This document shows, one piece after another, positions 1-64,000 of a stretch of 64,000 nucleotides of DNA. Position numbers and translations under genes: made by a program. The notes beneath the pieces were generated by a model, which saw only the letters and a program-made list of their open reading frames with translations, did no database searches and had not been told where the DNA came from. The DNA is from Propioniciclava sp. MC1595. GTDB taxonomy: Bacteria > Actinomycetota > Actinomycetes > Propionibacteriales > Propionibacteriaceae. The stretch covers positions 2,914,001 to 2,978,000 of the forward strand of contig NZ_CP071870.1 of NCBI RefSeq assembly GCF_017569205.1, written 5' to 3'. Each line of letters starts with the position of its first letter. Within the stretch, counting starts at the first letter, position 1.

Positions 1-1053
1 CTGCTGCAGCACCCCTACGACAGCTTCGCCACCTCGGTGCAGCGGTTCGTCGAGCAGGCGGCCGCCGATCCGGCCGTGCTCGCGATCAAGCAGACGCTCT
101 ACCGCACCTCGGGCGACTCCCCGATCGTGGACGCCCTCGTCGAAGCCGCCGAGGCCGGCAAGCAGGTGCTCGTGGTCGTCGAGATCATGGCCCGCTTCGA
201 CGAGCAGGCCAACATCCGCTGGGCGCGCAAGCTCGAGCGGGCCGGCTGCCACGTCGTCTACGGCCTGCTGGGGCTGAAGACCCACGCCAAGCTGTGCCTG
301 GTCGTGCGCGACGAGCCCGAGGGCCTCAAGCGCTACGCCCACATCGGCACCGGCAACTACAACCCCAAGACCGCCCGCATCTACGAGGACATGGGCCTGC
401 TCACCTCGAACCCGATCATCACCGAGGACGTCGGCAGGGTGTTCAACGCGCTGTCCGGCATGACCCAGGACCGGGCGTACCGCCGCCTCCTGGTCGCCCC
501 CCACGGTGTCCGGAAGGGCCTGCTGGAGCAGATCGCCCAGGAGGTCGAGCACGCCCGCGCCGGCCGCCCGGCCGGGATCCGGATCAAGGTCAACTCGATC
601 GTCGACGAGGCCATCGTGGACGCCCTCTACCGTGCGTCGCAGGCCGGCGTCCCGGTCGACATCTGGGTGCGCGGCATCTGCACGGTCCGCCCCGGTGTGG
701 AGGGCCTGAGTGAGAACATCCGGGTCCGGTCGATCCTGGGCCGGTTCCTCGAGCACAGCCGGCTGTTCTGGTTCGCCGGCGGCGGGACGCCCCACGTCGG
801 CCTCGGCAGCGCCGACATGATGCACCGCAACCTCGACCGCCGCGTCGAGGTCCTGGTCCCGCTGCCGCACGAGCGCCACGAACGCCGAGTGCGGGAGCTG
901 TTCGACCTCGCCTTCGACCCGGGCACCGCCTCGTGGTGGCTGCACGACAGCACGTGGACCATGCGCACGACCGACGAGGACGGGGAAGCCTTGCTGGACC
1001 TCCAGGAGCACCTGATCAGCAGCCTCCACGCCCGCCGGGCGGAGGCCCGCTGA
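1..1053 (+). CDS. ppk: polyphosphate kinase, 5'-truncated by window edge
   Basis: C-terminal half of polyphosphate kinase 1, which reversibly transfers the ATP gamma-phosphate to inorganic polyphosphate. The open frame runs in from base 1 (first codons LLQHPYDSF), so the true start lies upstream. About 350 residues are visible of a protein usually near 700. The family landmarks are present: [14 protein letters not shown], the KTHAK segment carrying the catalytic histidine of the C1 domain, [19 protein letters not shown], and the C2 block ending [15 protein letters not shown]. The stop overlaps the start of mutT1 (TGATG), so the two genes are probably co-transcribed. Together with the downstream pst genes this makes a phosphate/polyphosphate cluster. 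Confidence 0.97.
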
Positions 1054-1943
1054 TGCCCAAGCAGCGCAAGTTCACCGTCGCCGCCGGTACCGTCACCATC
1101 CGCCACCGGCCGGGCAAGGAGCCGCACGTGCTGCTCGTCCACCGGCCCGCGTACAACGACTGGACCCTCCCCAAGGGCCACCTCGACCCCGACGAGTACG
1201 AGGCGGTCGCGGCGGTGCGGGAGACCCACGAGGAGTCCGGGGTGCGCGTCGTGCTGCGCGAGCCGCTGGGGGCGATCAGCTACCCCGTCGGCGGCGGCAC
1301 GAAGGTCGTGCACTACTGGCGCGCCGAACCGATCGAGGCCAGCAAGCGCAAGCCCGACAAGGAGGTCGACAAGGTCGCCTGGCTCAGCCCGGCCAACGCG
1401 CTGGAGCGGATGACCTACGACGACGAGAAGGAGGTCGTGCGCAAGGCGCTGGAGTACCGGCAGCCGAGCACGGCGTTCCTCGTGGTGCGCCACAGCAAGG
1501 CGATGGACCGCAAGAACTGGTCCGGGCGCGACCAGGCCCGCCCGATCACCGCGCGCGGGCGCAAGCAGGCCAAGCGCCTGGTCCCGCTGTTCGAGTCGTT
1601 CGGGGTGGCGGCGCTGGCGTCCAGCACCTCGACGCGGTGCGTGCAGACCCTGCAGCCGTTCGCCAAGCAGCAGCGGATGGACGTGGACGGCTGGCAGGTG
1701 CTCACCGAGGAGATCGGCGAGCACAACGCGAAGGGCGTCCGGCAGCTCATGAAGCGGCTGGCCACCGAGTCGGTCGAGGAGAAGGCGCCCATGGCCGTGT
1801 GCGGGCACCGGCCCATCCTGCCCGACATGCTGACCGCACTCGGCGTCGAACCCCGCCCGATGCAGACCGGCGCGGTGATCGTCGTCCACCTGGACGCCGA
1901 GGGCCGGCACATCGCCCACGAGTACCACCGGCCCCGCGTCTGA
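1053..1943 (+). CDS. mutT1: MutT1-type Nudix hydrolase fused to histidine phosphatase
   Basis: 296 residues. Residues 1-140 are a Nudix domain with a complete Nudix box (GHLDPDE, then RETHEESGV). Residues 145-296 are a histidine-phosphatase domain beginning LVVRHSKA, with a second catalytic histidine in CGHRP. This fused architecture next to ppk matches mycobacterial MutT1, which hydrolyses 8-oxo-(d)GTP and diadenosine polyphosphates and cleans the nucleotide pool. The ATG at 1053 overlaps the ppk stop and immediately precedes [12 protein letters not shown], the natural start of the Nudix fold. An open frame extends further upstream inside ppk but is out of frame with it and is not needed. 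Substrate specificity is inferred from the family. Confidence 0.93.
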   Translation: MPKQRKFTVAAGTVTIRHRPGKEPHVLLVHRPAYNDWTLPKGHLDPDEYEAVAAVRETHEESGVRVVLREPLGAISYPVGGGTKVVHYWRAEPIEASKRKPDKEVDKVAWLSPANALERMTYDDEKEVVRKALEYRQPSTAFLVVRHSKAMDRKNWSGRDQARPITARGRKQAKRLVPLFESFGVAALASSTSTRCVQTLQPFAKQQRMDVDGWQVLTEEIGEHNAKGVRQLMKRLATESVEEKAPMAVCGHRPILPDMLTALGVEPRPMQTGAVIVVHLDAEGRHIAHEYHRPRV

Positions 1944-2047
1944 GCCGGTTGCCATCGGTTGCCGCGGCGTCCCGAAGGGGTTCGTTACCGCCTCGACGAG
2001 CCTGTGGCCGGGTGCGACGGGACTTCTTGTCCTGATCGAGACGACTC

Positions 2048-2069
2048 GTTCACCGACCGTTCATCTTCG
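2048..2069 (+). promoter_or_regulatory. PHO box (two 11-nt direct repeat units) upstream of pstS
   Basis: Two direct repeat units start with GTTCACC at 2048 and GTTCATC at 2059, exactly 11 nt apart. This is the spacing and core of actinobacterial PhoP PHO boxes (G-[GT]-TCA-rich 11-mers). A candidate -10 hexamer TACCGT lies at 2097-2102, placing the box at or just upstream of the -35 region, as expected for activation. The pstS start is at 2172. Phosphate-starvation induction by PhoR-PhoP is inferred; the phoRP genes are not in the window. Confidence 0.7.
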
Positions 2070-2171
2070 CGATCGAATCTCGTCATGACGGCTCCTTACC
2101 GTCGCTGACGGAGATTGGATCTGACCAGTCACTCGGGGGTCACCCCCGAACGCTCGTACGAAGGAAGAACC

Positions 2172-3287
2172 TTGAAGCTCTCGAAGATCGGCGCCCCGCT
2201 CGCCATCCTCACCGCCTCCGCTCTCGTCCTGACCGGTTGCGGCGCCGCCAACGAGCCCGCCGCCGCCCCGGCCGACACCGCCGGTGGCACGTCCACCGCG
2301 GCCGGCTCCGCGCTCTCCGGCACGCTCACGGGCAAGGGTGCGTCCTCGATGAACGCTGCCCAGACCACCTGGATCGCCGAGTTCCAGACCGCCAACCCGG
2401 GCGTCACCGTCAACTACTCCCCCGACGGCTCCGGCGCGGGTCGCGACGCCTTCAAGGCCGGCGCCGCCGACTTCGCCGGCTCCGACCGCGCCTTCAAGGA
2501 CGAGGAGATGGGCGCCGGCAACTTCGCCACCTGCGCCGACACCTCCAACGCCCTGAACCTGCCCGTCTTCATCTCCCCGATCGCCGTGATCTACAAGGTC
2601 GAGGGCGTCACGGACCTGCAGCTCGACGCCGCCACGATCGCCGGCATCTTCTCCGGCAAGATCACCAAGTGGAACGACCCGGCCATCACCGCGCTCAACG
2701 AGGGCAAGACCCTCCCCGACGCGAACATCACCGCCGTGCACCGCTCCGACAACTCGGGCACCACCGAGAACTTCACCGACTACCTCGCCCAGGTCGCCCC
2801 CGAGGTGTGGACCGAGGACGCGTCCGGCGACTGGCCGACCGCCTACGTCGGTGAGGCCGCCAAGGGCACCTCCGGTGTCGTCGACGCCGTGAAGTCCGGC
2901 ACCAACACCATCGGCTACGCCGACGCCGGCCAGGCCCCCGACCTCGACCACGTCCAGGTCAAGGTCGGCGACCAGCACTTCGGCCCCGAGGCCGAGGCTG
3001 CCGCCAAGCTGGTCGACAACGCCTCCAAGGTCGAGGGCCGCGGCGAGCACGACTGGGCGCTGAAGCTCGACCGCAAGGCCGAGGACCAGTACCCGATCGC
3101 GCTGGTCGCCTACGCGATGGTGTGCGAGGAGTACAAGGACGCCGCCCAGGGTGCGCTCGTCAAGGAGTACCTCTCCTACGTGACCTCGAACGAGGGCCAG
3201 AAGGCCGCCTCGGCCAAGGCCGGCAACGCCCCGCTGTCGTCCGAGATGGAGGCCAACATCAAGGCCGCCATCGACTCGATCAAGTGA
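2172..3287 (+). CDS. pstS: phosphate ABC transporter substrate-binding lipoprotein PstS
   Basis: 371 residues. It binds phosphate outside the membrane and delivers it to PstCA. A lipoprotein signal peptide is clear: hydrophobic core APLAILTASALVL, then lipobox LTGC with the modified cysteine at residue 23. The mature protein has PstS motifs GTLTGKGASSMN, FAGSDRAFKD, FSGKITKWNDPAI and HRSDNSGTTENFTDYL. The TTG at 2172 was chosen because AAGGAAG lies 5-11 nt upstream and the signal peptide begins MKLSKIG. A more upstream TTG at 2115 would put about 19 extra residues before it. It is the first gene of pstSCAB and lies behind a PHO box. Confidence 0.96.
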   Translation: MKLSKIGAPLAILTASALVLTGCGAANEPAAAPADTAGGTSTAAGSALSGTLTGKGASSMNAAQTTWIAEFQTANPGVTVNYSPDGSGAGRDAFKAGAADFAGSDRAFKDEEMGAGNFATCADTSNALNLPVFISPIAVIYKVEGVTDLQLDAATIAGIFSGKITKWNDPAITALNEGKTLPDANITAVHRSDNSGTTENFTDYLAQVAPEVWTEDASGDWPTAYVGEAAKGTSGVVDAVKSGTNTIGYADAGQAPDLDHVQVKVGDQHFGPEAEAAAKLVDNASKVEGRGEHDWALKLDRKAEDQYPIALVAYAMVCEEYKDAAQGALVKEYLSYVTSNEGQKAASAKAGNAPLSSEMEANIKAAIDSIK

Positions 3288-3312
3288 TTGCTGCTTGACT
3301 GAACCCAAGGTT

Positions 3313-3345
3313 GGGCCCGCCCAGGTCTCGGACCCGGGCGGGCCC
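3313..3345 (+). terminator. GC-rich hairpin between pstS and pstC
   Basis: Perfect 10-bp stem (GGGCCCGCCC at 3313-3322 with GGGCGGGCCC at 3336-3345) and a 13-nt loop, followed only by CTTCC. It lies 25 nt after the pstS stop and 50 nt before pstC. With no U tract it more likely attenuates transcription or blocks 3' decay, so the binding protein would be made in excess over the permease. That role is an inference from its position in the operon. Confidence 0.6.
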
Positions 3346-3395
3346 TTCCGCGGAGCGGCTCACCACCCACGCACCACGACATCTCGGGAAGGCCC

Positions 3396-4361
3396 ATGAG
3401 TACAACCGTCGAACGACCGGCACCGTCCGGGTCGTCACTGGTCCCCAGCAAGCCGCGCGTCGGCGACCGGGTCTTCAAGGGCCTGTCCACGGGAGCCGGT
3501 GTGCTGATCTTCGTCATCCTCGGCGCCGTCGCGACGTTCCTGCTCGCGATGGCGTTCCCTGCACTGGTGGCCACCCCGGCCGAGCTCGAGGAGCGCGGGT
3601 TCGGCGAGTTCTGGTCCTGGGTCATCCCGCTCGCCTTCGGCACCGTCTGGTCGTCGTTCTGGGCGCTCGTCTTCGCCGTGCCCGTCGCGATCGGCATCGC
3701 CCTGTTCATCTCCCACTACGCGCCCCGGCGCCTGGCCGCGACCCTCGGCTACGTGATCGACCTGCTGGCCGCCGTGCCGTCGGTCGTCTACGGCCTGTGG
3801 GGCGGCATCGCCCTGGCCGGCGCACTCCAGCCCCTGCACGCGTGGCTGACCACCTACCTGGGCTGGATCCCGATCTTCGCCGGGCCCGCCTCCGGCACCG
3901 GCCGCACCCTGCTGACCACCTCGCTCGTGCTCGCGGTCATGATCCTGCCGATCATCACGTCGCTGTGCCGCGAGGTCTTCCTCCAGACGCCGAAGTTGCA
4001 CGAGGAGGCCGCCCTGGCCCTCGGTGCCACGCGCTGGGAGATGGTCCGGATGGCCGTGTTCCCCTTCGCCCGCGCCGGCATCGTCTCGGCGATCATGCTG
4101 GGCCTGGGCCGCGCCCTGGGCGAGACCATGGCGGTCGCCATGGTCCTGTCCGGCGCCAACGTGATCAAGCTCGAGATGCTCACCCAGCAGAACCCGATCT
4201 CGATCGCGGCCCGCATCGCCCTCGACTTCCCCGAGTCCTCCGGCATCGCGGTCAACCAGCTCATCGCCGCCGGCCTGGTGCTGTTCGTCATCACCCTGGC
4301 CGTGAACATGGTCGCCCGCTGGATCGTCGCCCGCCGTGCCGCCTTCTCAGGAGCCAACTGA
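3396..4361 (+). CDS. pstC: phosphate ABC transporter permease PstC
   Basis: 321 residues, an inner-membrane subunit of the high-affinity phosphate importer. A cytoplasmic N-terminus is followed by six predicted membrane spans. The first is TGAGVLIFVILGAVATFLLAMAF near residues 30-52. The EAA-type coupling loop reads EEAALALGATRWEMVRMAVFPFARAG near 205-230, followed by ALGETMAVAMVLSG, the PstC signature. The ATG at 3396 follows a GGGAAGG ribosome site. Its stop overlaps the pstA start (CTGATG), so translation is coupled. Confidence 0.96.
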   Translation: MSTTVERPAPSGSSLVPSKPRVGDRVFKGLSTGAGVLIFVILGAVATFLLAMAFPALVATPAELEERGFGEFWSWVIPLAFGTVWSSFWALVFAVPVAIGIALFISHYAPRRLAATLGYVIDLLAAVPSVVYGLWGGIALAGALQPLHAWLTTYLGWIPIFAGPASGTGRTLLTTSLVLAVMILPIITSLCREVFLQTPKLHEEAALALGATRWEMVRMAVFPFARAGIVSAIMLGLGRALGETMAVAMVLSGANVIKLEMLTQQNPISIAARIALDFPESSGIAVNQLIAAGLVLFVITLAVNMVARWIVARRAAFSGAN

Positions 4362-5428
4362 TGACCGCCACGCTCACGCCCTCCCGGGCCTCGAACTCGC
4401 TCACCGCAGGGCAGCTGCCCCGCTGGGCCACGCCCGCCATCGCGGCGACCGCGGTCGTCGTCGGCGGCCTGGCCACCGTCCTGCTGGGCTCCTTCAACCC
4501 CGGCCTGGCCGCCTTCTTCGCGTTCGTGCTCCACCAAGTCGCGATCTACGTGGCCTCGGCCAGCATCGAGGGCCTCCGCAAGGCCGCCGACCGCCTCATG
4601 CAGGGCTTCGTCGTCGGCGCCTTCCTCCTGGCCCTGATCCCGCTGCTCTGGGTCGCGATCTCGACCCTGCGGGCCGGCCTGAACCGGTTCGACGGCCAGT
4701 TCTTCACCTGGTCGATGCGCAACATCGTCGGTGAGGGCGGCGGCGCGATCCACGCCATCTACGGCACCCTGGCCATCACCGGCGTCGCCACCCTGATCTC
4801 GGTGCCGATCGGCCTGCTCACCGCCATCTACCTGTCCGAGTACGGGCAGGGCAAGGCGCTGGCCCGCGGCATCACCTTCTTCGTCGACGTCATGACCGGC
4901 GTGCCCTCCATCGTCGCCGGCCTGTTCGCCTACGCGCTCATGGGCCTGGTCTTCCGCCCGGGCTTCGTCAGCGGCTTCGCCGGCTCCATCGCCCTGTCGG
5001 TGCTGATGATCCCCGTCGTGGTCCGCTCGTGTGAGGAGCTCCTCCGCATCGTGCCGAACGAGCTGCGCGAGGCGTCCTACGCCCTGGGCGTCCCGAAGTG
5101 GCGCACGATCCTGAAGATCGTCCTGCCGACCGCCATCTCGGGCATCGTGTCCGGCGTGATCCTGGCCATCGCCCGCATCATCGGCGAGACCGCCCCGCTG
5201 ATGATCGCCTCGGGCTTCACCCAGAGCATCAACAACAACTTCTTCCAGGGCCCGATGATGACGCTGCCCACGTTCGTCTACGGGCAGTACGCGTACCGCA
5301 GCGTGCCCCAGGAGGCGTACGTGGACCGCGCCTGGGCCGGTGCCCTCACCCTGATCCTCATCGTCATGACGCTGAACCTCGTCGGCCGTATCATTGCCAA
5401 GCGGTTCGCCCCCAAGGCCGGCCGCTAA
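4361..5428 (+). CDS. pstA: phosphate ABC transporter permease PstA
   Basis: 355 residues, the second permease subunit of the Pst importer. It is somewhat longer than typical PstA (about 280-300) because two extra hydrophobic segments (near residues 24-66) precede the conserved core. The core contains FFVDVMTGVPSIVAGLFAYAL and the coupling loop ELREASYALGVPKWRTILKIVLP near 240, then ARIIGETAPLMIASG. The ATG at 4361 shares its A with the pstC TGA. An in-frame open reading frame extends back through pstC but is only a shadow. The N-terminal extension resembles other actinobacterial PstA proteins; its function is unknown. Confidence 0.95.
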   Translation: MTATLTPSRASNSLTAGQLPRWATPAIAATAVVVGGLATVLLGSFNPGLAAFFAFVLHQVAIYVASASIEGLRKAADRLMQGFVVGAFLLALIPLLWVAISTLRAGLNRFDGQFFTWSMRNIVGEGGGAIHAIYGTLAITGVATLISVPIGLLTAIYLSEYGQGKALARGITFFVDVMTGVPSIVAGLFAYALMGLVFRPGFVSGFAGSIALSVLMIPVVVRSCEELLRIVPNELREASYALGVPKWRTILKIVLPTAISGIVSGVILAIARIIGETAPLMIASGFTQSINNNFFQGPMMTLPTFVYGQYAYRSVPQEAYVDRAWAGALTLILIVMTLNLVGRIIAKRFAPKAGR

Positions 5429-5449
5429 CCAAGGAGACACGAACCACCC

Positions 5450-6229
5450 ATGTCCAAGCGAATCGAAGCGAAGAACCTCGACATCTACTACGGCAAGTTC
5501 AAGGCCGTCGAGGACGTCTCCATGGTGATCGAGCCCCGCGCGGTGACGGCGTTCATCGGCCCGTCGGGCTGTGGCAAGTCGACGTTCCTGCGCTCGCTGA
5601 ACCGCATGCACGAGGTCATCCCCGGCGCCTACGTCGACGGGCGCATCCTGCTCGACGGCGAGGACCTCTACGGCCCCGGCGTCGACCCGGTGAACGTGCG
5701 CCGCCAGATCGGCATGGTCTTCCAGCGCCCGAACCCGTTCCCCACGATGTCGATCAAGGAGAACGTGCTCGCCGGCCTCAAGCTGAACAACAAGCGCGCC
5801 TCGAAGAGCGAGCTGGACGAGACCGCCGAGAAGGCCCTGCGCGGCGCCAACCTGTGGGAGGAGGTCAAGAACCGCCTCGACCTGCCCGGTTCCGGCCTCT
5901 CCGGTGGCCAGCAGCAGCGCCTGTGCATCGCCCGCGCCATCGCCATGCAGCCCGACGTGCTGCTCATGGACGAGCCCTGCTCGGCCCTCGACCCGATCTC
6001 GACGCTGGCCATCGAGGACCTGATCCAGGAGCTGAAGGCCAACTACACGATCGTCATCGTGACCCACAACATGCAGCAGGCCGCCCGCGTCTCCGACACC
6101 ACGGCGTTCTTCAACATCGCCGGCACCGGCCAGCCCGGCAAGCTGATCGAGATGGACACCACCGAGAAGATCTTCTCCACCCCGCAGGTGAAGGCGACCG
6201 AGGACTACATCACCGGTCGCTTCGGCTGA
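5450..6229 (+). CDS. pstB: phosphate ABC transporter ATP-binding protein PstB
   Basis: 259 residues, the ATPase that energises PstCA. Walker A is GPSGCGKST at residues 37-45, the ABC signature is [16 protein letters not shown], Walker B is [13 protein letters not shown], and the switch histidine is in [14 protein letters not shown]. Full family length. AAGGAGA precedes the ATG at 5450, 21 nt after pstA. No phoU follows; a palindromic element and a gene on the opposite strand come next, so the operon ends here. Confidence 0.97.
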
Positions 6230-6247
6230 CCGTCCGACCTGTCGTTC

Positions 6248-6291
6248 GGGACCGCCCGGATGAGTGCCATGGCACCCATCCGGACGGTCCC
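6248..6291. repeat. palindromic element, copy A (hairpin after pstB)
   Basis: Two 21-nt arms (6248-6268 and 6271-6291) around a central AT pair with only two mismatches, centred on TGCCATGGCA. It ends 14 nt before the stop codon of the minus-strand gene at 6306, so it can act as a two-way terminator for pstB and that gene. Its right half and the following CCGTTCGGGGGTC are almost identical to copy B at 7349-7416, on the other side of the same gene. Confidence 0.75.
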
Positions 6292-6305
6292 CGTTCGGGG
6301 GTCGC

Positions 6306-7289
6306 TCAGGCAGCCGACTCCCTGGAGGCCGCCGCAAGCGCCTCCGCCACCTGCGCCATGAAGTCATCGGGACGCAGGCGGAGCCCCAGCACGGGAACCT
6401 GCAGGCTGGTCTTCACCGCCTTGCGCAACTGGAGCTGGTTGCTGCGCAGTGCGTCGTCGATTCCGGCGAGCCCCTGGGCGTGCTGAGCGCCCTGGATCTC
6501 AACGTGGACGCCGAGGTCCTCCCACAGCACATCCAAGTACACCCGTCCGTTCGCGCCTGCGCGCACTGCCTGGCGCGTCGGTTCCGGGATGCCGCGTTCA
6601 CGACACATGCGCGCGAAGTCCAGCTCCGACAGCGAGTGGGCGCCATCGCAGACATCCGCGATGACCCCACGGAGCAGAGTCCGCCGCTGCGACACCTTCA
6701 CGTCGGCCCACGCCCCCATCAGCGTCCCCGTCAGCAGCAGCCGCTGTTGCACCGTCATCGCGATCAGGGTGGCCGCCGCACGGTCGCTGGACGCCCAGTG
6801 CGCAGCCCGGATGACCGCCACCTCGGGGGCTGTGCGCCGCAGGCCGGCCTCGACCACGCGGCCGAGCGAGCGCGGCCGATGGTGGCGAACGCCCACCAGC
6901 GGGCGCACGCTCGCGCTGTTGGGCACTGACACGTGGATGGTCGGCTCGGTCCACCCCTTGAGCCCGGCTGCCAACAGTGCGGTGGCACCGTCGAGCACCG
7001 CCCGCTCGCCCGATTCCCACAAGGCCCACCACCAGCGGGCGCGTTCCCCGGCCTCCGCGCCGCACACGCTGATCGTGTGTCGCCCGATCGCGTGCCACGC
7101 CCCCCGCTCGACCTCGCTGCGCACCTGGCCGCGGGTCAACCCCGCGGCGTGGAGCATCGCGCGGGTCACCACGCCGTCGTGGGGTTGGGCGAGGTCCTCG
7201 GCCAAGCGTTGGCGTCGCTCGCGTTCGGCCCGGGACGCCGCTGCTCTCTCGGCGCGGGAACGGTTGCTGGATGGGGTGGGGGTGTCCAT
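6306..7289 (-). CDS. AbiEi-antitoxin-like / DUF559-like protein
   Basis: 327 residues. The N-terminal third (about 30-75: LAQPHDGVVTRAMLHAAGLTRG, then GAWHAIGRHT) resembles the winged-helix domain of AbiEi-type antitoxins. The C-terminal part (about 240-320: YLDVLWEDLGVHVEIQGAQH, later LQVPVLGLRLRP) resembles the DUF559/Vsr-like nuclease fold common in actinobacteria. No partner AbiEii nucleotidyltransferase is adjacent, so a working type IV toxin-antitoxin pair is not supported. The ATG at 7289 was chosen because GGAG lies 7 nt upstream; an in-frame ATG lies at 7298. The gene is flanked on both sides by copies of the same palindrome, hinting at acquisition as a cassette. Function unknown. 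Confidence 0.7.
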   Translation of the reverse strand: MDTPTPSSNRSRAERAAASRAERERRQRLAEDLAQPHDGVVTRAMLHAAGLTRGQVRSEVERGAWHAIGRHTISVCGAEAGERARWWWALWESGERAVLDGATALLAAGLKGWTEPTIHVSVPNSASVRPLVGVRHHRPRSLGRVVEAGLRRTAPEVAVIRAAHWASSDRAAATLIAMTVQQRLLLTGTLMGAWADVKVSQRRTLLRGVIADVCDGAHSLSELDFARMCRERGIPEPTRQAVRAGANGRVYLDVLWEDLGVHVEIQGAQHAQGLAGIDDALRSNQLQLRKAVKTSLQVPVLGLRLRPDDFMAQVAEALAAASRESAA

Positions 7290-7348
7290 GTGCTCCATCG
7301 TGGCGCAGCGAGGGTGCGCCGCGACCGTGATCCACAGGCAACGTGAGC

Positions 7349-7416
7349 GACCCCTGAACGGGGACCTCCCGGATGGGTGCCATGGCACCCATCCGGGCGG
7401 TCCCCGTTCGGGGGTC
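7349..7416. repeat. palindromic element, copy B (33-nt arms)
   Basis: Arms of 33 nt (7349-7381 and 7384-7416) match with two mismatches around the same TGCCATGGCA centre as copy A. It lies between the divergent genes at 7289 and 7441, just upstream of the -10 hexamer of the latter. Copies A and B share about 40 nt almost identically and are in the same orientation as each other, so they form a direct repeat of a palindrome about 1.1 kb apart. Confidence 0.75.
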
Positions 7417-7440
7417 AGGCACCCCATCTAGACTCGACCC

Positions 7441-8382
7441 ATGAGCAAGGCAGGGTGGTACCCCGACCCCGGCGGCCAGCAGGGCATGTTCCGGTGGTGG
7501 GACGGCATGCAGTGGACGCCGCAGCTCACGGCCAACCCGTACGCCGGCCCGCCGCAGGCGGACCCGATGCAGCCGTTCGCGGCGCCCACCGGCCCCGGCG
7601 CGTTGCCCATGCAGGACGGCACCCAGCCGCACCCGCAGGCCCCCTACGACTACTCGTCCTACGACACCCGGCGCCGCTCCGGGCCGGGCCCGATCCTGGC
7701 CCTGGCCGCCGTCGCCGTCCTACTGGTCGGCCTCGTCGTCGGGTCCCTCTTCCTCCTCGGCGGCGGCCGGCTGGGCCCGCTGGGGGGCGAGCAGCCGGCG
7801 TCCAACCCGACGGCCGACCTGTGCCCGCGCCGCAGCGCCGTCGACGTCTCCCCCGCCCCGCACGTGAACCCGCCCGGCCGGGTCCAGGGCGGCAAGCTCT
7901 CCTATCCGCAGCTCGGCGAGCCGTGGGGCGTGGTCAAGGAGGAGACCCGCGTGCCGTTCGGCCGCGACGTCTTCGGCCAGGACGTGATGCTCGAGTCGAA
8001 CTACGACGGCCGCGGCTCGAGCTGGGTCGCCTCCCTCGTGGTCGGCGAGCTGGTCGCCGGTGACGGCTTCTTCTCCCCCGAGCAGGGCGCCGAGATCGTC
8101 ACGCGCTGCGTCCTGGGCGTGTTCTACGGCGACGCCGAGATCGGCCGCACCGACCGGGTCAACCAGGCCACGACCGTCGACGGGCACGACGCCTGGCTGG
8201 TCGAGATGCACCTCACCTTCGAGATCCCCGGCCTGCAGGAGACGGGCGAGACGGCGATCATCATGATCGTGGCGACCGCGCCCGAGTCGTCCAGCATCTA
8301 CTACGCGTCGATCCCCGACAGCCGGCCCGACCTGCTGCAGACGGCACGCCAGATCCAGGGCCAGTTGCGCGTCGAGGGCTAA
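7441..8382 (+). CDS. DUF2510 domain membrane-anchored protein
   Basis: 313 residues. Residues 4-26 (GWYPDPGGQQGMFRWWDGMQW) match the DUF2510 motif found at the N-terminus of many actinobacterial envelope proteins. A proline-rich linker is followed by one membrane span (about 84-107) and an extracytoplasmic domain of about 200 residues with paired cysteines (near 128 and 221). Function is unknown. TAGACT (7429-7434) followed by 6 nt and the ATG suggests a leaderless transcript. Its stop overlaps that of the convergent GH3 gene by 4 nt. Confidence 0.85.
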   Translation: MSKAGWYPDPGGQQGMFRWWDGMQWTPQLTANPYAGPPQADPMQPFAAPTGPGALPMQDGTQPHPQAPYDYSSYDTRRRSGPGPILALAAVAVLLVGLVVGSLFLLGGGRLGPLGGEQPASNPTADLCPRRSAVDVSPAPHVNPPGRVQGGKLSYPQLGEPWGVVKEETRVPFGRDVFGQDVMLESNYDGRGSSWVASLVVGELVAGDGFFSPEQGAEIVTRCVLGVFYGDAEIGRTDRVNQATTVDGHDAWLVEMHLTFEIPGLQETGETAIIMIVATAPESSSIYYASIPDSRPDLLQTARQIQGQLRVEG

Positions 8383-9605
8383 CCGACCACGACCTCGCAG
8401 GAGGCCAGGCCGAACTGCGACTTCAGGGCGAGCACCCGGCCGGCGGACTCGGCCACCCGGGCCGCCAGGTCCGCGTCGTCGGCGGCGGCCGCCGCGAGCC
8501 CGTCCACCATCGCCTCCGCGGGGGCCACGTCGACGGCCACCGCCAGGTCCCCACCCGCCCGCACGAACCGGACGGCCCGCTCCCGGGCCGGCACGTCGGC
8601 CACGGCCTTGGCCACGCCGAGGTCGTCGCTGGCGATCACGCCGGTGTACCCCAGGTCGTCGCGCAGGATCGACAGCACGGCGGGGCTGAAGGCGGCCGGG
8701 GCGTCCGCGTCGATGAGGGGGTACCACGCGGTCGCGACCATGACGGTCTCGACCCCGGCGGCGATCGCGCGCCGGTAGGGCTCGAGCGAGGCGGCGTCCC
8801 GGGTCGTCACGTCGTCGACGACCTTCGTGGCGAAGTCGGTGTTGCCGACCACCTCGCCCAGGTTCGGGAAGTGCTTGACCGAGGCCGCGATCCCGCCGCG
8901 CTGGAACCCGGTCACCACGGCCTCCACGTTGGCGGCCACCTGCTCGGGGGTGGTGCCGTAGCCGCGGCCGATCTTGCCGATCGGCTCGTTCGTCCCGACC
9001 TTGGCGGCGGGCACCACGTCGGCGACGGGCGCGAAGTCGAGGTGGACGCCGGCCTTCGCCATCTCCGCGCCCCACGTCTGCGCGGCCGCCGACAGCTCCG
9101 CCGGGTCCAGCTTCGCCTGCTCGGCCGCCGAGGGCATGTCGGTGAACCCGGGCCCCTTCAGGCGGCGGACGAGCCCTCCCTCCTGGTCCACGGCGACGAG
9201 CACCTGGCCCTTGCCCGCCGCCTGGACGGCGTCGGTGCGCTGCTTGGTGCCGGCGACGCCGTGGGTGGTGTTGCCCATCAGGATCGCCGACCCGAACCCG
9301 TACTCCTCCAGCGCGGCCGCCTCCGCGGCGTCGACCTCCCCGTGGACGCCGACCATCACGAGCTGGGCGGCCTGCTCGCGCAGGTCGAGGGAGCCGGCCA
9401 GGTCGGCGCACGTCGTCACGCCGGCGGTCGCGGACGGGGACGGCGTCTCCGCCGTGGCGGACGCCGTGGGCGTGGGCCCGGCGGTCACCCCGGCCGTCGG
9501 GCTGTCGACCGACCCCGTCGGCGTCGGCGTCGTCCCGGGCTGCACCTGGGCGCACCCGACGAGTGCCAGGGCGAGGACGCCGGCGGCCAGGCCGCGGTGC
9601 CTCAC
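8379..9605 (-). CDS. glycoside hydrolase family 3 lipoprotein (NagZ/LpqI-like)
   Basis: 408 residues. A short signal peptide (RHRGLAAGVLALALVGC) has lipobox LVGC with Cys18, then a Thr/Pro/Ala-rich linker to about residue 70 and a GH3 N-terminal TIM barrel. Landmarks are VAVDQEGGLVRRLKGPGF, the ASVKHFPNLGEVVGNTDF block and the nucleophile region VIASDDLGVAKAVAD. In classical NagZ the KHFPGHG block continues into an Asp-His acid/base dyad; here it reads NLGEVVGNTDF, as in a divergent actinobacterial subgroup, so beta-N-acetylglucosaminidase activity is likely but not certain. The GTG at 9605 overlaps the mtr stop (GTGA). Probably a peptidoglycan-recycling surface lipoprotein. Confidence 0.87.
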   Translation of the reverse strand: MRHRGLAAGVLALALVGCAQVQPGTTPTPTGSVDSPTAGVTAGPTPTASATAETPSPSATAGVTTCADLAGSLDLREQAAQLVMVGVHGEVDAAEAAALEEYGFGSAILMGNTTHGVAGTKQRTDAVQAAGKGQVLVAVDQEGGLVRRLKGPGFTDMPSAAEQAKLDPAELSAAAQTWGAEMAKAGVHLDFAPVADVVPAAKVGTNEPIGKIGRGYGTTPEQVAANVEAVVTGFQRGGIAASVKHFPNLGEVVGNTDFATKVVDDVTTRDAASLEPYRRAIAAGVETVMVATAWYPLIDADAPAAFSPAVLSILRDDLGYTGVIASDDLGVAKAVADVPARERAVRFVRAGGDLAVAVDVAPAEAMVDGLAAAAADDADLAARVAESAGRVLALKSQFGLASCEVVVG

Positions 9606-10993
9606 TTGTCGATCCCGAGCGAGAGCAACGCGTTCTCGACGACCTCGGTCAGCGCCGGGTGGATCCAGTACTGCCCGCGCGCCATCTGCTGCACGGTGAG
9701 CCCGGTGGCCATGGCCTGGATCACGGGCTGGATCAGCGTGGACGCCTGCGGCCCGATGATGTGCCCGCCCAGGAGCAGGCCGGTCTCGCGGTCTGCGACG
9801 AGCTTCACGCAGCTGGCGGTGTCCTCCATCGCCCAGCCGTAGGCGGTCGTGGAGTACTCCTGCACGGCGACGGCGACCTGCTCGCCACAGGCGAGCGCCT
9901 CGGCCTCGGTCATGCCCACCGAGGCCACCTGCGGGTGCCCGAACACGGCGTGCGGGATCGCGGCGTGGTTCGCCGTGATCGGTGCGTCGGGGTTGAGCAG
10001 GTTGTGCTGCACGACGCGGGCCTCGTGGTTGGCGACGTGCTTGAGCATCCACGGCGAGGACACGTCCCCGAGCGCGTACACGCCCTCGACCGAGGTCCGC
10101 TGCCAGGCGTCGACCAGCACGAAGCCGGCCTCGTCCAGCGCGATGCCGCCGGCACGCACGTCCAGCCGGTCGCTGTTGGGGCGGCGTCCGGTGGCCACGA
10201 GCAGGACGTCGGCCTCGACCACCCGCTCGGCCCCCGAGCTGTCGCTGACGTGCACGCGGACGCCATCCTCACCGGTCTCCACGCGGCGGGTGGCGTGGCC
10301 CAGGAGAAGGTTCACGTCGCGGCCCGCGGCCTCGGTGTAGCGCCGGGAGATCTCCTCGTCCTCGTGGCGCAGCATCCGGTCGCCGCGCACGACCACCGTC
10401 ACCTGCGACCCGAAGGCGCTGAACACGTGGGCGAACTCGGCGGCGATGAAGCCGCCGCCGATGATGGCCAGCCGGCGCGGGACGTCGTCGATCCGCATGA
10501 TGGTGTCGGAGTTGTGCACCCGGCCCGACGACCAGGCCTCGTCGAGGCCCTCGATCGAGGCCGGCGAGGTGCAGCGCGAGCCGGCTGCGATCACGATCAG
10601 GGGGGCGGTGATCCGCTCGCCGGCGACCTCGAGCTCGCGTTCGGCCACGAAGCGCGCGGTGTCGCGGTACAGGGTGACGTTGGACGCCTGCGCCCGCCAC
10701 GCCTCGCCCCCGGTGGAGATGGGGTCGATCCGCCCGAAGATGCGGTCGCGGACCGTCGCCCAGTCGGCCGTCGGCTGCGGGGCGTCCACACCGATCGCGG
10801 CGGCGGCGCCGGGCGCGCGCAGGTGGTCGGCGGGCAGCACGAACATCTTGGTGGGGATGCAGCCGTAGTTGAGGCAGGTGCCGCCGAAGCGGGCGCCGTC
10901 GTCGATCAGGGCCACGTCCCAGTCGGCGAAGCGCTCGTCGACGATGGAGTTGCCGGAGCCGGAGCCGATGACGATCAGGTCGAAGGTACGCAC
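9602..10993 (-). CDS. mtr: mycothione reductase
   Basis: 463 residues, a flavoprotein disulfide reductase. It has an FAD-binding start (FDLIVIGSGSGNSIVDERFAD), redox-active cysteines C40 and C45 in GGTCLNYGCIPTK, an NAD(P)H-binding Rossmann segment (LAIIGGGFIAAEFAHVFSAFG), and the C-terminal HPALTEVVENAL segment carrying the catalytic His-Glu pair. The GSGSGNSI start and FGRIDPIS are typical of mycothione reductase rather than lipoamide dehydrogenase or mercuric reductase. It reduces mycothiol disulfide with NADPH to keep the actinobacterial thiol pool reduced. GTG start at 10993. The GH3 gene overlaps its 3' end. Confidence 0.92.
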   Translation of the reverse strand: MRTFDLIVIGSGSGNSIVDERFADWDVALIDDGARFGGTCLNYGCIPTKMFVLPADHLRAPGAAAAIGVDAPQPTADWATVRDRIFGRIDPISTGGEAWRAQASNVTLYRDTARFVAERELEVAGERITAPLIVIAAGSRCTSPASIEGLDEAWSSGRVHNSDTIMRIDDVPRRLAIIGGGFIAAEFAHVFSAFGSQVTVVVRGDRMLRHEDEEISRRYTEAAGRDVNLLLGHATRRVETGEDGVRVHVSDSSGAERVVEADVLLVATGRRPNSDRLDVRAGGIALDEAGFVLVDAWQRTSVEGVYALGDVSSPWMLKHVANHEARVVQHNLLNPDAPITANHAAIPHAVFGHPQVASVGMTEAEALACGEQVAVAVQEYSTTAYGWAMEDTASCVKLVADRETGLLLGGHIIGPQASTLIQPVIQAMATGLTVQQMARGQYWIHPALTEVVENALLSLGIDK

Positions 10994-11030
10994 GGCGTTC
11001 AGTCTCCCAGATCGCCGCGCGACCCCGCGG

Positions 11031-11951
11031 TCAGATGCCGGCGTAGCTGTGCAGGCCGACGGTCAGCAGGTTGACGCCGATGAAGTTGAACCAGAACGTC
11101 ACCACGCCGAGCACGGCGAGCCAGGCGGCGCGGGTGCCCTTCCAGCCGGCGGTCACGCGGGCGTGCAGGTAGGCGGCGTAGACGACCCAGGTCACCAGCG
11201 ACCAGGTCTCCTTCGGGTCCCAGCCCCAGAAGCGGCCCCACGCGTAGTCGGCCCAGACGGCGCCGGCGAGGATCGTGAACGTCCACAGCGGGAAGGCGAA
11301 GCGGTGCACGCGGAACGAGAAGTCGTCGAGCGCGGCGGCCTTGGGCAGGCGGGCGAGGTAGCCGCCGACCGCTCCCTTGCGCTCGGCCCGGTCGCGGATC
11401 AGGTAGAGGATCGCGGCGATCGCGCCCACGTTGAAGGCGGCGCCGGCGATGGCGGCGGCGACGATGTGGATGATGAACCACACCGAGTGCAGGGCTGGCA
11501 CGAGCGGGGCGATCGCGACGTAGAAGACGGTCACGGCCAGCCCCTGGCCCACCGACAGCAGCAGGGTGACGGGCAGGCCCAGCCACGACCAGCCGCGGCG
11601 CCACACGAGCACGAGGTAGAACACCACGGCGAACGCGAGCGAGCTGGTGATGAACTCGTACATGTTGCCCCACGGCCAGCGGCCCGCCGCCAGCCCGCGC
11701 AGGACGACGCCGGCGATGTGCGAACCGGCGCCGACGACGGTCAGCGCGACGCCGATGCGGCCGAACAGGCTCACCCGGTACTCGTTCACGGCGGGGGCGG
11801 CCACCTCGGGCCCGCCGGCCCCGACGAGCACCTGCTCGCGGTCGGTGGCCGGCTTGCGGGCGGAGGCCCACTCGATCGCGTGGGCGGTCATCGCCAGCAG
11901 GTAGATCACCGCTGACAACACCATCGGCAGGCTCGAGTACGCCTCGGTCAT
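11031..11951 (-). CDS. ccsB: System II cytochrome c biogenesis protein CcsB (CcsA-type), copy 1
   Basis: 306 residues, polytopic. It carries the haem-handling WWD-like loop (ADYAWGRFWGWDPKETWSLVTW, near 235-257) and flanking histidines in SVWFIIHIVAAAIAG and YAAYLHARVTAGWKG. With ResB it exports haem and ligates it to CXXCH motifs of apocytochromes c outside the membrane. The ATG at 11951 overlaps the resB stop (ATGA). Last gene of the histidine phosphatase-resA-ccdA-resB-ccsB operon, an order also known in mycobacteria. A second copy lies at 37666-38604. Confidence 0.95.
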   Translation of the reverse strand: MTEAYSSLPMVLSAVIYLLAMTAHAIEWASARKPATDREQVLVGAGGPEVAAPAVNEYRVSLFGRIGVALTVVGAGSHIAGVVLRGLAAGRWPWGNMYEFITSSLAFAVVFYLVLVWRRGWSWLGLPVTLLLSVGQGLAVTVFYVAIAPLVPALHSVWFIIHIVAAAIAGAAFNVGAIAAILYLIRDRAERKGAVGGYLARLPKAAALDDFSFRVHRFAFPLWTFTILAGAVWADYAWGRFWGWDPKETWSLVTWVVYAAYLHARVTAGWKGTRAAWLAVLGVVTFWFNFIGVNLLTVGLHSYAGI

Positions 11952-13465
11952 GGGGCCACCTCCTGGGTCAGGGCTGCATCGGCCAGTCCGGCGGACGCCG
12001 CGAGTTCGGCCACGTCGTCGGCCAGTCCCACCGATGATTCTGCCCGATCGAGGCCGCCGGCCTCGACCCGGAGTCCATCGGCGGTCTCCGTCGCCCGTAG
12101 CCACAGGCGTCGCGGACGCACGTACATGCTCAGCATCATGCCCAGCACCGAGAGCAGCACCGAGCCGATCACGAGCCACAGGCCGGGCTCGTTGGAGACC
12201 TGGAGCTTCGTCCAGCGCCGCCAGTCGTCGAACGACAGGCTGGACCCGTCGGGCAGGTCGATGACCTGGCCGGGCGCGATCCGGAAGGTCACGACGTTGC
12301 CGTCGGGCGTCCGCATCTGCTCCAGGCCGTCCTTGGTGAGGGAGTACACGCTCTCGGGGCGTCCGGTCTCCTCGCGGACCGGGCCGGTCCACACGTTGAC
12401 GAACAGTTCGGGGGCGAGGGCGTCCGGGAACACCGAGCGCGGCCCCATCTCGTCGACGATGGCGGTGGGCAGGAAGAAGCCCTCGAAGCCCAGGTAGTTG
12501 GGCCGGGCGTCGGGGGCCTTGATCACCCCGAGCGAGGTGAAGTTGCCGTCCTGGGGCAGGAACACCACCGGGCCCGAGTAGGCCGTGTTGCCCTGGGCGT
12601 CGGTCACGGTGACCACCGGCGCGTAGCCGTGGCCGATCAGGTGCACCTGCGTGCCGTCGACCACGAGCGGGTGGTTGACCTCGATGCGGGCGGTCTCGGT
12701 GGAGCCGTCGCCGTGGGCGACCCGCACGTCGGCCTCGAACACTCGCGCGGCGCCGCGCTGGACCTCGCCGGTCTCGAACTTGGCGGTGAAGGAGTCGACC
12801 CAGATCGTGAAGGGCTGGAGGTTCGCCGGGCGGAACGCGCCGCCGGCGCTGAAGTCGTCGTACTGGGTGAGGCTGTTGCTGAACGCCTGGCCCTCGACGA
12901 CGATGACCTCGCCCTTGTAGGCCCACAGGGTGTTCCACGCGACGCCGACGAGCATGAGGGCGAAGCTGAGGTGGAACAGGATGTTGCCGAACTCGCGCAG
13001 GTAGCCGCGCTCAGCGGCCACGGAGTCCCCGTCGCGCCGGGTGCGGAACCGCTTGGCCTTCAGGACGCCCTCGGCGGCGGTCAGCGCCTCGTCGGCCGAG
13101 AGGGCCGAGGTGCCCGCGACGCTGGCGGGGAGGCGTCCGAGCACCTTGGGCGTGCGGGGCGGCGGCTGGCGCAGGGCCTTGGCGTAGACCTGGATGCGGG
13201 GAACGATGCAGCCGATGAGTGACACGGTGAGCAGCAGGTAGACCGCGGCGAACCACGGGGAGCCGTAGACGTCGAACAGGCCCAGGGCCTCGTACAGGTC
13301 GGCGACGGCCGGGTTGGCGGTCTTCCAGTCGTTGACGCGGATCGGCGCGACCGGACGCTGCGGGAGCAGCGAGCCGGGGATCGCCACGAGGGCGAGCACG
13401 AGCAGCAGGATCAACGCCGTGCGCATCGACGTGAGCTGCGCCCAGAACAACCTCACCAACGCCAT
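11948..13465 (-). CDS. resB: cytochrome c biogenesis protein ResB, copy 1
   Basis: 505 residues, the ResB partner of CcsB. Three N-terminal spans (about 14-34, 68-88 and 155-175) are followed by a large extracytoplasmic domain and a last span near 430-450 (WLVIGSVLLSVLGMMLSMYV). Motifs: PGSLLPQRPV, LREFGNILFHLSFALMLVG and HLIGHGYAPVVTV. A C-terminal cytoplasmic tail of about 45 residues is Ala-rich. The ATG at 13465 overlaps the ccdA stop. Confidence 0.95.
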   Translation of the reverse strand: MALVRLFWAQLTSMRTALILLLVLALVAIPGSLLPQRPVAPIRVNDWKTANPAVADLYEALGLFDVYGSPWFAAVYLLLTVSLIGCIVPRIQVYAKALRQPPPRTPKVLGRLPASVAGTSALSADEALTAAEGVLKAKRFRTRRDGDSVAAERGYLREFGNILFHLSFALMLVGVAWNTLWAYKGEVIVVEGQAFSNSLTQYDDFSAGGAFRPANLQPFTIWVDSFTAKFETGEVQRGAARVFEADVRVAHGDGSTETARIEVNHPLVVDGTQVHLIGHGYAPVVTVTDAQGNTAYSGPVVFLPQDGNFTSLGVIKAPDARPNYLGFEGFFLPTAIVDEMGPRSVFPDALAPELFVNVWTGPVREETGRPESVYSLTKDGLEQMRTPDGNVVTFRIAPGQVIDLPDGSSLSFDDWRRWTKLQVSNEPGLWLVIGSVLLSVLGMMLSMYVRPRRLWLRATETADGLRVEAGGLDRAESSVGLADDVAELAASAGLADAALTQEVAP

Positions 13466-14235
13466 CAGATCAACACCCCGTACGCCGAGACCCACTGCCG
13501 GACGATGCCCATGAGGTGGTCCCACAGGCCGGTGACGAGCAGGACGCCCACGGCCACCATCACGCCGCCGCCCAGCTTCTGCAGCAGCCCCTGGTGGCGC
13601 CTCACCCACTCCATGGTGCCCGCGAACCGGTCGAAGGCCAGCCCCGCCACGAGGAACGGGACGCCCAGGCCCAGCGCGTAGGCCAGCGCGAGCACGGCGC
13701 CGCGCAGGGCGGTGCCCTCGTTGAGCGCCAGCGTCAGCACCACCGACAGGGTCGGGCCGATGCAGGGCGTCCAGCCCACGCCGAACACGATGCCGAGCAG
13801 GGGCGCGGCGGCCAGCCCGACCGCCGGGGCGGTGCCGCCGCCGACGCGCCAGGTGCCCTGCCCGAACCGGATCACCCCGGCGAAGACCAGGCCCAGCGCG
13901 ATGGCGACGATGCCGATCGCGATCGAGATCGCGCGGCTCCACGTGAACAGCAGGCTGCCGAGGCCGCCGAACAGGGCCCCCGTCGAGACGAACACGAGCG
14001 CGAACCCGGCCACGAACAGGCTGGTGCCCAGCAGGATGCGGCCACGGTGGCCATCCGCGCGGGCGACGTCGGACGCCGCGAGCCCGGTCGCGTACGACAG
14101 GTAGCCCGGCAGCAGGGGCAGCACGCACGGGGAGAAGAAGGAGACGACCCCGGCGACGACCGCGACGGGCAGGGCCAGCAGCATGGAGCCGCCGGCCGCG
14201 GCCGCGAACCAGTCACCGAGGTCGAGGGGCGTCAC
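13465..14235 (-). CDS. ccdA: thiol-disulfide transporter CcdA, copy 1
   Basis: 256 residues with six membrane spans. It carries the paired redox cysteines of the CcdA/DsbD family in FFSPCVLPLLPGYLSY (near residue 34) and FGVGWTPCIGPTLS (near 150). It passes electrons from cytoplasmic thioredoxin across the membrane to ResA, keeping apocytochrome CXXCH motifs reduced. The GTG at 14235 overlaps the resA stop (GTGA). The same gene order as copy 2 at 40138-40869 is kept, but the two proteins differ clearly in sequence. Confidence 0.95.
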   Translation of the reverse strand: MTPLDLGDWFAAAAGGSMLLALPVAVVAGVVSFFSPCVLPLLPGYLSYATGLAASDVARADGHRGRILLGTSLFVAGFALVFVSTGALFGGLGSLLFTWSRAISIAIGIVAIALGLVFAGVIRFGQGTWRVGGGTAPAVGLAAAPLLGIVFGVGWTPCIGPTLSVVLTLALNEGTALRGAVLALAYALGLGVPFLVAGLAFDRFAGTMEWVRRHQGLLQKLGGGVMVAVGVLLVTGLWDHLMGIVRQWVSAYGVLI

Positions 14236-14813
14236 TTCCCGGCCGCCACGTCGTCGACCAGGCCGCGGATCGTGGCCTCGGTGGTCTCGCCCAGGACGCG
14301 GGCGGCGACGCGGCCCTCGGCGTCCACCACGATCGTGCTGGGGATCGCGCTCGGCGGCAACTGGGTGCCGAACTTGAGCAGCTCGCGGCCGTCGGGGTCG
14401 AACACGCTGGGGAACGTCACCCCGAAGGCGCGGGTGAACGCGAGGGCCGGCTCCTGCGAGAGGTCGCGGGTGTTGATGCCGACGAACTGCGCCCTGTCGG
14501 CGGTGGCCTGCGCGGCCGCCTCGAGGGCGGGGGCCTCCTTGCGGCAGGGCGCGCACCAGGAGCCCCACACGTTGTAGACGATGACCTTGCCGGCGTGCTC
14601 GGCCGAGTCGAAGGACCCACCGCCGAGCAGCTCGCCGGTGACCTGCGGGGCGGCCTCACGCTCGGCGACGGGCACGACGGTCAGCGACCCGTCCCCGCCC
14701 ACGAAGCCGCCCTCGGCGCTCGGGCCGGACGCGCACCCGGCCAGGAGGACGGACGCCGCGAGCGCGGCCACGAGCCGCGCGGACGGGTGTCGTCGGTGGG
14801 CCACCCGCCTCAC
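14232..14813 (-). CDS. resA: ResA/TlpA-type thioredoxin-like lipoprotein
   Basis: 193 residues. A signal peptide ends in lipobox LAGC (Cys27), so the protein is anchored outside the membrane. A TlpA-like fold follows with WCAPC (C87, C90) in VYNVWGSWCAPCRKEAP and the cis-proline region PPSAIPSTIVVD. It reduces the disulfide in apocytochrome c using electrons from CcdA. The GTG at 14813 overlaps the preceding phosphatase stop; a GTG at 14804 is also possible. Confidence 0.92.
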   Translation of the reverse strand: MRRVAHRRHPSARLVAALAASVLLAGCASGPSAEGGFVGGDGSLTVVPVAEREAAPQVTGELLGGGSFDSAEHAGKVIVYNVWGSWCAPCRKEAPALEAAAQATADRAQFVGINTRDLSQEPALAFTRAFGVTFPSVFDPDGRELLKFGTQLPPSAIPSTIVVDAEGRVAARVLGETTEATIRGLVDDVAAGK

Positions 14814-15460
14814 ATCCCGGGCCGGAACATCTTCTGGCTGACCGGGTACAGGTCGGCGCACGGCTCGGCGTACTCGACCTTGACCACGCGGCCGTCCAGG
14901 TAGTGGAAGCTCGTCACCGACGCGAGGCGGCACTGGCGGTTGGCGGGGTTGTGCACGAAACCGCGACCCTCGGCGTCCAGGCGGGCGATGTAGATGGGCA
15001 GCTGGTGGGCCACGACGAGCGCCTGCCCGCCCTGGGGCACGGACGCCGCCATGTCGCCCAGCGCGGCGCGCATGCGGGCCGCGATCAGCCGGTAGGGCTC
15101 GCCCCAGCTCGGCCGCATCGGGTTGCGGAAGTGCCACCAGTTGGCCGGGTTGAGCAGCTTCTGGTTGTAGCGGCCGAAGTTGCGGCCCTCGAAGTGGTTG
15201 GCCGCCTCGATGACCCGCGGCTCCTCGGTGATGTCGAGGTCGGGGTGGCGGGCGGCGATCGGCGCCAGGGTCTCCTTGGCGCGCTGCAGCGGCGAGACGT
15301 AGAGCCTGTCGAGCGGGGTCTCGGCGAAGTACTCGCCCAGCCGCTCGGCCATCTGCCGGCCCAGGTCGCTCAGCCCGTAGCCGGGGGCGCGGCCGTACAG
15401 GATGTGCTCAGGATTCTGCACCTGTCCGTGACGGCAGACGTGGACGATCGTGGGCTGCAT
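14810..15460 (-). CDS. histidine phosphatase family protein (phosphoglycerate-mutase-like)
   Basis: 216 residues. It has the phosphohistidine motif VCRHGQVQNPE near residue 8, then SPLQRAKETLAPIA and a second histidine in ALVVAHQLPIYI. It is a member of the GpmB-like histidine phosphatases; substrate unknown. A homologue is found at the head of the ccs/resBC operon in mycobacteria, so it probably has a standing role near cytochrome maturation rather than glycolysis. TATCCT plus 7 nt before the ATG at 15460 suggests a leaderless start and hence the operon promoter. Confidence 0.9.
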   Translation of the reverse strand: MQPTIVHVCRHGQVQNPEHILYGRAPGYGLSDLGRQMAERLGEYFAETPLDRLYVSPLQRAKETLAPIAARHPDLDITEEPRVIEAANHFEGRNFGRYNQKLLNPANWWHFRNPMRPSWGEPYRLIAARMRAALGDMAASVPQGGQALVVAHQLPIYIARLDAEGRGFVHNPANRQCRLASVTSFHYLDGRVVKVEYAEPCADLYPVSQKMFRPGM

Positions 15461-15478
15461 GGTGGCAAGGATAGGCGC

Positions 15479-15724
15479 TCAGGCAAGCGCGGCGGCGAAG
15501 CGGTCGGCGTCGAGGAACCACTGGGCGTGCTGCACCCCGTCGACGAAGGTGACCGGCACGTGGTCGGTGTACTGCGCCCGGAGCTCGGGGTCGGAATCGA
15601 CGTCGACGGCCTGCCAAGGAACATCGCGTTCCCGGCAGACCGTCTCGATGACTGCGATCGCGTCGTCGCAGAGGTGGCACCCCTGACGGGTCAGGACCAC
15701 CACGCGGGTGCCCGGAAGCGTCAT
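15479..15724 (-). CDS. glutaredoxin-like protein
   Basis: 81 residues with a redox motif CHLC (C16-C19) in VVVLTRQGCHLCDDAI and the thioredoxin-fold segment HVPVTFVDGVQHAQWF containing the cis-proline. It belongs to the short glutaredoxin/DUF836-type proteins common beside histidine phosphatases and cytochrome assembly genes in actinobacteria. It begins 13 nt after the bS22 gene, so it may be made from the same transcript. The electron partner (mycothiol or mycoredoxin) is inferred. Confidence 0.85.
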   Translation of the reverse strand: MTLPGTRVVVLTRQGCHLCDDAIAVIETVCRERDVPWQAVDVDSDPELRAQYTDHVPVTFVDGVQHAQWFLDADRFAAALA

Positions 15725-15737
15725 GGGCCGCCGAAGA

Positions 15738-15839
15738 TCACTTGCCAGCGCGGCGGCGCTGGATACGCGTCTTCTTCAGCAGCTTGCGGTGCTTCTTCTT
15801 CGCCATCCGCTTGCGACGCTTCTTGATGACCGAACCCAC
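15738..15839 (-). CDS. bS22: small ribosomal protein bS22 (AURKAIP1/COX24-type mini-protein)
   Basis: A 33-residue, very basic protein read from GTG at 15839: [20 protein letters not shown] followed by [13 protein letters not shown]. This is the actinobacterial 30S subunit protein bS22, seen in mycobacterial ribosomes near the decoding centre. Ribosome site AGGAG lies 8 nt upstream of the GTG. Such short genes are easily missed by automatic callers. A strong promoter (-35 TTGGCC, 17 nt, -10 TAGGAT) lies upstream. Confidence 0.92.
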
Positions 15840-15926
15840 GTGTGTTTCTCCTCTGCACGCCCCCAAACCTTGGAGGCGGGGAACTCTTGATGGTGTGCGC
15901 GCCCGCACGGGGCCCGCAAGGACAGC

Positions 15927-15955
15927 ATCCTACTCGCTGTGCCGGTACCGGCCAA
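15927..15955 (-). promoter_or_regulatory. sigma-70-type promoter of the bS22 gene
   Basis: On the minus strand: -35 TTGGCC (15950-15955), a 17-nt spacer, and -10 TAGGAT (15927-15932). It leaves an untranslated leader of about 80 nt before the GTG at 15839. The leader contains an AGGAG ribosome site and a CCTTGGAGG-like segment. It lies in the 124-nt gap between bS22 and proC. Confidence 0.65.
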
Positions 15956-15963
15956 ACGGTGGC

Positions 15964-18608
<2,645 letters not shown>

Positions 18609-18612
<4 letters not shown>

Positions 18613-19442
18613 CGCACCACCGGGACGGTCAGCGCCTCGCGGCTCCACACGAGGGCGCGGGCCAGGGCCTCCTCACGGGCCGAGCGGGACCCGATCGAGC
18701 GGGTGTTCAGCTCGAGGACGACGTGGCCGGCGAACCCGCGGGCGGCGAGCGTGGCGAGCACCTTGTGCGCGTCCTGGTCACCCTCGCCCGGGAACAGGTG
18801 GGGGTCGGCGATCGAGCCGTCGCCGTCGGTGAGGTGCACGTGGGTCAGGCGCTCGCCCCAGGCGTCGACCAGGTCGAGCGACCTCTGCTTCGACGTCGAC
18901 GCGTGCGACAGGTCGAGGGTGAGGTGGTCGTAGTCGCGCTCCGTCGGGTCCCACCCCGGCGAGTAGGCGCGCACCTCGGTGCCGCGGGGGCCGCGCCAGG
19001 GGAACATGTTCTCGACCGCGAAGATGATGCCCGTGGTGCGCTCGAGGCGGCGGACCCCCTCGATGAACCCCTGCGCGTAGGAGCGCTGCCAGCGGAACGG
19101 CGGGTGCACGACGACCGAGTCGGCCCCGAGCCGGTGGGCGGCGAGAGCCGAGCGCTCGAGCTTCTCCCACGGGTCGTTGCCCCACGTGCCCTGCGTGACC
19201 AGCAGGGTCGGGGCGTGGATCGAGAGGACGTCGACGCCGTGGTACTCGCGCAGCTGCACGAGGGCGTCCACGTCGCGGCTCACCGGGTCGATGCCGACCA
19301 TCACCTCGACGCCGTCGTAGCCCAACCGGCTCGCCAGCTCGAAGCAGCTGGCCGTGGACTCGGGGTACACCGACGAGGTCGACAGGCCAACCCTGGGCGT
19401 GCGACCGGCCTCCGGTCCGGGCCAGGCTGGGTTCCCACTCAC
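18609..19442 (-). CDS. sugar phosphate isomerase/epimerase-like TIM-barrel protein
   Basis: 277 residues of the xylose-isomerase-like AP endonuclease 2 superfamily. Metal-site features typical of the fold are visible: GYDGVEVMVG, LSIHAPTLL, SVVVHPPF, IIFAVENMFPW, LTLDLSHAS, LTHVHLTDGDG and HVVLELNTR. The substrate is not predictable. A GTG at 19442 is preceded by TATGCT plus 6 nt, a leaderless arrangement; another GTG at 19448 would add two residues but lies inside that spacer. It overlaps the downstream CPBP gene by 4 nt. Confidence 0.85.
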
Positions 19443-19583
19443 CGTCACAGCATAGGCATGCCTTACCTGACACGCACCAGCGACCCCCTGTTGGTGAAAT
19501 TTTCTCGATATCGTGATACCCACTGCGACTGGGGGTTTCGCCCTCGATTGGCGCGTCGGTCGGCGATGGGTTTGAATGCTGTC

Positions 19584-20222
19584 ATGCGCCTGTCGAATCT
19601 CTCGTTCGCCGCCGGGCCGGACGGCCTCGCCGCTGCGGTCGGCCGCCTCGAGGAGACCTTGGGCGTGGAGTTCCGCGATGGCGGCTTCCACCCGAGGTTC
19701 GGCACCCGCAACAACATCCTCACCATGGCCGACGGCCGCTACATCGAGGTCGTCGAGGTGCTGGAGCACCCGGCCGCCGAGAAGGCGATCTTCGGCCAGG
19801 CCGTCCGGGCACGGACCGAGCTGGGTGGTGGCTGGCTGGCGTGGGTGCTGGAGGTCGACGACATGTCGCCGCTGGAGGCCCGCCTCGAGCGCCAGGCCGT
19901 CGACGGCACCCGGCAGTTCCCCGACGGGCGCCGCCTCGACTGGCAGCAGATCGGCATCAAGGGCCTCATGGCCGACCCGCAGCTCCCCTTCTTCGTGAAG
20001 TGGAGCAGCGACCCGGAGCTCCGCCCGTCCGCCCTCCCGCCCGAGCCGGTGGAGCTGCTGGAGATCCGCCTGTCCGGCTCGCCGGAGCGCGTCTCGGAGT
20101 GGGTCGGCGAGGACCTCGGCCCCGTGTTCGACGGCGTCGCGCTCAGCTTCAACTCCCCCAACGGCAACCCGGGCATCGAGGCGGTCACGTTCCGCTGCCC
20201 CAACGGCATCGTCACCATCTGA
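19584..20222 (+). CDS. glyoxalase-like (VOC) domain protein
   Basis: 212 residues. The order of elements fits the Glyoxalase_3/VOC-like fold: FAAGPDGLAAAVGRLEETLG, then FGTRNNILTMADGRYIEVVEVLE, and a second half (GIEAVTFRCPNGIVTI) that mirrors it. Metal ligands cannot be assigned with confidence. ATG at 19584 is the first sensible start; no good ribosome site is seen. A possible promoter is TTGGTG, 17 nt, TGATAC in the unusually AT-rich stretch near 19490-19520. Function unknown. Confidence 0.75.
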   Translation: MRLSNLSFAAGPDGLAAAVGRLEETLGVEFRDGGFHPRFGTRNNILTMADGRYIEVVEVLEHPAAEKAIFGQAVRARTELGGGWLAWVLEVDDMSPLEARLERQAVDGTRQFPDGRRLDWQQIGIKGLMADPQLPFFVKWSSDPELRPSALPPEPVELLEIRLSGSPERVSEWVGEDLGPVFDGVALSFNSPNGNPGIEAVTFRCPNGIVTI

Positions 20223-20289
20223 CGCTCGCCGACGACGACCGGAGGCCGCGGCGTCCGGTTTTGTCTGCCCGGGGCCCTAGGTTGGGGGC

Positions 20290-21720
20290 ATGGCCAAGAC
20301 CACCACGAGCTACCGCTGCACCGAGTGCGGCTGGACGACCGGCCGCTGGGTGGGCCGCTGCGGGCAGTGCCAGGCCTGGGGCAGCCTGTCCGAGGGGCAG
20401 ACCCAGGGTGCGCGCGCGGTGGCGTCGCAGCGCCCGTCCCAGCCGGCGCTGCGCATCACGGAGGTGGAGGCGTCCGCCGCCCGGGGCGTCCGGACGGGGA
20501 TCGGCGAGCTCGACCGCGTGCTGGGTGACGGGCTGGTGCCGGGCGCGGTGGTGCTGCTCGGCGGCGAGCCGGGCGTGGGCAAGTCGACGCTGCTGCTCGA
20601 GGTCGCGGCCCGGTGGGCCGCGACGGGCCGGCGCACGCTGTACGTGACGGCGGAGGAGTCGGCTGCCCAGGTGCGCCTGCGGGCCGACCGCACCGGCGCC
20701 CTGCACGACGAGCTGTTCCTGGCGGCCGAGTCCGGCCTCGGGGTGGTCCTGGGCCACATCGAGGAGCACTCCCCGAGCCTGCTGGTGCTCGACTCGGTGC
20801 AGACGGTGCAGGCGCAGGGCACCGAGGGGGTCGCCGGCGGGGTCGCGCAGGTCCGCGAGGTGACCAACGCGCTCGTGCGCACGGCGAAGCGCCGCGGCAT
20901 GGCGGTGCTGATCATCGGCCACGTGACGAAGGACGGCGCGCTCGCCGGCCCGCGGACGCTGGAGCACCTCGTCGACGTCGTGCTCAGCTTCGAGGGCGAG
21001 CGGCACGGCGGGTTCCGCATGGTGCGGGCCACCAAGAACCGCTACGGCCCGGCCGACGAGGTGGGCTGCTTCGAGATGACCGAGTCCGGCATCCGCGAGG
21101 TGCCCGACCCGTCGGGGCTGTTCACCTCGAGCACGGGGCCCACGGCGGGCACGTGCGTCACGGTCAGCCTCGAGGGGCGGCGCCCCCTCGTCGCCGAGGT
21201 GCAGGCCCTCGTCGTGCCGACCAGCCTCCAGCAGCCGCGCCGCATGACCCACGGGCTCGAGAACGCGCGGGTCACCCTGACGCTGGCGGTGCTGCAGCGC
21301 CGGGCCGGGCACAAGCTGCACACGCGCGACGTGTACGCCTCGACCGTCGGCGGGGTGCGCCTGAGCGACCCGGCCGCCGACCTCGCGCTGGCGATCGCGG
21401 TGGCCTCCGCGCTGCGGGACGAGGAGCCGGTGGGACGCCTGCTCGCCATCGGCGAGGTGGGCCTGTCGGGCGAGGTGCGCCGGGTGTCGGCCATCGGACG
21501 CCGGCTCGCCGAGGCGGCCCGGCTGGGGTTCGAGCGCGCGATCATCCCCGCCGGCGCGGGGAGGGACGCGCGGGTCGAGGGCATCAAGGTGGTGGAGGTC
21601 ACCTCGATCGACGAGGCCCTGCGCGCCGCCTTCGGCAACTCCACGGGCAAGGTGGTGCCGCTGGAGAAGCGCGCGCGGGGGCAGGCCACCCCCGGTTCGA
21701 TCGGGATGGCGTCCCAGTAG
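20290..21720 (+). CDS. radA: DNA repair protein RadA
   Basis: 476 residues. A C4 zinc finger (C10, C13, C24, C27) comes first. A RecA-like ATPase follows with Walker [10 protein letters not shown] at 92-100, Walker B LLVLDSVQT and the RadA signature KNRYG near 247. A C-terminal Lon-protease-like domain contains the conserved ASTVGGVRLSDPAADLALA. RadA drives branch migration in recombination repair. TAGGTT (20278-20283) plus 6 nt before the ATG suggests a leaderless mRNA. disA follows after 30 nt, a conserved pairing in which DisA and RadA are known to interact. Confidence 0.97.
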   Translation: MAKTTTSYRCTECGWTTGRWVGRCGQCQAWGSLSEGQTQGARAVASQRPSQPALRITEVEASAARGVRTGIGELDRVLGDGLVPGAVVLLGGEPGVGKSTLLLEVAARWAATGRRTLYVTAEESAAQVRLRADRTGALHDELFLAAESGLGVVLGHIEEHSPSLLVLDSVQTVQAQGTEGVAGGVAQVREVTNALVRTAKRRGMAVLIIGHVTKDGALAGPRTLEHLVDVVLSFEGERHGGFRMVRATKNRYGPADEVGCFEMTESGIREVPDPSGLFTSSTGPTAGTCVTVSLEGRRPLVAEVQALVVPTSLQQPRRMTHGLENARVTLTLAVLQRRAGHKLHTRDVYASTVGGVRLSDPAADLALAIAVASALRDEEPVGRLLAIGEVGLSGEVRRVSAIGRRLAEAARLGFERAIIPAGAGRDARVEGIKVVEVTSIDEALRAAFGNSTGKVVPLEKRARGQATPGSIGMASQ

Positions 21721-21750
21721 ACTGGCCGCACACCCAGGGCAGGAGGCAGC

Positions 21751-22791
21751 GTGAGCATCGGACGGCTCCCCGACGAGATCGCCCAGCTCGCTCCGGGCAC
21801 CCCGCTGCGCGACGGACTGGACCGGATCGTCAGCGGCCACACCGGCGCCCTGGTCGTGCTCGGCACCAACCCCGAGCTCGAGGCCATCTCGACCGGCGGC
21901 TTCGTCATCGACGTGCCCTTCAACGCGACCCGGATGCGTGAGCTGGCCAAGATGGACGGCGCCATCGTCCTCAGCACCGACCTCAGCCGCATCGTCGCGG
22001 CCGCCGTGCACCTGTCGCCGGCCGCCGACATCCCCACCACCGAGACCGGCACCCGGCACCGAACCGCCGAGCGGGTCGCCAAGCAGGTGGGAGTCCCCGT
22101 CGTCACCGTGTCGGCGTCGATGGACACCATCTCGCTCTTCGCCGGCGCCGGCCGCCAGATCGTGCCCCGGCCCGACCAGCTGCTCGACCGGGTCGGCCAG
22201 GCGCTGTCGGCGATCCAGGGCAACCGCACCCGGCTCAACGCCTCGCTCGAGCGGCTCACCGGCCTCGAGGTGCACGACTCGGTGACCCTGCGCGACCTCG
22301 CGCACGTCGCCCAGCGCTTCGAGCTGACCAACCGCCTCGCCGACGAGGCCACGAGCTACATCACCGCCATGGGCGGCGACGGCCGGCTGGCCGCGCTGCA
22401 GCTCCGCGACCTCGTGGACGACCTGACCCCGGTCTCCTCGCTGGTGCAGCGCGACTACGTCGCCGAGCAGGAGGCGATGCCGTTCGCCCGCCTGGCCCGC
22501 CTCGACGACCAGGAGCTCTTCGACATCGTGCTGGTCGCCCGCTCGCTGGGCTTCCCGCCCGAGTTGCACCTCGACTCGCCGATGCGCCCCCGCGGGCACC
22601 GGCAGCTGGCCTCGATCCCGCGCCTGCCGGCCCGGGTGCGGGGCGGGCTCGTCGAGCGCTTCGCCGACCTCAACGGGCTGTTCGCCGCGTCCACGGCCGA
22701 GCTCACCACCGTCGAGGGCGTCACCGCCGACATCGCCCGCCAGGTCCGCGACGGGCTCACGCACATCGCCGAGAAGGCCCTTGCCGGCTAG
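21751..22791 (+). CDS. disA: DNA integrity scanning diadenylate cyclase DisA
   Basis: 346 residues. It makes c-di-AMP from two ATP and senses branched DNA. The DAC domain holds DGA (69-71) and RHR (102-104, in GTRHRTAER), both needed for catalysis. The linker helices and C-terminal helix-hairpin-helix DNA-binding domain (AELTTVEGVTADIARQVRDG) are complete. The GTG at 21751 is preceded by AGGAGG. The last 11 nt overlap mutY. A TAGACT promoter-like hexamer lies across the radA stop. Confidence 0.97.
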   Translation: MSIGRLPDEIAQLAPGTPLRDGLDRIVSGHTGALVVLGTNPELEAISTGGFVIDVPFNATRMRELAKMDGAIVLSTDLSRIVAAAVHLSPAADIPTTETGTRHRTAERVAKQVGVPVVTVSASMDTISLFAGAGRQIVPRPDQLLDRVGQALSAIQGNRTRLNASLERLTGLEVHDSVTLRDLAHVAQRFELTNRLADEATSYITAMGGDGRLAALQLRDLVDDLTPVSSLVQRDYVAEQEAMPFARLARLDDQELFDIVLVARSLGFPPELHLDSPMRPRGHRQLASIPRLPARVRGGLVERFADLNGLFAASTAELTTVEGVTADIARQVRDGLTHIAEKALAG

Positions 22792-23653
22792 GGAACAGGT
22801 CGTCGCCGAGGTGACGGCCTGGTTCGCCGCGCACGCGCGCCCGCTGCCCTGGCGCGAGCCCGACTGCACGCCTTGGGGCGTGATGGTGAGCGAGTACATG
22901 CTGCAGCAGACCCCGGTGGCGCGGGTCCTCCCCGTGTGGACCGCCTGGCTGGAGCGCTGGCCCACCCCCGCGGCCCTGGCCGCCGAGGAGCCGGGCGAGG
23001 CCGTGCGCGCCTGGGGGCGCCTGGGCTACCCGCGGCGGGCCCAACGACTGCACGCGGCGGCGACCGCGATCCGCGACGAGCACAACGGCGAGGTCCCGAC
23101 CGACGCCGCGGCGCTCCGCGGGCTGCCCGGGGTCGGCGAGTACACGGCGGCGGCGATCGCGTCGTTCGCCCACGGCCGGCGCCACGTGGTGCTGGACACG
23201 AACGTGCGCCGGGTGCTCGCCCGGCTGGAGGGTGGGCAGGCGTTCGCCCCGGCGTCCGTGACCCGCGCGGAGCGCGAGCGCGCCGAGGCCTGGCTGCCGG
23301 ACGACCCGGCGGCCGCCGCAACCTGGGCTGCGGCGTCCATGGAGCTCGGTGCCCTGGTCTGCACCGCCGACAACCCCGACTGCGGCCGGTGCCCGGTCCG
23401 CGCGCACTGTGCCTGGCTGGCCGCCGGCCGCCCGGCGTGGGACGGCCCGCCCCGGGTGGGCCAGACCTACGCCGGCACCGACCGGCAGTGCCGCGGGGTG
23501 CTGCTGGGTGTGCTCCGGGACGCCGACGGCGCGGTCCCCCGCGACCGGCTGCTCGCCGCCTGGTCCGCCGACCCGGTGCAGGCCGAGCGGGCGCTGGCGT
23601 CCCTGCTCGCCGACGGGCTCGTGCGGTCGGACGCCGACGGCCTCCGGCTCTGA
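22781..23653 (+). CDS. mutY: A/G-specific adenine glycosylase MutY
   Basis: 290 residues. It removes adenine mispaired with 8-oxoguanine. Catalytic Glu38 is in SEYMLQQTPV, the helix-hairpin-helix is LRGLPGVGEYTAAAIASF, and the catalytic Asp139 is in VVLDTNVRR. The 4Fe-4S ligands are C194, C201, C204 and C210. It is shorter than E. coli MutY (350) because the C-terminal 8-oxoG recognition domain is reduced to a short winged-helix-like tail, as in other actinobacteria. TTG start at 22781 within the disA 3' end. With mutT1 upstream, the window carries two parts of the GO repair system. Confidence 0.93.
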   Translation: MPAREQVVAEVTAWFAAHARPLPWREPDCTPWGVMVSEYMLQQTPVARVLPVWTAWLERWPTPAALAAEEPGEAVRAWGRLGYPRRAQRLHAAATAIRDEHNGEVPTDAAALRGLPGVGEYTAAAIASFAHGRRHVVLDTNVRRVLARLEGGQAFAPASVTRAERERAEAWLPDDPAAAATWAAASMELGALVCTADNPDCGRCPVRAHCAWLAAGRPAWDGPPRVGQTYAGTDRQCRGVLLGVLRDADGAVPRDRLLAAWSADPVQAERALASLLADGLVRSDADGLRL

Positions 23654-23668
23654 CGTTAGGCTGAGGGG

Positions 23669-24037
23669 GTGACCCAGCCCCCCGCCCCGCAGCGTCCCAC
23701 CCCGACGAGCAACCCGTACGACGGGACGCCCCCGCCCTCGGCGGCGTGGCCCCACCCGCAGCCGTTCGCGCCCTACGCGGCGGCGATGCCGGAGCACCCG
23801 CAGTCGGCCACCGTGCTGGTCCTGGGGCTGATCGGCCTGTTCATCCCCGTCACGGGGCCCATCGCCTGGTGGATGGGCTCCCGCGCCCGCGCCGAGGTGG
23901 CCGCCGGCCGCTACGCCCCGGGTGGCACCCTGACGGGCGGCTGGGTCCTCGGCATCATCACCACCCTGTGGCTGGCGGTGGTCATCCTGCTGTTCGCCCT
24001 GGCGATCGTCGGCCTGCTGGCCTTCCGCTCCGCCTGA
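23669..24037 (+). CDS. small DUF4190-like membrane protein
   Basis: 122 residues. A proline-rich cytoplasmic N-terminus (about 1-45) is followed by two membrane spans (about 48-70 and 92-118) separated by the loop GSRARAEVAAGRY, typical of DUF4190-type proteins. Function unknown. TAGGCT (23657-23662) plus exactly 6 nt precedes the GTG, suggesting a leaderless mRNA separate from mutY. A strong hairpin ends the unit. Confidence 0.8.
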   Translation: MTQPPAPQRPTPTSNPYDGTPPPSAAWPHPQPFAPYAAAMPEHPQSATVLVLGLIGLFIPVTGPIAWWMGSRARAEVAAGRYAPGGTLTGGWVLGIITTLWLAVVILLFALAIVGLLAFRSA

Positions 24038-24049
24038 CCCCGGACACGC

Positions 24050-24085
24050 GAGAGCCCGCGCCCCCTGCCGGGGACGCGGGCTCTC
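24050..24085. terminator. bidirectional hairpin terminator
   Basis: Perfect 11-bp stem: GAGAGCCCGCG at 24050-24060 with CGCGGGCTCTC at 24075-24085, and a 14-nt loop. It lies between the convergent ends of the DUF4190-like gene (24037) and clpC (24095) and can serve both. Confidence 0.8.
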
Positions 24086-24094
24086 GGCGTCTGG

Positions 24095-26593
<2,499 letters not shown>

Positions 26594-26715
26594 GAGCTCT
26601 CCTTGATCTCCGGCCGCCTGGCCGGATTGCCCGCACACGTCACGCGGGCTTCTTCGTCAGTCTAGTCAACGCCCCGGCACCGACAGATTGTTCCGTGTTC
26701 GCCCGTGGCAGACGT

Positions 26716-26743
26716 CACGCCCCGGGTGGGCACCCGGGGCGTG
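26716..26743 (-). terminator. hairpin terminator after lsr2
   Basis: Perfect 13-bp inverted repeat CACGCCCCGGGTG / CACCCGGGGCGTG with a 2-nt centre, 35 nt past the lsr2 stop and upstream of the clpC promoter region. It is well placed to stop lsr2 transcription before clpC. Confidence 0.8.
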
Positions 26744-26778
26744 CGGTCGTCAGGACCGGAACGCGGCGGCCGGCCGGC

Positions 26779-27123
26779 TCAGTGGGCGGCCTCGTAGGCC
26801 GCGCGGACCTCGTCGCGGACTCGGCCGCGGTCGGACACCTCGAACCCGTTCTCGCGCGCCCAGGCGCGGATCTCGTTCGCCGAGCCGGCGCCGCTGCGCG
26901 TACCGCGCTTGGCGGCGGGACGGCCCGCCTGCCGGCGCTGCCCGGACACCCGGCGGGCCACGCCGACCCAGGCCGCGAAGTCCTCGCGGAGCTTCGCCGC
27001 GTTGGCCGTGCTCAGGTCGACCTCGTAGGAGACGCCGTCCAGGGAGAAGGTGACCGTCTCGTCGGCCGTGGTGCCGTCGTTGAGCAGGTCGTCGGTGAGT
27101 TCGATGCGGACTCGCTGTGCCAT
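26779..27123 (-). CDS. lsr2: Lsr2 nucleoid-associated silencer
   Basis: 114 residues. N-terminal dimerisation domain (MAQRVRIELTDDLLNDG, VSYEVDLSTANAAKLREDFA), a basic linker (RRQAGRPAAKRGTRSG) and a C-terminal DNA-binding domain with an RGR AT-hook-like motif (VSDRGRVRDEVRAAY). Lsr2 coats AT-rich, often foreign, DNA and is the actinobacterial counterpart of H-NS. ATG at 27123 follows AAAGGAA. Its own upstream region (about 27120-27420) is visibly richer in A+T than the surroundings, and it contains a near-palindrome around TTTCGAAA; autoregulation is a reasonable inference. Confidence 0.96.
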   Translation of the reverse strand: MAQRVRIELTDDLLNDGTTADETVTFSLDGVSYEVDLSTANAAKLREDFAAWVGVARRVSGQRRQAGRPAAKRGTRSGAGSANEIRAWARENGFEVSDRGRVRDEVRAAYEAAH

Positions 27124-27201
27124 CGCGCATTCCTTTCGAAATGGAATCAGGGGGACGGCACGTGGTTTCCTGCCGCTCTCGTGCATGAATGTATCTTCTC
27201 G

Positions 27202-27231
27202 GTGGCACGGGGACAATCGGAGAAATAGGAT
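27202..27231 (+). promoter_or_regulatory. leaderless promoter of the NuoD-like gene
   Basis: -35 GTGGCA (27202-27207), an 18-nt spacer, and -10 TAGGAT (27226-27231). Exactly 6 nt separate the -10 from the GTG at 27238, so transcription would start at or beside the start codon. It lies in the 114-nt gap shared with the divergent lsr2 gene. Confidence 0.55.
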
Positions 27232-27237
27232 TGCCCC

Positions 27238-28377
27238 GTGTTGCCCACCACACATGCGTACCGCATCGGCGGAATCACCGACCCGGAATTCGCGGGTGAC
27301 ACCCTCGACCTCGGACCCGCCCATCCCGCATCGGCGGGAATGCTCGACCTCGCCATTTCCGCTTCGGAAGGCCGAATCACTTCCGTCGACCCGTCGCCGG
27401 GCGCCCTCCACCGCGGCGCGGAACCGATCCTGACCGCCCGCGACTACCGCCAGGCGCTCAGCCTGGCCAACCGCCACGACTGGCAGGCGCCGTTCTTCGG
27501 CGAGTGGGCCCTGGCCAGGCTCGTCGAGGACGCCCTCGGCGTCGAGGTGCCCGTGCGGGCGCGCTGGGTGCGCGCCGTCCTGGCCGAGCACACCCGCGTG
27601 GCGTCGCACCTGGCCCACCTGTCGTTCGTCGGCCACCGCCTGCGCGACGCCACTCTCGACACCACCGGGGTCCGCGAGGACCTGCGCGAGCGCACGGCCG
27701 AGCTGACCGGCAACCGCCTGCACCCGATGGCGGTCCGGCTGGGCGGGGTCGCCTGCGACGTCACCCCCGCCTGGGCCGACGCCGAGCGGGCGACGCTCGC
27801 CCGGGCGTCCGAGCTCGCGGCGCGGCTGGGCGCCGCCTTGGGCGGTGGGCTGGGCGCCGGGGTGGCGCCGGTGACCCGCGCCCAGGTGGACGCCCACGGC
27901 CTGGCCGGTCCGGTGGCCCGGGCGTCCGGCGTGGCCACCGACCTGCGCCGTCACCCCGACCGCCCCGGCGGGCACGAGGCGCCGTGGGCCGACCTGGCCG
28001 ACCTGCTGGACCTCGACACGCCCACCACGGGCGACGCGCACGCCCGTTTCAGCCAGCTCGCGGCGGAGGTGACGGCCTCCGCGGCCATGGTGGACCGCCT
28101 GCTCGACGGGCTGCCGGACGGTCCTCTCCGGGCGCACCTGCCGAAGGTGGTCAAGCTGCCCGAGGGCGACTGGCTCGCCGCGGTCGAGGCACCCCTCGGG
28201 CGCGCCGGGATGGTCGTGACGTCACGGGGCGAGAAGACCCCGTGGCGGCTGCGGCTGCGGACCCCCTCGTTCGCCAACGTCTCGGCGTGGCCGGCGGTGC
28301 TGCCGGGAACTGCGGTCGCGGACCTGGACATCGCGCTGGCGTCCCTGCCGTGGGTGGCCGGCGACCTCGACAAGTAG
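27238..28377 (+). CDS. orphan NuoD-like (complex I 49-kDa / hydrogenase large-subunit fold) protein
   Basis: 379 residues. Segments line up with NuoD in order: LGPAHPASAGMLDL (NuoD GPQHPSTHG), GALHRGAEPIL (GYLHRGIEKL), EVPVRARWVRAVLAEHTRVASHL, ELTGNRLHPMAVRLGGV, and the terminal RLRLRTPSFANVSAWPAVLPGTAVADLDIALASL ending in DLDK. It is shorter than NuoD (about 440), and the His of the quinone-site THG motif is replaced (AHPASAG). No other nuo gene is nearby. It may be a stand-alone subunit that docks on a hydrogenase-like or complex I-like module elsewhere, or a repurposed relic. Flanked by its own leaderless promoter and a terminator, so monocistronic. Confidence 0.7.
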   Translation: MLPTTHAYRIGGITDPEFAGDTLDLGPAHPASAGMLDLAISASEGRITSVDPSPGALHRGAEPILTARDYRQALSLANRHDWQAPFFGEWALARLVEDALGVEVPVRARWVRAVLAEHTRVASHLAHLSFVGHRLRDATLDTTGVREDLRERTAELTGNRLHPMAVRLGGVACDVTPAWADAERATLARASELAARLGAALGGGLGAGVAPVTRAQVDAHGLAGPVARASGVATDLRRHPDRPGGHEAPWADLADLLDLDTPTTGDAHARFSQLAAEVTASAAMVDRLLDGLPDGPLRAHLPKVVKLPEGDWLAAVEAPLGRAGMVVTSRGEKTPWRLRLRTPSFANVSAWPAVLPGTAVADLDIALASLPWVAGDLDK

Positions 28378-28385
28378 GCCCGACG

Positions 28386-28416
28386 GCGAAACCCCCGGCT
28401 CGGCCGGGGGTTTCGC
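28386..28416. terminator. bidirectional hairpin terminator
   Basis: Perfect 14-bp stem GCGAAACCCCCGGC / GCCGGGGGTTTCGC with a TCG loop. Runs of A before and T inside the stem make it usable in both directions. It separates the convergent NuoD-like gene and the coiled-coil membrane gene. Confidence 0.85.
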
Positions 28417-28431
28417 GGTGTTGGGTGCGGG

Positions 28432-29082
28432 TCAGTTGGCGTGGCGCGCCTGGACCTCAGCGACGAACGGCTGCGCGAGGCGCTGCAGGTCGAGGTCGAC
28501 GACGGTCGGGGCCTCGAGCGCGTCCCACTCGGTGGAGGTGGCGGTCGCACGGCGGCGCGGGAGGGCGAGGACATCGGCCTCGGTCTGGGTCGCGGCCTCG
28601 AGCCGGCGGTGCAGGTCGGTGTTCTCGACGCGGAGGGCCTCGTTGTCCCCGCGGAGGCGGGACACCAGCTGCTGCGTCTCGCCCAGGGTGACCTTGGTGC
28701 CGACCAGCTCCTCCTTCGTGGCGTCGAGCTCGGCGCGGGCCTCGCCCAGCGTGCCCGCGATGGCCTGGATGCGGGCGTCGACCGTGGTGAGGACGCGGCG
28801 CTGGGTCTCGTGGAGCTGGTGGGTGCGCGTGCGCTCGGCCGCGCGCGCCTCGGCGGCCTCGGCGGCGGCCTTGACCCGCCACTCGCGGAACTCCACCAGG
28901 GCGGCCCACGTGGCCAGGAAGCCGGCGACCAGCGCGACGACGACCGCGGCCCAGTCGAGGAACGGCACCCAGCTGCTGGCGACCATGAGGGCCAGGGAGG
29001 CGACCGTGCCGATCACCAGGGAGGAGACGAGGAGGATGCGGCGGCGGGTACGGGGCGTGGAGTGGGAAGCAGTCGAGGTCAC
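28432..29082 (-). CDS. membrane protein with cytoplasmic coiled coil
   Basis: 216 residues. Two membrane spans (about 15-35 and 43-62) are followed by a long heptad-rich coiled coil (about 65-165: VKAAAEAAEARAAERTRTHQ, then ATKEELVGTKVTLGETQQLV) and a C-terminal segment of unknown fold. No recognisable enzyme motif. It lies downstream of the folate operon; the apparent -10 (TAGCCT, 6 nt before the GTG at 29082) contains the TAG stop of the upstream DUF3180 gene. A role in the envelope is only a guess. Confidence 0.75.
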   Translation of the reverse strand: MTSTASHSTPRTRRRILLVSSLVIGTVASLALMVASSWVPFLDWAAVVVALVAGFLATWAALVEFREWRVKAAAEAAEARAAERTRTHQLHETQRRVLTTVDARIQAIAGTLGEARAELDATKEELVGTKVTLGETQQLVSRLRGDNEALRVENTDLHRRLEAATQTEADVLALPRRRATATSTEWDALEAPTVVDLDLQRLAQPFVAEVQARHAN

Positions 29083-29091
29083 CCCAACAGG

Positions 29092-29607
29092 CTAGCCGCT
29101 GGCCCCGGACGCCCCGGCGTCGCCATGCGGGGTGTCCGGCGAATCGCCGTCGTCGTCGGGGAGCCGGCAGGCGGACTCGAGGGCGCGGCCGGCCAGGACC
29201 CACGCGACGGAGGCGACGACGGCGATCCCGGCGTGCACCACGCGCTCGACGGCCAACGGGGCCGGGAGGGCGCCCGCGGCCGCCCAGGCGAGCGCGGCGT
29301 AGGCCCCCAGCAGCAGCGCGCCGCCGACCTGGGACGTCTTCCCCAGCAGCAGCCGGGTGACCGCCTGCTCGTTGTCCAGGGCGGTGCGGTCCCGGGCGAG
29401 CGTGCGCCGGGTCACCCGGGCCAGCCACGCGATCCCCACGCCGATCAACGCGACCGACACCCAGGCCGGGTAGCCCGGGATGGGCAGGGAACCGCCCTGC
29501 CCCTGCCACCAGGCCAGGCCCAGCCGCACCACGACGAGGGCGGCCAGCCCGGCCCCGAGCACGTGCAACGGTCGGGTCGGCGTGATGGTGGGGCCGGACG
29601 GGGTCAC
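29092..29607 (-). CDS. DUF3180 membrane protein
   Basis: 171 residues with four predicted membrane spans (about 10-30, 40-60, 90-110 and 115-140) and an acidic C-terminal tail (DDDGDSPDTPHGD). DUF3180 proteins regularly follow folK in actinobacterial folate operons; function unknown. The GTG at 29607 overlaps the folK stop (GTGA). Confidence 0.87.
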   Translation of the reverse strand: MTPSGPTITPTRPLHVLGAGLAALVVVRLGLAWWQGQGGSLPIPGYPAWVSVALIGVGIAWLARVTRRTLARDRTALDNEQAVTRLLLGKTSQVGGALLLGAYAALAWAAAGALPAPLAVERVVHAGIAVVASVAWVLAGRALESACRLPDDDGDSPDTPHGDAGASGASG

Positions 29608-30158
29608 GACAGGTGGATCGCCGCGCCCTCGACGCGCTCGACACCACTCGTGTCGACCTCGCTCAGCAGGTCGGCCACGGGGCCGGCGCCGGAGAGCTCG
29701 GCCGCGGGGTCGGCCTCCAGCCACGGGACGAGGACGAAGGCGCGCTCGTGGGCCCGCGGGTGCGGCAGGGTGAGGTGCTCGTCCTCGCGGTGGCGGTCGC
29801 CCAGCTGGATGAGGTCGATGTCGATCGTGCGCGGGCCCCAGCGCTCCTCGCGCTCGCGGCCGAGGTAGTTCTCGATGGCCTGCACGCGCTCGAGCAGGAT
29901 GCCCGAGGACATCATGGTCTCGGCGAGCACGACGATGTTGAGGAAGTCGGCCTGGTCGGTCCTGCCCACCGGCGTCGTCCGGTACACCGACGACACGTCG
30001 GTGACGATGACGTCAGGGGTGGAGGCGATGGCGTCCACGGCCTTCTGCAGCGTCTCGAGGACGTCCCCCTCGTTGCCGCCGAGTGAGAAGACCACGCGGC
30101 GCAGCGGCTTCATGCCGCTGAGGGTGTCGAGGTCGAGGTCGATGGCGGGATAGTTCAC
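29604..30158 (-). CDS. folK: 6-hydroxymethyl-7,8-dihydropterin pyrophosphokinase
   Basis: 184 residues. It transfers pyrophosphate from ATP to the pterin before condensation with pABA. Conserved segments: VVFSLGGNEGD, SVYRTTPVG, FLNIVVLAET and the signature RWGPRTIDIDLI, then LPHPRAHERAFVLVPWLE. About 20 extra residues precede the enzyme core; an internal Met (MKPLRRVVFSLGG) is a possible alternative start. GTG at 30158 overlaps the folB stop. Confidence 0.95.
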   Translation of the reverse strand: MNYPAIDLDLDTLSGMKPLRRVVFSLGGNEGDVLETLQKAVDAIASTPDVIVTDVSSVYRTTPVGRTDQADFLNIVVLAETMMSSGILLERVQAIENYLGREREERWGPRTIDIDLIQLGDRHREDEHLTLPHPRAHERAFVLVPWLEADPAAELSGAGPVADLLSEVDTSGVERVEGAAIHLS

Positions 30159-30514
30159 GGCTTCCTCCTGGTGCAGGTGACGGTGACGTCGGCGAAGGGG
30201 ACGGTGATCGGTGCGTGCGGCTTGTGGACGGTGACCGTGGCGCCCACCACGAAGGGGTGGGCCAGGCAGGTGTCGACGAGGCGTCCGGCCAGGGTCTCGA
30301 TCAGGTCGACCGGGTCACGCTCCACGTCCGCCACCAGGGCGGACGCGAGACCACCGTAGTCCACGGTGGTGGCGAGGTCGTCCTCGGTCCCGGGGCGGAC
30401 GACGTCGAGGACGGCGTCCACGACGAACTCCTGGCCCTGGCGGCGCTCGAAGTCGAAGACGCCGTGGTACCCGGTCGCGCGGATTCCGGTGAGGGCGATC
30501 GTGACCTCGTTCAT
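30155..30514 (-). CDS. folB: dihydroneopterin aldolase
   Basis: 119 residues, full length. It splits dihydroneopterin to hydroxymethyl-dihydropterin. Family landmarks: GIRATGYHGVFDFERRQGQEFVVD with the catalytic region, LATTVDYGGLASAL, DLIETLAGRLVDTCL, and the closing VTVHKPHAPI. ATG at 30514 overlaps the folP stop (ATGA). Confidence 0.95.
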   Translation of the reverse strand: MNEVTIALTGIRATGYHGVFDFERRQGQEFVVDAVLDVVRPGTEDDLATTVDYGGLASALVADVERDPVDLIETLAGRLVDTCLAHPFVVGATVTVHKPHAPITVPFADVTVTCTRRKP

Positions 30515-31317
30515 GCACCCATCCTCTCGGCGACGGCGATGGCGTCCGCGCTGGAGCGCACGTCGTGCACGCGCACGCCCCACACGCCCCGGGCGGCGAA
30601 GTGGCCGCTGAGCTGGGCGGTGGCGACGTCGCGCCCCACCGGCGGCCGGGGAGCGTCGGGCCCGCCCAGCAGCGAACCCAGGAACCGCTTGCGGCTCACG
30701 GCCAGCAGCAGCGGGAAGCCGAGCGCGTCGAGGGCGTCCCACCCCTGCAGGAGCGCCCAGTTGTGCTCGGCGGTCTTGGCGAAGCCGATGCCCGGGTCCA
30801 GCACGAGCCGGCCGGGGTCGATGCCGGCGGCCAGCGCGGCGTCGCGGCAGGCGGCCAGCTCGGCGCGCACCTCGGCGACGACGTCGTCGTAGACCGCGTT
30901 GGCGCCCATCTCGCGGGCGTGGCCCCGCCAGTGCATCGTGATGTAGGACGCCCCGCGCGCGGCCACGGCGCCCAACATCCGAGGGTCCGCCAGGCCGCCG
31001 GAGACGTCGTTGATCCACGTCGCGCCGGCATCCAGCGTGGCGGCCGCCACCGAGGCGCGCGTGGTGTCGACGCTGACGGTGACGCCCGCGTCGGCAAGGG
31101 CCGCGACGACCGGGAGCACGCGGGCGAGCTCCTCCTCGGCCCCCACCCGGTCGGAGTCGGGGCGGGTGGACTCGCCGCCCACGTCGACGATCGCGGCGCC
31201 GTCGGCCACCATCGCCAGCCCGTGCGCGACGGCGGCGTCGGTGTCGACCCAGCGACCCCCGTCGGAGAACGAGTCGGGCGTCACGTTGAGGATGCCCATC
31301 ACCAGGGTGCGCGCCAT
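30511..31317 (-). CDS. folP: dihydropteroate synthase
   Basis: 268 residues. It joins hydroxymethyl-dihydropterin pyrophosphate to p-aminobenzoate and is the sulfonamide target. Motifs: MGILNVTPDSFSDGG (Asn for metal), VDVGGESTRPDSD, INDVSGG, LDPGIGFAKT and the terminal RVHDVRSS. ATG at 31317 has GAGGGGAG just upstream; an open frame continues into folE but is not used. Confidence 0.96.
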   Translation of the reverse strand: MARTLVMGILNVTPDSFSDGGRWVDTDAAVAHGLAMVADGAAIVDVGGESTRPDSDRVGAEEELARVLPVVAALADAGVTVSVDTTRASVAAATLDAGATWINDVSGGLADPRMLGAVAARGASYITMHWRGHAREMGANAVYDDVVAEVRAELAACRDAALAAGIDPGRLVLDPGIGFAKTAEHNWALLQGWDALDALGFPLLLAVSRKRFLGSLLGGPDAPRPPVGRDVATAQLSGHFAARGVWGVRVHDVRSSADAIAVAERMGA

Positions 31318-31328
31318 GACCGCTCCCC

Positions 31329-31892
31329 TCAGCCGATGATGAGGCTCATCGCCTCGGCGCGGGTCGCGGCGTGGCGCAGGGCCCCGCGGACGGCCGAGGT
31401 GACGGTCTTGCTGCCCGGCTTGCGGACGCCGCGCATGGTCATGCACTGGTGCTCGGCCTCGACGACGACCATGACGCCCTGCGGGTTGAGGTGCTGGACG
31501 AGGGCGTCGGCGACCTGCCCGGTGAGCCGCTCCTGCACCTGGGGTCGGCGCGCATAGACGTCGACCAGGCGGGCCAGCTTCGACAGGCCGGTGATCTTGC
31601 CGTCGCGGCTGGGGATGTAGGCGACGTGCGCGACCCCGTGGAACGGCAGCAGGTGGTGCTCGCACGTCGACCACAGCTCGATGTCCTTCACGAGGACCAT
31701 CTCCTCGTGCTCGATGTCGAACGTGACGCCGAGGTGCTCGGCCGGGTCCTGCTCCAGGCCGGCGAACATCTCGGCGTAGGCCCGGGCGACGCGCTCGGGC
31801 GTGCCGAGCAGCCCGTCGCGGTCGGGGTCCTCGCCGATGGCGATCAGGATCTCGCGGACGGCCGACGCGATGCGCGGCTGGTCGACGGCCAT
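31329..31892 (-). CDS. folE: GTP cyclohydrolase I
   Basis: 187 residues. First step of folate synthesis (GTP to dihydroneopterin triphosphate). Zinc ligands are in [15 protein letters not shown] and [14 protein letters not shown]; the [24 protein letters not shown] stretch is the family signature. ATG at 31892 lies 1 nt after the ftsH stop. Downstream gap to folP is 11 nt. Confidence 0.97.
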
Positions 31893-31893
31893 G

Positions 31894-34086
<2,193 letters not shown>

Positions 34087-34170
34087 TCGACTCCCTGTCA
34101 CAGGCGAGATGGGTGCGTCGTTGAGCGTACCGGACCGGCACAACGGACCACCTCCGGAAGATCTTTGATG

Positions 34171-34206
34171 AAAGTGCTTGCGGGTTTGGAAAGTACTTGT
34201 TAGTGT
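34171..34206 (+). promoter_or_regulatory. promoter with direct-repeat operator
   Basis: AAAGTGCTTG (34171-34180) and AAAGTACTTG (34190-34199) form a direct repeat with 19-nt spacing; each contains a near or perfect AAGTACTT palindrome. A promoter overlaps them: -35 TTGCGG (34178-34183), 17-nt spacer, -10 TAGTGT (34201-34206). The operon ends with a winged-helix regulator gene, so self-repression through these sites is a natural inference. Confidence 0.6.
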
Positions 34207-34249
34207 TCTGTCATCGGAACAACCCGAACCCCACACCCCGGAGGACACC

Positions 34250-34468
34250 ATGAACACCACCGCCCGCACCCCGGCCCGCCAGACCATCGCCCGCCGCGTC
34301 GCGCTCATCGGCTTCGCCATCGCCTTCGCCTCGATGATCACCCTCTTCATCGCCGGCGCCGTCACCGGCACCGCGCCGATGATGGTCGTCGCCAGCACCA
34401 CCGCCGCCGCCCTCGGCGGATCGGCCGCCGGCACCTTCGCCCAGCTCCGCAAGCAGGCCCGGGCATGA
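34250..34468 (+). CDS. small two-span membrane protein
   Basis: 72 residues with two hydrophobic segments (about 14-36 and 38-60), then a basic tail. No known family recognised. ATG at 34250 is preceded by GGAGGA. First gene of a three-gene operon; its stop overlaps the next start (ATGA). Confidence 0.75.
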   Translation: MNTTARTPARQTIARRVALIGFAIAFASMITLFIAGAVTGTAPMMVVASTTAAALGGSAAGTFAQLRKQARA

Positions 34469-34896
34469 GCGACCTCGACCCCCAGCAGGCCCGCGACCTG
34501 CTCGACCAGGCCGGACGCCTCGGCTCCGCCGCCCGCTCCGGCGCCAGCTGGCCCCAGATCGCCTGCCTCCTCGGCATCGGCGGCGTCTCGGCGATGTTCG
34601 CCGTGGCCCTGTACTTCGTGGGCCACACCGACGGGCGCCTCGTGGCGCTGCCCCTGGTCGTGGCCGGCGTCTGGTTCGCGATCCTGATCACCGTGATGGT
34701 CCGGTTCGCCCGTGCCACCAAGGCCGGCTTCGGCAAGCGGTGGGGCCAGGCGATGGCCGCGTGGACGGTGGCCTGGGTCTTCACCGTCGTCGGCTCGACG
34801 GTGTGGTGGGTGGGCGAGCTGTGGTTCGCCATCGCCTCCGCCGCGCTGCTCACGCTGGTGACCACCCTCGGCGCCTGGCGGGAGGCCCGGCAGTGA
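34465..34896 (+). CDS. membrane protein of unknown function
   Basis: 143 residues: a short cytoplasmic N-terminus (DLDPQQARDLLDQAGRLGSAAR) then four predicted membrane spans between about 30 and 137. Similar proteins commonly sit beside small winged-helix regulators in actinobacteria, but the function is unknown. Both ends overlap neighbouring genes by 4 nt (ATGA and GTGA), so all three proteins are translationally coupled. Confidence 0.8.
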   Translation: MSDLDPQQARDLLDQAGRLGSAARSGASWPQIACLLGIGGVSAMFAVALYFVGHTDGRLVALPLVVAGVWFAILITVMVRFARATKAGFGKRWGQAMAAWTVAWVFTVVGSTVWWVGELWFAIASAALLTLVTTLGAWREARQ

Positions 34897-35204
34897 CCGC
34901 CCCCGAGACCGAGCACCCGCGCCACCAGCTCAACGACCAGCTCACCCACCCGGTCCGGTTCTCGCTCGCGGCGGCGCTCGCGGCCACCGACGAGATCGAC
35001 TTCGCGTCGGTGCGCGACCACCTGCAGGTCAGCGACTCGGTGCTCAGCCGGCAGGCCTCCCAGCTCGAGGAACTCGGGCTGGTGCACATCAAGAAGGGCT
35101 ACGTGGGCAAGCGTCCGCGCACGTGGCTCTCCCTCACCGGTCAGGGCCGGGCCGCGTGGGCGTCCCACCTCGACGCCCTGCGCGCGATCGCCGGCCAGGC
35201 CTAG
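34893..35204 (+). CDS. winged-helix DNA-binding regulator (HTH_34/MarR-like)
   Basis: 103 residues. A single winged-helix domain: LNDQLTHPVRFSLAAALAAT, recognition helix in VSDSVLSRQASQLEELGLV, wing VHIKKGYVGKRPRTWLSLT, then a C-terminal dimer helix. Typical of the small HTH_34-type regulators. GTG at 34893 overlaps the previous stop. Its own TAG stop (35202-35204) is part of the CTAG into which the IS element inserted, and the reading frame is unharmed. Probably represses its own operon through the repeats at 34171-34199. Confidence 0.87.
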   Translation: MTAPETEHPRHQLNDQLTHPVRFSLAAALAATDEIDFASVRDHLQVSDSVLSRQASQLEELGLVHIKKGYVGKRPRTWLSLTGQGRAAWASHLDALRAIAGQA

Positions 35205-35221
35205 GGCGTGTCGCGTAACTG
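35201..35221 (+). repeat. left terminal inverted repeat plus CTAG junction
   Basis: CTAGGGCGTGTCGCGTAACT plus G; complementary to 36087-36107 at every base. The CTA at 35201-35203 forms the TAG stop of the transposase on the minus strand and overlaps the TAG stop (35202-35204) of the winged-helix gene on the plus strand. Confidence 0.9.
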
Positions 35222-35724
35222 GTCTCGTAGGCAGATGATGGTGCTGGCCAGGACGAGGCCGGCGCGGTAGTTGCGAGCGAGTTTGTCGTAGCGGGTGGCG
35301 ATGGCGCGGAACTCCTTGATCCGGTTGAAGAAGCGTTCCACCACGTTCCTGCCCTTGTAGATGGTGGGATCGAAGGCAGGTGGGCGACCGCCGCGGCTGC
35401 CCTTGGCCTTGCGACGGGCGATCTGGTCGGAGCGTTCGGGGATGGTCACCTTGATCCTTCGCCGCCGGAGCTCGGTTCGGGTCGAGGGATGGGAGTAGGC
35501 CTTGTCCGCGACCACCCGGACAACCCGGTGAGGGGCAAGATCGATCACATCCAACAGGCGGGGGTTCTCACCGGCCTGACCCGGGGTGACCACCAGCGAG
35601 CACAGGTGACCGGAGGCGTCGACCAGGGCGTGGGACTTCGTCGTCCACCCGCCACGGGAGTGCCCCAAGGCGTGATCAGCTGGTTCGGCCCGAGGATTCT
35701 TGTAGTTCGGTGGATCCCCCTTTT
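35201..35724 (-). CDS. IS5-family transposase, second frame (orfB)
   Basis: About 170 residues continuing the transposase after the A4G5 run: EPADHALGHSRGGWTTKSHALVDASG, second Asp in VRVVADKAYSHPS, and catalytic Glu in RNVVERFFNRIKEFRAIATRY. No independent start is evident. It lies in the +1 frame relative to orfA, so fusion needs a +1 (or -2) slip, or the copy carries a single-base indel. The C-terminus LRDQLRDTP is encoded by the terminal repeat itself, and the stop TAG comes from the flanking target CTA. Confidence 0.8.
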
Positions 35725-36104
35725 CGGGCGCCGGCAGCGTGCTTGTGGGCCCGCACGATCGTGCCGTCCACCACCGCGACCAGACCTTCTGCCTCCGGTG
35801 AACCGGCGATGGCGGTGAGGATCTTGTCCCAGGTACCGTCCTGGGCCCACGCGTTGAAGCGGCGCCACAAGCTCGACCACGATCCGAACTCGGCCGGCAC
35901 GTCCCGCCACGGCGACCCCGTCCGCAACCGCCAACAGATGCCCTCCACCGTCCGCCGGTGGTCATTCCACGGACGGCCGCCCTTCGCGCCCCCACGCGGC
36001 ATCAACGGCTCAATCCGCGCCCACATCTCGTCACTGAACTGAGGACTCCTGGTCACAAAGACAACCCTGACCCAAACCACCCAAATCAGTTACGCGACAC
36101 GCCC
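35204..36104 (-). mobile_element. IS5-family insertion sequence (about 0.9 kb)
   Basis: Terminal inverted repeats match perfectly over 18 nt (GGGCGTGTCGCGTAACTG at 35204-35221 and its complement at 36087-36104), or 21 nt if the flanking CTA/TAG is counted. CTAG stands at both junctions, consistent with a TA or CTAG target duplication as in the IS427/IS1031 subgroups. A two-frame DDE transposase lies on the minus strand. The element sits exactly between two convergent genes and shares their stop codons. Confidence 0.9.
35676..36056 (-). CDS. IS5-family transposase, first frame (orfA)
   Basis: About 126 residues from GTG at 36056 (a GTG at 36080 is also in frame). It has the DUF4096/IS5 N-terminal region (FSDEMWARIEPLMPRGGAKG, GICWRLRTGSPWRDVPAEFG) and the first catalytic Asp in VAVVDGTIVRAH. 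It ends soon after the homopolymeric AAAAGGGGG stretch (35716-35724 on the plus strand), where the family sequence continues in another frame. Together with orfB it encodes one DDE transposase. Confidence 0.85.
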   Translation of the reverse strand: MTRSPQFSDEMWARIEPLMPRGGAKGGRPWNDHRRTVEGICWRLRTGSPWRDVPAEFGSWSSLWRRFNAWAQDGTWDKILTAIAGSPEAEGLVAVVDGTIVRAHKHAAGARKGGSTELQESSGRTS

Positions 36105-36107
36105 TAG
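36087..36107 (-). repeat. right terminal inverted repeat plus CTAG junction
   Basis: Exact inverse of the left end. The CTA at 36104-36106 forms the TAG stop of the minus-strand HTH gene beyond the element. It lies just upstream of the transposase reading frame. Confidence 0.9.
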
Positions 36108-36748
36108 TCGGCGCGCTCCTCCCAGGCGGCCACGAAGGCGGCCAGAGCCCGGTCCACCGCCGCGCCACCACGGTTGACCAAGGACGTCGCCTCGCCCGAG
36201 GTCAGGCCGTGCCGGACGGCGGCGTCCGCGAGTTCTTCGACGAACAGGCCGCGGAACCGGACGAACACCCCCACCACCTCGGTGAGCAGCGCTCCGGCCC
36301 GCAGCGCCACGCGGGCGTGCTCGGCCGCCATGGCCTCCGCCTCGGCGATGGCGCGGGCGGAACGGGCCGGGGTCTCGGCGTCCAGGTGCGCGAGCAGCAA
36401 GGTGGTCAGATCTCGGCCCAGGGACGCCATCTCCGCCCGGAAGCCGTCGTCCAGCACCGACTCGGGCAGCGCGTTGGACGCCGCCCGCGCATGGCGGCGC
36501 ATCACCTTCACGACCCGGTCGGCGGACTCCCCCAGGCTGCCTGGCCGGGACACGTCGCCGGTGCCCTGCTGCAGCAACGCCTTCAGGGTGCTCAGTGAGA
36601 ACCGGCGGTGGCCGCCGGGCGTGGTGAACGCCTCGACCTCGCCGTTGGCGCTCCACCGGCGCAGGGTGGCGGGCGAGACGCCGAGCATCGCGCTCGCCTC
36701 CTGGACCGACAGCCAGGTCTCCTGGTTGCGTGCGGTGGCCGTGGTCAT
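36104..36748 (-). CDS. HTH_17/MerR-like DNA-binding protein with helical C-terminal domain
   Basis: 214 residues. Residues 12-50 (WLSVQEASAMLGVSPATLRRWSANGEVEAFTTPGGHRRFS) are a MerR/excisionase-type winged helix as in BldC-like proteins. The remainder is mostly helical (TTLLLAHLDAETPARSARAI) with no metal or cobalamin motif seen. Probably a transcription factor with a sensing domain of unknown ligand. The ATG at 36748 overlaps the stop of the 55-residue gene. Its TAG stop lies in the CTAG at the IS junction. Confidence 0.8.
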   Translation of the reverse strand: MTTATARNQETWLSVQEASAMLGVSPATLRRWSANGEVEAFTTPGGHRRFSLSTLKALLQQGTGDVSRPGSLGESADRVVKVMRRHARAASNALPESVLDDGFRAEMASLGRDLTTLLLAHLDAETPARSARAIAEAEAMAAEHARVALRAGALLTEVVGVFVRFRGLFVEELADAAVRHGLTSGEATSLVNRGGAAVDRALAAFVAAWEERAD

Positions 36749-36912
36749 CGCCCCACCTCCGGGGTCGAGCCGTTGAGCAGCTCGACGGCCTTCTTCTTCA
36801 GGAACGGCAGGCTCGCGTCCAGCTTGCCGAGCGCGCCTTCGGGGTCGGGCGAACCGGTGGGGGTGACAGCTGGGTCGGGGACGGGTTCCCGGGGTTCGGG
36901 GTCGTCGGTCAT
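36745..36912 (-). CDS. small hypothetical protein
   Basis: 55 residues, acidic and proline-rich at the N-terminus (DDPEPREPVPDPAVTP), then an amphipathic helix (GKLDASLPFLKKKAVELLNG). No family recognised. It overlaps both neighbours by 4 nt (ATGA at each end), which argues that it is a real gene of the TlpA-HTH operon. Confidence 0.6.
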   Translation of the reverse strand: MTDDPEPREPVPDPAVTPTGSPDPEGALGKLDASLPFLKKKAVELLNGSTPEVGR

Positions 36913-37619
36913 GGTGCCAGCTCCTCGAGGATGGAGTCCATGGTGTCGCGGGCCAGGCCACCCACACGGATGTCCTTGACCACGCCGGCACTGTCGATGA
37001 AGTAGTGCGCCGGGATCGCCCCGACCGCGTAGGCCTCGGCGATCTCGTTGTTCGGGTCCACCCCGATGGGGAGGGTCAGGCCGGTCCGCTCCGCGTAGGC
37101 CTTGACGGCCTCCTGCCCCTCCTGGATGTTGATGCCGAGCACGACGACGTCGCGGTCGGCGAACGCCTTGTGCGCCGCCTCGACGTCGGGCATCTCCGCC
37201 TGGCAGTTGGTGCACCAGGTGGCCCCGAAGGTGATCCACACGCCCTTGCCCTTGAGCTCGGACAGCGTGATCTCCTGCCCGTCCCAGGTCGTGTAGGTGA
37301 AGTCCGTCGCGGGCTCGCCCAGGGTGGGCGGCGGTACCCGCGACGTGCCGTCGAGGCGCACCACGGTGGCCCCGCCGGTCTTGGACTCCTCCGACCGCTC
37401 CGCCTGCAGCCGGACGATCTGCCACCCGGCGAACACCACGGCGGCGGTCACCAGGAGCACGACGAGCTGCCCCAGGCGGCTGGAACGGATCCGCTCCCGC
37501 GGGTCACGGGGTGCGACCGTGGACGCCGCGGGCGAGAGCACGTCGACGCCCGGCCTTGGGGCGTCCGGTGCCCCGGTGCCCTCGATGAGCTCGTCGTCGT
37601 CGCCGACGTGGTCCCTCAT
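36909..37619 (-). CDS. TlpA-like membrane-anchored thioredoxin (copy 2 of the cytochrome set)
   Basis: 236 residues. A cytoplasmic N-terminus of about 48 residues, one membrane span (50-68), then a TlpA fold with redox motif CTNC (C136, C139) in ITFGATWCTNCQAEMPDVE and the cis-proline AVGAIPAHYFIDS. Unlike ResA in the first cassette, it is anchored by a transmembrane helix rather than lipid. Likely reduces apocytochrome thiols together with CcdA copy 2. ATG at 37619; 46 nt after ccsB copy 2. Confidence 0.9.
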   Translation of the reverse strand: MRDHVGDDDELIEGTGAPDAPRPGVDVLSPAASTVAPRDPRERIRSSRLGQLVVLLVTAAVVFAGWQIVRLQAERSEESKTGGATVVRLDGTSRVPPPTLGEPATDFTYTTWDGQEITLSELKGKGVWITFGATWCTNCQAEMPDVEAAHKAFADRDVVVLGINIQEGQEAVKAYAERTGLTLPIGVDPNNEIAEAYAVGAIPAHYFIDSAGVVKDIRVGGLARDTMDSILEELAP

Positions 37620-37665
37620 GGTGTGTCCCTTTCCGTTCCGTGCCGCCCGGGTCCGTCGCTGTCCG

Positions 37666-38604
37666 TCAGACGACGCCGTAGGAGTGCAGGCCGCCGAAGA
37701 TCGCGTTGCCGAAGAAGGTGAAGATCACCGACAGGAACGCGACGACGAGCAGCCAGGCGGCGCCGCGGCCGACCCAACCGCGCGCCACGCGGGCGTGCAG
37801 GTAACCGCCGTAAATGAGCCACGTGACCAGGGAGGCGGTCTCCTTGGGGTCCCAGCTCCAGTAGCGGCCCCAGGCGATCTCGGCCCAGACGGCGCCGAGG
37901 ACGATGACCATGGTCATGAGCGGGTAGCCGATCACGGTGGCGCGGTAGCCGAGGCGGTCGAGCACGTCGGGCTTGGGCAGCAGGTGGCTCACCTTGCCGG
38001 GGAAGTAGGAGTCGATGAGGTACAGCACGGCGGCGGCGAACGACACCAGGAAGGCGCCGTAGGCGAAGATCGCGACCAGGATGTGCAGGGTCAGCAGGAA
38101 GCTGTTCTGCAGGGCCGGGACCAGCGGGTTGGCCGTGGAGTCCCACGACAGGGCATAGAGCTGGATGACGACGGTCATCGGCAGCGCGACCAGCGCCAGC
38201 GTGCGCGCCCGGTACTTCCACTCGAAGAACAGGTACATGACCAGGAAGCCCCACGCCATCGAGACGGCGAACTCGTGCTGGGTCACGAAGGGCCCACGGC
38301 CCGTCTCGACGGTGCGCAGCACCAGGGCGAGGGTGAGCATGCCGAGGGCGCCCCACGCGAGCCAGGAGGCGTACTTGGCGATGGTGGCGGGCAGCGGCCC
38401 GCTGACGCGGCGGGTCGGGGCGGGGGCGGCGTCCAGCGCCTCGAGGTCGTCGACCAGGTCCCCACCGACCAGCACCCGGGCCTTCTTCTGGGCGCCCTTG
38501 GTGACCAGCTGGTGGCCCTGGACGGCGGCCCAGATGTAGCCGATGGACGCGAGCACCGTGGCCCCTAGGGCCACCATGATGGCGTACTGCGCATAGAGCA
38601 ACAT
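37666..38604 (-). CDS. ccsB: System II cytochrome c biogenesis protein CcsB (CcsA-type), copy 2
   Basis: 312 residues, with the haem loop AEIAWGRYWSWDPKETASLVTW near 250 and flanking His in SFLLTLHILVAIFAYGA and YGGYLHARVARGW. Distinct from copy 1 (SWDPKETAS against GWDPKETWS) and with a longer cytoplasmic linker (KKARVLVGGDLVDDLEALDA). ATG at 38604 is preceded by AAGGAG. Part of TPR-ccdA-resB-ccsB-tlpA. Confidence 0.95.
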   Translation of the reverse strand: MLLYAQYAIMVALGATVLASIGYIWAAVQGHQLVTKGAQKKARVLVGGDLVDDLEALDAAPAPTRRVSGPLPATIAKYASWLAWGALGMLTLALVLRTVETGRGPFVTQHEFAVSMAWGFLVMYLFFEWKYRARTLALVALPMTVVIQLYALSWDSTANPLVPALQNSFLLTLHILVAIFAYGAFLVSFAAAVLYLIDSYFPGKVSHLLPKPDVLDRLGYRATVIGYPLMTMVIVLGAVWAEIAWGRYWSWDPKETASLVTWLIYGGYLHARVARGWVGRGAAWLLVVAFLSVIFTFFGNAIFGGLHSYGVV

Positions 38605-38623
38605 GGCGATATCTCCTTGTTCG

Positions 38624-40126
38624 TCAGCGTTCGCGCTGAGCGTCGTCGTCCTGGATGTGGTGGAGCAGTTCGGCGAACACCGGCTCCATGCCGGGGTCGC
38701 GCTTGTTCGGGGCGCCGAGCATGACGCGGGTGGTGCCGTCGGCGTTGGGGCGCACGCGGCCCCACACGCGGCGGTGCGGGAGGAAGAAGACCAGGCAGCT
38801 GCCGATGACCAGCAGGGCGCTGCCGACCCAGACGATGTTGGAGCCCGGGTCACGCTTGATCGTGATGCCGGTGTACTGGCGGTTGCGCTCGAAGGTCCAC
38901 GTCAGGCCCTCGAGCTCGGCCGACTGCCCCTGCGTGAGCACCTGGACGCCGAGCGGCTCGCTCTCGCCCACCCGGTAGACCTCGACGGCCAGGGAACCGG
39001 CCGGCAGCTCGGGCAGGACCTGGCCGGAGGCCGCCTGCACGATGTAGGCGCTGAGGTTCTTGCTGGGGATCGTCAGCTGGCCGATGGTGCGGGTGCCGTC
39101 GTTGGAGCGCCACGCCATCGAGACGGTCTCCTTGAACACCTCCTGGTCGCCCTCGGTGACCAGCAGGTCGGCACCGATGCCGAAGAAGGACTGGTGGAAC
39201 CAGACGTCGCCGATGATGAGGGGCTCGTTCACGCGGATCTGCTGGCGCGCCACCGACTGCCCGTCGACGAACACCTCGAGGTCGGACACGTAGTCCTTGG
39301 GCTGGCCGTTCTCGTAGTAGTCGTCGTGGAAGGAGTGCGCGACGACCGCCATGCCGGTGTCGTGGCCGACCTCGACCTGCACCCCGACCGGGGCCACGAA
39401 CTGCTCGTCGCGGAAGCCCATGGAGGCCGACACCACGAAGCCGAGCAGGATGATGATGAAGCTGATGTGCGCGATCACGGTGCCGAACGGAGCCCAGCGG
39501 AACTTGTCCCCGTACAGGTCCGCGCCGGCCTCGGCGGGCTCGCCGACCCCGCGGAAGTGCGCCTTGTGCAGCCCCTCGCGGACACGCTCGGCCGCGGCCT
39601 CGGCGTCCATGGGCAGGTCGAAGGCCGCGCGGAGCGGGGCGTGGGTGAAGAACGCCTCGCGCATCGCGATGCGGGGCTGCGTGGCGGTGCGCCACAGGCG
39701 GGGGGCGCGGTTGATCGAGCAGGCCAGGATGCTGATCGCCAGGATCGCGAACAGGGCCCGGAAGTACCACGTGCCGAACACGTTGTAGAGCCCCAGCGCG
39801 GACAGGATCGGCGCCCAGCCGCCGTACTTCTGCTTCGGGCCCGCCTCGTACCACGCCTGGTAGACCTCGGGGTCGGCCATCGCGTCCGGCGTCGCTTGGA
39901 CGATCATCGTGCCGGCCAGCGTGAGCAGGCCCAGGATGAGGATCAGCCACAGGCCGGTGCGCATGGAGATGAGGAAGTTCCACACCGCCTCGAGCGGGTT
40001 GGTCCGGCGGCCGCGGTGGCGGCGCTCGGGCTCGGGGTGGACGTCGTCGAGCACGTCGACGCCGCTGTCGAACACGTCGACCTGCTCCTTGCGGGAGCGG
40101 GTGCGTTCCTTCGCGTGCGAGCTCAT
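38624..40126 (-). CDS. resB: cytochrome c biogenesis protein ResB, copy 2
   Basis: 500 residues. A basic cytoplasmic N-terminus (about 50 residues) precedes membrane spans near 56-75, 115-135 and 213-233, a large external domain, and a last span near 445-465. It has ResB landmarks (FRWAPFGTVIAHISFIIILLG, IIGDVWFHQSFFGIGADL). The ATG at 40126 follows a weak GAAAGAGAAG site, 11 nt after ccdA copy 2. An open frame runs far upstream through ccdA but is a shadow. Confidence 0.94.
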   Translation of the reverse strand: MSSHAKERTRSRKEQVDVFDSGVDVLDDVHPEPERRHRGRRTNPLEAVWNFLISMRTGLWLILILGLLTLAGTMIVQATPDAMADPEVYQAWYEAGPKQKYGGWAPILSALGLYNVFGTWYFRALFAILAISILACSINRAPRLWRTATQPRIAMREAFFTHAPLRAAFDLPMDAEAAAERVREGLHKAHFRGVGEPAEAGADLYGDKFRWAPFGTVIAHISFIIILLGFVVSASMGFRDEQFVAPVGVQVEVGHDTGMAVVAHSFHDDYYENGQPKDYVSDLEVFVDGQSVARQQIRVNEPLIIGDVWFHQSFFGIGADLLVTEGDQEVFKETVSMAWRSNDGTRTIGQLTIPSKNLSAYIVQAASGQVLPELPAGSLAVEVYRVGESEPLGVQVLTQGQSAELEGLTWTFERNRQYTGITIKRDPGSNIVWVGSALLVIGSCLVFFLPHRRVWGRVRPNADGTTRVMLGAPNKRDPGMEPVFAELLHHIQDDDAQRER

Positions 40127-40137
40127 CGGCTTCTCTT

Positions 40138-40869
40138 TCAGACGGGGAACTGCGGTGTGAACTGGGCCAGGCGGGCGAACAGGTTCGTGAGCATCAGGAA
40201 CCCGACGACCATGAGCAGGGCGCCGGTCACGACGGAGACGATCACCTGGTGGTTGGTCAGCCAGGCGAGGCGCTGCCGGACGGCGTCGGCGCCCAGCGCG
40301 ACCAGCACGAACGGCAGGCCGAGACCGAGCGCGAACACGACGAGCAGGAGGGTCCCCTGCCCGAAGGTGTCGTTGAGGGAGGCCATGCCGATGATGGCCC
40401 CGAGCGTCGGGCCGACGCAGGGCGTCCACCCCGCGGCGAACACGACGCCGAACAGGGCCGAGCGCAGCACGCTCGGCCGGGTGGCGACGACCGCACCCGA
40501 GGCGTCCCGGCGGACGAGCCGGCCGCCGAGCGAGACCTGGTTGCGGAGGAAGGGGATGGTGATCAGGCCGGCCACGTGCAGGCCCATGACGATCAGCAGG
40601 ACGCCCGCCACCTGGCGGATGACGTCCACGTAGCCGCGCAGCAGGTAGCCGACGAGGCCGATGGACGCCCACAGGCCGACGAAGACGACCGCGAAGCCGA
40701 CCACGAACGCGAGCGACTGCTGCAGGGCGACGAGGCGGTTGGTGCGCTGGCCGGCCGGGGTGCCGCCGACGATGTAGCCGATCCAGACCGGCACCATGGG
40801 CAGGCAGCACGGCGACGCGAACGTCGCCACCCCGGCGACGAACGCGACTGCCAGCCCGACCTCGACCAT
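40138..40869 (-). CDS. ccdA: thiol-disulfide transporter CcdA, copy 2
   Basis: 243 residues, six spans, with redox cysteines in TFASPCCLPMVPVWIGYIVG (a CC pair, near 20-21) and AAGWTPCVGPTLGAIIG (near 149). It moves electrons to the TlpA-like protein of this cassette. ATG at 40869, 4 nt after the TPR gene. The protein is only distantly similar to copy 1. Confidence 0.94.
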   Translation of the reverse strand: MVEVGLAVAFVAGVATFASPCCLPMVPVWIGYIVGGTPAGQRTNRLVALQQSLAFVVGFAVVFVGLWASIGLVGYLLRGYVDVIRQVAGVLLIVMGLHVAGLITIPFLRNQVSLGGRLVRRDASGAVVATRPSVLRSALFGVVFAAGWTPCVGPTLGAIIGMASLNDTFGQGTLLLVVFALGLGLPFVLVALGADAVRQRLAWLTNHQVIVSVVTGALLMVVGFLMLTNLFARLAQFTPQFPV

Positions 40870-40873
40870 GGCG

Positions 40874-41761
40874 TTACCCGTTGGTCCCTGCGGTGGCCGC
40901 GGGGGTGGGCTGCGCGGAGGCCTCGCCCATCGCCTCGGGCATCACGTCGCCGACGTGGCTCTGCACGGTCTTGGCGAACTCGGAGTCGGGCGCGATCTGG
41001 ACGACCTTGTCCCAGGCGACCTTCATCTCGTCCATGCGCTGAGTGGTCATGTAGAGGAAGCCCAGGTCGTAGAAGACCTCGGGGTTGTTCGGGTACAGCT
41101 CGGCGGCCCGGTTCCAGACCTCCTCGGCCTTGGCGAGGTCGCCGAGGTTGAACTTGGTGGCGCCGAGGGCGACGAGGCCCTTCTCGTCGTCGGCGTTGAC
41201 GTCGAGCACCTTCTGGTACCACTCGGAGGCCTGCTGGTACTGGTCGGCCTGGTAGTAGGCGTTGCCGAGGTCGAACAGGACCGCGACGTCCTGCGGGTTC
41301 TCCTTCAGCTTGCCCATCAGCTCGGCGACCTTGGCCTCGTCGAGGCCCGTCGAGGTGGGGGCGGCGCTGGCGCCCTCGGCGGCGGTCATCGCGGGCAGGT
41401 CGGACGGCGGCTTGCCGATCTGGTAGACCCCGAAGACGATGCCGGCCACGAGCGCGATGCCGAGCAGCCACTTCGCCCACGTCGGGAAGCCCTTGGGGGC
41501 CGGGGCCTGGGCCGCCTTGCGGGTGGCGACGAGCTCGGCGAGCTCGGCCTCGGGCCCGGTCAGCAGGCCGTAGATCCGGTCCGCCTCGGCCTGGCGCTTG
41601 CCCGCCCAGCCCTTCAGGTCGGCCGGCGCCGTCTCGAGGAACTCGGCGATCTGGCGGTGCAGGTCGTCCAGGTCGTCGCCCGCTGCCCCCGCCGGCAGGC
41701 CGAGCCGGCCGAGCAGTTGGGTGCGCGCCTGGCTGGCACTGGCGGTCTGTGCGCGAGACAT
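40874..41761 (-). CDS. TPR protein, CcmH/CcmI-like cytochrome c assembly factor
   Basis: 295 residues. A cytoplasmic N-terminal region (about 1-95), one membrane span (WAKWLLGIALVAGIVFGVY near 97-115), a linker, then three or so TPR units (AVLFDLGNAYYQADQYQQAS, GLVALGATKFNLGDLAKAEE, PEVFYDLGFLYMTTQRMDEM). This resembles the apocytochrome-holding C-terminal part of CcmI/CcmH. First gene of the second maturation operon; GAGGAG lies 16 nt upstream of the ATG. A role in presenting apocytochrome c is inferred from context. Confidence 0.85.
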   Translation of the reverse strand: MSRAQTASASQARTQLLGRLGLPAGAAGDDLDDLHRQIAEFLETAPADLKGWAGKRQAEADRIYGLLTGPEAELAELVATRKAAQAPAPKGFPTWAKWLLGIALVAGIVFGVYQIGKPPSDLPAMTAAEGASAAPTSTGLDEAKVAELMGKLKENPQDVAVLFDLGNAYYQADQYQQASEWYQKVLDVNADDEKGLVALGATKFNLGDLAKAEEVWNRAAELYPNNPEVFYDLGFLYMTTQRMDEMKVAWDKVVQIAPDSEFAKTVQSHVGDVMPEAMGEASAQPTPAATAGTNG

Positions 41762-42319
41762 GGGTCGTGTCGCTCCTCGGTGCTGGCGTGCGGGCGCACG
41801 CGTGCTGCTACTACCCAGTGTCGTTTTGAGCGATTTGTATAACTATCCGCCCAAGGATTCATATTGGATAGAGAAGGGGCATCTACCCTCTCTCCACCCT
41901 GCTCAGCCGTTGCTGTACCGGCCCCCTTGGTGGTCCTTGCCGTGGCAGGTGAGGGTGCAACTGCCGCCCGTGGCGGTCTTGGTGAACCGCACGCCGCTCG
42001 GGCGCAGCCACGGGGCTCTCCACGTCCGGTTCGAGATCCGTCTTCGTCATCTCTTCCACCACCTGTCGGCGCGTGCCCGCGAGCACGCAAGGATGCACGG
42101 CGTGCACCTCACCCCAAGCCTCGCGCCGCACCCAGGGTCCGCTCCCATCCGCCGGGGGGTAGAGGCTCGATAGACACCTCCGGCCGAACACGCCAAATCG
42201 CCCGAACGTGACGCCGGGGAGCGGAGGCCGCGCGTTCCCGAGCACGGGTGAAGCGGTTACAGTGGCGCCGAACCGGTGCCGAGGACACCACCGGGGGGTA
42301 TGCGAGGAGGCGCCCGCAG
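41762..42319. other. 558-nt gap between divergent ccs-2 operon and sensor kinase
   Basis: It contains an AT-rich stretch (41822-41880), likely holding the promoter of the TPR-ccdA-resB operon, and a cytochrome-like gene remnant on the minus strand (41903-42046). For the kinase there is a candidate -10 TACAGT (42258-42263). No RNA gene was recognised. Confidence 0.5.
41903..42046 (-). pseudogene. possible 3' remnant of a multihaem cytochrome c gene
   Basis: A 47-codon open stretch without a good start, preceded by an in-frame TGA. It reads RTWRAPWLRPSGVRFTKTA, then TGGSCTLTCHGKDHQGG, and stops. CTLTCH is a CxxxCH variant of the haem-binding motif, followed by HGKDH as in multihaem cytochromes. 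It lies immediately upstream of, and in the same direction as, the second cytochrome c maturation operon. The likeliest reading is a cytochrome gene whose 5' part was lost; a chance match is possible. Confidence 0.35.
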
Positions 42320-44128
42320 GTGAGCGCTGTGCGAGATGACCCGGAGCAGGCGACGACGCCGGCAGCCGGCACCGCGGCGCGCCCGGTACGCGCCCCCCGC
42401 GACGAGGACGCCTCCCCCCGCCTGGTCGGCCGCCGTCTCCGCTGGATCGCGCTCGCCGCCCCCATGGCCTTCTTCCTGCTGCTCGAGGCCGTCCATTACC
42501 ACCTGGAGCACTCGCCCTGGTGGAGCCCCGAGTTCGCCCAGGCCTGGCACCTGGCCGTCGCGATCGCGGTGTGCGTCGGCATCGGCATCTTCTCCTGGCT
42601 CATGCTGCGCCACATCGACCGCGCCGAGGGCGCCATCGTCATGCAGAACCGCGACCTGCTGCTGGCCGACACCGTGACCGCCGCCACGCACGGGCAGCCG
42701 GACGCCCAGGGCGTGGCCGACGCGGCCGCCCGCGTCCTCGCCGACGTCCCCGGGATCGGGTGCGTGCGCCTGCGCCTCAACCCGCGCGAGGGCGATCCCG
42801 CGCTGGAGGCCGTCGCCGGCCGCTCCCCCGATCTGGCCGGCACCACCATCCCGGCGCTCGACCGGCCGCTGGCCGAGGGCGACCGCGCGGTGGGCCGCAT
42901 CGAGGTGTGGGCGTCCGACCACGACCTGCCCGGCGAGCACATCGGCCCCGCCACCGAGTCCGCCCTGTCCCTGCAGGTCGCCGGCGCGGCGCGCCTGAAG
43001 GCCGACTTCGCCGACCTGTACCGCCGTCGCGACGAGGGGCACGCCTTCTACGCGATCCTGCTCGCCATCTCGCGGCAGTCGGGGACGCTGCCCACGCTGA
43101 CCGACCTCGCGACCCACGCGCGCGACCTGCTGGACGCCGACGCCGCCGCGGTCGTGGTCACGGTGGCGGCGGCCAACACGGTCCGGTTCGACTCCACGGC
43201 CGAGGTGCCGCAGGCGTGCAGTGACGGCAGCACGCTGCTCGGGGTCGGCCTGCCCGACCACATCGACGAGGTCACCGGCCAGCGCGTGAACCCCATCGGG
43301 TGCCTGCACTGGGGCGCCTACGCCGAGCACGGGGTCACCAGCCCGAGGGGGAACGTCGGCACCCTGCGGGTCGGCCGCCGCGACGAGCGCCCCTTCACCG
43401 AGCGCGACCGCTCGTTCCTGGCCACCATGGCCGGCCTGGCCAGCATCGCGCTGACCAGCGCCAAGGTGCGCGAGCAGGAGCGCCAGCGCGAGGTCCTCAA
43501 CGAGCGCACCCGGATCGCCCGCGAGATGCACGACTCGATGGCCCAGGTGCTCGGCGCGATGCACCTGCGCCTGCGCATGCTCGAGACCTTCCCCTCGGTG
43601 ACCGGGGACGCCGACACCGCCGAACAGGTGTCCGCGCTCGCCGAGACCGCCGACGAGGCCTACCGCGACGTTCGCGAGGTCATCCTCGGCCTGCGCGACT
43701 CCGACAAGGCCGACCTGACGCTCGAGGAGAACCTCGAGGCCTACACCGCCAAGTTCGCCGCCCAGTCCGGGATCGTCACGGAGTTCCGCAACGAGACCGG
43801 CGGCCCGGTGCAGCTCAGCCCGCGCACCGAGGTGCACCTGATCCGGGTCGTCCAGGAGGCGTTGACCAACGTGCGCAAGCACGCGCGCGCGACGCGGGCC
43901 ACCGTGACGATCACCGGCACCGATGCGACGACCGTCACCATCGCCGACGACGGGCAGGGCTTCCACGCCCCCACCGACGTCCCGACCACCGACGGCTACG
44001 GGCTGTTCACGATGAGCGACCGGCTCTCGCTGCTGCACGGCACGCTGCGGCTGGAGTCGTACCCCGGCATCGGGACCAAGGTCATCGCGTCCGTGCCCGA
44101 GCCCCCGTCCCGGACCCCGAGGAGCTGA
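42320..44128 (+). CDS. NarL-type sensor histidine kinase (HisKA_3)
   Basis: 602 residues from GTG at 42320. Two membrane spans (about 39-58 and 70-92) with a short external loop containing two His (HYHLEHSP), a GAF-like cytoplasmic region (about 110-390), and the kinase core. The phospho-acceptor His404 is in RIAREMHDSMAQVLGAM, and the HATPase has EALTNVRKHARA and ADDGQGF. An earlier GTG at 42248 is possible, but the best promoter (TACAGT at 42258-42263) would start transcription after it. It pairs with the response regulator 3 nt downstream. Its divergent position to ccs-2 suggests it controls respiratory or cytochrome genes. Confidence 0.88.
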   Translation: MSAVRDDPEQATTPAAGTAARPVRAPRDEDASPRLVGRRLRWIALAAPMAFFLLLEAVHYHLEHSPWWSPEFAQAWHLAVAIAVCVGIGIFSWLMLRHIDRAEGAIVMQNRDLLLADTVTAATHGQPDAQGVADAAARVLADVPGIGCVRLRLNPREGDPALEAVAGRSPDLAGTTIPALDRPLAEGDRAVGRIEVWASDHDLPGEHIGPATESALSLQVAGAARLKADFADLYRRRDEGHAFYAILLAISRQSGTLPTLTDLATHARDLLDADAAAVVVTVAAANTVRFDSTAEVPQACSDGSTLLGVGLPDHIDEVTGQRVNPIGCLHWGAYAEHGVTSPRGNVGTLRVGRRDERPFTERDRSFLATMAGLASIALTSAKVREQERQREVLNERTRIAREMHDSMAQVLGAMHLRLRMLETFPSVTGDADTAEQVSALAETADEAYRDVREVILGLRDSDKADLTLEENLEAYTAKFAAQSGIVTEFRNETGGPVQLSPRTEVHLIRVVQEALTNVRKHARATRATVTITGTDATTVTIADDGQGFHAPTDVPTTDGYGLFTMSDRLSLLHGTLRLESYPGIGTKVIASVPEPPSRTPRS

Positions 44129-44131
44129 GCC

Positions 44132-44803
44132 ATGAGCACGACCAGGGTGCTGCTGGTGGACGACCAGCCGCTGTTCCGCGGGGCGGTCGCCGCCCTGCTG
44201 GCCCGTCAACCCGGCATCGAGGTGGTCGGCGAGGCCGAGAACGGCCTGCAGGCCGTCGAGCGCGCCAACGAGCTCAAGCCCGACCTCGTGATCATGGACG
44301 TGGAGATGCCCGTCTTGGACGGCGTCGAGGCCGTGCGCCTGATCCGCGAGCAGGTGCTGGACGTCAAGGTGATCATGCTCACGGTGTCGGAGACCGACGA
44401 CCACGTGGTGCGCGCGATGATGCACGGCGCGCACGGCTACCTGCTGAAGAACCTCCGCCCCGACCAGCTGTTCGACATGATCGTCTCGGTCATGCGGGGC
44501 GAGACCCCGATCTCGCCGGCCGTCGCCGGGCGCCTGCTGCAGCACCTGAAGGAGACAGGCGGCTCGGCCAAGGGGGCGGTCGTCCCCGAGGAGCCGGGCC
44601 AGAAGCTGACCCGCCGCGAGCTCGAGATCCTGCGCCTGGTCGCCGGCGGCAGGTCGAACAAGGAGATCGGCAAGGAGCTGTCGATCACCGAGGGCACCGT
44701 GAAGAGCCACGTGCACAACGCCCTGGAGAAGCTGCACATGACCAACCGGATCCAGGCCGCGGCCTACATCGTCCGACAGGGGCTGGGGCTGCCCGACGCC
44801 TGA
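44132..44803 (+). CDS. NarL/LuxR-family response regulator
   Basis: 223 residues. Receiver domain with acidic pair LLVDDQ (10-11), phospho-acceptor D56 in VIMDVEMP, Thr in IMLTVSE and Lys in YLLKNL. LuxR-type helix-turn-helix near 155-215 (KLTRRELEILRLVAGGRSNKEI, then GTVKSHVHNALEKL). Activated by the kinase encoded just upstream. Target genes not visible in the sequence; the divergent ccs-2 operon is the first candidate. Confidence 0.95.
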   Translation: MSTTRVLLVDDQPLFRGAVAALLARQPGIEVVGEAENGLQAVERANELKPDLVIMDVEMPVLDGVEAVRLIREQVLDVKVIMLTVSETDDHVVRAMMHGAHGYLLKNLRPDQLFDMIVSVMRGETPISPAVAGRLLQHLKETGGSAKGAVVPEEPGQKLTRRELEILRLVAGGRSNKEIGKELSITEGTVKSHVHNALEKLHMTNRIQAAAYIVRQGLGLPDA

Positions 44804-44883
44804 ACCTGTGCCGTGGGATGGATGGGATCCGGCCCACGCACGCGGGAGAATGGGGGCAGACCTGCTGCCCCCGGAGGTGACCG

Positions 44884-45228
44884 ATGACCGCCCCTGACCC
44901 AGCGCCCTGCCTGAGGGCGCTGGTCGTCCAGTCCTACACCCTGCTCGGCGAGGGGATCGCCGACCTGCTGCGGCAGCGCGGCGTCCTGGTCGAGGTCGCC
45001 CCCGCCGACGACGCCGACGCGGTCGAGGCGGCGCTGGAATCGGAACCCTGCCTGGTCGTGCTCGACCGGGCAGCCCCCGCCATCACGGCGCTCGTGGTGC
45101 AGCGCGTGCCGACGGCGCAGGTCGTGGACGTGTCCTGCGTGATCGGTCGCGGCTACCCGGCGGCCGCCGACCTCATGCGGTTCGAGGCGATCCTCGACGC
45201 GCTGGGCGTGGCCGCGGCGCGGGCGTGA
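44884..45228 (+). CDS. degenerate receiver-like protein
   Basis: 114 residues. The alternating pattern of a response-regulator receiver is visible: LRALVVQSYTLLGEGIADLL, then CLVVLDRAAP with an Asp in the phospho-acceptor position. The acidic pair at the first strand is replaced by VVQS, and the Thr/Lys motifs are not evident, so metal-dependent phosphorylation is unlikely. ATG at 44884 with GGAGGTG upstream. Possibly an accessory to the preceding two-component pair; weakly supported. Confidence 0.55.
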   Translation: MTAPDPAPCLRALVVQSYTLLGEGIADLLRQRGVLVEVAPADDADAVEAALESEPCLVVLDRAAPAITALVVQRVPTAQVVDVSCVIGRGYPAAADLMRFEAILDALGVAAARA

Positions 45229-45229
45229 C

Positions 45230-45781
45230 TCAGCTGTAGACGTGCGGCGCGAGCGTGCCGACGTCGGTCAGGTTGCGGTAGCGGCCCGCGTAGTCGAGGC
45301 CGTAGCCGACCACGAACTCGTTCGGCAGGTCGAAGCCCACGTACTTGACCTCGACGGGGCTCTTCAGGGCCTCGGGCTTGCGGAACATCGTCATGATCTC
45401 GAGGCTGGCCGGCTTGCGCGACTGCAGGTTCTGCATCAGGTAGGCCAGCGTCAGGCCGGTGTCGATGATGTCCTCCACCACCAGCACGTGGCGGCCCTCG
45501 ATGTCGGTGTTGAGGTCCTTGAGGATCCGCACCACGCCGGAGCTCTGGGTGCCCGAGCCGTAGGAGGAGATGGCCATCCAGTCCATGTGCACGTGGCTGG
45601 CCAGGTGGCGGGACAGGTCGGCCATGACCATCACCGCCCCGTTCAGGACGCCGACCAGCAGGAGGTCGGAGTCGGCGTACTCGGCGTCGATGTCGGCGGC
45701 GATCTCGGCGAGCCGCGCCTGCACCTGGTCGTTGGTGTAGAGAACCTCGGTCAACTCACTGCTGATGTGCGATGCGTCCAC
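45230..45781 (-). CDS. hpt: hypoxanthine phosphoribosyltransferase
   Basis: 183 residues. Purine salvage: hypoxanthine or guanine plus PRPP to IMP or GMP. PRPP-binding motif VLVVEDIIDTGLTLAYL, the flexible loop SSYGSGTQSSG, and purine-site GFDLPNEFVVGYGLDYAG. GTG at 45781, 11 nt after the tilS stop, so co-transcribed with tilS. In many actinobacteria ftsH follows hpt directly; here 11 kb intervenes. Confidence 0.96.
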   Translation of the reverse strand: MDASHISSELTEVLYTNDQVQARLAEIAADIDAEYADSDLLLVGVLNGAVMVMADLSRHLASHVHMDWMAISSYGSGTQSSGVVRILKDLNTDIEGRHVLVVEDIIDTGLTLAYLMQNLQSRKPASLEIMTMFRKPEALKSPVEVKYVGFDLPNEFVVGYGLDYAGRYRNLTDVGTLAPHVYS

Positions 45782-45792
45782 GTCACCGCACC

Positions 45793-46728
45793 CTACCGTT
45801 GCTCGAACACCAAGCGCCCGTCCCGGCGGGAAACCCGTCCGCCCGGGACGTCCACGCCCTTCTGTCCCCGCCAGTGGGTGACGAGCCGCTCGGTGGCGTC
45901 GACGTGCACGGCCGCGACGTCGGCCGCCCCCGCGGCGCGCAGCCAGTCGGCCACCAGCCGGCGGCGCAGGCCGGGCGCGAGGCCGAGCAGGTGGAGGCAG
46001 TCGGTGGCCAGCGCCGGGTCGGTCTCCTCCGCCAGTTCCGCGACGAGTTCGGACGCCTCGCGGCTCAGGGTCGCCGTGCGGGCCAGTGCCTCTCGGATCC
46101 CCGGGCCCAGCTCGCGCTCCAGGACGGGGAGCACGACCTCGCGCACCCGCACCCGCGCGTAGCGGTGGTCGGCGTTCATCGGGTCGGCCCAGGGCTCGAG
46201 GCCCAGCTCGGCGCATGCGGCCACCGTGACCTCGCGGCCCAGGCCGAGCAGCGGCCGGCTGAACGGCCCGCGCTCGGGCGGGATCCCCGCCAGCGACGTC
46301 ACCCCCGCCCCCCGGGCCAGGCGCAGCAGCACGGTCTCGGCCTGGTCATCGAGCGTGTGGCCGAGCAGGATCCGCTCGTCGGGCCGGCGCGCCGCCTCCA
46401 GCGCCGCGTACCGCGCGTCGCGGGCGGACGCCTCGGGCCCGGCCCCGGCGTCGACCACGTCGACCCGGACGACCTCCGCACCCAACCCGAGGCCGGACAG
46501 CACCTCGACGACCCGGGCCGCCACGGCGTCCGAGTTCGGCTGGAGGCCGTGGTCGACGACGAGCGCGCGCACGGGCGTCCCGCGGCGGGTGGCGACATGG
46601 TGGGCGGCCCACGCGAGCGCGAGGGAGTCCGCGCCGCCGGAGCAGGCGACCAGCCACGGGGCCGGGGCGAGGGCGTCCACGGCCTGGGTGACGGCCAGCG
46701 TGGCCGGGCCGAGCGCGCGCCGGGCCAT
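45793..46728 (-). CDS. tilS: tRNA(Ile)-lysidine synthetase
   Basis: 311 residues. It converts C34 of the CAU anticodon to lysidine, so that the tRNA reads AUA. PP-loop SGGADS at 30-35, then LVVDHGLQPNS, LGHTLDDQAETVLLRLARG and the helical linker domain. Shorter than E. coli TilS (about 430), as usual for actinobacteria. ATG at 46728 overlaps the protease-like gene stop (TGATG). Confidence 0.95.
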   Translation of the reverse strand: MARRALGPATLAVTQAVDALAPAPWLVACSGGADSLALAWAAHHVATRRGTPVRALVVDHGLQPNSDAVAARVVEVLSGLGLGAEVVRVDVVDAGAGPEASARDARYAALEAARRPDERILLGHTLDDQAETVLLRLARGAGVTSLAGIPPERGPFSRPLLGLGREVTVAACAELGLEPWADPMNADHRYARVRVREVVLPVLERELGPGIREALARTATLSREASELVAELAEETDPALATDCLHLLGLAPGLRRRLVADWLRAAGAADVAAVHVDATERLVTHWRGQKGVDVPGGRVSRRDGRLVFEQR

Positions 46729-47705
46729 CAGCCGTGGACGCGCCGCAGCCAGGTCGCCGGGTGGGCGATCTCGGCGGGTGAGGGCAGGTTGGCCGGCTCG
46801 TCATAGACGACGTTGAGCCCGTCGACGCCCACGCGGTCGATGACCGCCCGGCAGAAGCGGGCACCGTCGCGGTACTGGGCGAGCTTGAGGTCCATGCCGA
46901 GGGCGGAGTTGACCGCCTTCGTCCAGCCCCCGCGGTTGCGGCGGGCGTCGAACCGGGCGCGGATGGAGGCGACGGTGGGCACGACGTCGGGGCCGACGCG
47001 GTCCATCATGTCGTCGGCGTAGCCCTCGAGCAGGGCCATGGCGGCGCTGACCCGCTCGAACACGACCTTCTGGGCGGGGGTGGTGACGACGTCGACGAGG
47101 TTGCGGGGACGACCCTTCGGCGGGCCGCCGGGCTCGTCGGCCAGCAGCTGGCCCACCTCGGCGATCAGGTGGCCGCGCAGCCAGGGCGCGCGGGCGAACT
47201 GCTGGCGGTGGGTCTGCTCGTGCAGGCACACCCAGAGGCGGAAGTCCGCGTGGTCGACGCCCATCGCGCGCTCGATCTTGGCGACGTTCGGGGCGACCAG
47301 CACGAGGTGCGGCTCGGCGAGGAACGGCAGGTACTGGCCCAGGATCCGCGACCCGAGCAGCGCCAGCGCGCCGCCGAGCTGGGCGCCGTTCGCGCGGCCG
47401 GCCACCTTGTCGCGCAGCCGTTCGGGGCGCGGCATCGGCTCCCCCGAGGCCTCGGCGAGCATGGTGAGCGCCATGTCGACGTTGGCGCGGATCCACGTCG
47501 GGCGGTCGATGACGAGCATCTCCCCGGTCGCGGGCGCACCGAGGCCGGTCACCTCGGCCACCGTGGCGACGGACGCCTCGGCCGCCTCCCTCAGCCCCGC
47601 GACGACCTCGGCGACCTCGGCCGCGGACAGGGCGGGGCCGGGCGGGACGAGGCGCGCCCCGACGGTCGACGCGACGCCGGCGTCGATGAAGGGCAGCACG
47701 CTCAT
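46728..47705 (-). CDS. zinc-dependent metalloprotease (zincin, DUF2342 type)
   Basis: 325 residues. HEQTH at 162-166 in LWVCLHEQTHRQQFARAPWL gives the zincin active site, and EGYADDMMD about 100 residues later may supply the third ligand. Members occur between dacB and tilS in actinobacteria; earlier annotation as F420-biosynthesis associated has no support here. Substrate unknown. ATG at 47705; TAAGGT plus 7 nt upstream fits a leaderless start. Confidence 0.88.
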   Translation of the reverse strand: MSVLPFIDAGVASTVGARLVPPGPALSAAEVAEVVAGLREAAEASVATVAEVTGLGAPATGEMLVIDRPTWIRANVDMALTMLAEASGEPMPRPERLRDKVAGRANGAQLGGALALLGSRILGQYLPFLAEPHLVLVAPNVAKIERAMGVDHADFRLWVCLHEQTHRQQFARAPWLRGHLIAEVGQLLADEPGGPPKGRPRNLVDVVTTPAQKVVFERVSAAMALLEGYADDMMDRVGPDVVPTVASIRARFDARRNRGGWTKAVNSALGMDLKLAQYRDGARFCRAVIDRVGVDGLNVVYDEPANLPSPAEIAHPATWLRRVHG

Positions 47706-47715
47706 GCGCCCAACC

Positions 47716-49098
47716 TTAGGAGCACCCGCAGGAGGCCAGCGCGGCCGTGGCCCGGTCGAGCCACGCGCGCGCCGAGGTCTGGCCGGCGCCGCCGGAGGTC
47801 ATCAGGGCGAAGGCGAGCGGCTGGCCGTCGGCGGTCACCACGTAGCCGGTGAGGGTGTTCACCCCGCGGATGGTGCCCGTCTTGGCCCGGACCATGCCGC
47901 GCCCCCGGAGGGAGTCGTCGGCGCCGAACCGCTCGCGGAGGGTGCCGGTGACGCCCGCCACGGGGAGTCCCTCGGTGATCGTGCGCAGGGCGGGGTCGGC
48001 CAGGGCCATGCGGACGGCCCCGACCAGGGCGTCGGGGGTGACGAGGTTCTCGCTGGCGATGCCGTTGCCGTCGAGGACGGCCATGCCGTCGTCCCAGAGG
48101 CCGAGGCGCTGCAGCTCGGTCGTGAGCACGGCCGCCCCGTCGGCCGGGGTGGCCGGCCGGCCGCGCTCGAGGGCGACCTGCCACAGCAGCGTCTCGGCGG
48201 CGTCGTTGTCGGACTGGGCGAGGACCACCTCGGCGATCGCCGAGACAGGGAGGGAGTCGACGTGGGCCAGCTCGGTGGCGTCGGCGGGGGTCGGGACGGG
48301 GTTGGTCGCGGACACCGTGATGCCGTGGGCCGCCAGGAAGCCCGCGAACTGGTCGGCGGCGAAGCGGGCCGGGTCCTCGGCACGCTGGAGGGCGTTGGGG
48401 GCCAGGCTGGGCCGCGCGTGGTCGGCGGTGAGCGCGGTGATGGGGGCCACGGAGCGGGCGAAGATGTCGGGCCACGCCGGGTTCCAGCCCGGGCCGGCGA
48501 AGAGGGTGGCGTCGTAGCCCAGGGCGACGGTGGTGGCGCCCTTGGCGGTGAGCTGCTCGGCGGTCTGCTCGGCGAGGTCCTCGAGGGAAGCGGGCCGCGG
48601 GTGCGCGTCCGCGCGGGTGGCCCCGGTGAGCAGGGGGTCGCCACCGCCGCGCAGCACGACGGTGCCGCCGTCGGGGGTGAGCAGGCTGGTGGTGGCGAAG
48701 GTGCGGTCGGGGCCGAGCACGTCGATCGCCACGAGCGCGCTCAACACCTTCAGGCTGGACGCCGGCGTGCGGGCCCCGCTGCCGGCGCGGTAGAGCTCCT
48801 GCCCGGTGCGGGCGTCGACCACGAGGGCGACCACGTCGCCGAGGCCCTCGCGCGGGAGGGCGTCCAGCCTCGCGGCCAGGGCGCCGGGGGCGACGGTCGC
48901 CGTCGGGGCGCCCAGGTCGGGCAGCACCGCGGGGGGCGGGTCGGCGACGGCCGGGAGGTCGAGGCGTCCGGTGCCGACCAGCGGGTCGTCGGCCAACTGG
49001 GGTCGCACGACGAACTGCAGCCCCGCGGTCGCGAGCGCGACGGTGAGCGCGAGGATCCAGGTCACGGCGGGGCAGACCCAGCGTCGGCGTCCGGCCAC
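47716..49098 (-). CDS. dacB: D-alanyl-D-alanine carboxypeptidase/endopeptidase (PBP4 type)
   Basis: 460 residues. An N-terminal signal anchor (about 8-32) is followed by a penicillin-binding domain with SxxK (S114-SLK, in PASSLKVLS), SxN ([11 protein letters not shown]) and KTG (RAKTGTIRG). It trims peptidoglycan stem peptides outside the membrane. GTG at 49098 was chosen for its GAGGAG ribosome site; the ATG at 49143 would add 15 residues without one. Divergent from ppa. Confidence 0.93.
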
Positions 49099-49172
49099 GT
49101 TCCGCTCCTCACCGCCGCGGGAAGGCCCCGACGGCGTGCCCATTGTCCCCCACGCGCGCTAGCCTTCAGCCC

Positions 49173-49772
49173 ATGCGCGCATCCTTCGAACGCCCCAAGG
49201 TCAAGCCCCCGTTGCACTTCGACGTGACGGTCGAGATCCCCAAGGGGACGAAGAACAAGTTCGAGATGGACCACCACAACGGTCGCATCCGCCTGGACCG
49301 GACGCTGTTCACCGCGACGGCCTACCCGAACGACTACGGCTTCATCGAGGGCACCCTCGGCGAGGACGGCGACCCGCTCGACGCGATGGTGCTCCTGCCC
49401 GAGGCCACGTTCCCCGGCTGCCTCATCGAGTGCCGCGCGATCGGCATGTTCCGGATGCAGGACGAGATGGGCGGTGACGACAAGGTGCTGTGCGTGCCGG
49501 TCGCCGACCTGCGCCAGGACAACATCCGCAACCTCACCGACATCCCCGACCTGACGCTGCTCGAGATCGAGCACTTCTTCAGCGTCTACAAGGACCTCGA
49601 GCCCGGCAAGTCGGTCGAGGGCGCCGTGTGGACCGGTCGCGCGGAGGCCGAGCAGGAGGTGCGCCGCTCGTGGGAGCGTGCCCGCGGCACCGAGCACGAG
49701 AACGAGTTCACCCCGCCGCCCGGCGGCGACGCCAAGGACACCATCGGCGGCCTGCACGACGACGACGACTGA
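49173..49772 (+). CDS. ppa: inorganic pyrophosphatase
   Basis: 199 residues, family I. Active-site segments: [47 protein letters not shown] (with the catalytic Asp cluster) and [15 protein letters not shown]-terminal extension (about 165-199) rich in Gly and Asp follows the core. TAGCCT (49160-49165) plus 7 nt before the ATG suggests a leaderless mRNA. Divergent from dacB, as in mycobacteria. Confidence 0.96.
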
Positions 49773-49775
49773 TCG

Positions 49776-50597
49776 ATGCGCCGGCACCCCACCCACCGGC
49801 TCGCCCACCTCAGTGACCTGCACGTCACGGGCGACGGTTCCCCGGTGGGCGGGGTGGTGGACGCCCGCGCGCAACTGCTGCGCGCGCTGGAGGTCCTGAC
49901 CTCCTGGAACCTGCGCTGCGACGCGTGGGTGCTCTCCGGCGACCTGTCCGACGACGGGTCGCCGGCTTCGTATGCGTGGCTGCGCTCCACGGTGCTGGAC
50001 GCCGCGGCCTCCGTCGGCGCCGACGTCGTCTGGGCGACCGGGAACCACGACGAGGCCGGAGCGTTCCGTTCGGTGTTCGGGCATGGGGTGGCCGGCGTCG
50101 CGGGGCCGGTGAACGCCGAGCACGACGTGGCCGGGCTCCGGGTGCTGGTGGTCGACTCCTCCGTGCCCGGGACGCCGGCCGGGACCGTGGCGCCGGAGTC
50201 GCTGGCGTGGCTGGGTGGGCGGCTGGCCGAGCCCGCGGCGTCCGGGAGCCTGCTGGTCGTGCACCACCCACCGCTGCCGCCGCTGCAGGACGCCGCGTGG
50301 CGCTGGCCGCTGACCAACCCCGACGACCTCGCCCGCGTGATCCGCGGCAGCGACGTCCGGGCCGTGTTGTCGGGGCACTTCCACCACAGCGCGTCGGGGG
50401 CGTGGGCCGGGGTGGGCGTGAGCATCGCCCCGTCGCTGGTCTACACCCAGGACCTCACCGTGGGCGGCGACCTGCGTGGGCAGTTCGCCAACACCGGCTT
50501 CGCGGTCGTCGAGGTGTACGACGACGTGGTCACGCACACGATCGTCCCGCTCGACCGCGGGCCAGGGGTGGGTGGGGAGATCCCGGCGGAGCGGTGA
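49776..50597 (+). CDS. metallophosphoesterase (CpdA-like)
   Basis: 273 residues. Complete calcineurin-type motif set: LAHLSDLHVTG, VLSGDLSDDGS, WATGNHDEAG, LLVVHHPPLP and VLSGHFHHSA. It resembles cyclic-nucleotide phosphodiesterase CpdA. ATG at 49776, 3 nt after ppa, so probably co-transcribed with it; the pyrophosphatase could pull a nucleotide-hydrolysing reaction. Substrate not proven. Confidence 0.9.
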   Translation: MRRHPTHRLAHLSDLHVTGDGSPVGGVVDARAQLLRALEVLTSWNLRCDAWVLSGDLSDDGSPASYAWLRSTVLDAAASVGADVVWATGNHDEAGAFRSVFGHGVAGVAGPVNAEHDVAGLRVLVVDSSVPGTPAGTVAPESLAWLGGRLAEPAASGSLLVVHHPPLPPLQDAAWRWPLTNPDDLARVIRGSDVRAVLSGHFHHSASGAWAGVGVSIAPSLVYTQDLTVGGDLRGQFANTGFAVVEVYDDVVTHTIVPLDRGPGVGGEIPAER

Positions 50598-50598
50598 C

Positions 50599-51096
50599 TC
50601 AGATGTCGCCCTCGAGCAGGTAGACCACGCCTTGCGCTCCCCCGCTGGGCTCCACCTGGAAGACGACCTCGTGCCGGCCGGCGGTGAACGAGGCGTCCTC
50701 GACCGTGAACGCGGGCGTGGTGCAGTCGTTGGAGAAGCTGATCCGCTCGACGCCGTCGACCATGAGGGCCACGTCCACCGAACCCTCGTGGCTGGCGCAC
50801 AGCAGGTGCACGCTGACGACCTGCCCCATGAACTGGTGGGTGGCCACCTCGTTGCCCACGGCGTCCGACTCGAAGGTGGTGCGGATGATCTCGTTGGGCA
50901 GCTTGGGCGGGATCGTCGGCAACGGGTCCGGCGTGCCGGCGGGGGTGGCCCTCGGGCTGGCGGCCTCCGCCGTGGCGGGTCCGGCGGGGACGGCGGGGCC
51001 CGACGCGGCGCTCGGGGCCGGCGACAGCTGGGCCGGGCTGGTGCACGCCGCCAGGGCGACCAGCGGGGCGACGAGGAGCGGCGCGCGTCGGTTCAT
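50599..51096 (-). CDS. secreted lipoprotein of unknown function
   Basis: 165 residues. Signal peptide with lipobox LAAC (Cys18), a Pro/Ala/Ser-rich linker to about 60, and a compact beta-rich domain with two cysteines (LLCASHEG and SNDCTT), likely a disulfide. No family recognised. ATG at 51096 (an ATG at 51105 is also in frame). Its 3' end nearly meets the convergent metallophosphoesterase gene. Confidence 0.7.
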   Translation of the reverse strand: MNRRAPLLVAPLVALAACTSPAQLSPAPSAASGPAVPAGPATAEAASPRATPAGTPDPLPTIPPKLPNEIIRTTFESDAVGNEVATHQFMGQVVSVHLLCASHEGSVDVALMVDGVERISFSNDCTTPAFTVEDASFTAGRHEVVFQVEPSGGAQGVVYLLEGDI

Positions 51097-51128
51097 GGTC
51101 GCCATTGTGCCGTCACTAGGCTGCGGCC

Positions 51129-51821
51129 ATGGCCAGGCTCCCCCGTGTGACGATCCTCCAACTCGACCCCCGCTGCCCGGCGGGCCCGATCGAGGGGTGG
51201 TTGAAGGACGCCGGCGTGCGGCTCTCGCAGGTGTCCCTGTGGGACCGTGACGTCCCGCCGATCGCGTCGATCGGCGAGGGGCTGGTGATCCTGGGCGGGA
51301 CGATGTCGGCCCTCTCGGCGTCCGAGCACCCGTGGCTGGTCGACCTGGCCGACCTGGTCGCCGACGCCCACGACATCGACATCCCGATCCTCGGCGTGTG
51401 TCTGGGCCACCAGGTGCTCGCAAACGCGCTGGGTGGCCAGGTGATCGTCGGGCACCCGGACGGGACCGAGGAGGGCGCGGTCGCGCTGGAACTGCTGCCC
51501 GCGGCGTCCGAGGACCCGGTGCTGGGCGCGCTGTCGGGTGAGGTCGTGGTGGCGCAGTCGCACCACGACGTCGTCGTGCGGCTGCCCGAGGGGGCGGTCG
51601 AGCTGGCCCGGACCGCGCGGTACGGCAACCAGGCGTTCCGGCTGGGGTCGAGCTGGGGCGTCCAGTTCCACCCCGAGGCGACGCCCGAGCTGATCGAGGA
51701 CTGGTCCCGGCGCTCCCCCCGCCGCGCCGAGGTGGTCGCCGAGGTGACCGCGGCGATGGACGCCATCACCGCCTCCGGCCGCGCCGTCACCCAGGCGTTC
51801 GCGCAGGTCGTGCGCGGCTGA
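51129..51821 (+). CDS. class I glutamine amidotransferase-like protein
   Basis: 230 residues. Nucleophile Cys91 in ILGVCLGHQVLANALGG and the His-Glu pair in VQFHPEATPE complete the catalytic triad. It resembles the stand-alone GMP-synthase-type amidotransferases; no synthetase partner is adjacent. TAGGCT (51117-51122) plus 6 nt precedes the ATG, a leaderless arrangement. Confidence 0.9.
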   Translation: MARLPRVTILQLDPRCPAGPIEGWLKDAGVRLSQVSLWDRDVPPIASIGEGLVILGGTMSALSASEHPWLVDLADLVADAHDIDIPILGVCLGHQVLANALGGQVIVGHPDGTEEGAVALELLPAASEDPVLGALSGEVVVAQSHHDVVVRLPEGAVELARTARYGNQAFRLGSSWGVQFHPEATPELIEDWSRRSPRRAEVVAEVTAAMDAITASGRAVTQAFAQVVRG

Positions 51822-52197
51822 CCCAGCGCCGAGGGCTTGGGTTTGACACCAACCGAGAAGTGACCTCAAGCGAGCGACTTCGCCACGGGTTCACCGTGGA
51901 ACTCGCCCCGAAGAGTCTCGGTTGAGTTCAGTTCTCGGTGGCCCGGCGTCGCCACGCGTTCCTCGTGGCTCACTGGCTGTCGGAGCACGGGAATCCCAAG
52001 CCCTCGGCATGCAACACCCAAGCCCTCGGCGTCGGAAACCCAAGCCCTGGCCGTGCCTCCCGCTGCGCCGCGGCGCAGAGGCGCCCGAAGGTCACGAGTT
52101 CGTCACAGGGGTTGACCCGGGTGCGCCGACCCAGCACGATACGGATACCTGAATCACCATTCATGTTTGTGATTCGCCCCGTCGTGAAAGGATCCCC
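51822..52197. other. 376-nt non-coding gap with short repeats
   Basis: It holds an inverted copy GCCGAGGGCTTGGG at 51828-51841 and the 22-bp tandem array at 51995-52060, and then the promoter region of the livK remnant. No convincing gene or RNA was found. Confidence 0.6.
51995..52060. repeat. three tandem 22-bp repeats
   Basis: CCCAAGCCCTCGGC begins at 51995 and 52017, and a variant (CCCAAGCCCTGGCC) at 52039: an exact 22-nt period. An inverted copy at 51828-51841 could pair with any of them. There are only three units and the spacers are 8 nt, so this is not a CRISPR array. A terminator or regulatory role is possible. Confidence 0.7.
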
Positions 52198-52413
52198 ATG
52201 CGGACACAGAAGTTCCTCGTCGCCGGCGCGGCCGCGCTGGCACTGACGCTCAGCGCGTGCGCACCGAACGCGGCAGCGCCCGCCCCGGCCCCCGGTACCG
52301 CCGGCTCCACGGACGGCGCCGCCGCACCCGCGGACACCACCCCGGTCAAGGTCGACATCATCTACTCCAAGACCGGCCCCCTGGCCGCCTACGGCGAGAC
52401 CTTCTACGAGGGC
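52198..52413 (+). pseudogene. livK: livK 5' fragment (branched-chain amino acid binding lipoprotein)
   Basis: 72 codons: signal peptide with lipobox LSAC (LALTLSACAPNAAAP), an Ala/Pro linker, then VKVDIIYSKTGPLAAYGETFYEG, the normal start of a LivK-type periplasmic binding domain. It has AAGGA before the ATG. At about 52411-52416 the homology stops, and the sequence continues as an acyl-CoA ligase in another frame. About 330 codons are missing. Confidence 0.85.
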
Positions 52414-53012
52414 CCGAGGCCGGCCCGAACGTGCTCTGCCTGCCCGCCGAGCTGGCCTTCGAGCGGGCCGGGTCCGCAGGCGTCCCCTACCCGCACGTGA
52501 CCTGCGCCATCGCCGACCCCGTCACCGGCGAGGTGCTCGACGGCGAGGCGACCGGCGAGCTGCTCGTGCGCGGCCCCTCGGTCTTCCCCGGCTACCTCGG
52601 TGACCCCCAGGCGACCGCCCAGAGCACGCGCGGCGGGTGGCTGCACACGGGCGACCTGGTCCGGCGCGATGCGGAGGGCTACCACTGGGTGCTCGACCGC
52701 ATCGACGACCTGTACATCACCTCGGGCGAGAACGTGTCCCCGGTCGAGGTCGAGCAGGCGCTGCTCACCCACCCCGGCGTGGCGCGCGTGGCCGTGGTCG
52801 GCGTCCCCGACGAGCGCCGCGGCGAGGTCGGCCTGGCGTTCGTGGTGCGCCGCCCCGGCGTCCCGGTCGACGAGGTCGCGCTGCTGGAGCACTGCCGCGA
52901 GCGGCTGGCCCGGTTCAAGGTGCCCGCCGAGGTGCGGTTCACCGAGGAGTTGCCCCACGCCGCCCTCGAGAAGGTGCGGCGCTCGGCGCTGCGCGGGAGG
53001 GTGGAGGCATGA
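52414..53012 (+). pseudogene. acyl-CoA ligase 3' fragment (AMP-binding enzyme)
   Basis: About 199 codons: EAGPNVLCLPAE, then GELLVRGPSVFPGYLGDPQAT, GWLHTGDLVRRD, the hinge region DDLYITSGENVSPVEVEQAL and the closing LEKVRRSAL. This is the C-terminal part of an ANL-family long- or medium-chain acyl-CoA ligase; the N-terminal ~300 residues with the ATP-binding P-loop are gone. Its frame differs from the livK fragment, so no fused protein is made. Its stop overlaps the tetR start. Confidence 0.87.
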
Positions 53013-53617
53013 GCTCGGCACCCCGTACCGCCCGTGGCCGCCGCACACGCGAGAAGATCCTCGCCTCGGCCCTGAAGGAGTTCGGCAAGGTCGGTTACCA
53101 CGACGCCTCGATCGTCCGGATCACCGAGGGCGCCGGCGTCGCCATGGGCACCTTCTACCTCTACTTCGACGGCAAGCTCGCCGTCTTCAACGAGCTCGTC
53201 GAGGATCTCAACCGCCGCCTGCGCCACCGCCTGACCCAGGCCATCGTGGGCGCCCCCGACCGGCTCGCCGCCGAGCGGGCGGGGTTCCGGGCGTTCTTCG
53301 AGTTCACCACCGAGGTACCGCAGCTGTACCGGATCATCCGGCAGGCCGAGTTCGTCTCCCCCGAGGCGATGCACCTGCACTACGGGCGCATCGTGGAGGG
53401 CTACCAGCGGGCGCTGGCCGCGGCGTCCGACGCCGGCGAGATCGCCCCACTCGACCCCGAGGTCACCGCCTGGGCGCTCATGGGCATCGGCGAGATCATC
53501 GGCATGCGCTGGATCCTGTGGCAGGAGGGCGAGGACGGGGCGCCCGCCATCCCCGACGACGTGCTGGACAACACCCTCGACTTCATCACCCGCGCGCTGC
53601 GCCCCGACAAGGAGTGA
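53009..53617 (+). CDS. TetR-family transcriptional regulator
   Basis: 202 residues. N-terminal HTH (REKILASALKEFGKVGYHDA, then GVAMGTFYLYFDGK) and an all-helical ligand domain with ALMGIGEIIGMRWILW near 150-170. The ATG at 53009 overlaps the ligase remnant stop (ATGA). Before the deletion it probably sat in a liv/acyl-CoA ligase operon; likely effector is an acyl-CoA or related ligand, inferred from neighbours. Confidence 0.9.
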   Translation: MSSAPRTARGRRTREKILASALKEFGKVGYHDASIVRITEGAGVAMGTFYLYFDGKLAVFNELVEDLNRRLRHRLTQAIVGAPDRLAAERAGFRAFFEFTTEVPQLYRIIRQAEFVSPEAMHLHYGRIVEGYQRALAAASDAGEIAPLDPEVTAWALMGIGEIIGMRWILWQEGEDGAPAIPDDVLDNTLDFITRALRPDKE

Positions 53618-53619
53618 CC

Positions 53620-54516
53620 ATGTTCCGTGAGTTCGACGCCGCCACCGGCCTGCACGCGGGCGTGTGGGAGCCGACCACCCCCACCGCGGACGCCGGGGCG
53701 GGTGTGCCGACCGTGCTCGCCATCCACGGCATCACGTCCTCCCACCGGGCGTGGGCGCCGATGGCCCGGCAGCTGCCCGACGTCCGGATCGTCGCCCCCG
53801 ACCTGCGCGGCCGCGGCGGATCCCGCGCCCTGCCCGGGCCCTACGGCATGGCCCGGCACGCCGACGACGTGGCCGCGCTGCTCGACGAGCTCGGCGTCGA
53901 CCGCTGCGTCGTGGTCGGGCACTCGATGGGCGGCTACGTCGCGGTGACCCTCGCAGCCCGCCACCCCGAGCGGGTCGCCGGACTCGTGCTGGTCGACGGG
54001 GGCCTGCCGCTCAAGGGCGACCCGTCGCTCGACCCCGAGGAGTCGCTCCGCCGCACGCTCGGCCCGGCCGCCGAGCGCCTGTCGCGCACGTTCGCCTCGC
54101 GCGAGGAGTACCGCTCGTTCTGGAAGGTGCACCCCTCCTTCGCCGAGTGGAGCGACGACATCGAGGCCTACGTCGACTACGACCTCGTCTCCGACGACGG
54201 TGCGCTGCACCCGGCGACCTCGTACGAGGCGATGGCCGCCGACTCGCGCGACCTGGTCACGCCGGGCAACGACGCGATCCGGGCGCTGCGCGACCTCGCG
54301 ATCGACGCGACCTTCCTGCGCGCCGAGCGTGGGATGGTCGACGAGCCGGGCGGGCTGTTCCCGGCCGCGTGGGTGGCCGAGCAGGTCGAGCGGCAGCCGC
54401 GCGTGCGCGTGGTCGAGGTGCCCGACGTGAACCACTACACGATCACGCTGTCCGACCCTGGCGCCGTGGCCGTGGCGGGGGCCGTCCGCGACGCCCTCGC
54501 GGGGGCGCGCGTGTAG
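53620..54516 (+). CDS. alpha/beta hydrolase
   Basis: 298 residues. Oxyanion motif AIHGITSSH, nucleophile Ser102 in VVGHSMGGYVAV, and a C-terminal His in VPDVNHYTI. Cap-domain helices in the middle. Could hydrolyse an ester or a CoA-derived intermediate; substrate unknown. ATG at 53620, 2 nt after tetR. Its stop TAG lies within the TAGGGT -10 of the next gene. Confidence 0.9.
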   Translation: MFREFDAATGLHAGVWEPTTPTADAGAGVPTVLAIHGITSSHRAWAPMARQLPDVRIVAPDLRGRGGSRALPGPYGMARHADDVAALLDELGVDRCVVVGHSMGGYVAVTLAARHPERVAGLVLVDGGLPLKGDPSLDPEESLRRTLGPAAERLSRTFASREEYRSFWKVHPSFAEWSDDIEAYVDYDLVSDDGALHPATSYEAMAADSRDLVTPGNDAIRALRDLAIDATFLRAERGMVDEPGGLFPAAWVAEQVERQPRVRVVEVPDVNHYTITLSDPGAVAVAGAVRDALAGARV

Positions 54517-54525
54517 GGTCGGGGG

Positions 54526-55572
54526 ATGCTGGCCGGACGGGATCTCGGGACGCTCCCCAAGGCCCACCTGCACCTCCACTTCACCGGCTCGCTGAGCGTG
54601 CCCACGCTGGTCTCGTTGGCCGATGCGCGTGGGATCGAACTGCCCGAGCAGCTGGTCGACTCGATCGCCCTGGACGTGCCCGCCGACAAGCGCGGGTGGT
54701 ACCGGTTCCAGCGCTTCTACGACATCGCCCGGGCCGCGGTCCAGGGCGAGGACGCCCTCCGCACCGTCGTGCGTTCTGCCGCGGCCGAGGACGCCGCCGA
54801 GGGGTCGCGCCGGCTGGAGCTGCAGGTCGACCCGACCTCGTACGCCTCCTCGGTCGGGGGGCTGCAACCCGCGTTGGAGATCATCTGCGACGAGGCGCGG
54901 TCCGCGTCGGCCGCGACCGGGGTACAGGTCGGGATCGTCGTCGCGGCGTCCCGGGTCCGGCACCCCTTCGACGCCCGCACCCTCGCCCGCCTGGCCGCCC
55001 GGCACGCGGGGCAGGGCGCCGGCGAGGTGTGCGCGTTCGGGCTGAACAACAACGAGTGGGAGGGCGAGACCGCCGAGTGGGACGGGGCATTCCGCATCGC
55101 ACGACGCGCCGGGCTGCCCGGGGTGCCGCACGGCGGCGAGCTGCGCGGCCCCGAGCACCTCGCCGAGGTGGTGGAGCACCTGGAGCCGGCGCGGATCGGC
55201 CACGGGGTGCGCGCGGTCGAGGACCCCGATCTGCTGGCCCGGCTGGTCGACCGGGGCGTGGCCTTCGAGGTGTGCCCGGCGTCCAACGTGCAGCTGGGGG
55301 TCTACCCGACACTGGCCGACGTGCCGCTGGGCGTCCTGCTGGACGCCGGCGCGCGGGTGGCCCTCGGGGCCGATGACCCGCTGCTGTTCCTGTCGCGGCT
55401 GGTCGACCAGTACCGGACGGCGCGCGAGGTGCACGGGCTGGACGACGCCCGCCTAGCCGGGCTGGCGAGGGCCTCGATCGAGGCGTCCTTCGCGTCGGAC
55501 ACCGACAAGGCCGGGTGGCTGGCCGAGGTGGACGACTGGCTCTTAGGCTCGGCCCATGACGGATCACGTTGA
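54526..55572 (+). CDS. add: adenosine deaminase family protein
   Basis: 348 residues. Zinc-site HxH (H14, H16) in LPKAHLHLHFTGS, GVPHGGEL, RIGHGVRAV and the Asp pair VALGADDPLLF. The usual GLDLAGNE is FGLNNNEWEG here, so a deaminase with altered substrate (adenosine, adenine or aminodeoxyfutalosine) cannot be excluded. TAGGGT plus 6 nt before the ATG. The last 17 nt overlap the DinB gene. Confidence 0.85.
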   Translation: MLAGRDLGTLPKAHLHLHFTGSLSVPTLVSLADARGIELPEQLVDSIALDVPADKRGWYRFQRFYDIARAAVQGEDALRTVVRSAAAEDAAEGSRRLELQVDPTSYASSVGGLQPALEIICDEARSASAATGVQVGIVVAASRVRHPFDARTLARLAARHAGQGAGEVCAFGLNNNEWEGETAEWDGAFRIARRAGLPGVPHGGELRGPEHLAEVVEHLEPARIGHGVRAVEDPDLLARLVDRGVAFEVCPASNVQLGVYPTLADVPLGVLLDAGARVALGADDPLLFLSRLVDQYRTAREVHGLDDARLAGLARASIEASFASDTDKAGWLAEVDDWLLGSAHDGSR

Positions 55573-56113
55573 TCCCCCGTGGGAGCCGCCCTTGGCGGGC
55601 ACCGAGGCCGAGCACCTGATCGGCGCGCTGGACCGCCAGCGCTGGACGTTCCGCTGGAAGGCCGACGGTCTGGACGCCTCGGGTCTGGGGTTCCGGTTGC
55701 CGAGTTCGTCGCTGTCGTTGGGCGCCCTGATGAAGCACCTGGCCGCCTGCGAAGCGCTCAAGATGACCTGGGACATCGATGCGTCCCGGCCGTGGGAGCC
55801 CTTCGCCCGCGAGGACGCGCACCTGTGGGCGTTCGAGTCGGCCGCGGCCGACTCCCCCGAGGAGCTGTACGCGCTCTACGACGGGGTCGTCGCCCGGGCC
55901 CGGGAACGGACGGCCGAGCTGCTGGCGTCCGGCGGGCTGGACCAGACGGTCGCCCTCGGTCAGCAGTGGGGCGTGACCGTGTCGCTGCGCCGCGTGCTGT
56001 TCGACCTGCTCGAGGAGTACGCGCGCCACACCGGCCACGCCGACCTCCTGCGCGAGGCCGTCGACGGGCGCGTCGGCGAGGACCCGCCGGAGGACTGGCG
56101 TCCGGTCAGCTGA
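55556..56113 (+). CDS. DinB/DUF664 family protein
   Basis: 185 residues. Four-helix DinB-like fold with putative metal histidines (ALMKHLAACE, and EEYARHTGHADLLREAVDG). Family members include mycothiol- and bacillithiol-dependent enzymes. TAGGCT plus exactly 6 nt precedes the ATG, although it overlaps the add gene. Converges on trx with an 8-nt overlap. Confidence 0.87.
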   Translation: MTDHVDPPWEPPLAGTEAEHLIGALDRQRWTFRWKADGLDASGLGFRLPSSSLSLGALMKHLAACEALKMTWDIDASRPWEPFAREDAHLWAFESAAADSPEELYALYDGVVARARERTAELLASGGLDQTVALGQQWGVTVSLRRVLFDLLEEYARHTGHADLLREAVDGRVGEDPPEDWRPVS

Positions 56114-56525
56114 GCGCGGCGTCGATGCGCTGGCGGTAGGCCTGCGGCGACTGGGCACCCATGAGGGTGTCGACCTGCTTGCCGTCCTTCAGCAGCACCA
56201 CGAGCGGGATGCTCTGCACCTTGAACTGGTAGGACACGTCGGGGTTGTCGTCGACGTTCACCTTGACCACCTTGACCCGCCCCGCGTACTCGGTGGCGAT
56301 CTTGTCGAGGATCGGCGCGATCATCCGGCACGGCCCGCACCACGGCGCCCAGAGGTCGAGGACGACCAGCAGGTTCGTGTCGACGGCTGCGTCGAAGGTG
56401 CGGTCACCGGCCTCGACCAGCCACGGGAGATCGGCCTTGCACGACGCGCACCGCGGGTGCCCCGTCGATGCCTCCGGAACCCTGTTCTTCGTGCCGCAGC
56501 CCGGGCACGCGACCACCTTTGCCAT
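56106..56525 (-). CDS. trxC: thioredoxin with N-terminal zinc ribbon (Trx2 type)
   Basis: 139 residues. Four cysteines (C7, C10, C26, C29) form a zinc ribbon, then a thioredoxin fold with WCGPC (C63, C66) and cis-Pro in VQSIPLVVLLKDG. Similar to E. coli Trx2, often induced by oxidative stress. ATG at 56525; TACGCT plus 6 nt on the minus strand suggests leaderless transcription. Confidence 0.92.
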   Translation of the reverse strand: MAKVVACPGCGTKNRVPEASTGHPRCASCKADLPWLVEAGDRTFDAAVDTNLLVVLDLWAPWCGPCRMIAPILDKIATEYAGRVKVVKVNVDDNPDVSYQFKVQSIPLVVLLKDGKQVDTLMGAQSPQAYRQRIDAALS

Positions 56526-56664
56526 GGGGCTAGCGTAGGGGCTGGCCGACGTCATCCGGCGGTCTCGCCGCCTCCTGTGACCGTGACTTGATCGTGATGC
56601 CCGGACGCCGGCGGATTCGGCCCCTCGTTCGGAAATTGTCAGTGGGGGCTGGGAGGGTTGGTTC

Positions 56665-58032
56665 ATGGCGGAACTGGTCCTGGATTCGGTGGCGGTGGCA
56701 GCAGCAGCGCTCGACCACGCCACCGACACGATCCGCGCCGCCGAGGTCACGCAGTGCCTGGCCATCGCCGCGTTGTGTGACCTGCACGAGGTGGACGAGT
56801 CCGTGCTGGTCGACGGGTGCGAACGCTGGGTGCCCGGCGGTGCCGACGGCACCCCACACATCGGGGAGTTCGTCATCGGCGAGATCGCCGGCCTGCTCGG
56901 CGCCGGCATCGGCGCCACCGTGCTCCGCATCCACCGGGTCCTCAACCTGCGCCACCGCCACCCCACCCTCTGGACGCTCGTGGTCACCGGCGACATCCGC
57001 GCCCACGAGGCCTTCCTGGTCGCCGACGCCGCCGCAGCCGCGAAGCTCGACGCCGACGCCTGCAGTCGGTTCGACCGCATGTGCGCCCACGCCCTGGCCC
57101 TCCAACCCTGGGCACGGGTGAAGGGCCAGCTCGAACGCTGGCTGGTCAAGGCCGACCCCACCCAGGCCGCCGCCAACGCCGCAGCGGCTGCCGGACGCCG
57201 ACGGGTCGACCTCGGCCCGGTCACGGACGGCCACGTCGGCCTGTGGGGCCAGGTGGACGCCGCCGACGGACTCGCCCTCGACGACGCCCTCAACCACCTC
57301 GCCGAGAATCTGGATGGCGAGACCATCGACCACCGGCGCGCCAGCGCCCTCGGGCTCATGGCACGCAGCGTGCTCGGGCAGGACACCCTCCCCACCGGTG
57401 GCGTGGCAAAGAAGGCGGAGATCGTCGTGCGGATCGACAGCGCTGACCTCGCCGACCCGGGCAGCGGCACCGCGGACATCGCCGGGTGGGGGCACGTGCT
57501 GCTGTCCCAACTCGACGCGATCCTCACCGGCTGCAAGATCCAGGTCCGGCCGATCGTGATCGACACCACCGTGCCGACGTTCGACGGGTATGTGGTGCCC
57601 GACGCCATGCGCAGGGTGCTGGGCGAGCGCAACCCCGTCGACGTGTTCCCCTACGGCACCCGACAGGCCGGCTCCTGCCAGGCCGACCACACCATCCCCT
57701 ACCAAGCAGGCCTCACCGGGCAGACCCACCTGGGCAACCTCGGTCCCCTGTCGAGCTTCACCCACCGGCTCAAGACCCACGGCGGCTGGCACCTCGAACA
57801 ACCCACCCCCGGCCTGTTCCTATGGCGCTCACCCCTGGGCTACCAGTACGCCGTCACCACCACCGGCACCATCCGCATCGGCAAACCCGAACCACCCCAA
57901 CACCGGTGGTGGCACCAAGAACCACCCGACCACCAGCCACCCGACGACCTCGGGCCACCCGGCCGAGCAGGCACGGCCCCGATCCCACCCGACCCGGGCG
58001 AACGACAGACACCCCTGCCCTACGTCGCCTGA
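56665..58032 (+). CDS. HNH endonuclease, 13E12 repeat/DUF222 family
   Basis: 455 residues. N-terminal DUF222 region with helical repeats (about 1-290), then an HNH nuclease near 350-385 (SCQADHTIPY, LGNLGPLSSFTHRLKTHGGW) and a Pro/His-rich tail. Such genes are multicopy, mobile-like elements in actinobacteria. GGGAGGG precedes the ATG. The non-coding stretch before it (56526-56664) has a lower GC segment (GGAAATTGTCAG). No terminal repeats identified. Possibly a homing-type or selfish gene. Confidence 0.92.
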   Translation: MAELVLDSVAVAAAALDHATDTIRAAEVTQCLAIAALCDLHEVDESVLVDGCERWVPGGADGTPHIGEFVIGEIAGLLGAGIGATVLRIHRVLNLRHRHPTLWTLVVTGDIRAHEAFLVADAAAAAKLDADACSRFDRMCAHALALQPWARVKGQLERWLVKADPTQAAANAAAAAGRRRVDLGPVTDGHVGLWGQVDAADGLALDDALNHLAENLDGETIDHRRASALGLMARSVLGQDTLPTGGVAKKAEIVVRIDSADLADPGSGTADIAGWGHVLLSQLDAILTGCKIQVRPIVIDTTVPTFDGYVVPDAMRRVLGERNPVDVFPYGTRQAGSCQADHTIPYQAGLTGQTHLGNLGPLSSFTHRLKTHGGWHLEQPTPGLFLWRSPLGYQYAVTTTGTIRIGKPEPPQHRWWHQEPPDHQPPDDLGPPGRAGTAPIPPDPGERQTPLPYVA

Positions 58033-58171
58033 CCCAGGTCGCCACCCACCGCGGCCCGCGGCGTCCAACACCCACCCGACCAATCACCCGCCGAACCCGA
58101 CCGGAACCACCCCGGCCGGGCAACCGGCATGCACGGAGGAATACGGCCGCCGGGGTGGGGGTTCACCGAGC

Positions 58172-59224
58172 GTGAAGGCTTTCGGATTCCTCAGTTTCGG
58201 CCACTACGCCAGCGACCCGCGGCAGGGTCCTGATGCGAAGAGCATGCTCAAGGACGCCCTGGAGATCGCCCGCGGCGCGGACGAGCTCGGCGTCAACGGC
58301 GCCTACTTCCGGGTGCACCACTTCGCCCGCCAGGCCGCCGCACCGGTGCCGCTGCTCGCCGCCATCGCCGGCAGCACGAAGCGCATCGAGGTGGGCACCG
58401 GCGTCATCGACATGCGCTACGAGAACCCGCTGCACCTCGCCGAGGAACTGGGCGGCCTCGACCTGCTCTCCGACCAGCGCGTCGCGATCGGCATCAGCCG
58501 CGGCTCCCCAGAGCCGGCCCTGCGCGGCTGGGAGGCGTTCGGCTACACCGGCTCGACCGATCCCCGTGGCGCGGACATCGCCCGCGACAAGTTCGACCTG
58601 TTCCTGCGCGCGATCGACGGCGAGCGCCTCGCCGATGCGGACCCGCGCCAGTTCGGTCCGGGCCAGAAGCTCCGCATCGAGCCCCACGCTCCCGGGCTGC
58701 GCCAGCGCATCTGGTGGGGTGCCGGCACCCGCGACACCGCGGTGTGGGCCGCCCAGCAGGGCGTGAACCTGATGAGTTCCACGCTCGTCACCGAGGCGAC
58801 CGGCCAGACCTTGGGCGACCTGCAGGCCGAGCAGATCGACCGCTACCGCGAGGCGTTCGCCGAGGCCGGCCACGACTGGACGCCCCGCGTCTCGGTCAGC
58901 CGCAGCATCTTCCCGATCGTCGACGAAGCCGACCAGATGTGGCTGCAGCTGCGCCGCGCGGAGGGCTCGGACCAGATCGGCGTCATCGACGGCTTCCGCT
59001 CGACGTTCGGCCGCTCCTACATCGACACCCCCGACCGGCTGGTCGAGCAGCTCAGGGAGGACGCCGCCGTCATGGCCGCCGACACCCTGATGCTGACGAT
59101 CCCCAGCCAGCTCGGGCCCGAGGCGAACCTGCGCATCCTGGCCAACTTCGCCGAGCACGTTGCCCCCGCGCTGGGCTGGAAGCCCAACACCGAGGGCCCG
59201 GTCGCCGGCTACCCGCTGGCCTGA
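58172..59224 (+). CDS. LLM-class flavin-dependent oxidoreductase
   Basis: 350 residues. Luciferase-like barrel with GADELGVNGAYFRVHHF, then KRIEVGTGVIDMRYENPL and DQRVAIGISRGSPEPAL. FMN or F420 use cannot be decided. GTG at 58172 has no clear ribosome site; the 139-nt gap after the HNH gene contains short GC-rich inverted repeats. Its end overlaps mpg by 16 nt. Confidence 0.9.
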   Translation: MKAFGFLSFGHYASDPRQGPDAKSMLKDALEIARGADELGVNGAYFRVHHFARQAAAPVPLLAAIAGSTKRIEVGTGVIDMRYENPLHLAEELGGLDLLSDQRVAIGISRGSPEPALRGWEAFGYTGSTDPRGADIARDKFDLFLRAIDGERLADADPRQFGPGQKLRIEPHAPGLRQRIWWGAGTRDTAVWAAQQGVNLMSSTLVTEATGQTLGDLQAEQIDRYREAFAEAGHDWTPRVSVSRSIFPIVDEADQMWLQLRRAEGSDQIGVIDGFRSTFGRSYIDTPDRLVEQLREDAAVMAADTLMLTIPSQLGPEANLRILANFAEHVAPALGWKPNTEGPVAGYPLA

Positions 59225-59817
59225 CCCGGGTCGACGAGTCGTGCGGCCGGGTGCAGCTTGGCCGCCGACACGGCGGCCGAGGCCGGGTCCCAGAACCGCC
59301 ACGGCCGGTCGAACGCCCGGGACACGTTGACGCGCACCCCGGACGCCACGGCGTCCGGGGGCGTACCGGGGCCCAGCGACCAGTTGGCCGCCCCCACCCC
59401 GAACGCGCCCAACTCGGCCCCGTCGTCCGCCCGGGTCACGCCGAGGGCGCGGCACAGGTTGCCGGGGCCGCGGGCGAGCCAGGCGTCCCGCACGCCCGGA
59501 CGCCGTGACCTCGCCTCCTCGAGCCCCGCCACCACCTCACCGGCCCGCAGCAGCACGGCGGACGCGACGCCAGCAGGCCCGCAGACCAGGTTCATGCAGG
59601 CGTGCCCGTGCATCGTGTACACGTACACGTGCCCGGCCGGTCCGAACATGACGGCGTTGCGCGCGGTCGGTCCGCGCCACGCGTGCGAGGCGGGGTCGTC
59701 GGCGCCCTCGTAGGCCTCGACCTCGACGATCCGCACCGCCACGCCGCGCACCGTCAGGACGCACCCCACCAGCCCGGGAGCGACTTCCAGGGCGCGGCGG
59801 GTCAGGTCAGGCAGCAC
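59209..59817 (-). CDS. mpg: 3-methyladenine DNA glycosylase (AAG/MPG family)
   Basis: 202 residues. Matches human AAG-type Mpg: LVGCVLTVRGVAVRIVEVEAYEG with catalytic Glu, DPASHAWRG, PTARNAVMFGPAGHVYVY and the ARGPGNLCRALG block. Removes alkylated purines from DNA. GTG start at 59817 lies in the 3' end of the DUF2277 gene, so they are coupled. Confidence 0.92.
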   Translation of the reverse strand: MLPDLTRRALEVAPGLVGCVLTVRGVAVRIVEVEAYEGADDPASHAWRGPTARNAVMFGPAGHVYVYTMHGHACMNLVCGPAGVASAVLLRAGEVVAGLEEARSRRPGVRDAWLARGPGNLCRALGVTRADDGAELGAFGVGAANWSLGPGTPPDAVASGVRVNVSRAFDRPWRFWDPASAAVSAAKLHPAARLVDPGQASG

Positions 59818-60079
59818 CGAAGCGTGCCGCGTTGCGGGCGCGGGCCTTCTCGCGCTCGACCTCGCGGTCCTTGGGTGCGGCGGTCGTGGACAGCGACGCG
59901 ATCAGCTTCTGGGTCGCCGCCTCGATCTCGGCGACCGCGGCGTCGAAGGCGGCGGTGTTGGCGATCGAGGGCTTGTTCATGCCGCTGATCTTGCGGACGT
60001 ACTGCAGCGCCGCCTCGTGCACCTCGTCGGGGTAGGCGGGTGGTTCGAAGTTGAACAGCGGACGAATGTTGCGGCACAT
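59807..60079 (-). CDS. DUF2277 family protein
   Basis: 90 residues: MCRNIRPLFNFEPPAYPDEV, then AALQYVRKISGMNKPS, helical tail ending ARARNAARFG. DUF2277 is a small conserved actinobacterial and proteobacterial family of unknown function. ATG at 60079; diverges from the GNAT gene with a 27-nt gap. Confidence 0.93.
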   Translation of the reverse strand: MCRNIRPLFNFEPPAYPDEVHEAALQYVRKISGMNKPSIANTAAFDAAVAEIEAATQKLIASLSTTAAPKDREVEREKARARNAARFGAA

Positions 60080-60106
60080 GGGGCCCACCCTGCCACGATG
60101 GGCCTT

Positions 60107-60967
60107 GTGACTGAACCCATCGCCACCACCGATCGCGCCGAACTCCTGACCTTCATCGTCGCCCAGCAGGCCTCCCCCGCCTCGGCGACGGCCTACCTCG
60201 GCGACGAGGCCGCCGGCGTGGAGGCCGAGCTGGAGGGCCTCGACCAGCCCTGGCTCGAGACCGCGCGCGTGATGCGCGACCAGGACGGCAAGCTCACCGC
60301 CGCCGCCCTCGCCGAGTGGGACACCGAGGTGGGCCGCGCCTGGGTCCACGGCCCGTGGGTGGCCGAGGGCCCCTTCGTCGAGGTCGGCGAGGCGCTGCTG
60401 CGCGCGGTGGCCACCCAGTGCCCGAAGGGCATCGGCGAGTACGAGTTCAGCGGCGACGTCGCGAACACGGGCATGTCCGACCTCGGCGCGCACCTGGGCT
60501 GGCGCGCGTCCAAGGTGAACCACGCCTACGAGGTGTCGGCCGATGCGATCACGCACTGGCCGTCGGTCGACGGCGTCCGGCTCGCGACCGAGGCCGACCT
60601 GCCCGCACTGGGGGCGCTGCACGGCTCGGAGTTCCCCAACACCTACGCCACGACCGCCCAGCTGCTCACCCGCCACACGACGCTGGTGGTCGAGCGGGGC
60701 GGCGCCGTGGTCGGCTACGCCTCCGGCCAACTGCAGGACGACGGGCACGCCTACATCGACTTCATGGCCGTGGACGCCGGCCACCGCGGCCTGGGCCTGG
60801 CCCGCGGCCTGCTGGGCGAGCTCGCCCGACTGCTGGCGGCGTCCGGCGCCCCCGGCAAGGTGCACCTCACGGTCGAGGACGACCGGGCCCCCGCCATCGC
60901 GCTCTACGAGTCGCTCGGCATGCGCCGGGCGATCTCGCTGCGCGGCTACCGCGGGCCGCTGGGGTAG
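60107..60967 (+). CDS. two-domain GNAT N-acetyltransferase
   Basis: 286 residues. Two GNAT-like halves: a degenerate N-terminal one (about 1-145) and a C-terminal one with the acetyl-CoA loop in DAGHRGLGLARGLLGELARLL (near 220-240) and YESLGMRRA. Architecture resembles mycothiol synthase, but key segments for MshD were not recognised. GTG at 60107; an ATG at 60098 is possible. Overlaps the GH1 gene by 22 nt. Confidence 0.82.
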   Translation: MTEPIATTDRAELLTFIVAQQASPASATAYLGDEAAGVEAELEGLDQPWLETARVMRDQDGKLTAAALAEWDTEVGRAWVHGPWVAEGPFVEVGEALLRAVATQCPKGIGEYEFSGDVANTGMSDLGAHLGWRASKVNHAYEVSADAITHWPSVDGVRLATEADLPALGALHGSEFPNTYATTAQLLTRHTTLVVERGGAVVGYASGQLQDDGHAYIDFMAVDAGHRGLGLARGLLGELARLLAASGAPGKVHLTVEDDRAPAIALYESLGMRRAISLRGYRGPLG

Positions 60968-62241
60968 GACTGCCCGGCGACGAACTCCTCGTACGTCGTC
61001 CGCGTCACGCCGCCGTCACGGATCACCGCGGCCAGGAACCGGCCCGAGTCGCGCACCGTGCGCTGCTGGGTCTCGTAGTCGAGCGCGACGATGCCGAAGC
61101 GCGGGCCCTCGCCCTCGCGCCACTCCCAGTTGTCGACGAAGCACCAGTGGTAGTAGCGCTCGAACGGCAGGTCGCTGGCCGCCATGGCCTGCAGGTGCTC
61201 GAACACGTACCGGCTGCGGAACGCGTCGGCGGCGTCCGCGGTGCCGTTCTCGGTGACCCAGATGGGGGCCGGGTAGCGGGCGTGCAGCTCGCGGGCCACC
61301 TCGACCAGCCCCTGCGGGTGCACCTCCCAGCCCAGGTCGTTGACCGGCGCGCCGGGGAACGTGCCGTCGGCCAGCCCCTTCACCGCGCTGCGCGCGTAGT
61401 AGTTGATGCCGAGGTAGTCGTAGTGCCGCCCGGGCGTGACGTCGGCGGGCTGGCGCCCGAGCAGGCGGGTGAACCGGCCGCCGAGCAGCGCATCGGCGAG
61501 GAGGTCCTGGAACAGGGCGCGGTCGAGCGCGGCCACCCCGCGGTGGAACGGGTTGCGCGGGTTCAGCGGCGCGAACACCCGCGCGTGGTGCGCGAAGCCG
61601 ACCTTCGCCTCGGGCTGCATCTCGTGGATGCGGTGGTAGGCGCGGCAGTGCGCGATCGCCATGTTCCGCAGGGTCGAACGCACGGCACCCCAGTCGCGGG
61701 TGGCGGGCGGCCCCTCCCCGAACAGGTGGGCCTGCACCGCGTACACGTTGGGCTCGTTGATCGTGACCCAGTCGGTGACGAGGCCGCCAAGGGCGTCCAC
61801 GACGACGTCGACGAGGTGCAGGAACCGGTCGACCGCGTGCGGGGCCGTCCAGCCGCCCAGCCCGGCGAACCAGGACGGGTGGCTGAAGTGGTGCAGCGTG
61901 ACGAGCGGCACGATCCCGGCGGCGCGGACGGCCGCGACCTCCTCGCGGTACCGGTCGAGGACCCCGCGATCCACCTCGCCGGGGCGCGGCTCGATGCGCG
62001 ACCACTCCACCGACATGCGGTAGGTCTGCAGGCCGAGCGACGCCATCAGGTCGGTGTCCTCGCGCCACCGGTTCCAATGGTCGGTGGCCCGCAGCGGGGT
62101 CGAGCCGTCGGCGATCGTCCCGGGGATCTGCGCCCAGTCGTACCAGCTGTTGTTGCGGTCCCCGCCCTCGATCTGCAGGGACGCCGTGGCCACCCCGACC
62201 AGCAGGTCGCGGGTGGTGAAGAGCATCTCGGACGCCGTCAC
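60946..62241 (-). CDS. family 1 glycoside hydrolase (beta-glucosidase-like)
   Basis: 431 residues. Acid/base Glu163 in VTINEPNVYA and nucleophile Glu331 in WVTENGTAD; YRMSVEWSRIEP and NWEWREGEGPRFGIV are also GH1-like. No signal peptide, so cytoplasmic. GTG at 62241 lies 4 nt after the DUF2207 stop; ATG at 62226 is an alternative. Substrate: a beta-glucoside, aryl or phospho form not decided. Confidence 0.92.
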   Translation of the reverse strand: MTASEMLFTTRDLLVGVATASLQIEGGDRNNSWYDWAQIPGTIADGSTPLRATDHWNRWREDTDLMASLGLQTYRMSVEWSRIEPRPGEVDRGVLDRYREEVAAVRAAGIVPLVTLHHFSHPSWFAGLGGWTAPHAVDRFLHLVDVVVDALGGLVTDWVTINEPNVYAVQAHLFGEGPPATRDWGAVRSTLRNMAIAHCRAYHRIHEMQPEAKVGFAHHARVFAPLNPRNPFHRGVAALDRALFQDLLADALLGGRFTRLLGRQPADVTPGRHYDYLGINYYARSAVKGLADGTFPGAPVNDLGWEVHPQGLVEVARELHARYPAPIWVTENGTADAADAFRSRYVFEHLQAMAASDLPFERYYHWCFVDNWEWREGEGPRFGIVALDYETQQRTVRDSGRFLAAVIRDGGVTRTTYEEFVAGQSYPSGPR

Positions 62242-62245
62242 GGGT

Positions 62246-64000
62246 TCACCAGCCCCCGCCGCCACCGCCACCGAAGCCGCCGCCGCCGGAGAAGCCGGAC
62301 CCGCCGGAGGACCCGGCCGTCGCCGCGGTCTGGGCCGAGACGGCCTGCTGCATCGACTCGCTCAGGGTGTGGGAGAGGTCGTTCATCGCCGAGGAGAAGT
62401 AGGCCCCTTGGTAGAGGCTGTGCCCCACGTACCAGTCGTCGTGCGGCGTGTAGCGACCCTCGGCGGCGAGCTGCTCGAAGATCTTCGCCCAGCGGTCGGC
62501 CACCCCGAAGATCGTCGCCCACGGCAGGTAGCGGGAGAACACGTCGACGCCCTCCTCGAACTTGATCTGGTCGGCCTCGGCGGTGCGCAGGTAGAGCTCG
62601 AAGCCCTTCGACTGGGCCAGCACGGCCGAACCCTCGGCGGTGCGGCGTCCGGCCTTGAACGCCAGCGGGGCGAGCACGAGGCCGGCGATGACGGGGGCCA
62701 GGCCGACGAGGCCGAGGCCGAACGCGAAGCCGAGCACGGCACCGACGGCGATGCCCGACAGCACGAGCAGGATCGCCCCGGCCAGCGCGAGGCCCTGCGC
62801 CGCCTGGGGGCTGCCCTTGAACCAGTGCAGGTCCTTGACCACGCGGTCGCTCAGCTTCTCGCGCGCCCCGGGCAGGAGCTTGTGGTAGCGCTTGTCGCGC
62901 AGGTCCTTCGTGGTGACCGAGCTCCCCCGCTTGAACAGGGTGTCGACGATGTGCTTCTCGGCGCGGGTCAGCTCGTCGGCGCTCTGCCGCTTCACGAACC
63001 GCCAGTGCTTGCCCTCCTCGACGATCTGGTAGTGCCCGCGGGCCGCCAGGTCGAGGATGGTCGCGGTCACGTCGACGTTGTCGGCCCGGGTGTCGAGCAG
63101 GACGCCGACCTCGCCCACGCGGGCGCCCTGCGGCGGGGTGAACTGCACGGCCACGGGGGCCTGCTTGGCGGACAGGCCCACGCGGGCCTGCTCGCCCGGC
63201 GCCGGCCGGACGCCCGGGGTCAGGCCGAGGTACACCTCGTCGCGCGACCAGCGCCGCGCCTTGAGCAGGACCGCGCCGATGCCCAGGACCGTCATGGCCG
63301 CGGTCAGGCCGACCGACAGCGGGGTCACGGGCAGGACGTTGCCGACGTGGTAGCGCTTGGTGATCCGCGGCTCGGCGCCGACGAACGTGCCCGCCGGGAA
63401 GCCGGCCACGACCTGGACGCCCTGGCCCGGCTCGAGGCCGGAGGCGTGGAAGCTGGCCGTCGAGGCGTCCGAGGTCGCCTCACAGGGCTGGTCGAAGCGC
63501 CGCCCCTCGAAGCACGCCACGCGCGTGATCCCGACCGGGCCGGTGACGGTCGTGGTGACGTCGTCGATGGGCACCTGCCAACCGGTGCCGATGACGTTCC
63601 AGTTGAACTCGTCCAGGCCGCTGGTCGCGTGCCGCGGCGCCAGCAGGCCGCGCGCGGTGTAGTTGATGACGTAGGTCTGGGTGCCGTCGACGCGCGTACC
63701 CTCGCGGCCGATGCGGATCACCTGGTTGCCCTCCTCGGTGGTCACGTACGTCTCGGCGGGCGCGCCGCTGGGGCTGGTCACCTCGCCGAGCGTGATGTCG
63801 ACCATCCGCCACTGGTCGGGGTTGCCCTCGACGCGCTGCTGGGTCGGCAGCGTGACGAACGGGCCGTGCCCGGCGCTGCGGCCGAAGTGGAAGTCGAACT
63901 CGATCCGGACGGTGCTCAGGCCGTCGGCCGCGACGTCGACGCGGGCGTCGTAGCGGGTGATCCGCCACTCGCGGGGGGTGTCGTCGTCGGCCTGGGCGCG
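62246..64000 (-). CDS. DUF2207 membrane protein, 5'-truncated by window edge
   Basis: 585 codons are open to the window end without a start or signal peptide, so the N-terminus lies outside. An external beta-rich DUF2207 domain (IDYTARG-like region YVINYTARGLLAPR) is followed by a span near VTPLSVGLTAAMTVLGIGAVLL, a cytoplasmic domain, two spans (LALAGAILLVLSGIAVGAVLG and LGLVGLAPVIAGLVLAPLA), and a C-terminal tail GGSGFSGGGGFGGGGGGGW. Gly-rich tails are typical. Function unknown, probably envelope. Confidence 0.9.
   Translation of the reverse strand, partial: RAQADDDTPREWRITRYDARVDVAADGLSTVRIEFDFHFGRSAGHGPFVTLPTQQRVEGNPDQWRMVDITLGEVTSPSGAPAETYVTTEEGNQVIRIGREGTRVDGTQTYVINYTARGLLAPRHATSGLDEFNWNVIGTGWQVPIDDVTTTVTGPVGITRVACFEGRRFDQPCEATSDASTASFHASGLEPGQGVQVVAGFPAGTFVGAEPRITKRYHVGNVLPVTPLSVGLTAAMTVLGIGAVLLKARRWSRDEVYLGLTPGVRPAPGEQARVGLSAKQAPVAVQFTPPQGARVGEVGVLLDTRADNVDVTATILDLAARGHYQIVEEGKHWRFVKRQSADELTRAEKHIVDTLFKRGSSVTTKDLRDKRYHKLLPGAREKLSDRVVKDLHWFKGSPQAAQGLALAGAILLVLSGIAVGAVLGFAFGLGLVGLAPVIAGLVLAPLAFKAGRRTAEGSAVLAQSKGFELYLRTAEADQIKFEEGVDVFSRYLPWATIFGVADRWAKIFEQLAAEGRYTPHDDWYVGHSLYQGAYFSSAMNDLSHTLSESMQQAVSAQTAATAGSSGGSGFSGGGGFGGGGGGGW

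Follow-up and report, generated by a model that had tools for sequence, protein, structure and literature searches.

Structure of the locus

The window (64,000 nucleotides of the Propioniciclava sp. MC1595 genome, G000) contains a livK gene start joined to the middle of a gene for an ANL acyl-CoA ligase, followed by genes for a TetR-family regulator, an alpha/beta hydrolase and an adenosine deaminase. The features of this region, described relative to the congeners G007 and G011, are as follows.

52147..52166, + strand: palindrome ACCTGAA-N6-TTCATGT, putative operator of the TetR regulator encoded at 53009-53617; 31 bp 5' of the livK start, zero mismatches to ACCTGAANNNNNNTTCAKGT
52198..52413, + strand: livK remnant, comprising the start, a lipoprotein-type signal peptide and 72 codons; 89-93% identity with the start of G007 LivK
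52413..52414, unstranded: deletion junction GGGC/CCGAGG, with the break between C and C; 5,362 bp absent relative to G007 (L002 4637-9998)
52414..53012, + strand: acyl-CoA ligase remnant, comprising codons 309-506 and two bases of codon 308, with the AMP-binding domain mostly absent; 85% identity to the 506-aa ligase of G007
53009..53617, + strand: full-length TetR-family regulator of 202 aa, whose start overlaps the stop of the ligase; 88-89% identity to orthologs in three congeners
53620..54516, + strand: full-length alpha/beta hydrolase of 298 aa, encoded by the final gene of the old operon; 83% identity to G007 and G011
54526..55572, + strand: adenosine deaminase, right neighbour, outside the operon; present in 12/13 genomes of the genus (E <= 1e-40)

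The livK frame opens at 52198 and is intact for 72 codons, after which it overruns the end of its own gene to a stop at 52500, giving a 100-aa open reading frame for which no Pfam match was found. By tblastn, with the query taken from its second residue, residues 1-71 of G007 LivK matched the window at 89% identity, and residues 1-70 at 93%. From 52414 the sequence corresponds to the last 198 codons of the ligase, in a frame other than that of livK; residues 309-506 of the G007 ligase aligned to window positions 52416-53009 at 85% identity, and the remnant frame retained the whole of PF13193 and only the last 62 positions of PF00501. Caution is warranted against annotating 52198-52500 and 52257-53012 as genes. 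A reading of the sequence without database searches (the sequence-only reading) had placed the change from livK start to mid-ligase, in another frame, at about 52411-52416, and nucleotide comparison bore this out, with GGGC followed by CCGAGG at 52413/52414.

At the join, the left parent continues TTCCAGGCCGGCC and the right parent is CACCGAGGCCGGCC in G007. A 9-bp motif common to both parents, AGGCCGGCC, lies near the join, starting 3-4 nt past it and one base out of register. Cross-over within this motif predicts that TTCC would be left before it, and TTCC was not found at the join, where homology amounts to 0-1 bp (taking G007, and for the right side also G011, as the guide to the ancestor). 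With parents inferred from these relatives, the locus does not show the pattern of a short-direct-repeat deletion, i.e. a repeat common to the parents of which one copy stands at the join. The GAGG that the sequence-only reading had noted on either side of the join is present in the sequence, but it fails as deletion homology: the left parent reads CAGG in G007, and both GAGG copies survive in the product whereas a homology event leaves one, so the motif is no mark of a homology-mediated deletion.

Neither a promoter nor a terminator consensus was found across 51800-53100. Between an amidotransferase gene and livK, at 51827-52060, there are three direct copies of a 22-nt repeat beginning CCCAAGCCCT, with an inverted copy approximately 150-190 nt before them; the window has 3 occurrences of CCCAAGCCCTCGGC with at most one mismatch, where 0.11 would be expected.

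Intact operon in a congener and extent of the loss

Comparison of the ligase remnant with genome contigs returned 13 loci, of which two were close (85 and 86%), namely L002, a stretch of G007 titled as a Propionibacterium sp. MAG, and L003, a stretch of G011, an uncultured Propioniciclava MAG. The gene row in L002 runs livK, livG, livF, livH, livM, ligase, tetR, hydrolase, a gene of the major facilitator superfamily (MFS) and adenosine deaminase, while L003 starts within livM and continues with full-length ligase, tetR and hydrolase. The match between the window and L002 ends at L002 position 4636 and resumes at 9999, leaving 5,362 bp absent from the window, a gap that runs from livK codon 73 to ligase codon 308. 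G007 therefore provides a relative in which the genes are whole, in the same order and with the same flanks, although the left flank is not fully collinear, because the amidotransferase gene at 51129-51821 of the window is absent from G007.

This comparison upholds the earlier proposal that a single deletion of several kilobases removed the Liv permease and ATPase genes together with parts of livK and the ligase gene, and that tetR and the hydrolase gene remain, both at full length. An intact operon in relatives, which the sequence-only reading had named as a check, exists in G007 as livK-G-F-H-M-ligase-tetR-hydrolase, but not in the order livKHMGF that had been assumed. No relative was found with the same fused order and intact functions; a similar join in the congener G004 is differently placed and broken.

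A CynX/NimT-type MFS gene (12994-14181 of L068, another stretch of G007) lies between the hydrolase and adenosine deaminase genes in G007 only. Its loss from the window was considered and rejected, since it is missing from G000, G004 and G011 alike and the edges there coincide, which makes insertion in G007 likelier. The window also contains a 455-aa open reading frame at 56665-58032 that has no Pfam match and is mostly without a G007 counterpart, though its flanks match there; it may be an inserted gene.

Age of the deletion and the possibility of assembly error

The dN/dS of the ligase remnant was 0.20 with G007, 0.18 with G011 and 0.16 along the branch to the window; the full-length ligases of G007 and G011 gave 0.22 between themselves, and the livK piece gave 0.09 with G007 (68 codons); all dN/dS figures given here are simple pairwise counts without a significance test. 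The normal values for the ligase remnant suggest that most of the divergence accumulated while the genes worked, and on that scale of divergence the deletion is, as judged from the substitution pattern, recent. For tetR, pairwise dN/dS was 0.18-0.25. The hydrolase gave pairwise values of 0.21-0.23; its window branch, at 0.33, stands above the other two (0.15 and 0.16), which may indicate constraint being lost.

Both the lack of decay in the ligase remnant and the near-zero homology at the join would also be expected if 5.4 kb had been dropped during assembly and the cell still carried the whole operon. However, repeat collapse, the usual cause of such an error, needs long repeats, and direct repeats between the parent stretches (L068 5201-5900 and 10401-11300, G007 serving as proxy) are at most 11 bp, making collapse unlikely. 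The genome is also a single contig of 3.43 Mb, 100% complete with 0.22% contamination, and no copy of the missing genes turned up at another place in the genome: among the 40 of 894 first-look candidates that were scored there was no long match to the missing DNA, the best being 103 bp at 79% in its ATPase part, so that among these no relocated copy was seen. Protein searches of the genome with LivK and the ligase returned only the scar pieces and distant paralogs, and the only other PF13458 protein is 23% identical to the LivK of this operon. Finally, G004 carries a different livK-ligase join with further deletions. Assembly error is thus considered very improbable. The best explanation, with a probability of about 0.88 taken jointly with its regulatory and 3-hydroxyacid parts described below, is that one recent illegitimate deletion with near-zero homology at the join cut a livK-G-F-H-M-ligase-tetR-hydrolase operon.

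Parallel loss within the genus

Within the genus, tetR was present in 4/13 genomes (E <= 1e-15), namely G000, G004, G007 and G011. In G001 both flanks match and approximately 240 bp stand in place of the operon (an empty site), while G009 has the deaminase and no matching left flank within the stretch read. The G004 scar comprises approximately 36 livK codons, ligase codons ~236-298, ligase codons ~467-503 and a full-length tetR, followed by a hydrolase gene without approximately residues 130-237, i.e. a different livK-ligase join and two internal deletions, in the ligase and hydrolase genes. Both internal deletions appear to be in frame (L066 9073-10477), and the frame offset from livK to ligase in G004 is that of the window, which could be chance. 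Searches of the genus with livK and the ligase revealed no further close case of such a scar; a livK-like match in G005 reached 48% over residues 5-78.

Neither the livK limit nor the ligase limit of the G004 scar coincides with that of the window, so the simplest account is two separate deletions. The alternative of one ancestral deletion common to G000 and G004, later enlarged in each line, draws on the fact that both joins link livK to the ligase of the same operon, and on trees of the flanks and of adenosine deaminase, which did not resolve the branching of G000, G004 and G007. It is nevertheless improbable, as the window keeps 72 livK codons against approximately 36 in G004, as G004 keeps ligase codons ~236-298 that are absent from the window, and as more events are needed than under two separate deletions.

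Function of the lost genes

As in Liv/HAAT-type ABC operons (livKHMGF), the G007 operon encodes a PF13458 binding protein, two permeases and two ATPases, but it differs in its order K-G-F-H-M and in its linkage to an acyl-CoA ligase, tetR and a hydrolase. The branched-chain amino acid uptake implied by the sequence-only reading was rejected: against the curated NCBIfam cut-offs for branched-chain amino acid and urea systems, LivK, LivG and LivF fell far short (60.9 of 477, 166 of 362 and 148.6 of 441 bits, respectively), and the operon genes of relatives point to a 3-hydroxyacid as the probable substrate instead.

In nine operon loci outside the genus, the gap between tetR and the hydrolase gene holds an open dehydrogenase (bdh-like) frame in six (L084, L085, L087, L088, L089 and L090), an interrupted one in L092 and none in L086 and L091. 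The L089 dehydrogenase scored 271.5 over 258 bits with PRK12429 and 302.8, just below 307.05, with TIGR01963, so that relatives have a 3-hydroxybutyrate dehydrogenase gene within the operon. L086 and L089, the two loci examined beyond this point, continue with genes for CoA-transferase subunits A and B (scoA, scoB) and a thiolase, as in 3-hydroxybutyrate clusters (bdh, scoAB, thiolase); those of L089, the only locus scanned for families, pass TIGR02429, TIGR02428 and TIGR01930. In the genus of the window, by contrast, these genes lie apart from the operon, with scoA, scoB, bdh and thiolase adjoining one another in G000 at approximately 3154117-3157467 of contig C1 (scoB and thiolase being named by likeness). 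A 3-hydroxybutyrate dehydrogenase homolog in G004 (L123; G004:C3:9339-10067) has one TAG within the match.

Other likenesses would suit aromatic acids and count against 3-hydroxybutyrate, in that the nearest solved relative of the ligase is feruloyl-CoA synthetase, the hydrolase shows likeness to PcaD as well, and the models for the CoA-transferase extend to the pcaI/pcaJ enzymes. Because the operon includes bdh, scoAB and thiolase genes in relatives, hydroxycinnamate uptake, which the feruloyl-CoA synthetase match would suggest, was ranked second. On the evidence of the neighbouring genes we lean towards the lost transporter and ligase having served the uptake and activation of 3-hydroxybutyrate or a related short 3-hydroxyacid, in which case the later 3-hydroxyacid catabolic genes would still be present in the separate G000 cluster.

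A conserved palindrome and a putative TetR regulon

Relatives from three genera have the palindrome at the same spot 5' of livK. Allowing up to 2 mismatches, ACCTGAA-N6-TTCAKGT was found in 10 of the 11 promoters read, before livK or, in G039, before the ligase, and was absent from that of G048 (mismatches in G053, G056 and G039 were counted by eye). At the same threshold the pattern occurs at four places in G000, and a control pattern at none. Besides the livK site, only one place in G000 (G000:C1:2679016) matched the pattern on both strands; it has 2 mismatches and lies 29 bp 5' of the gene for a second, unlinked alpha/beta hydrolase. The same second hydrolase in G004, G007 and G011 is also preceded by 2-mismatch sites. 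This hydrolase is present in 4/13 congeners (E <= 1e-50), the same four that carry tetR, though these four are related and so do not count as independent. The best-scoring NCBIfam model for the second hydrolase is an intracellular short-chain polyhydroxyalkanoate depolymerase, at 72 of 300 bits and far under the cut-off. Extra palindrome hits with 2 mismatches were seen in G033 and G084, and as the control pattern also hits in G084, weak sites there mean little. In G000 and G007 a GPH-type symporter gene (L110 4630-7115, L111, L112, L113) precedes the palindrome and gene of the second hydrolase; in G004 and G011 its orientation relative to the hydrolase is reversed, and the palindrome stays with the hydrolase.

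These sites suggest that the remnant is probably still a TetR-controlled unit and that the same regulator probably also controls the unlinked second hydrolase through its putative site. The deletion would have left behind the promoter region with its palindrome, tetR and the hydrolase gene, and since all three stayed, transcription from the former livK promoter would be expected to cross the two dead gene remnants and reach tetR and the hydrolase gene. A possible reason for the retention of the regulator is the second putative site and hydrolase, control of which would give it a use once the transporter had gone.

Distribution across the family

Across the family, tetR was found in 14 of 198 genomes (E <= 1e-25). 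Eight of these (G007, G084, G053, G033, G054, G042, G048 and G056) carry all of livKGFHM, ligase, tetR and hydrolase, three (G011, G044 and G028) are cut by contig ends, and three (G000, G004 and G039) are without livKGFHM at the locus. In G039 the palindrome directly precedes the ligase, whose N-terminus is approximately 18 residues shorter than in relatives; the absence of Liv genes there covers the 16.5 kb read, approximately 9 kb of it before the ligase, and they could lie elsewhere in the genome.

The persistence of the promoter-side palindrome in the three genomes without livKGFHM (3/14), together with purifying selection on tetR in the genus, would be consistent with a selected rewiring, in which losing the transporter and ligase was advantageous and the remaining promoter-tetR-hydrolase unit still serves a function. 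This is unlikely, as the internal deletion in the G004 hydrolase, the interrupted dehydrogenase frame in G039 and the raised dN/dS on the window hydrolase branch all suit plain decay, and as the family genomes were found by tetR, so that its retention is partly a sampling effect. A broader proposal, that the uptake operon was cut down independently several times in one family, with the palindrome and tetR spared each time, to leave a small regulator-hydrolase unit with a two-site regulon for 3-hydroxyacid or storage-polyester use, is likewise doubtful.

Significance

Fused pseudogenes produced by illegitimate deletion are a general class of bacterial gene decay. The window does not differ in kind, having likewise two truncated genes out of frame, near-zero homology at the join and a relative with the operon intact; what is notable is the recurrence, since G004 has also lost part of this operon and G039 has no livKGFHM at the locus. 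In a surface-level search of the literature, the livKGFHM-ligase-tetR-hydrolase operon was not recognised and no role was found for such a transporter and ligase in 3-hydroxybutyrate clusters.

The scar in the window is a real, recent and ordinary deletion affecting a catabolic uptake operon, and a congener provides a parallel case. It represents ordinary gene decay of which the recurrence is mildly interesting. Its value lies in offering a clean instance of recent operon decay for which a single genus supplies the intact operon, a parallel loss at different positions and, in G001, an empty site, and in tying a Liv-type transporter and a CoA ligase to a probable 3-hydroxyacid regulon.
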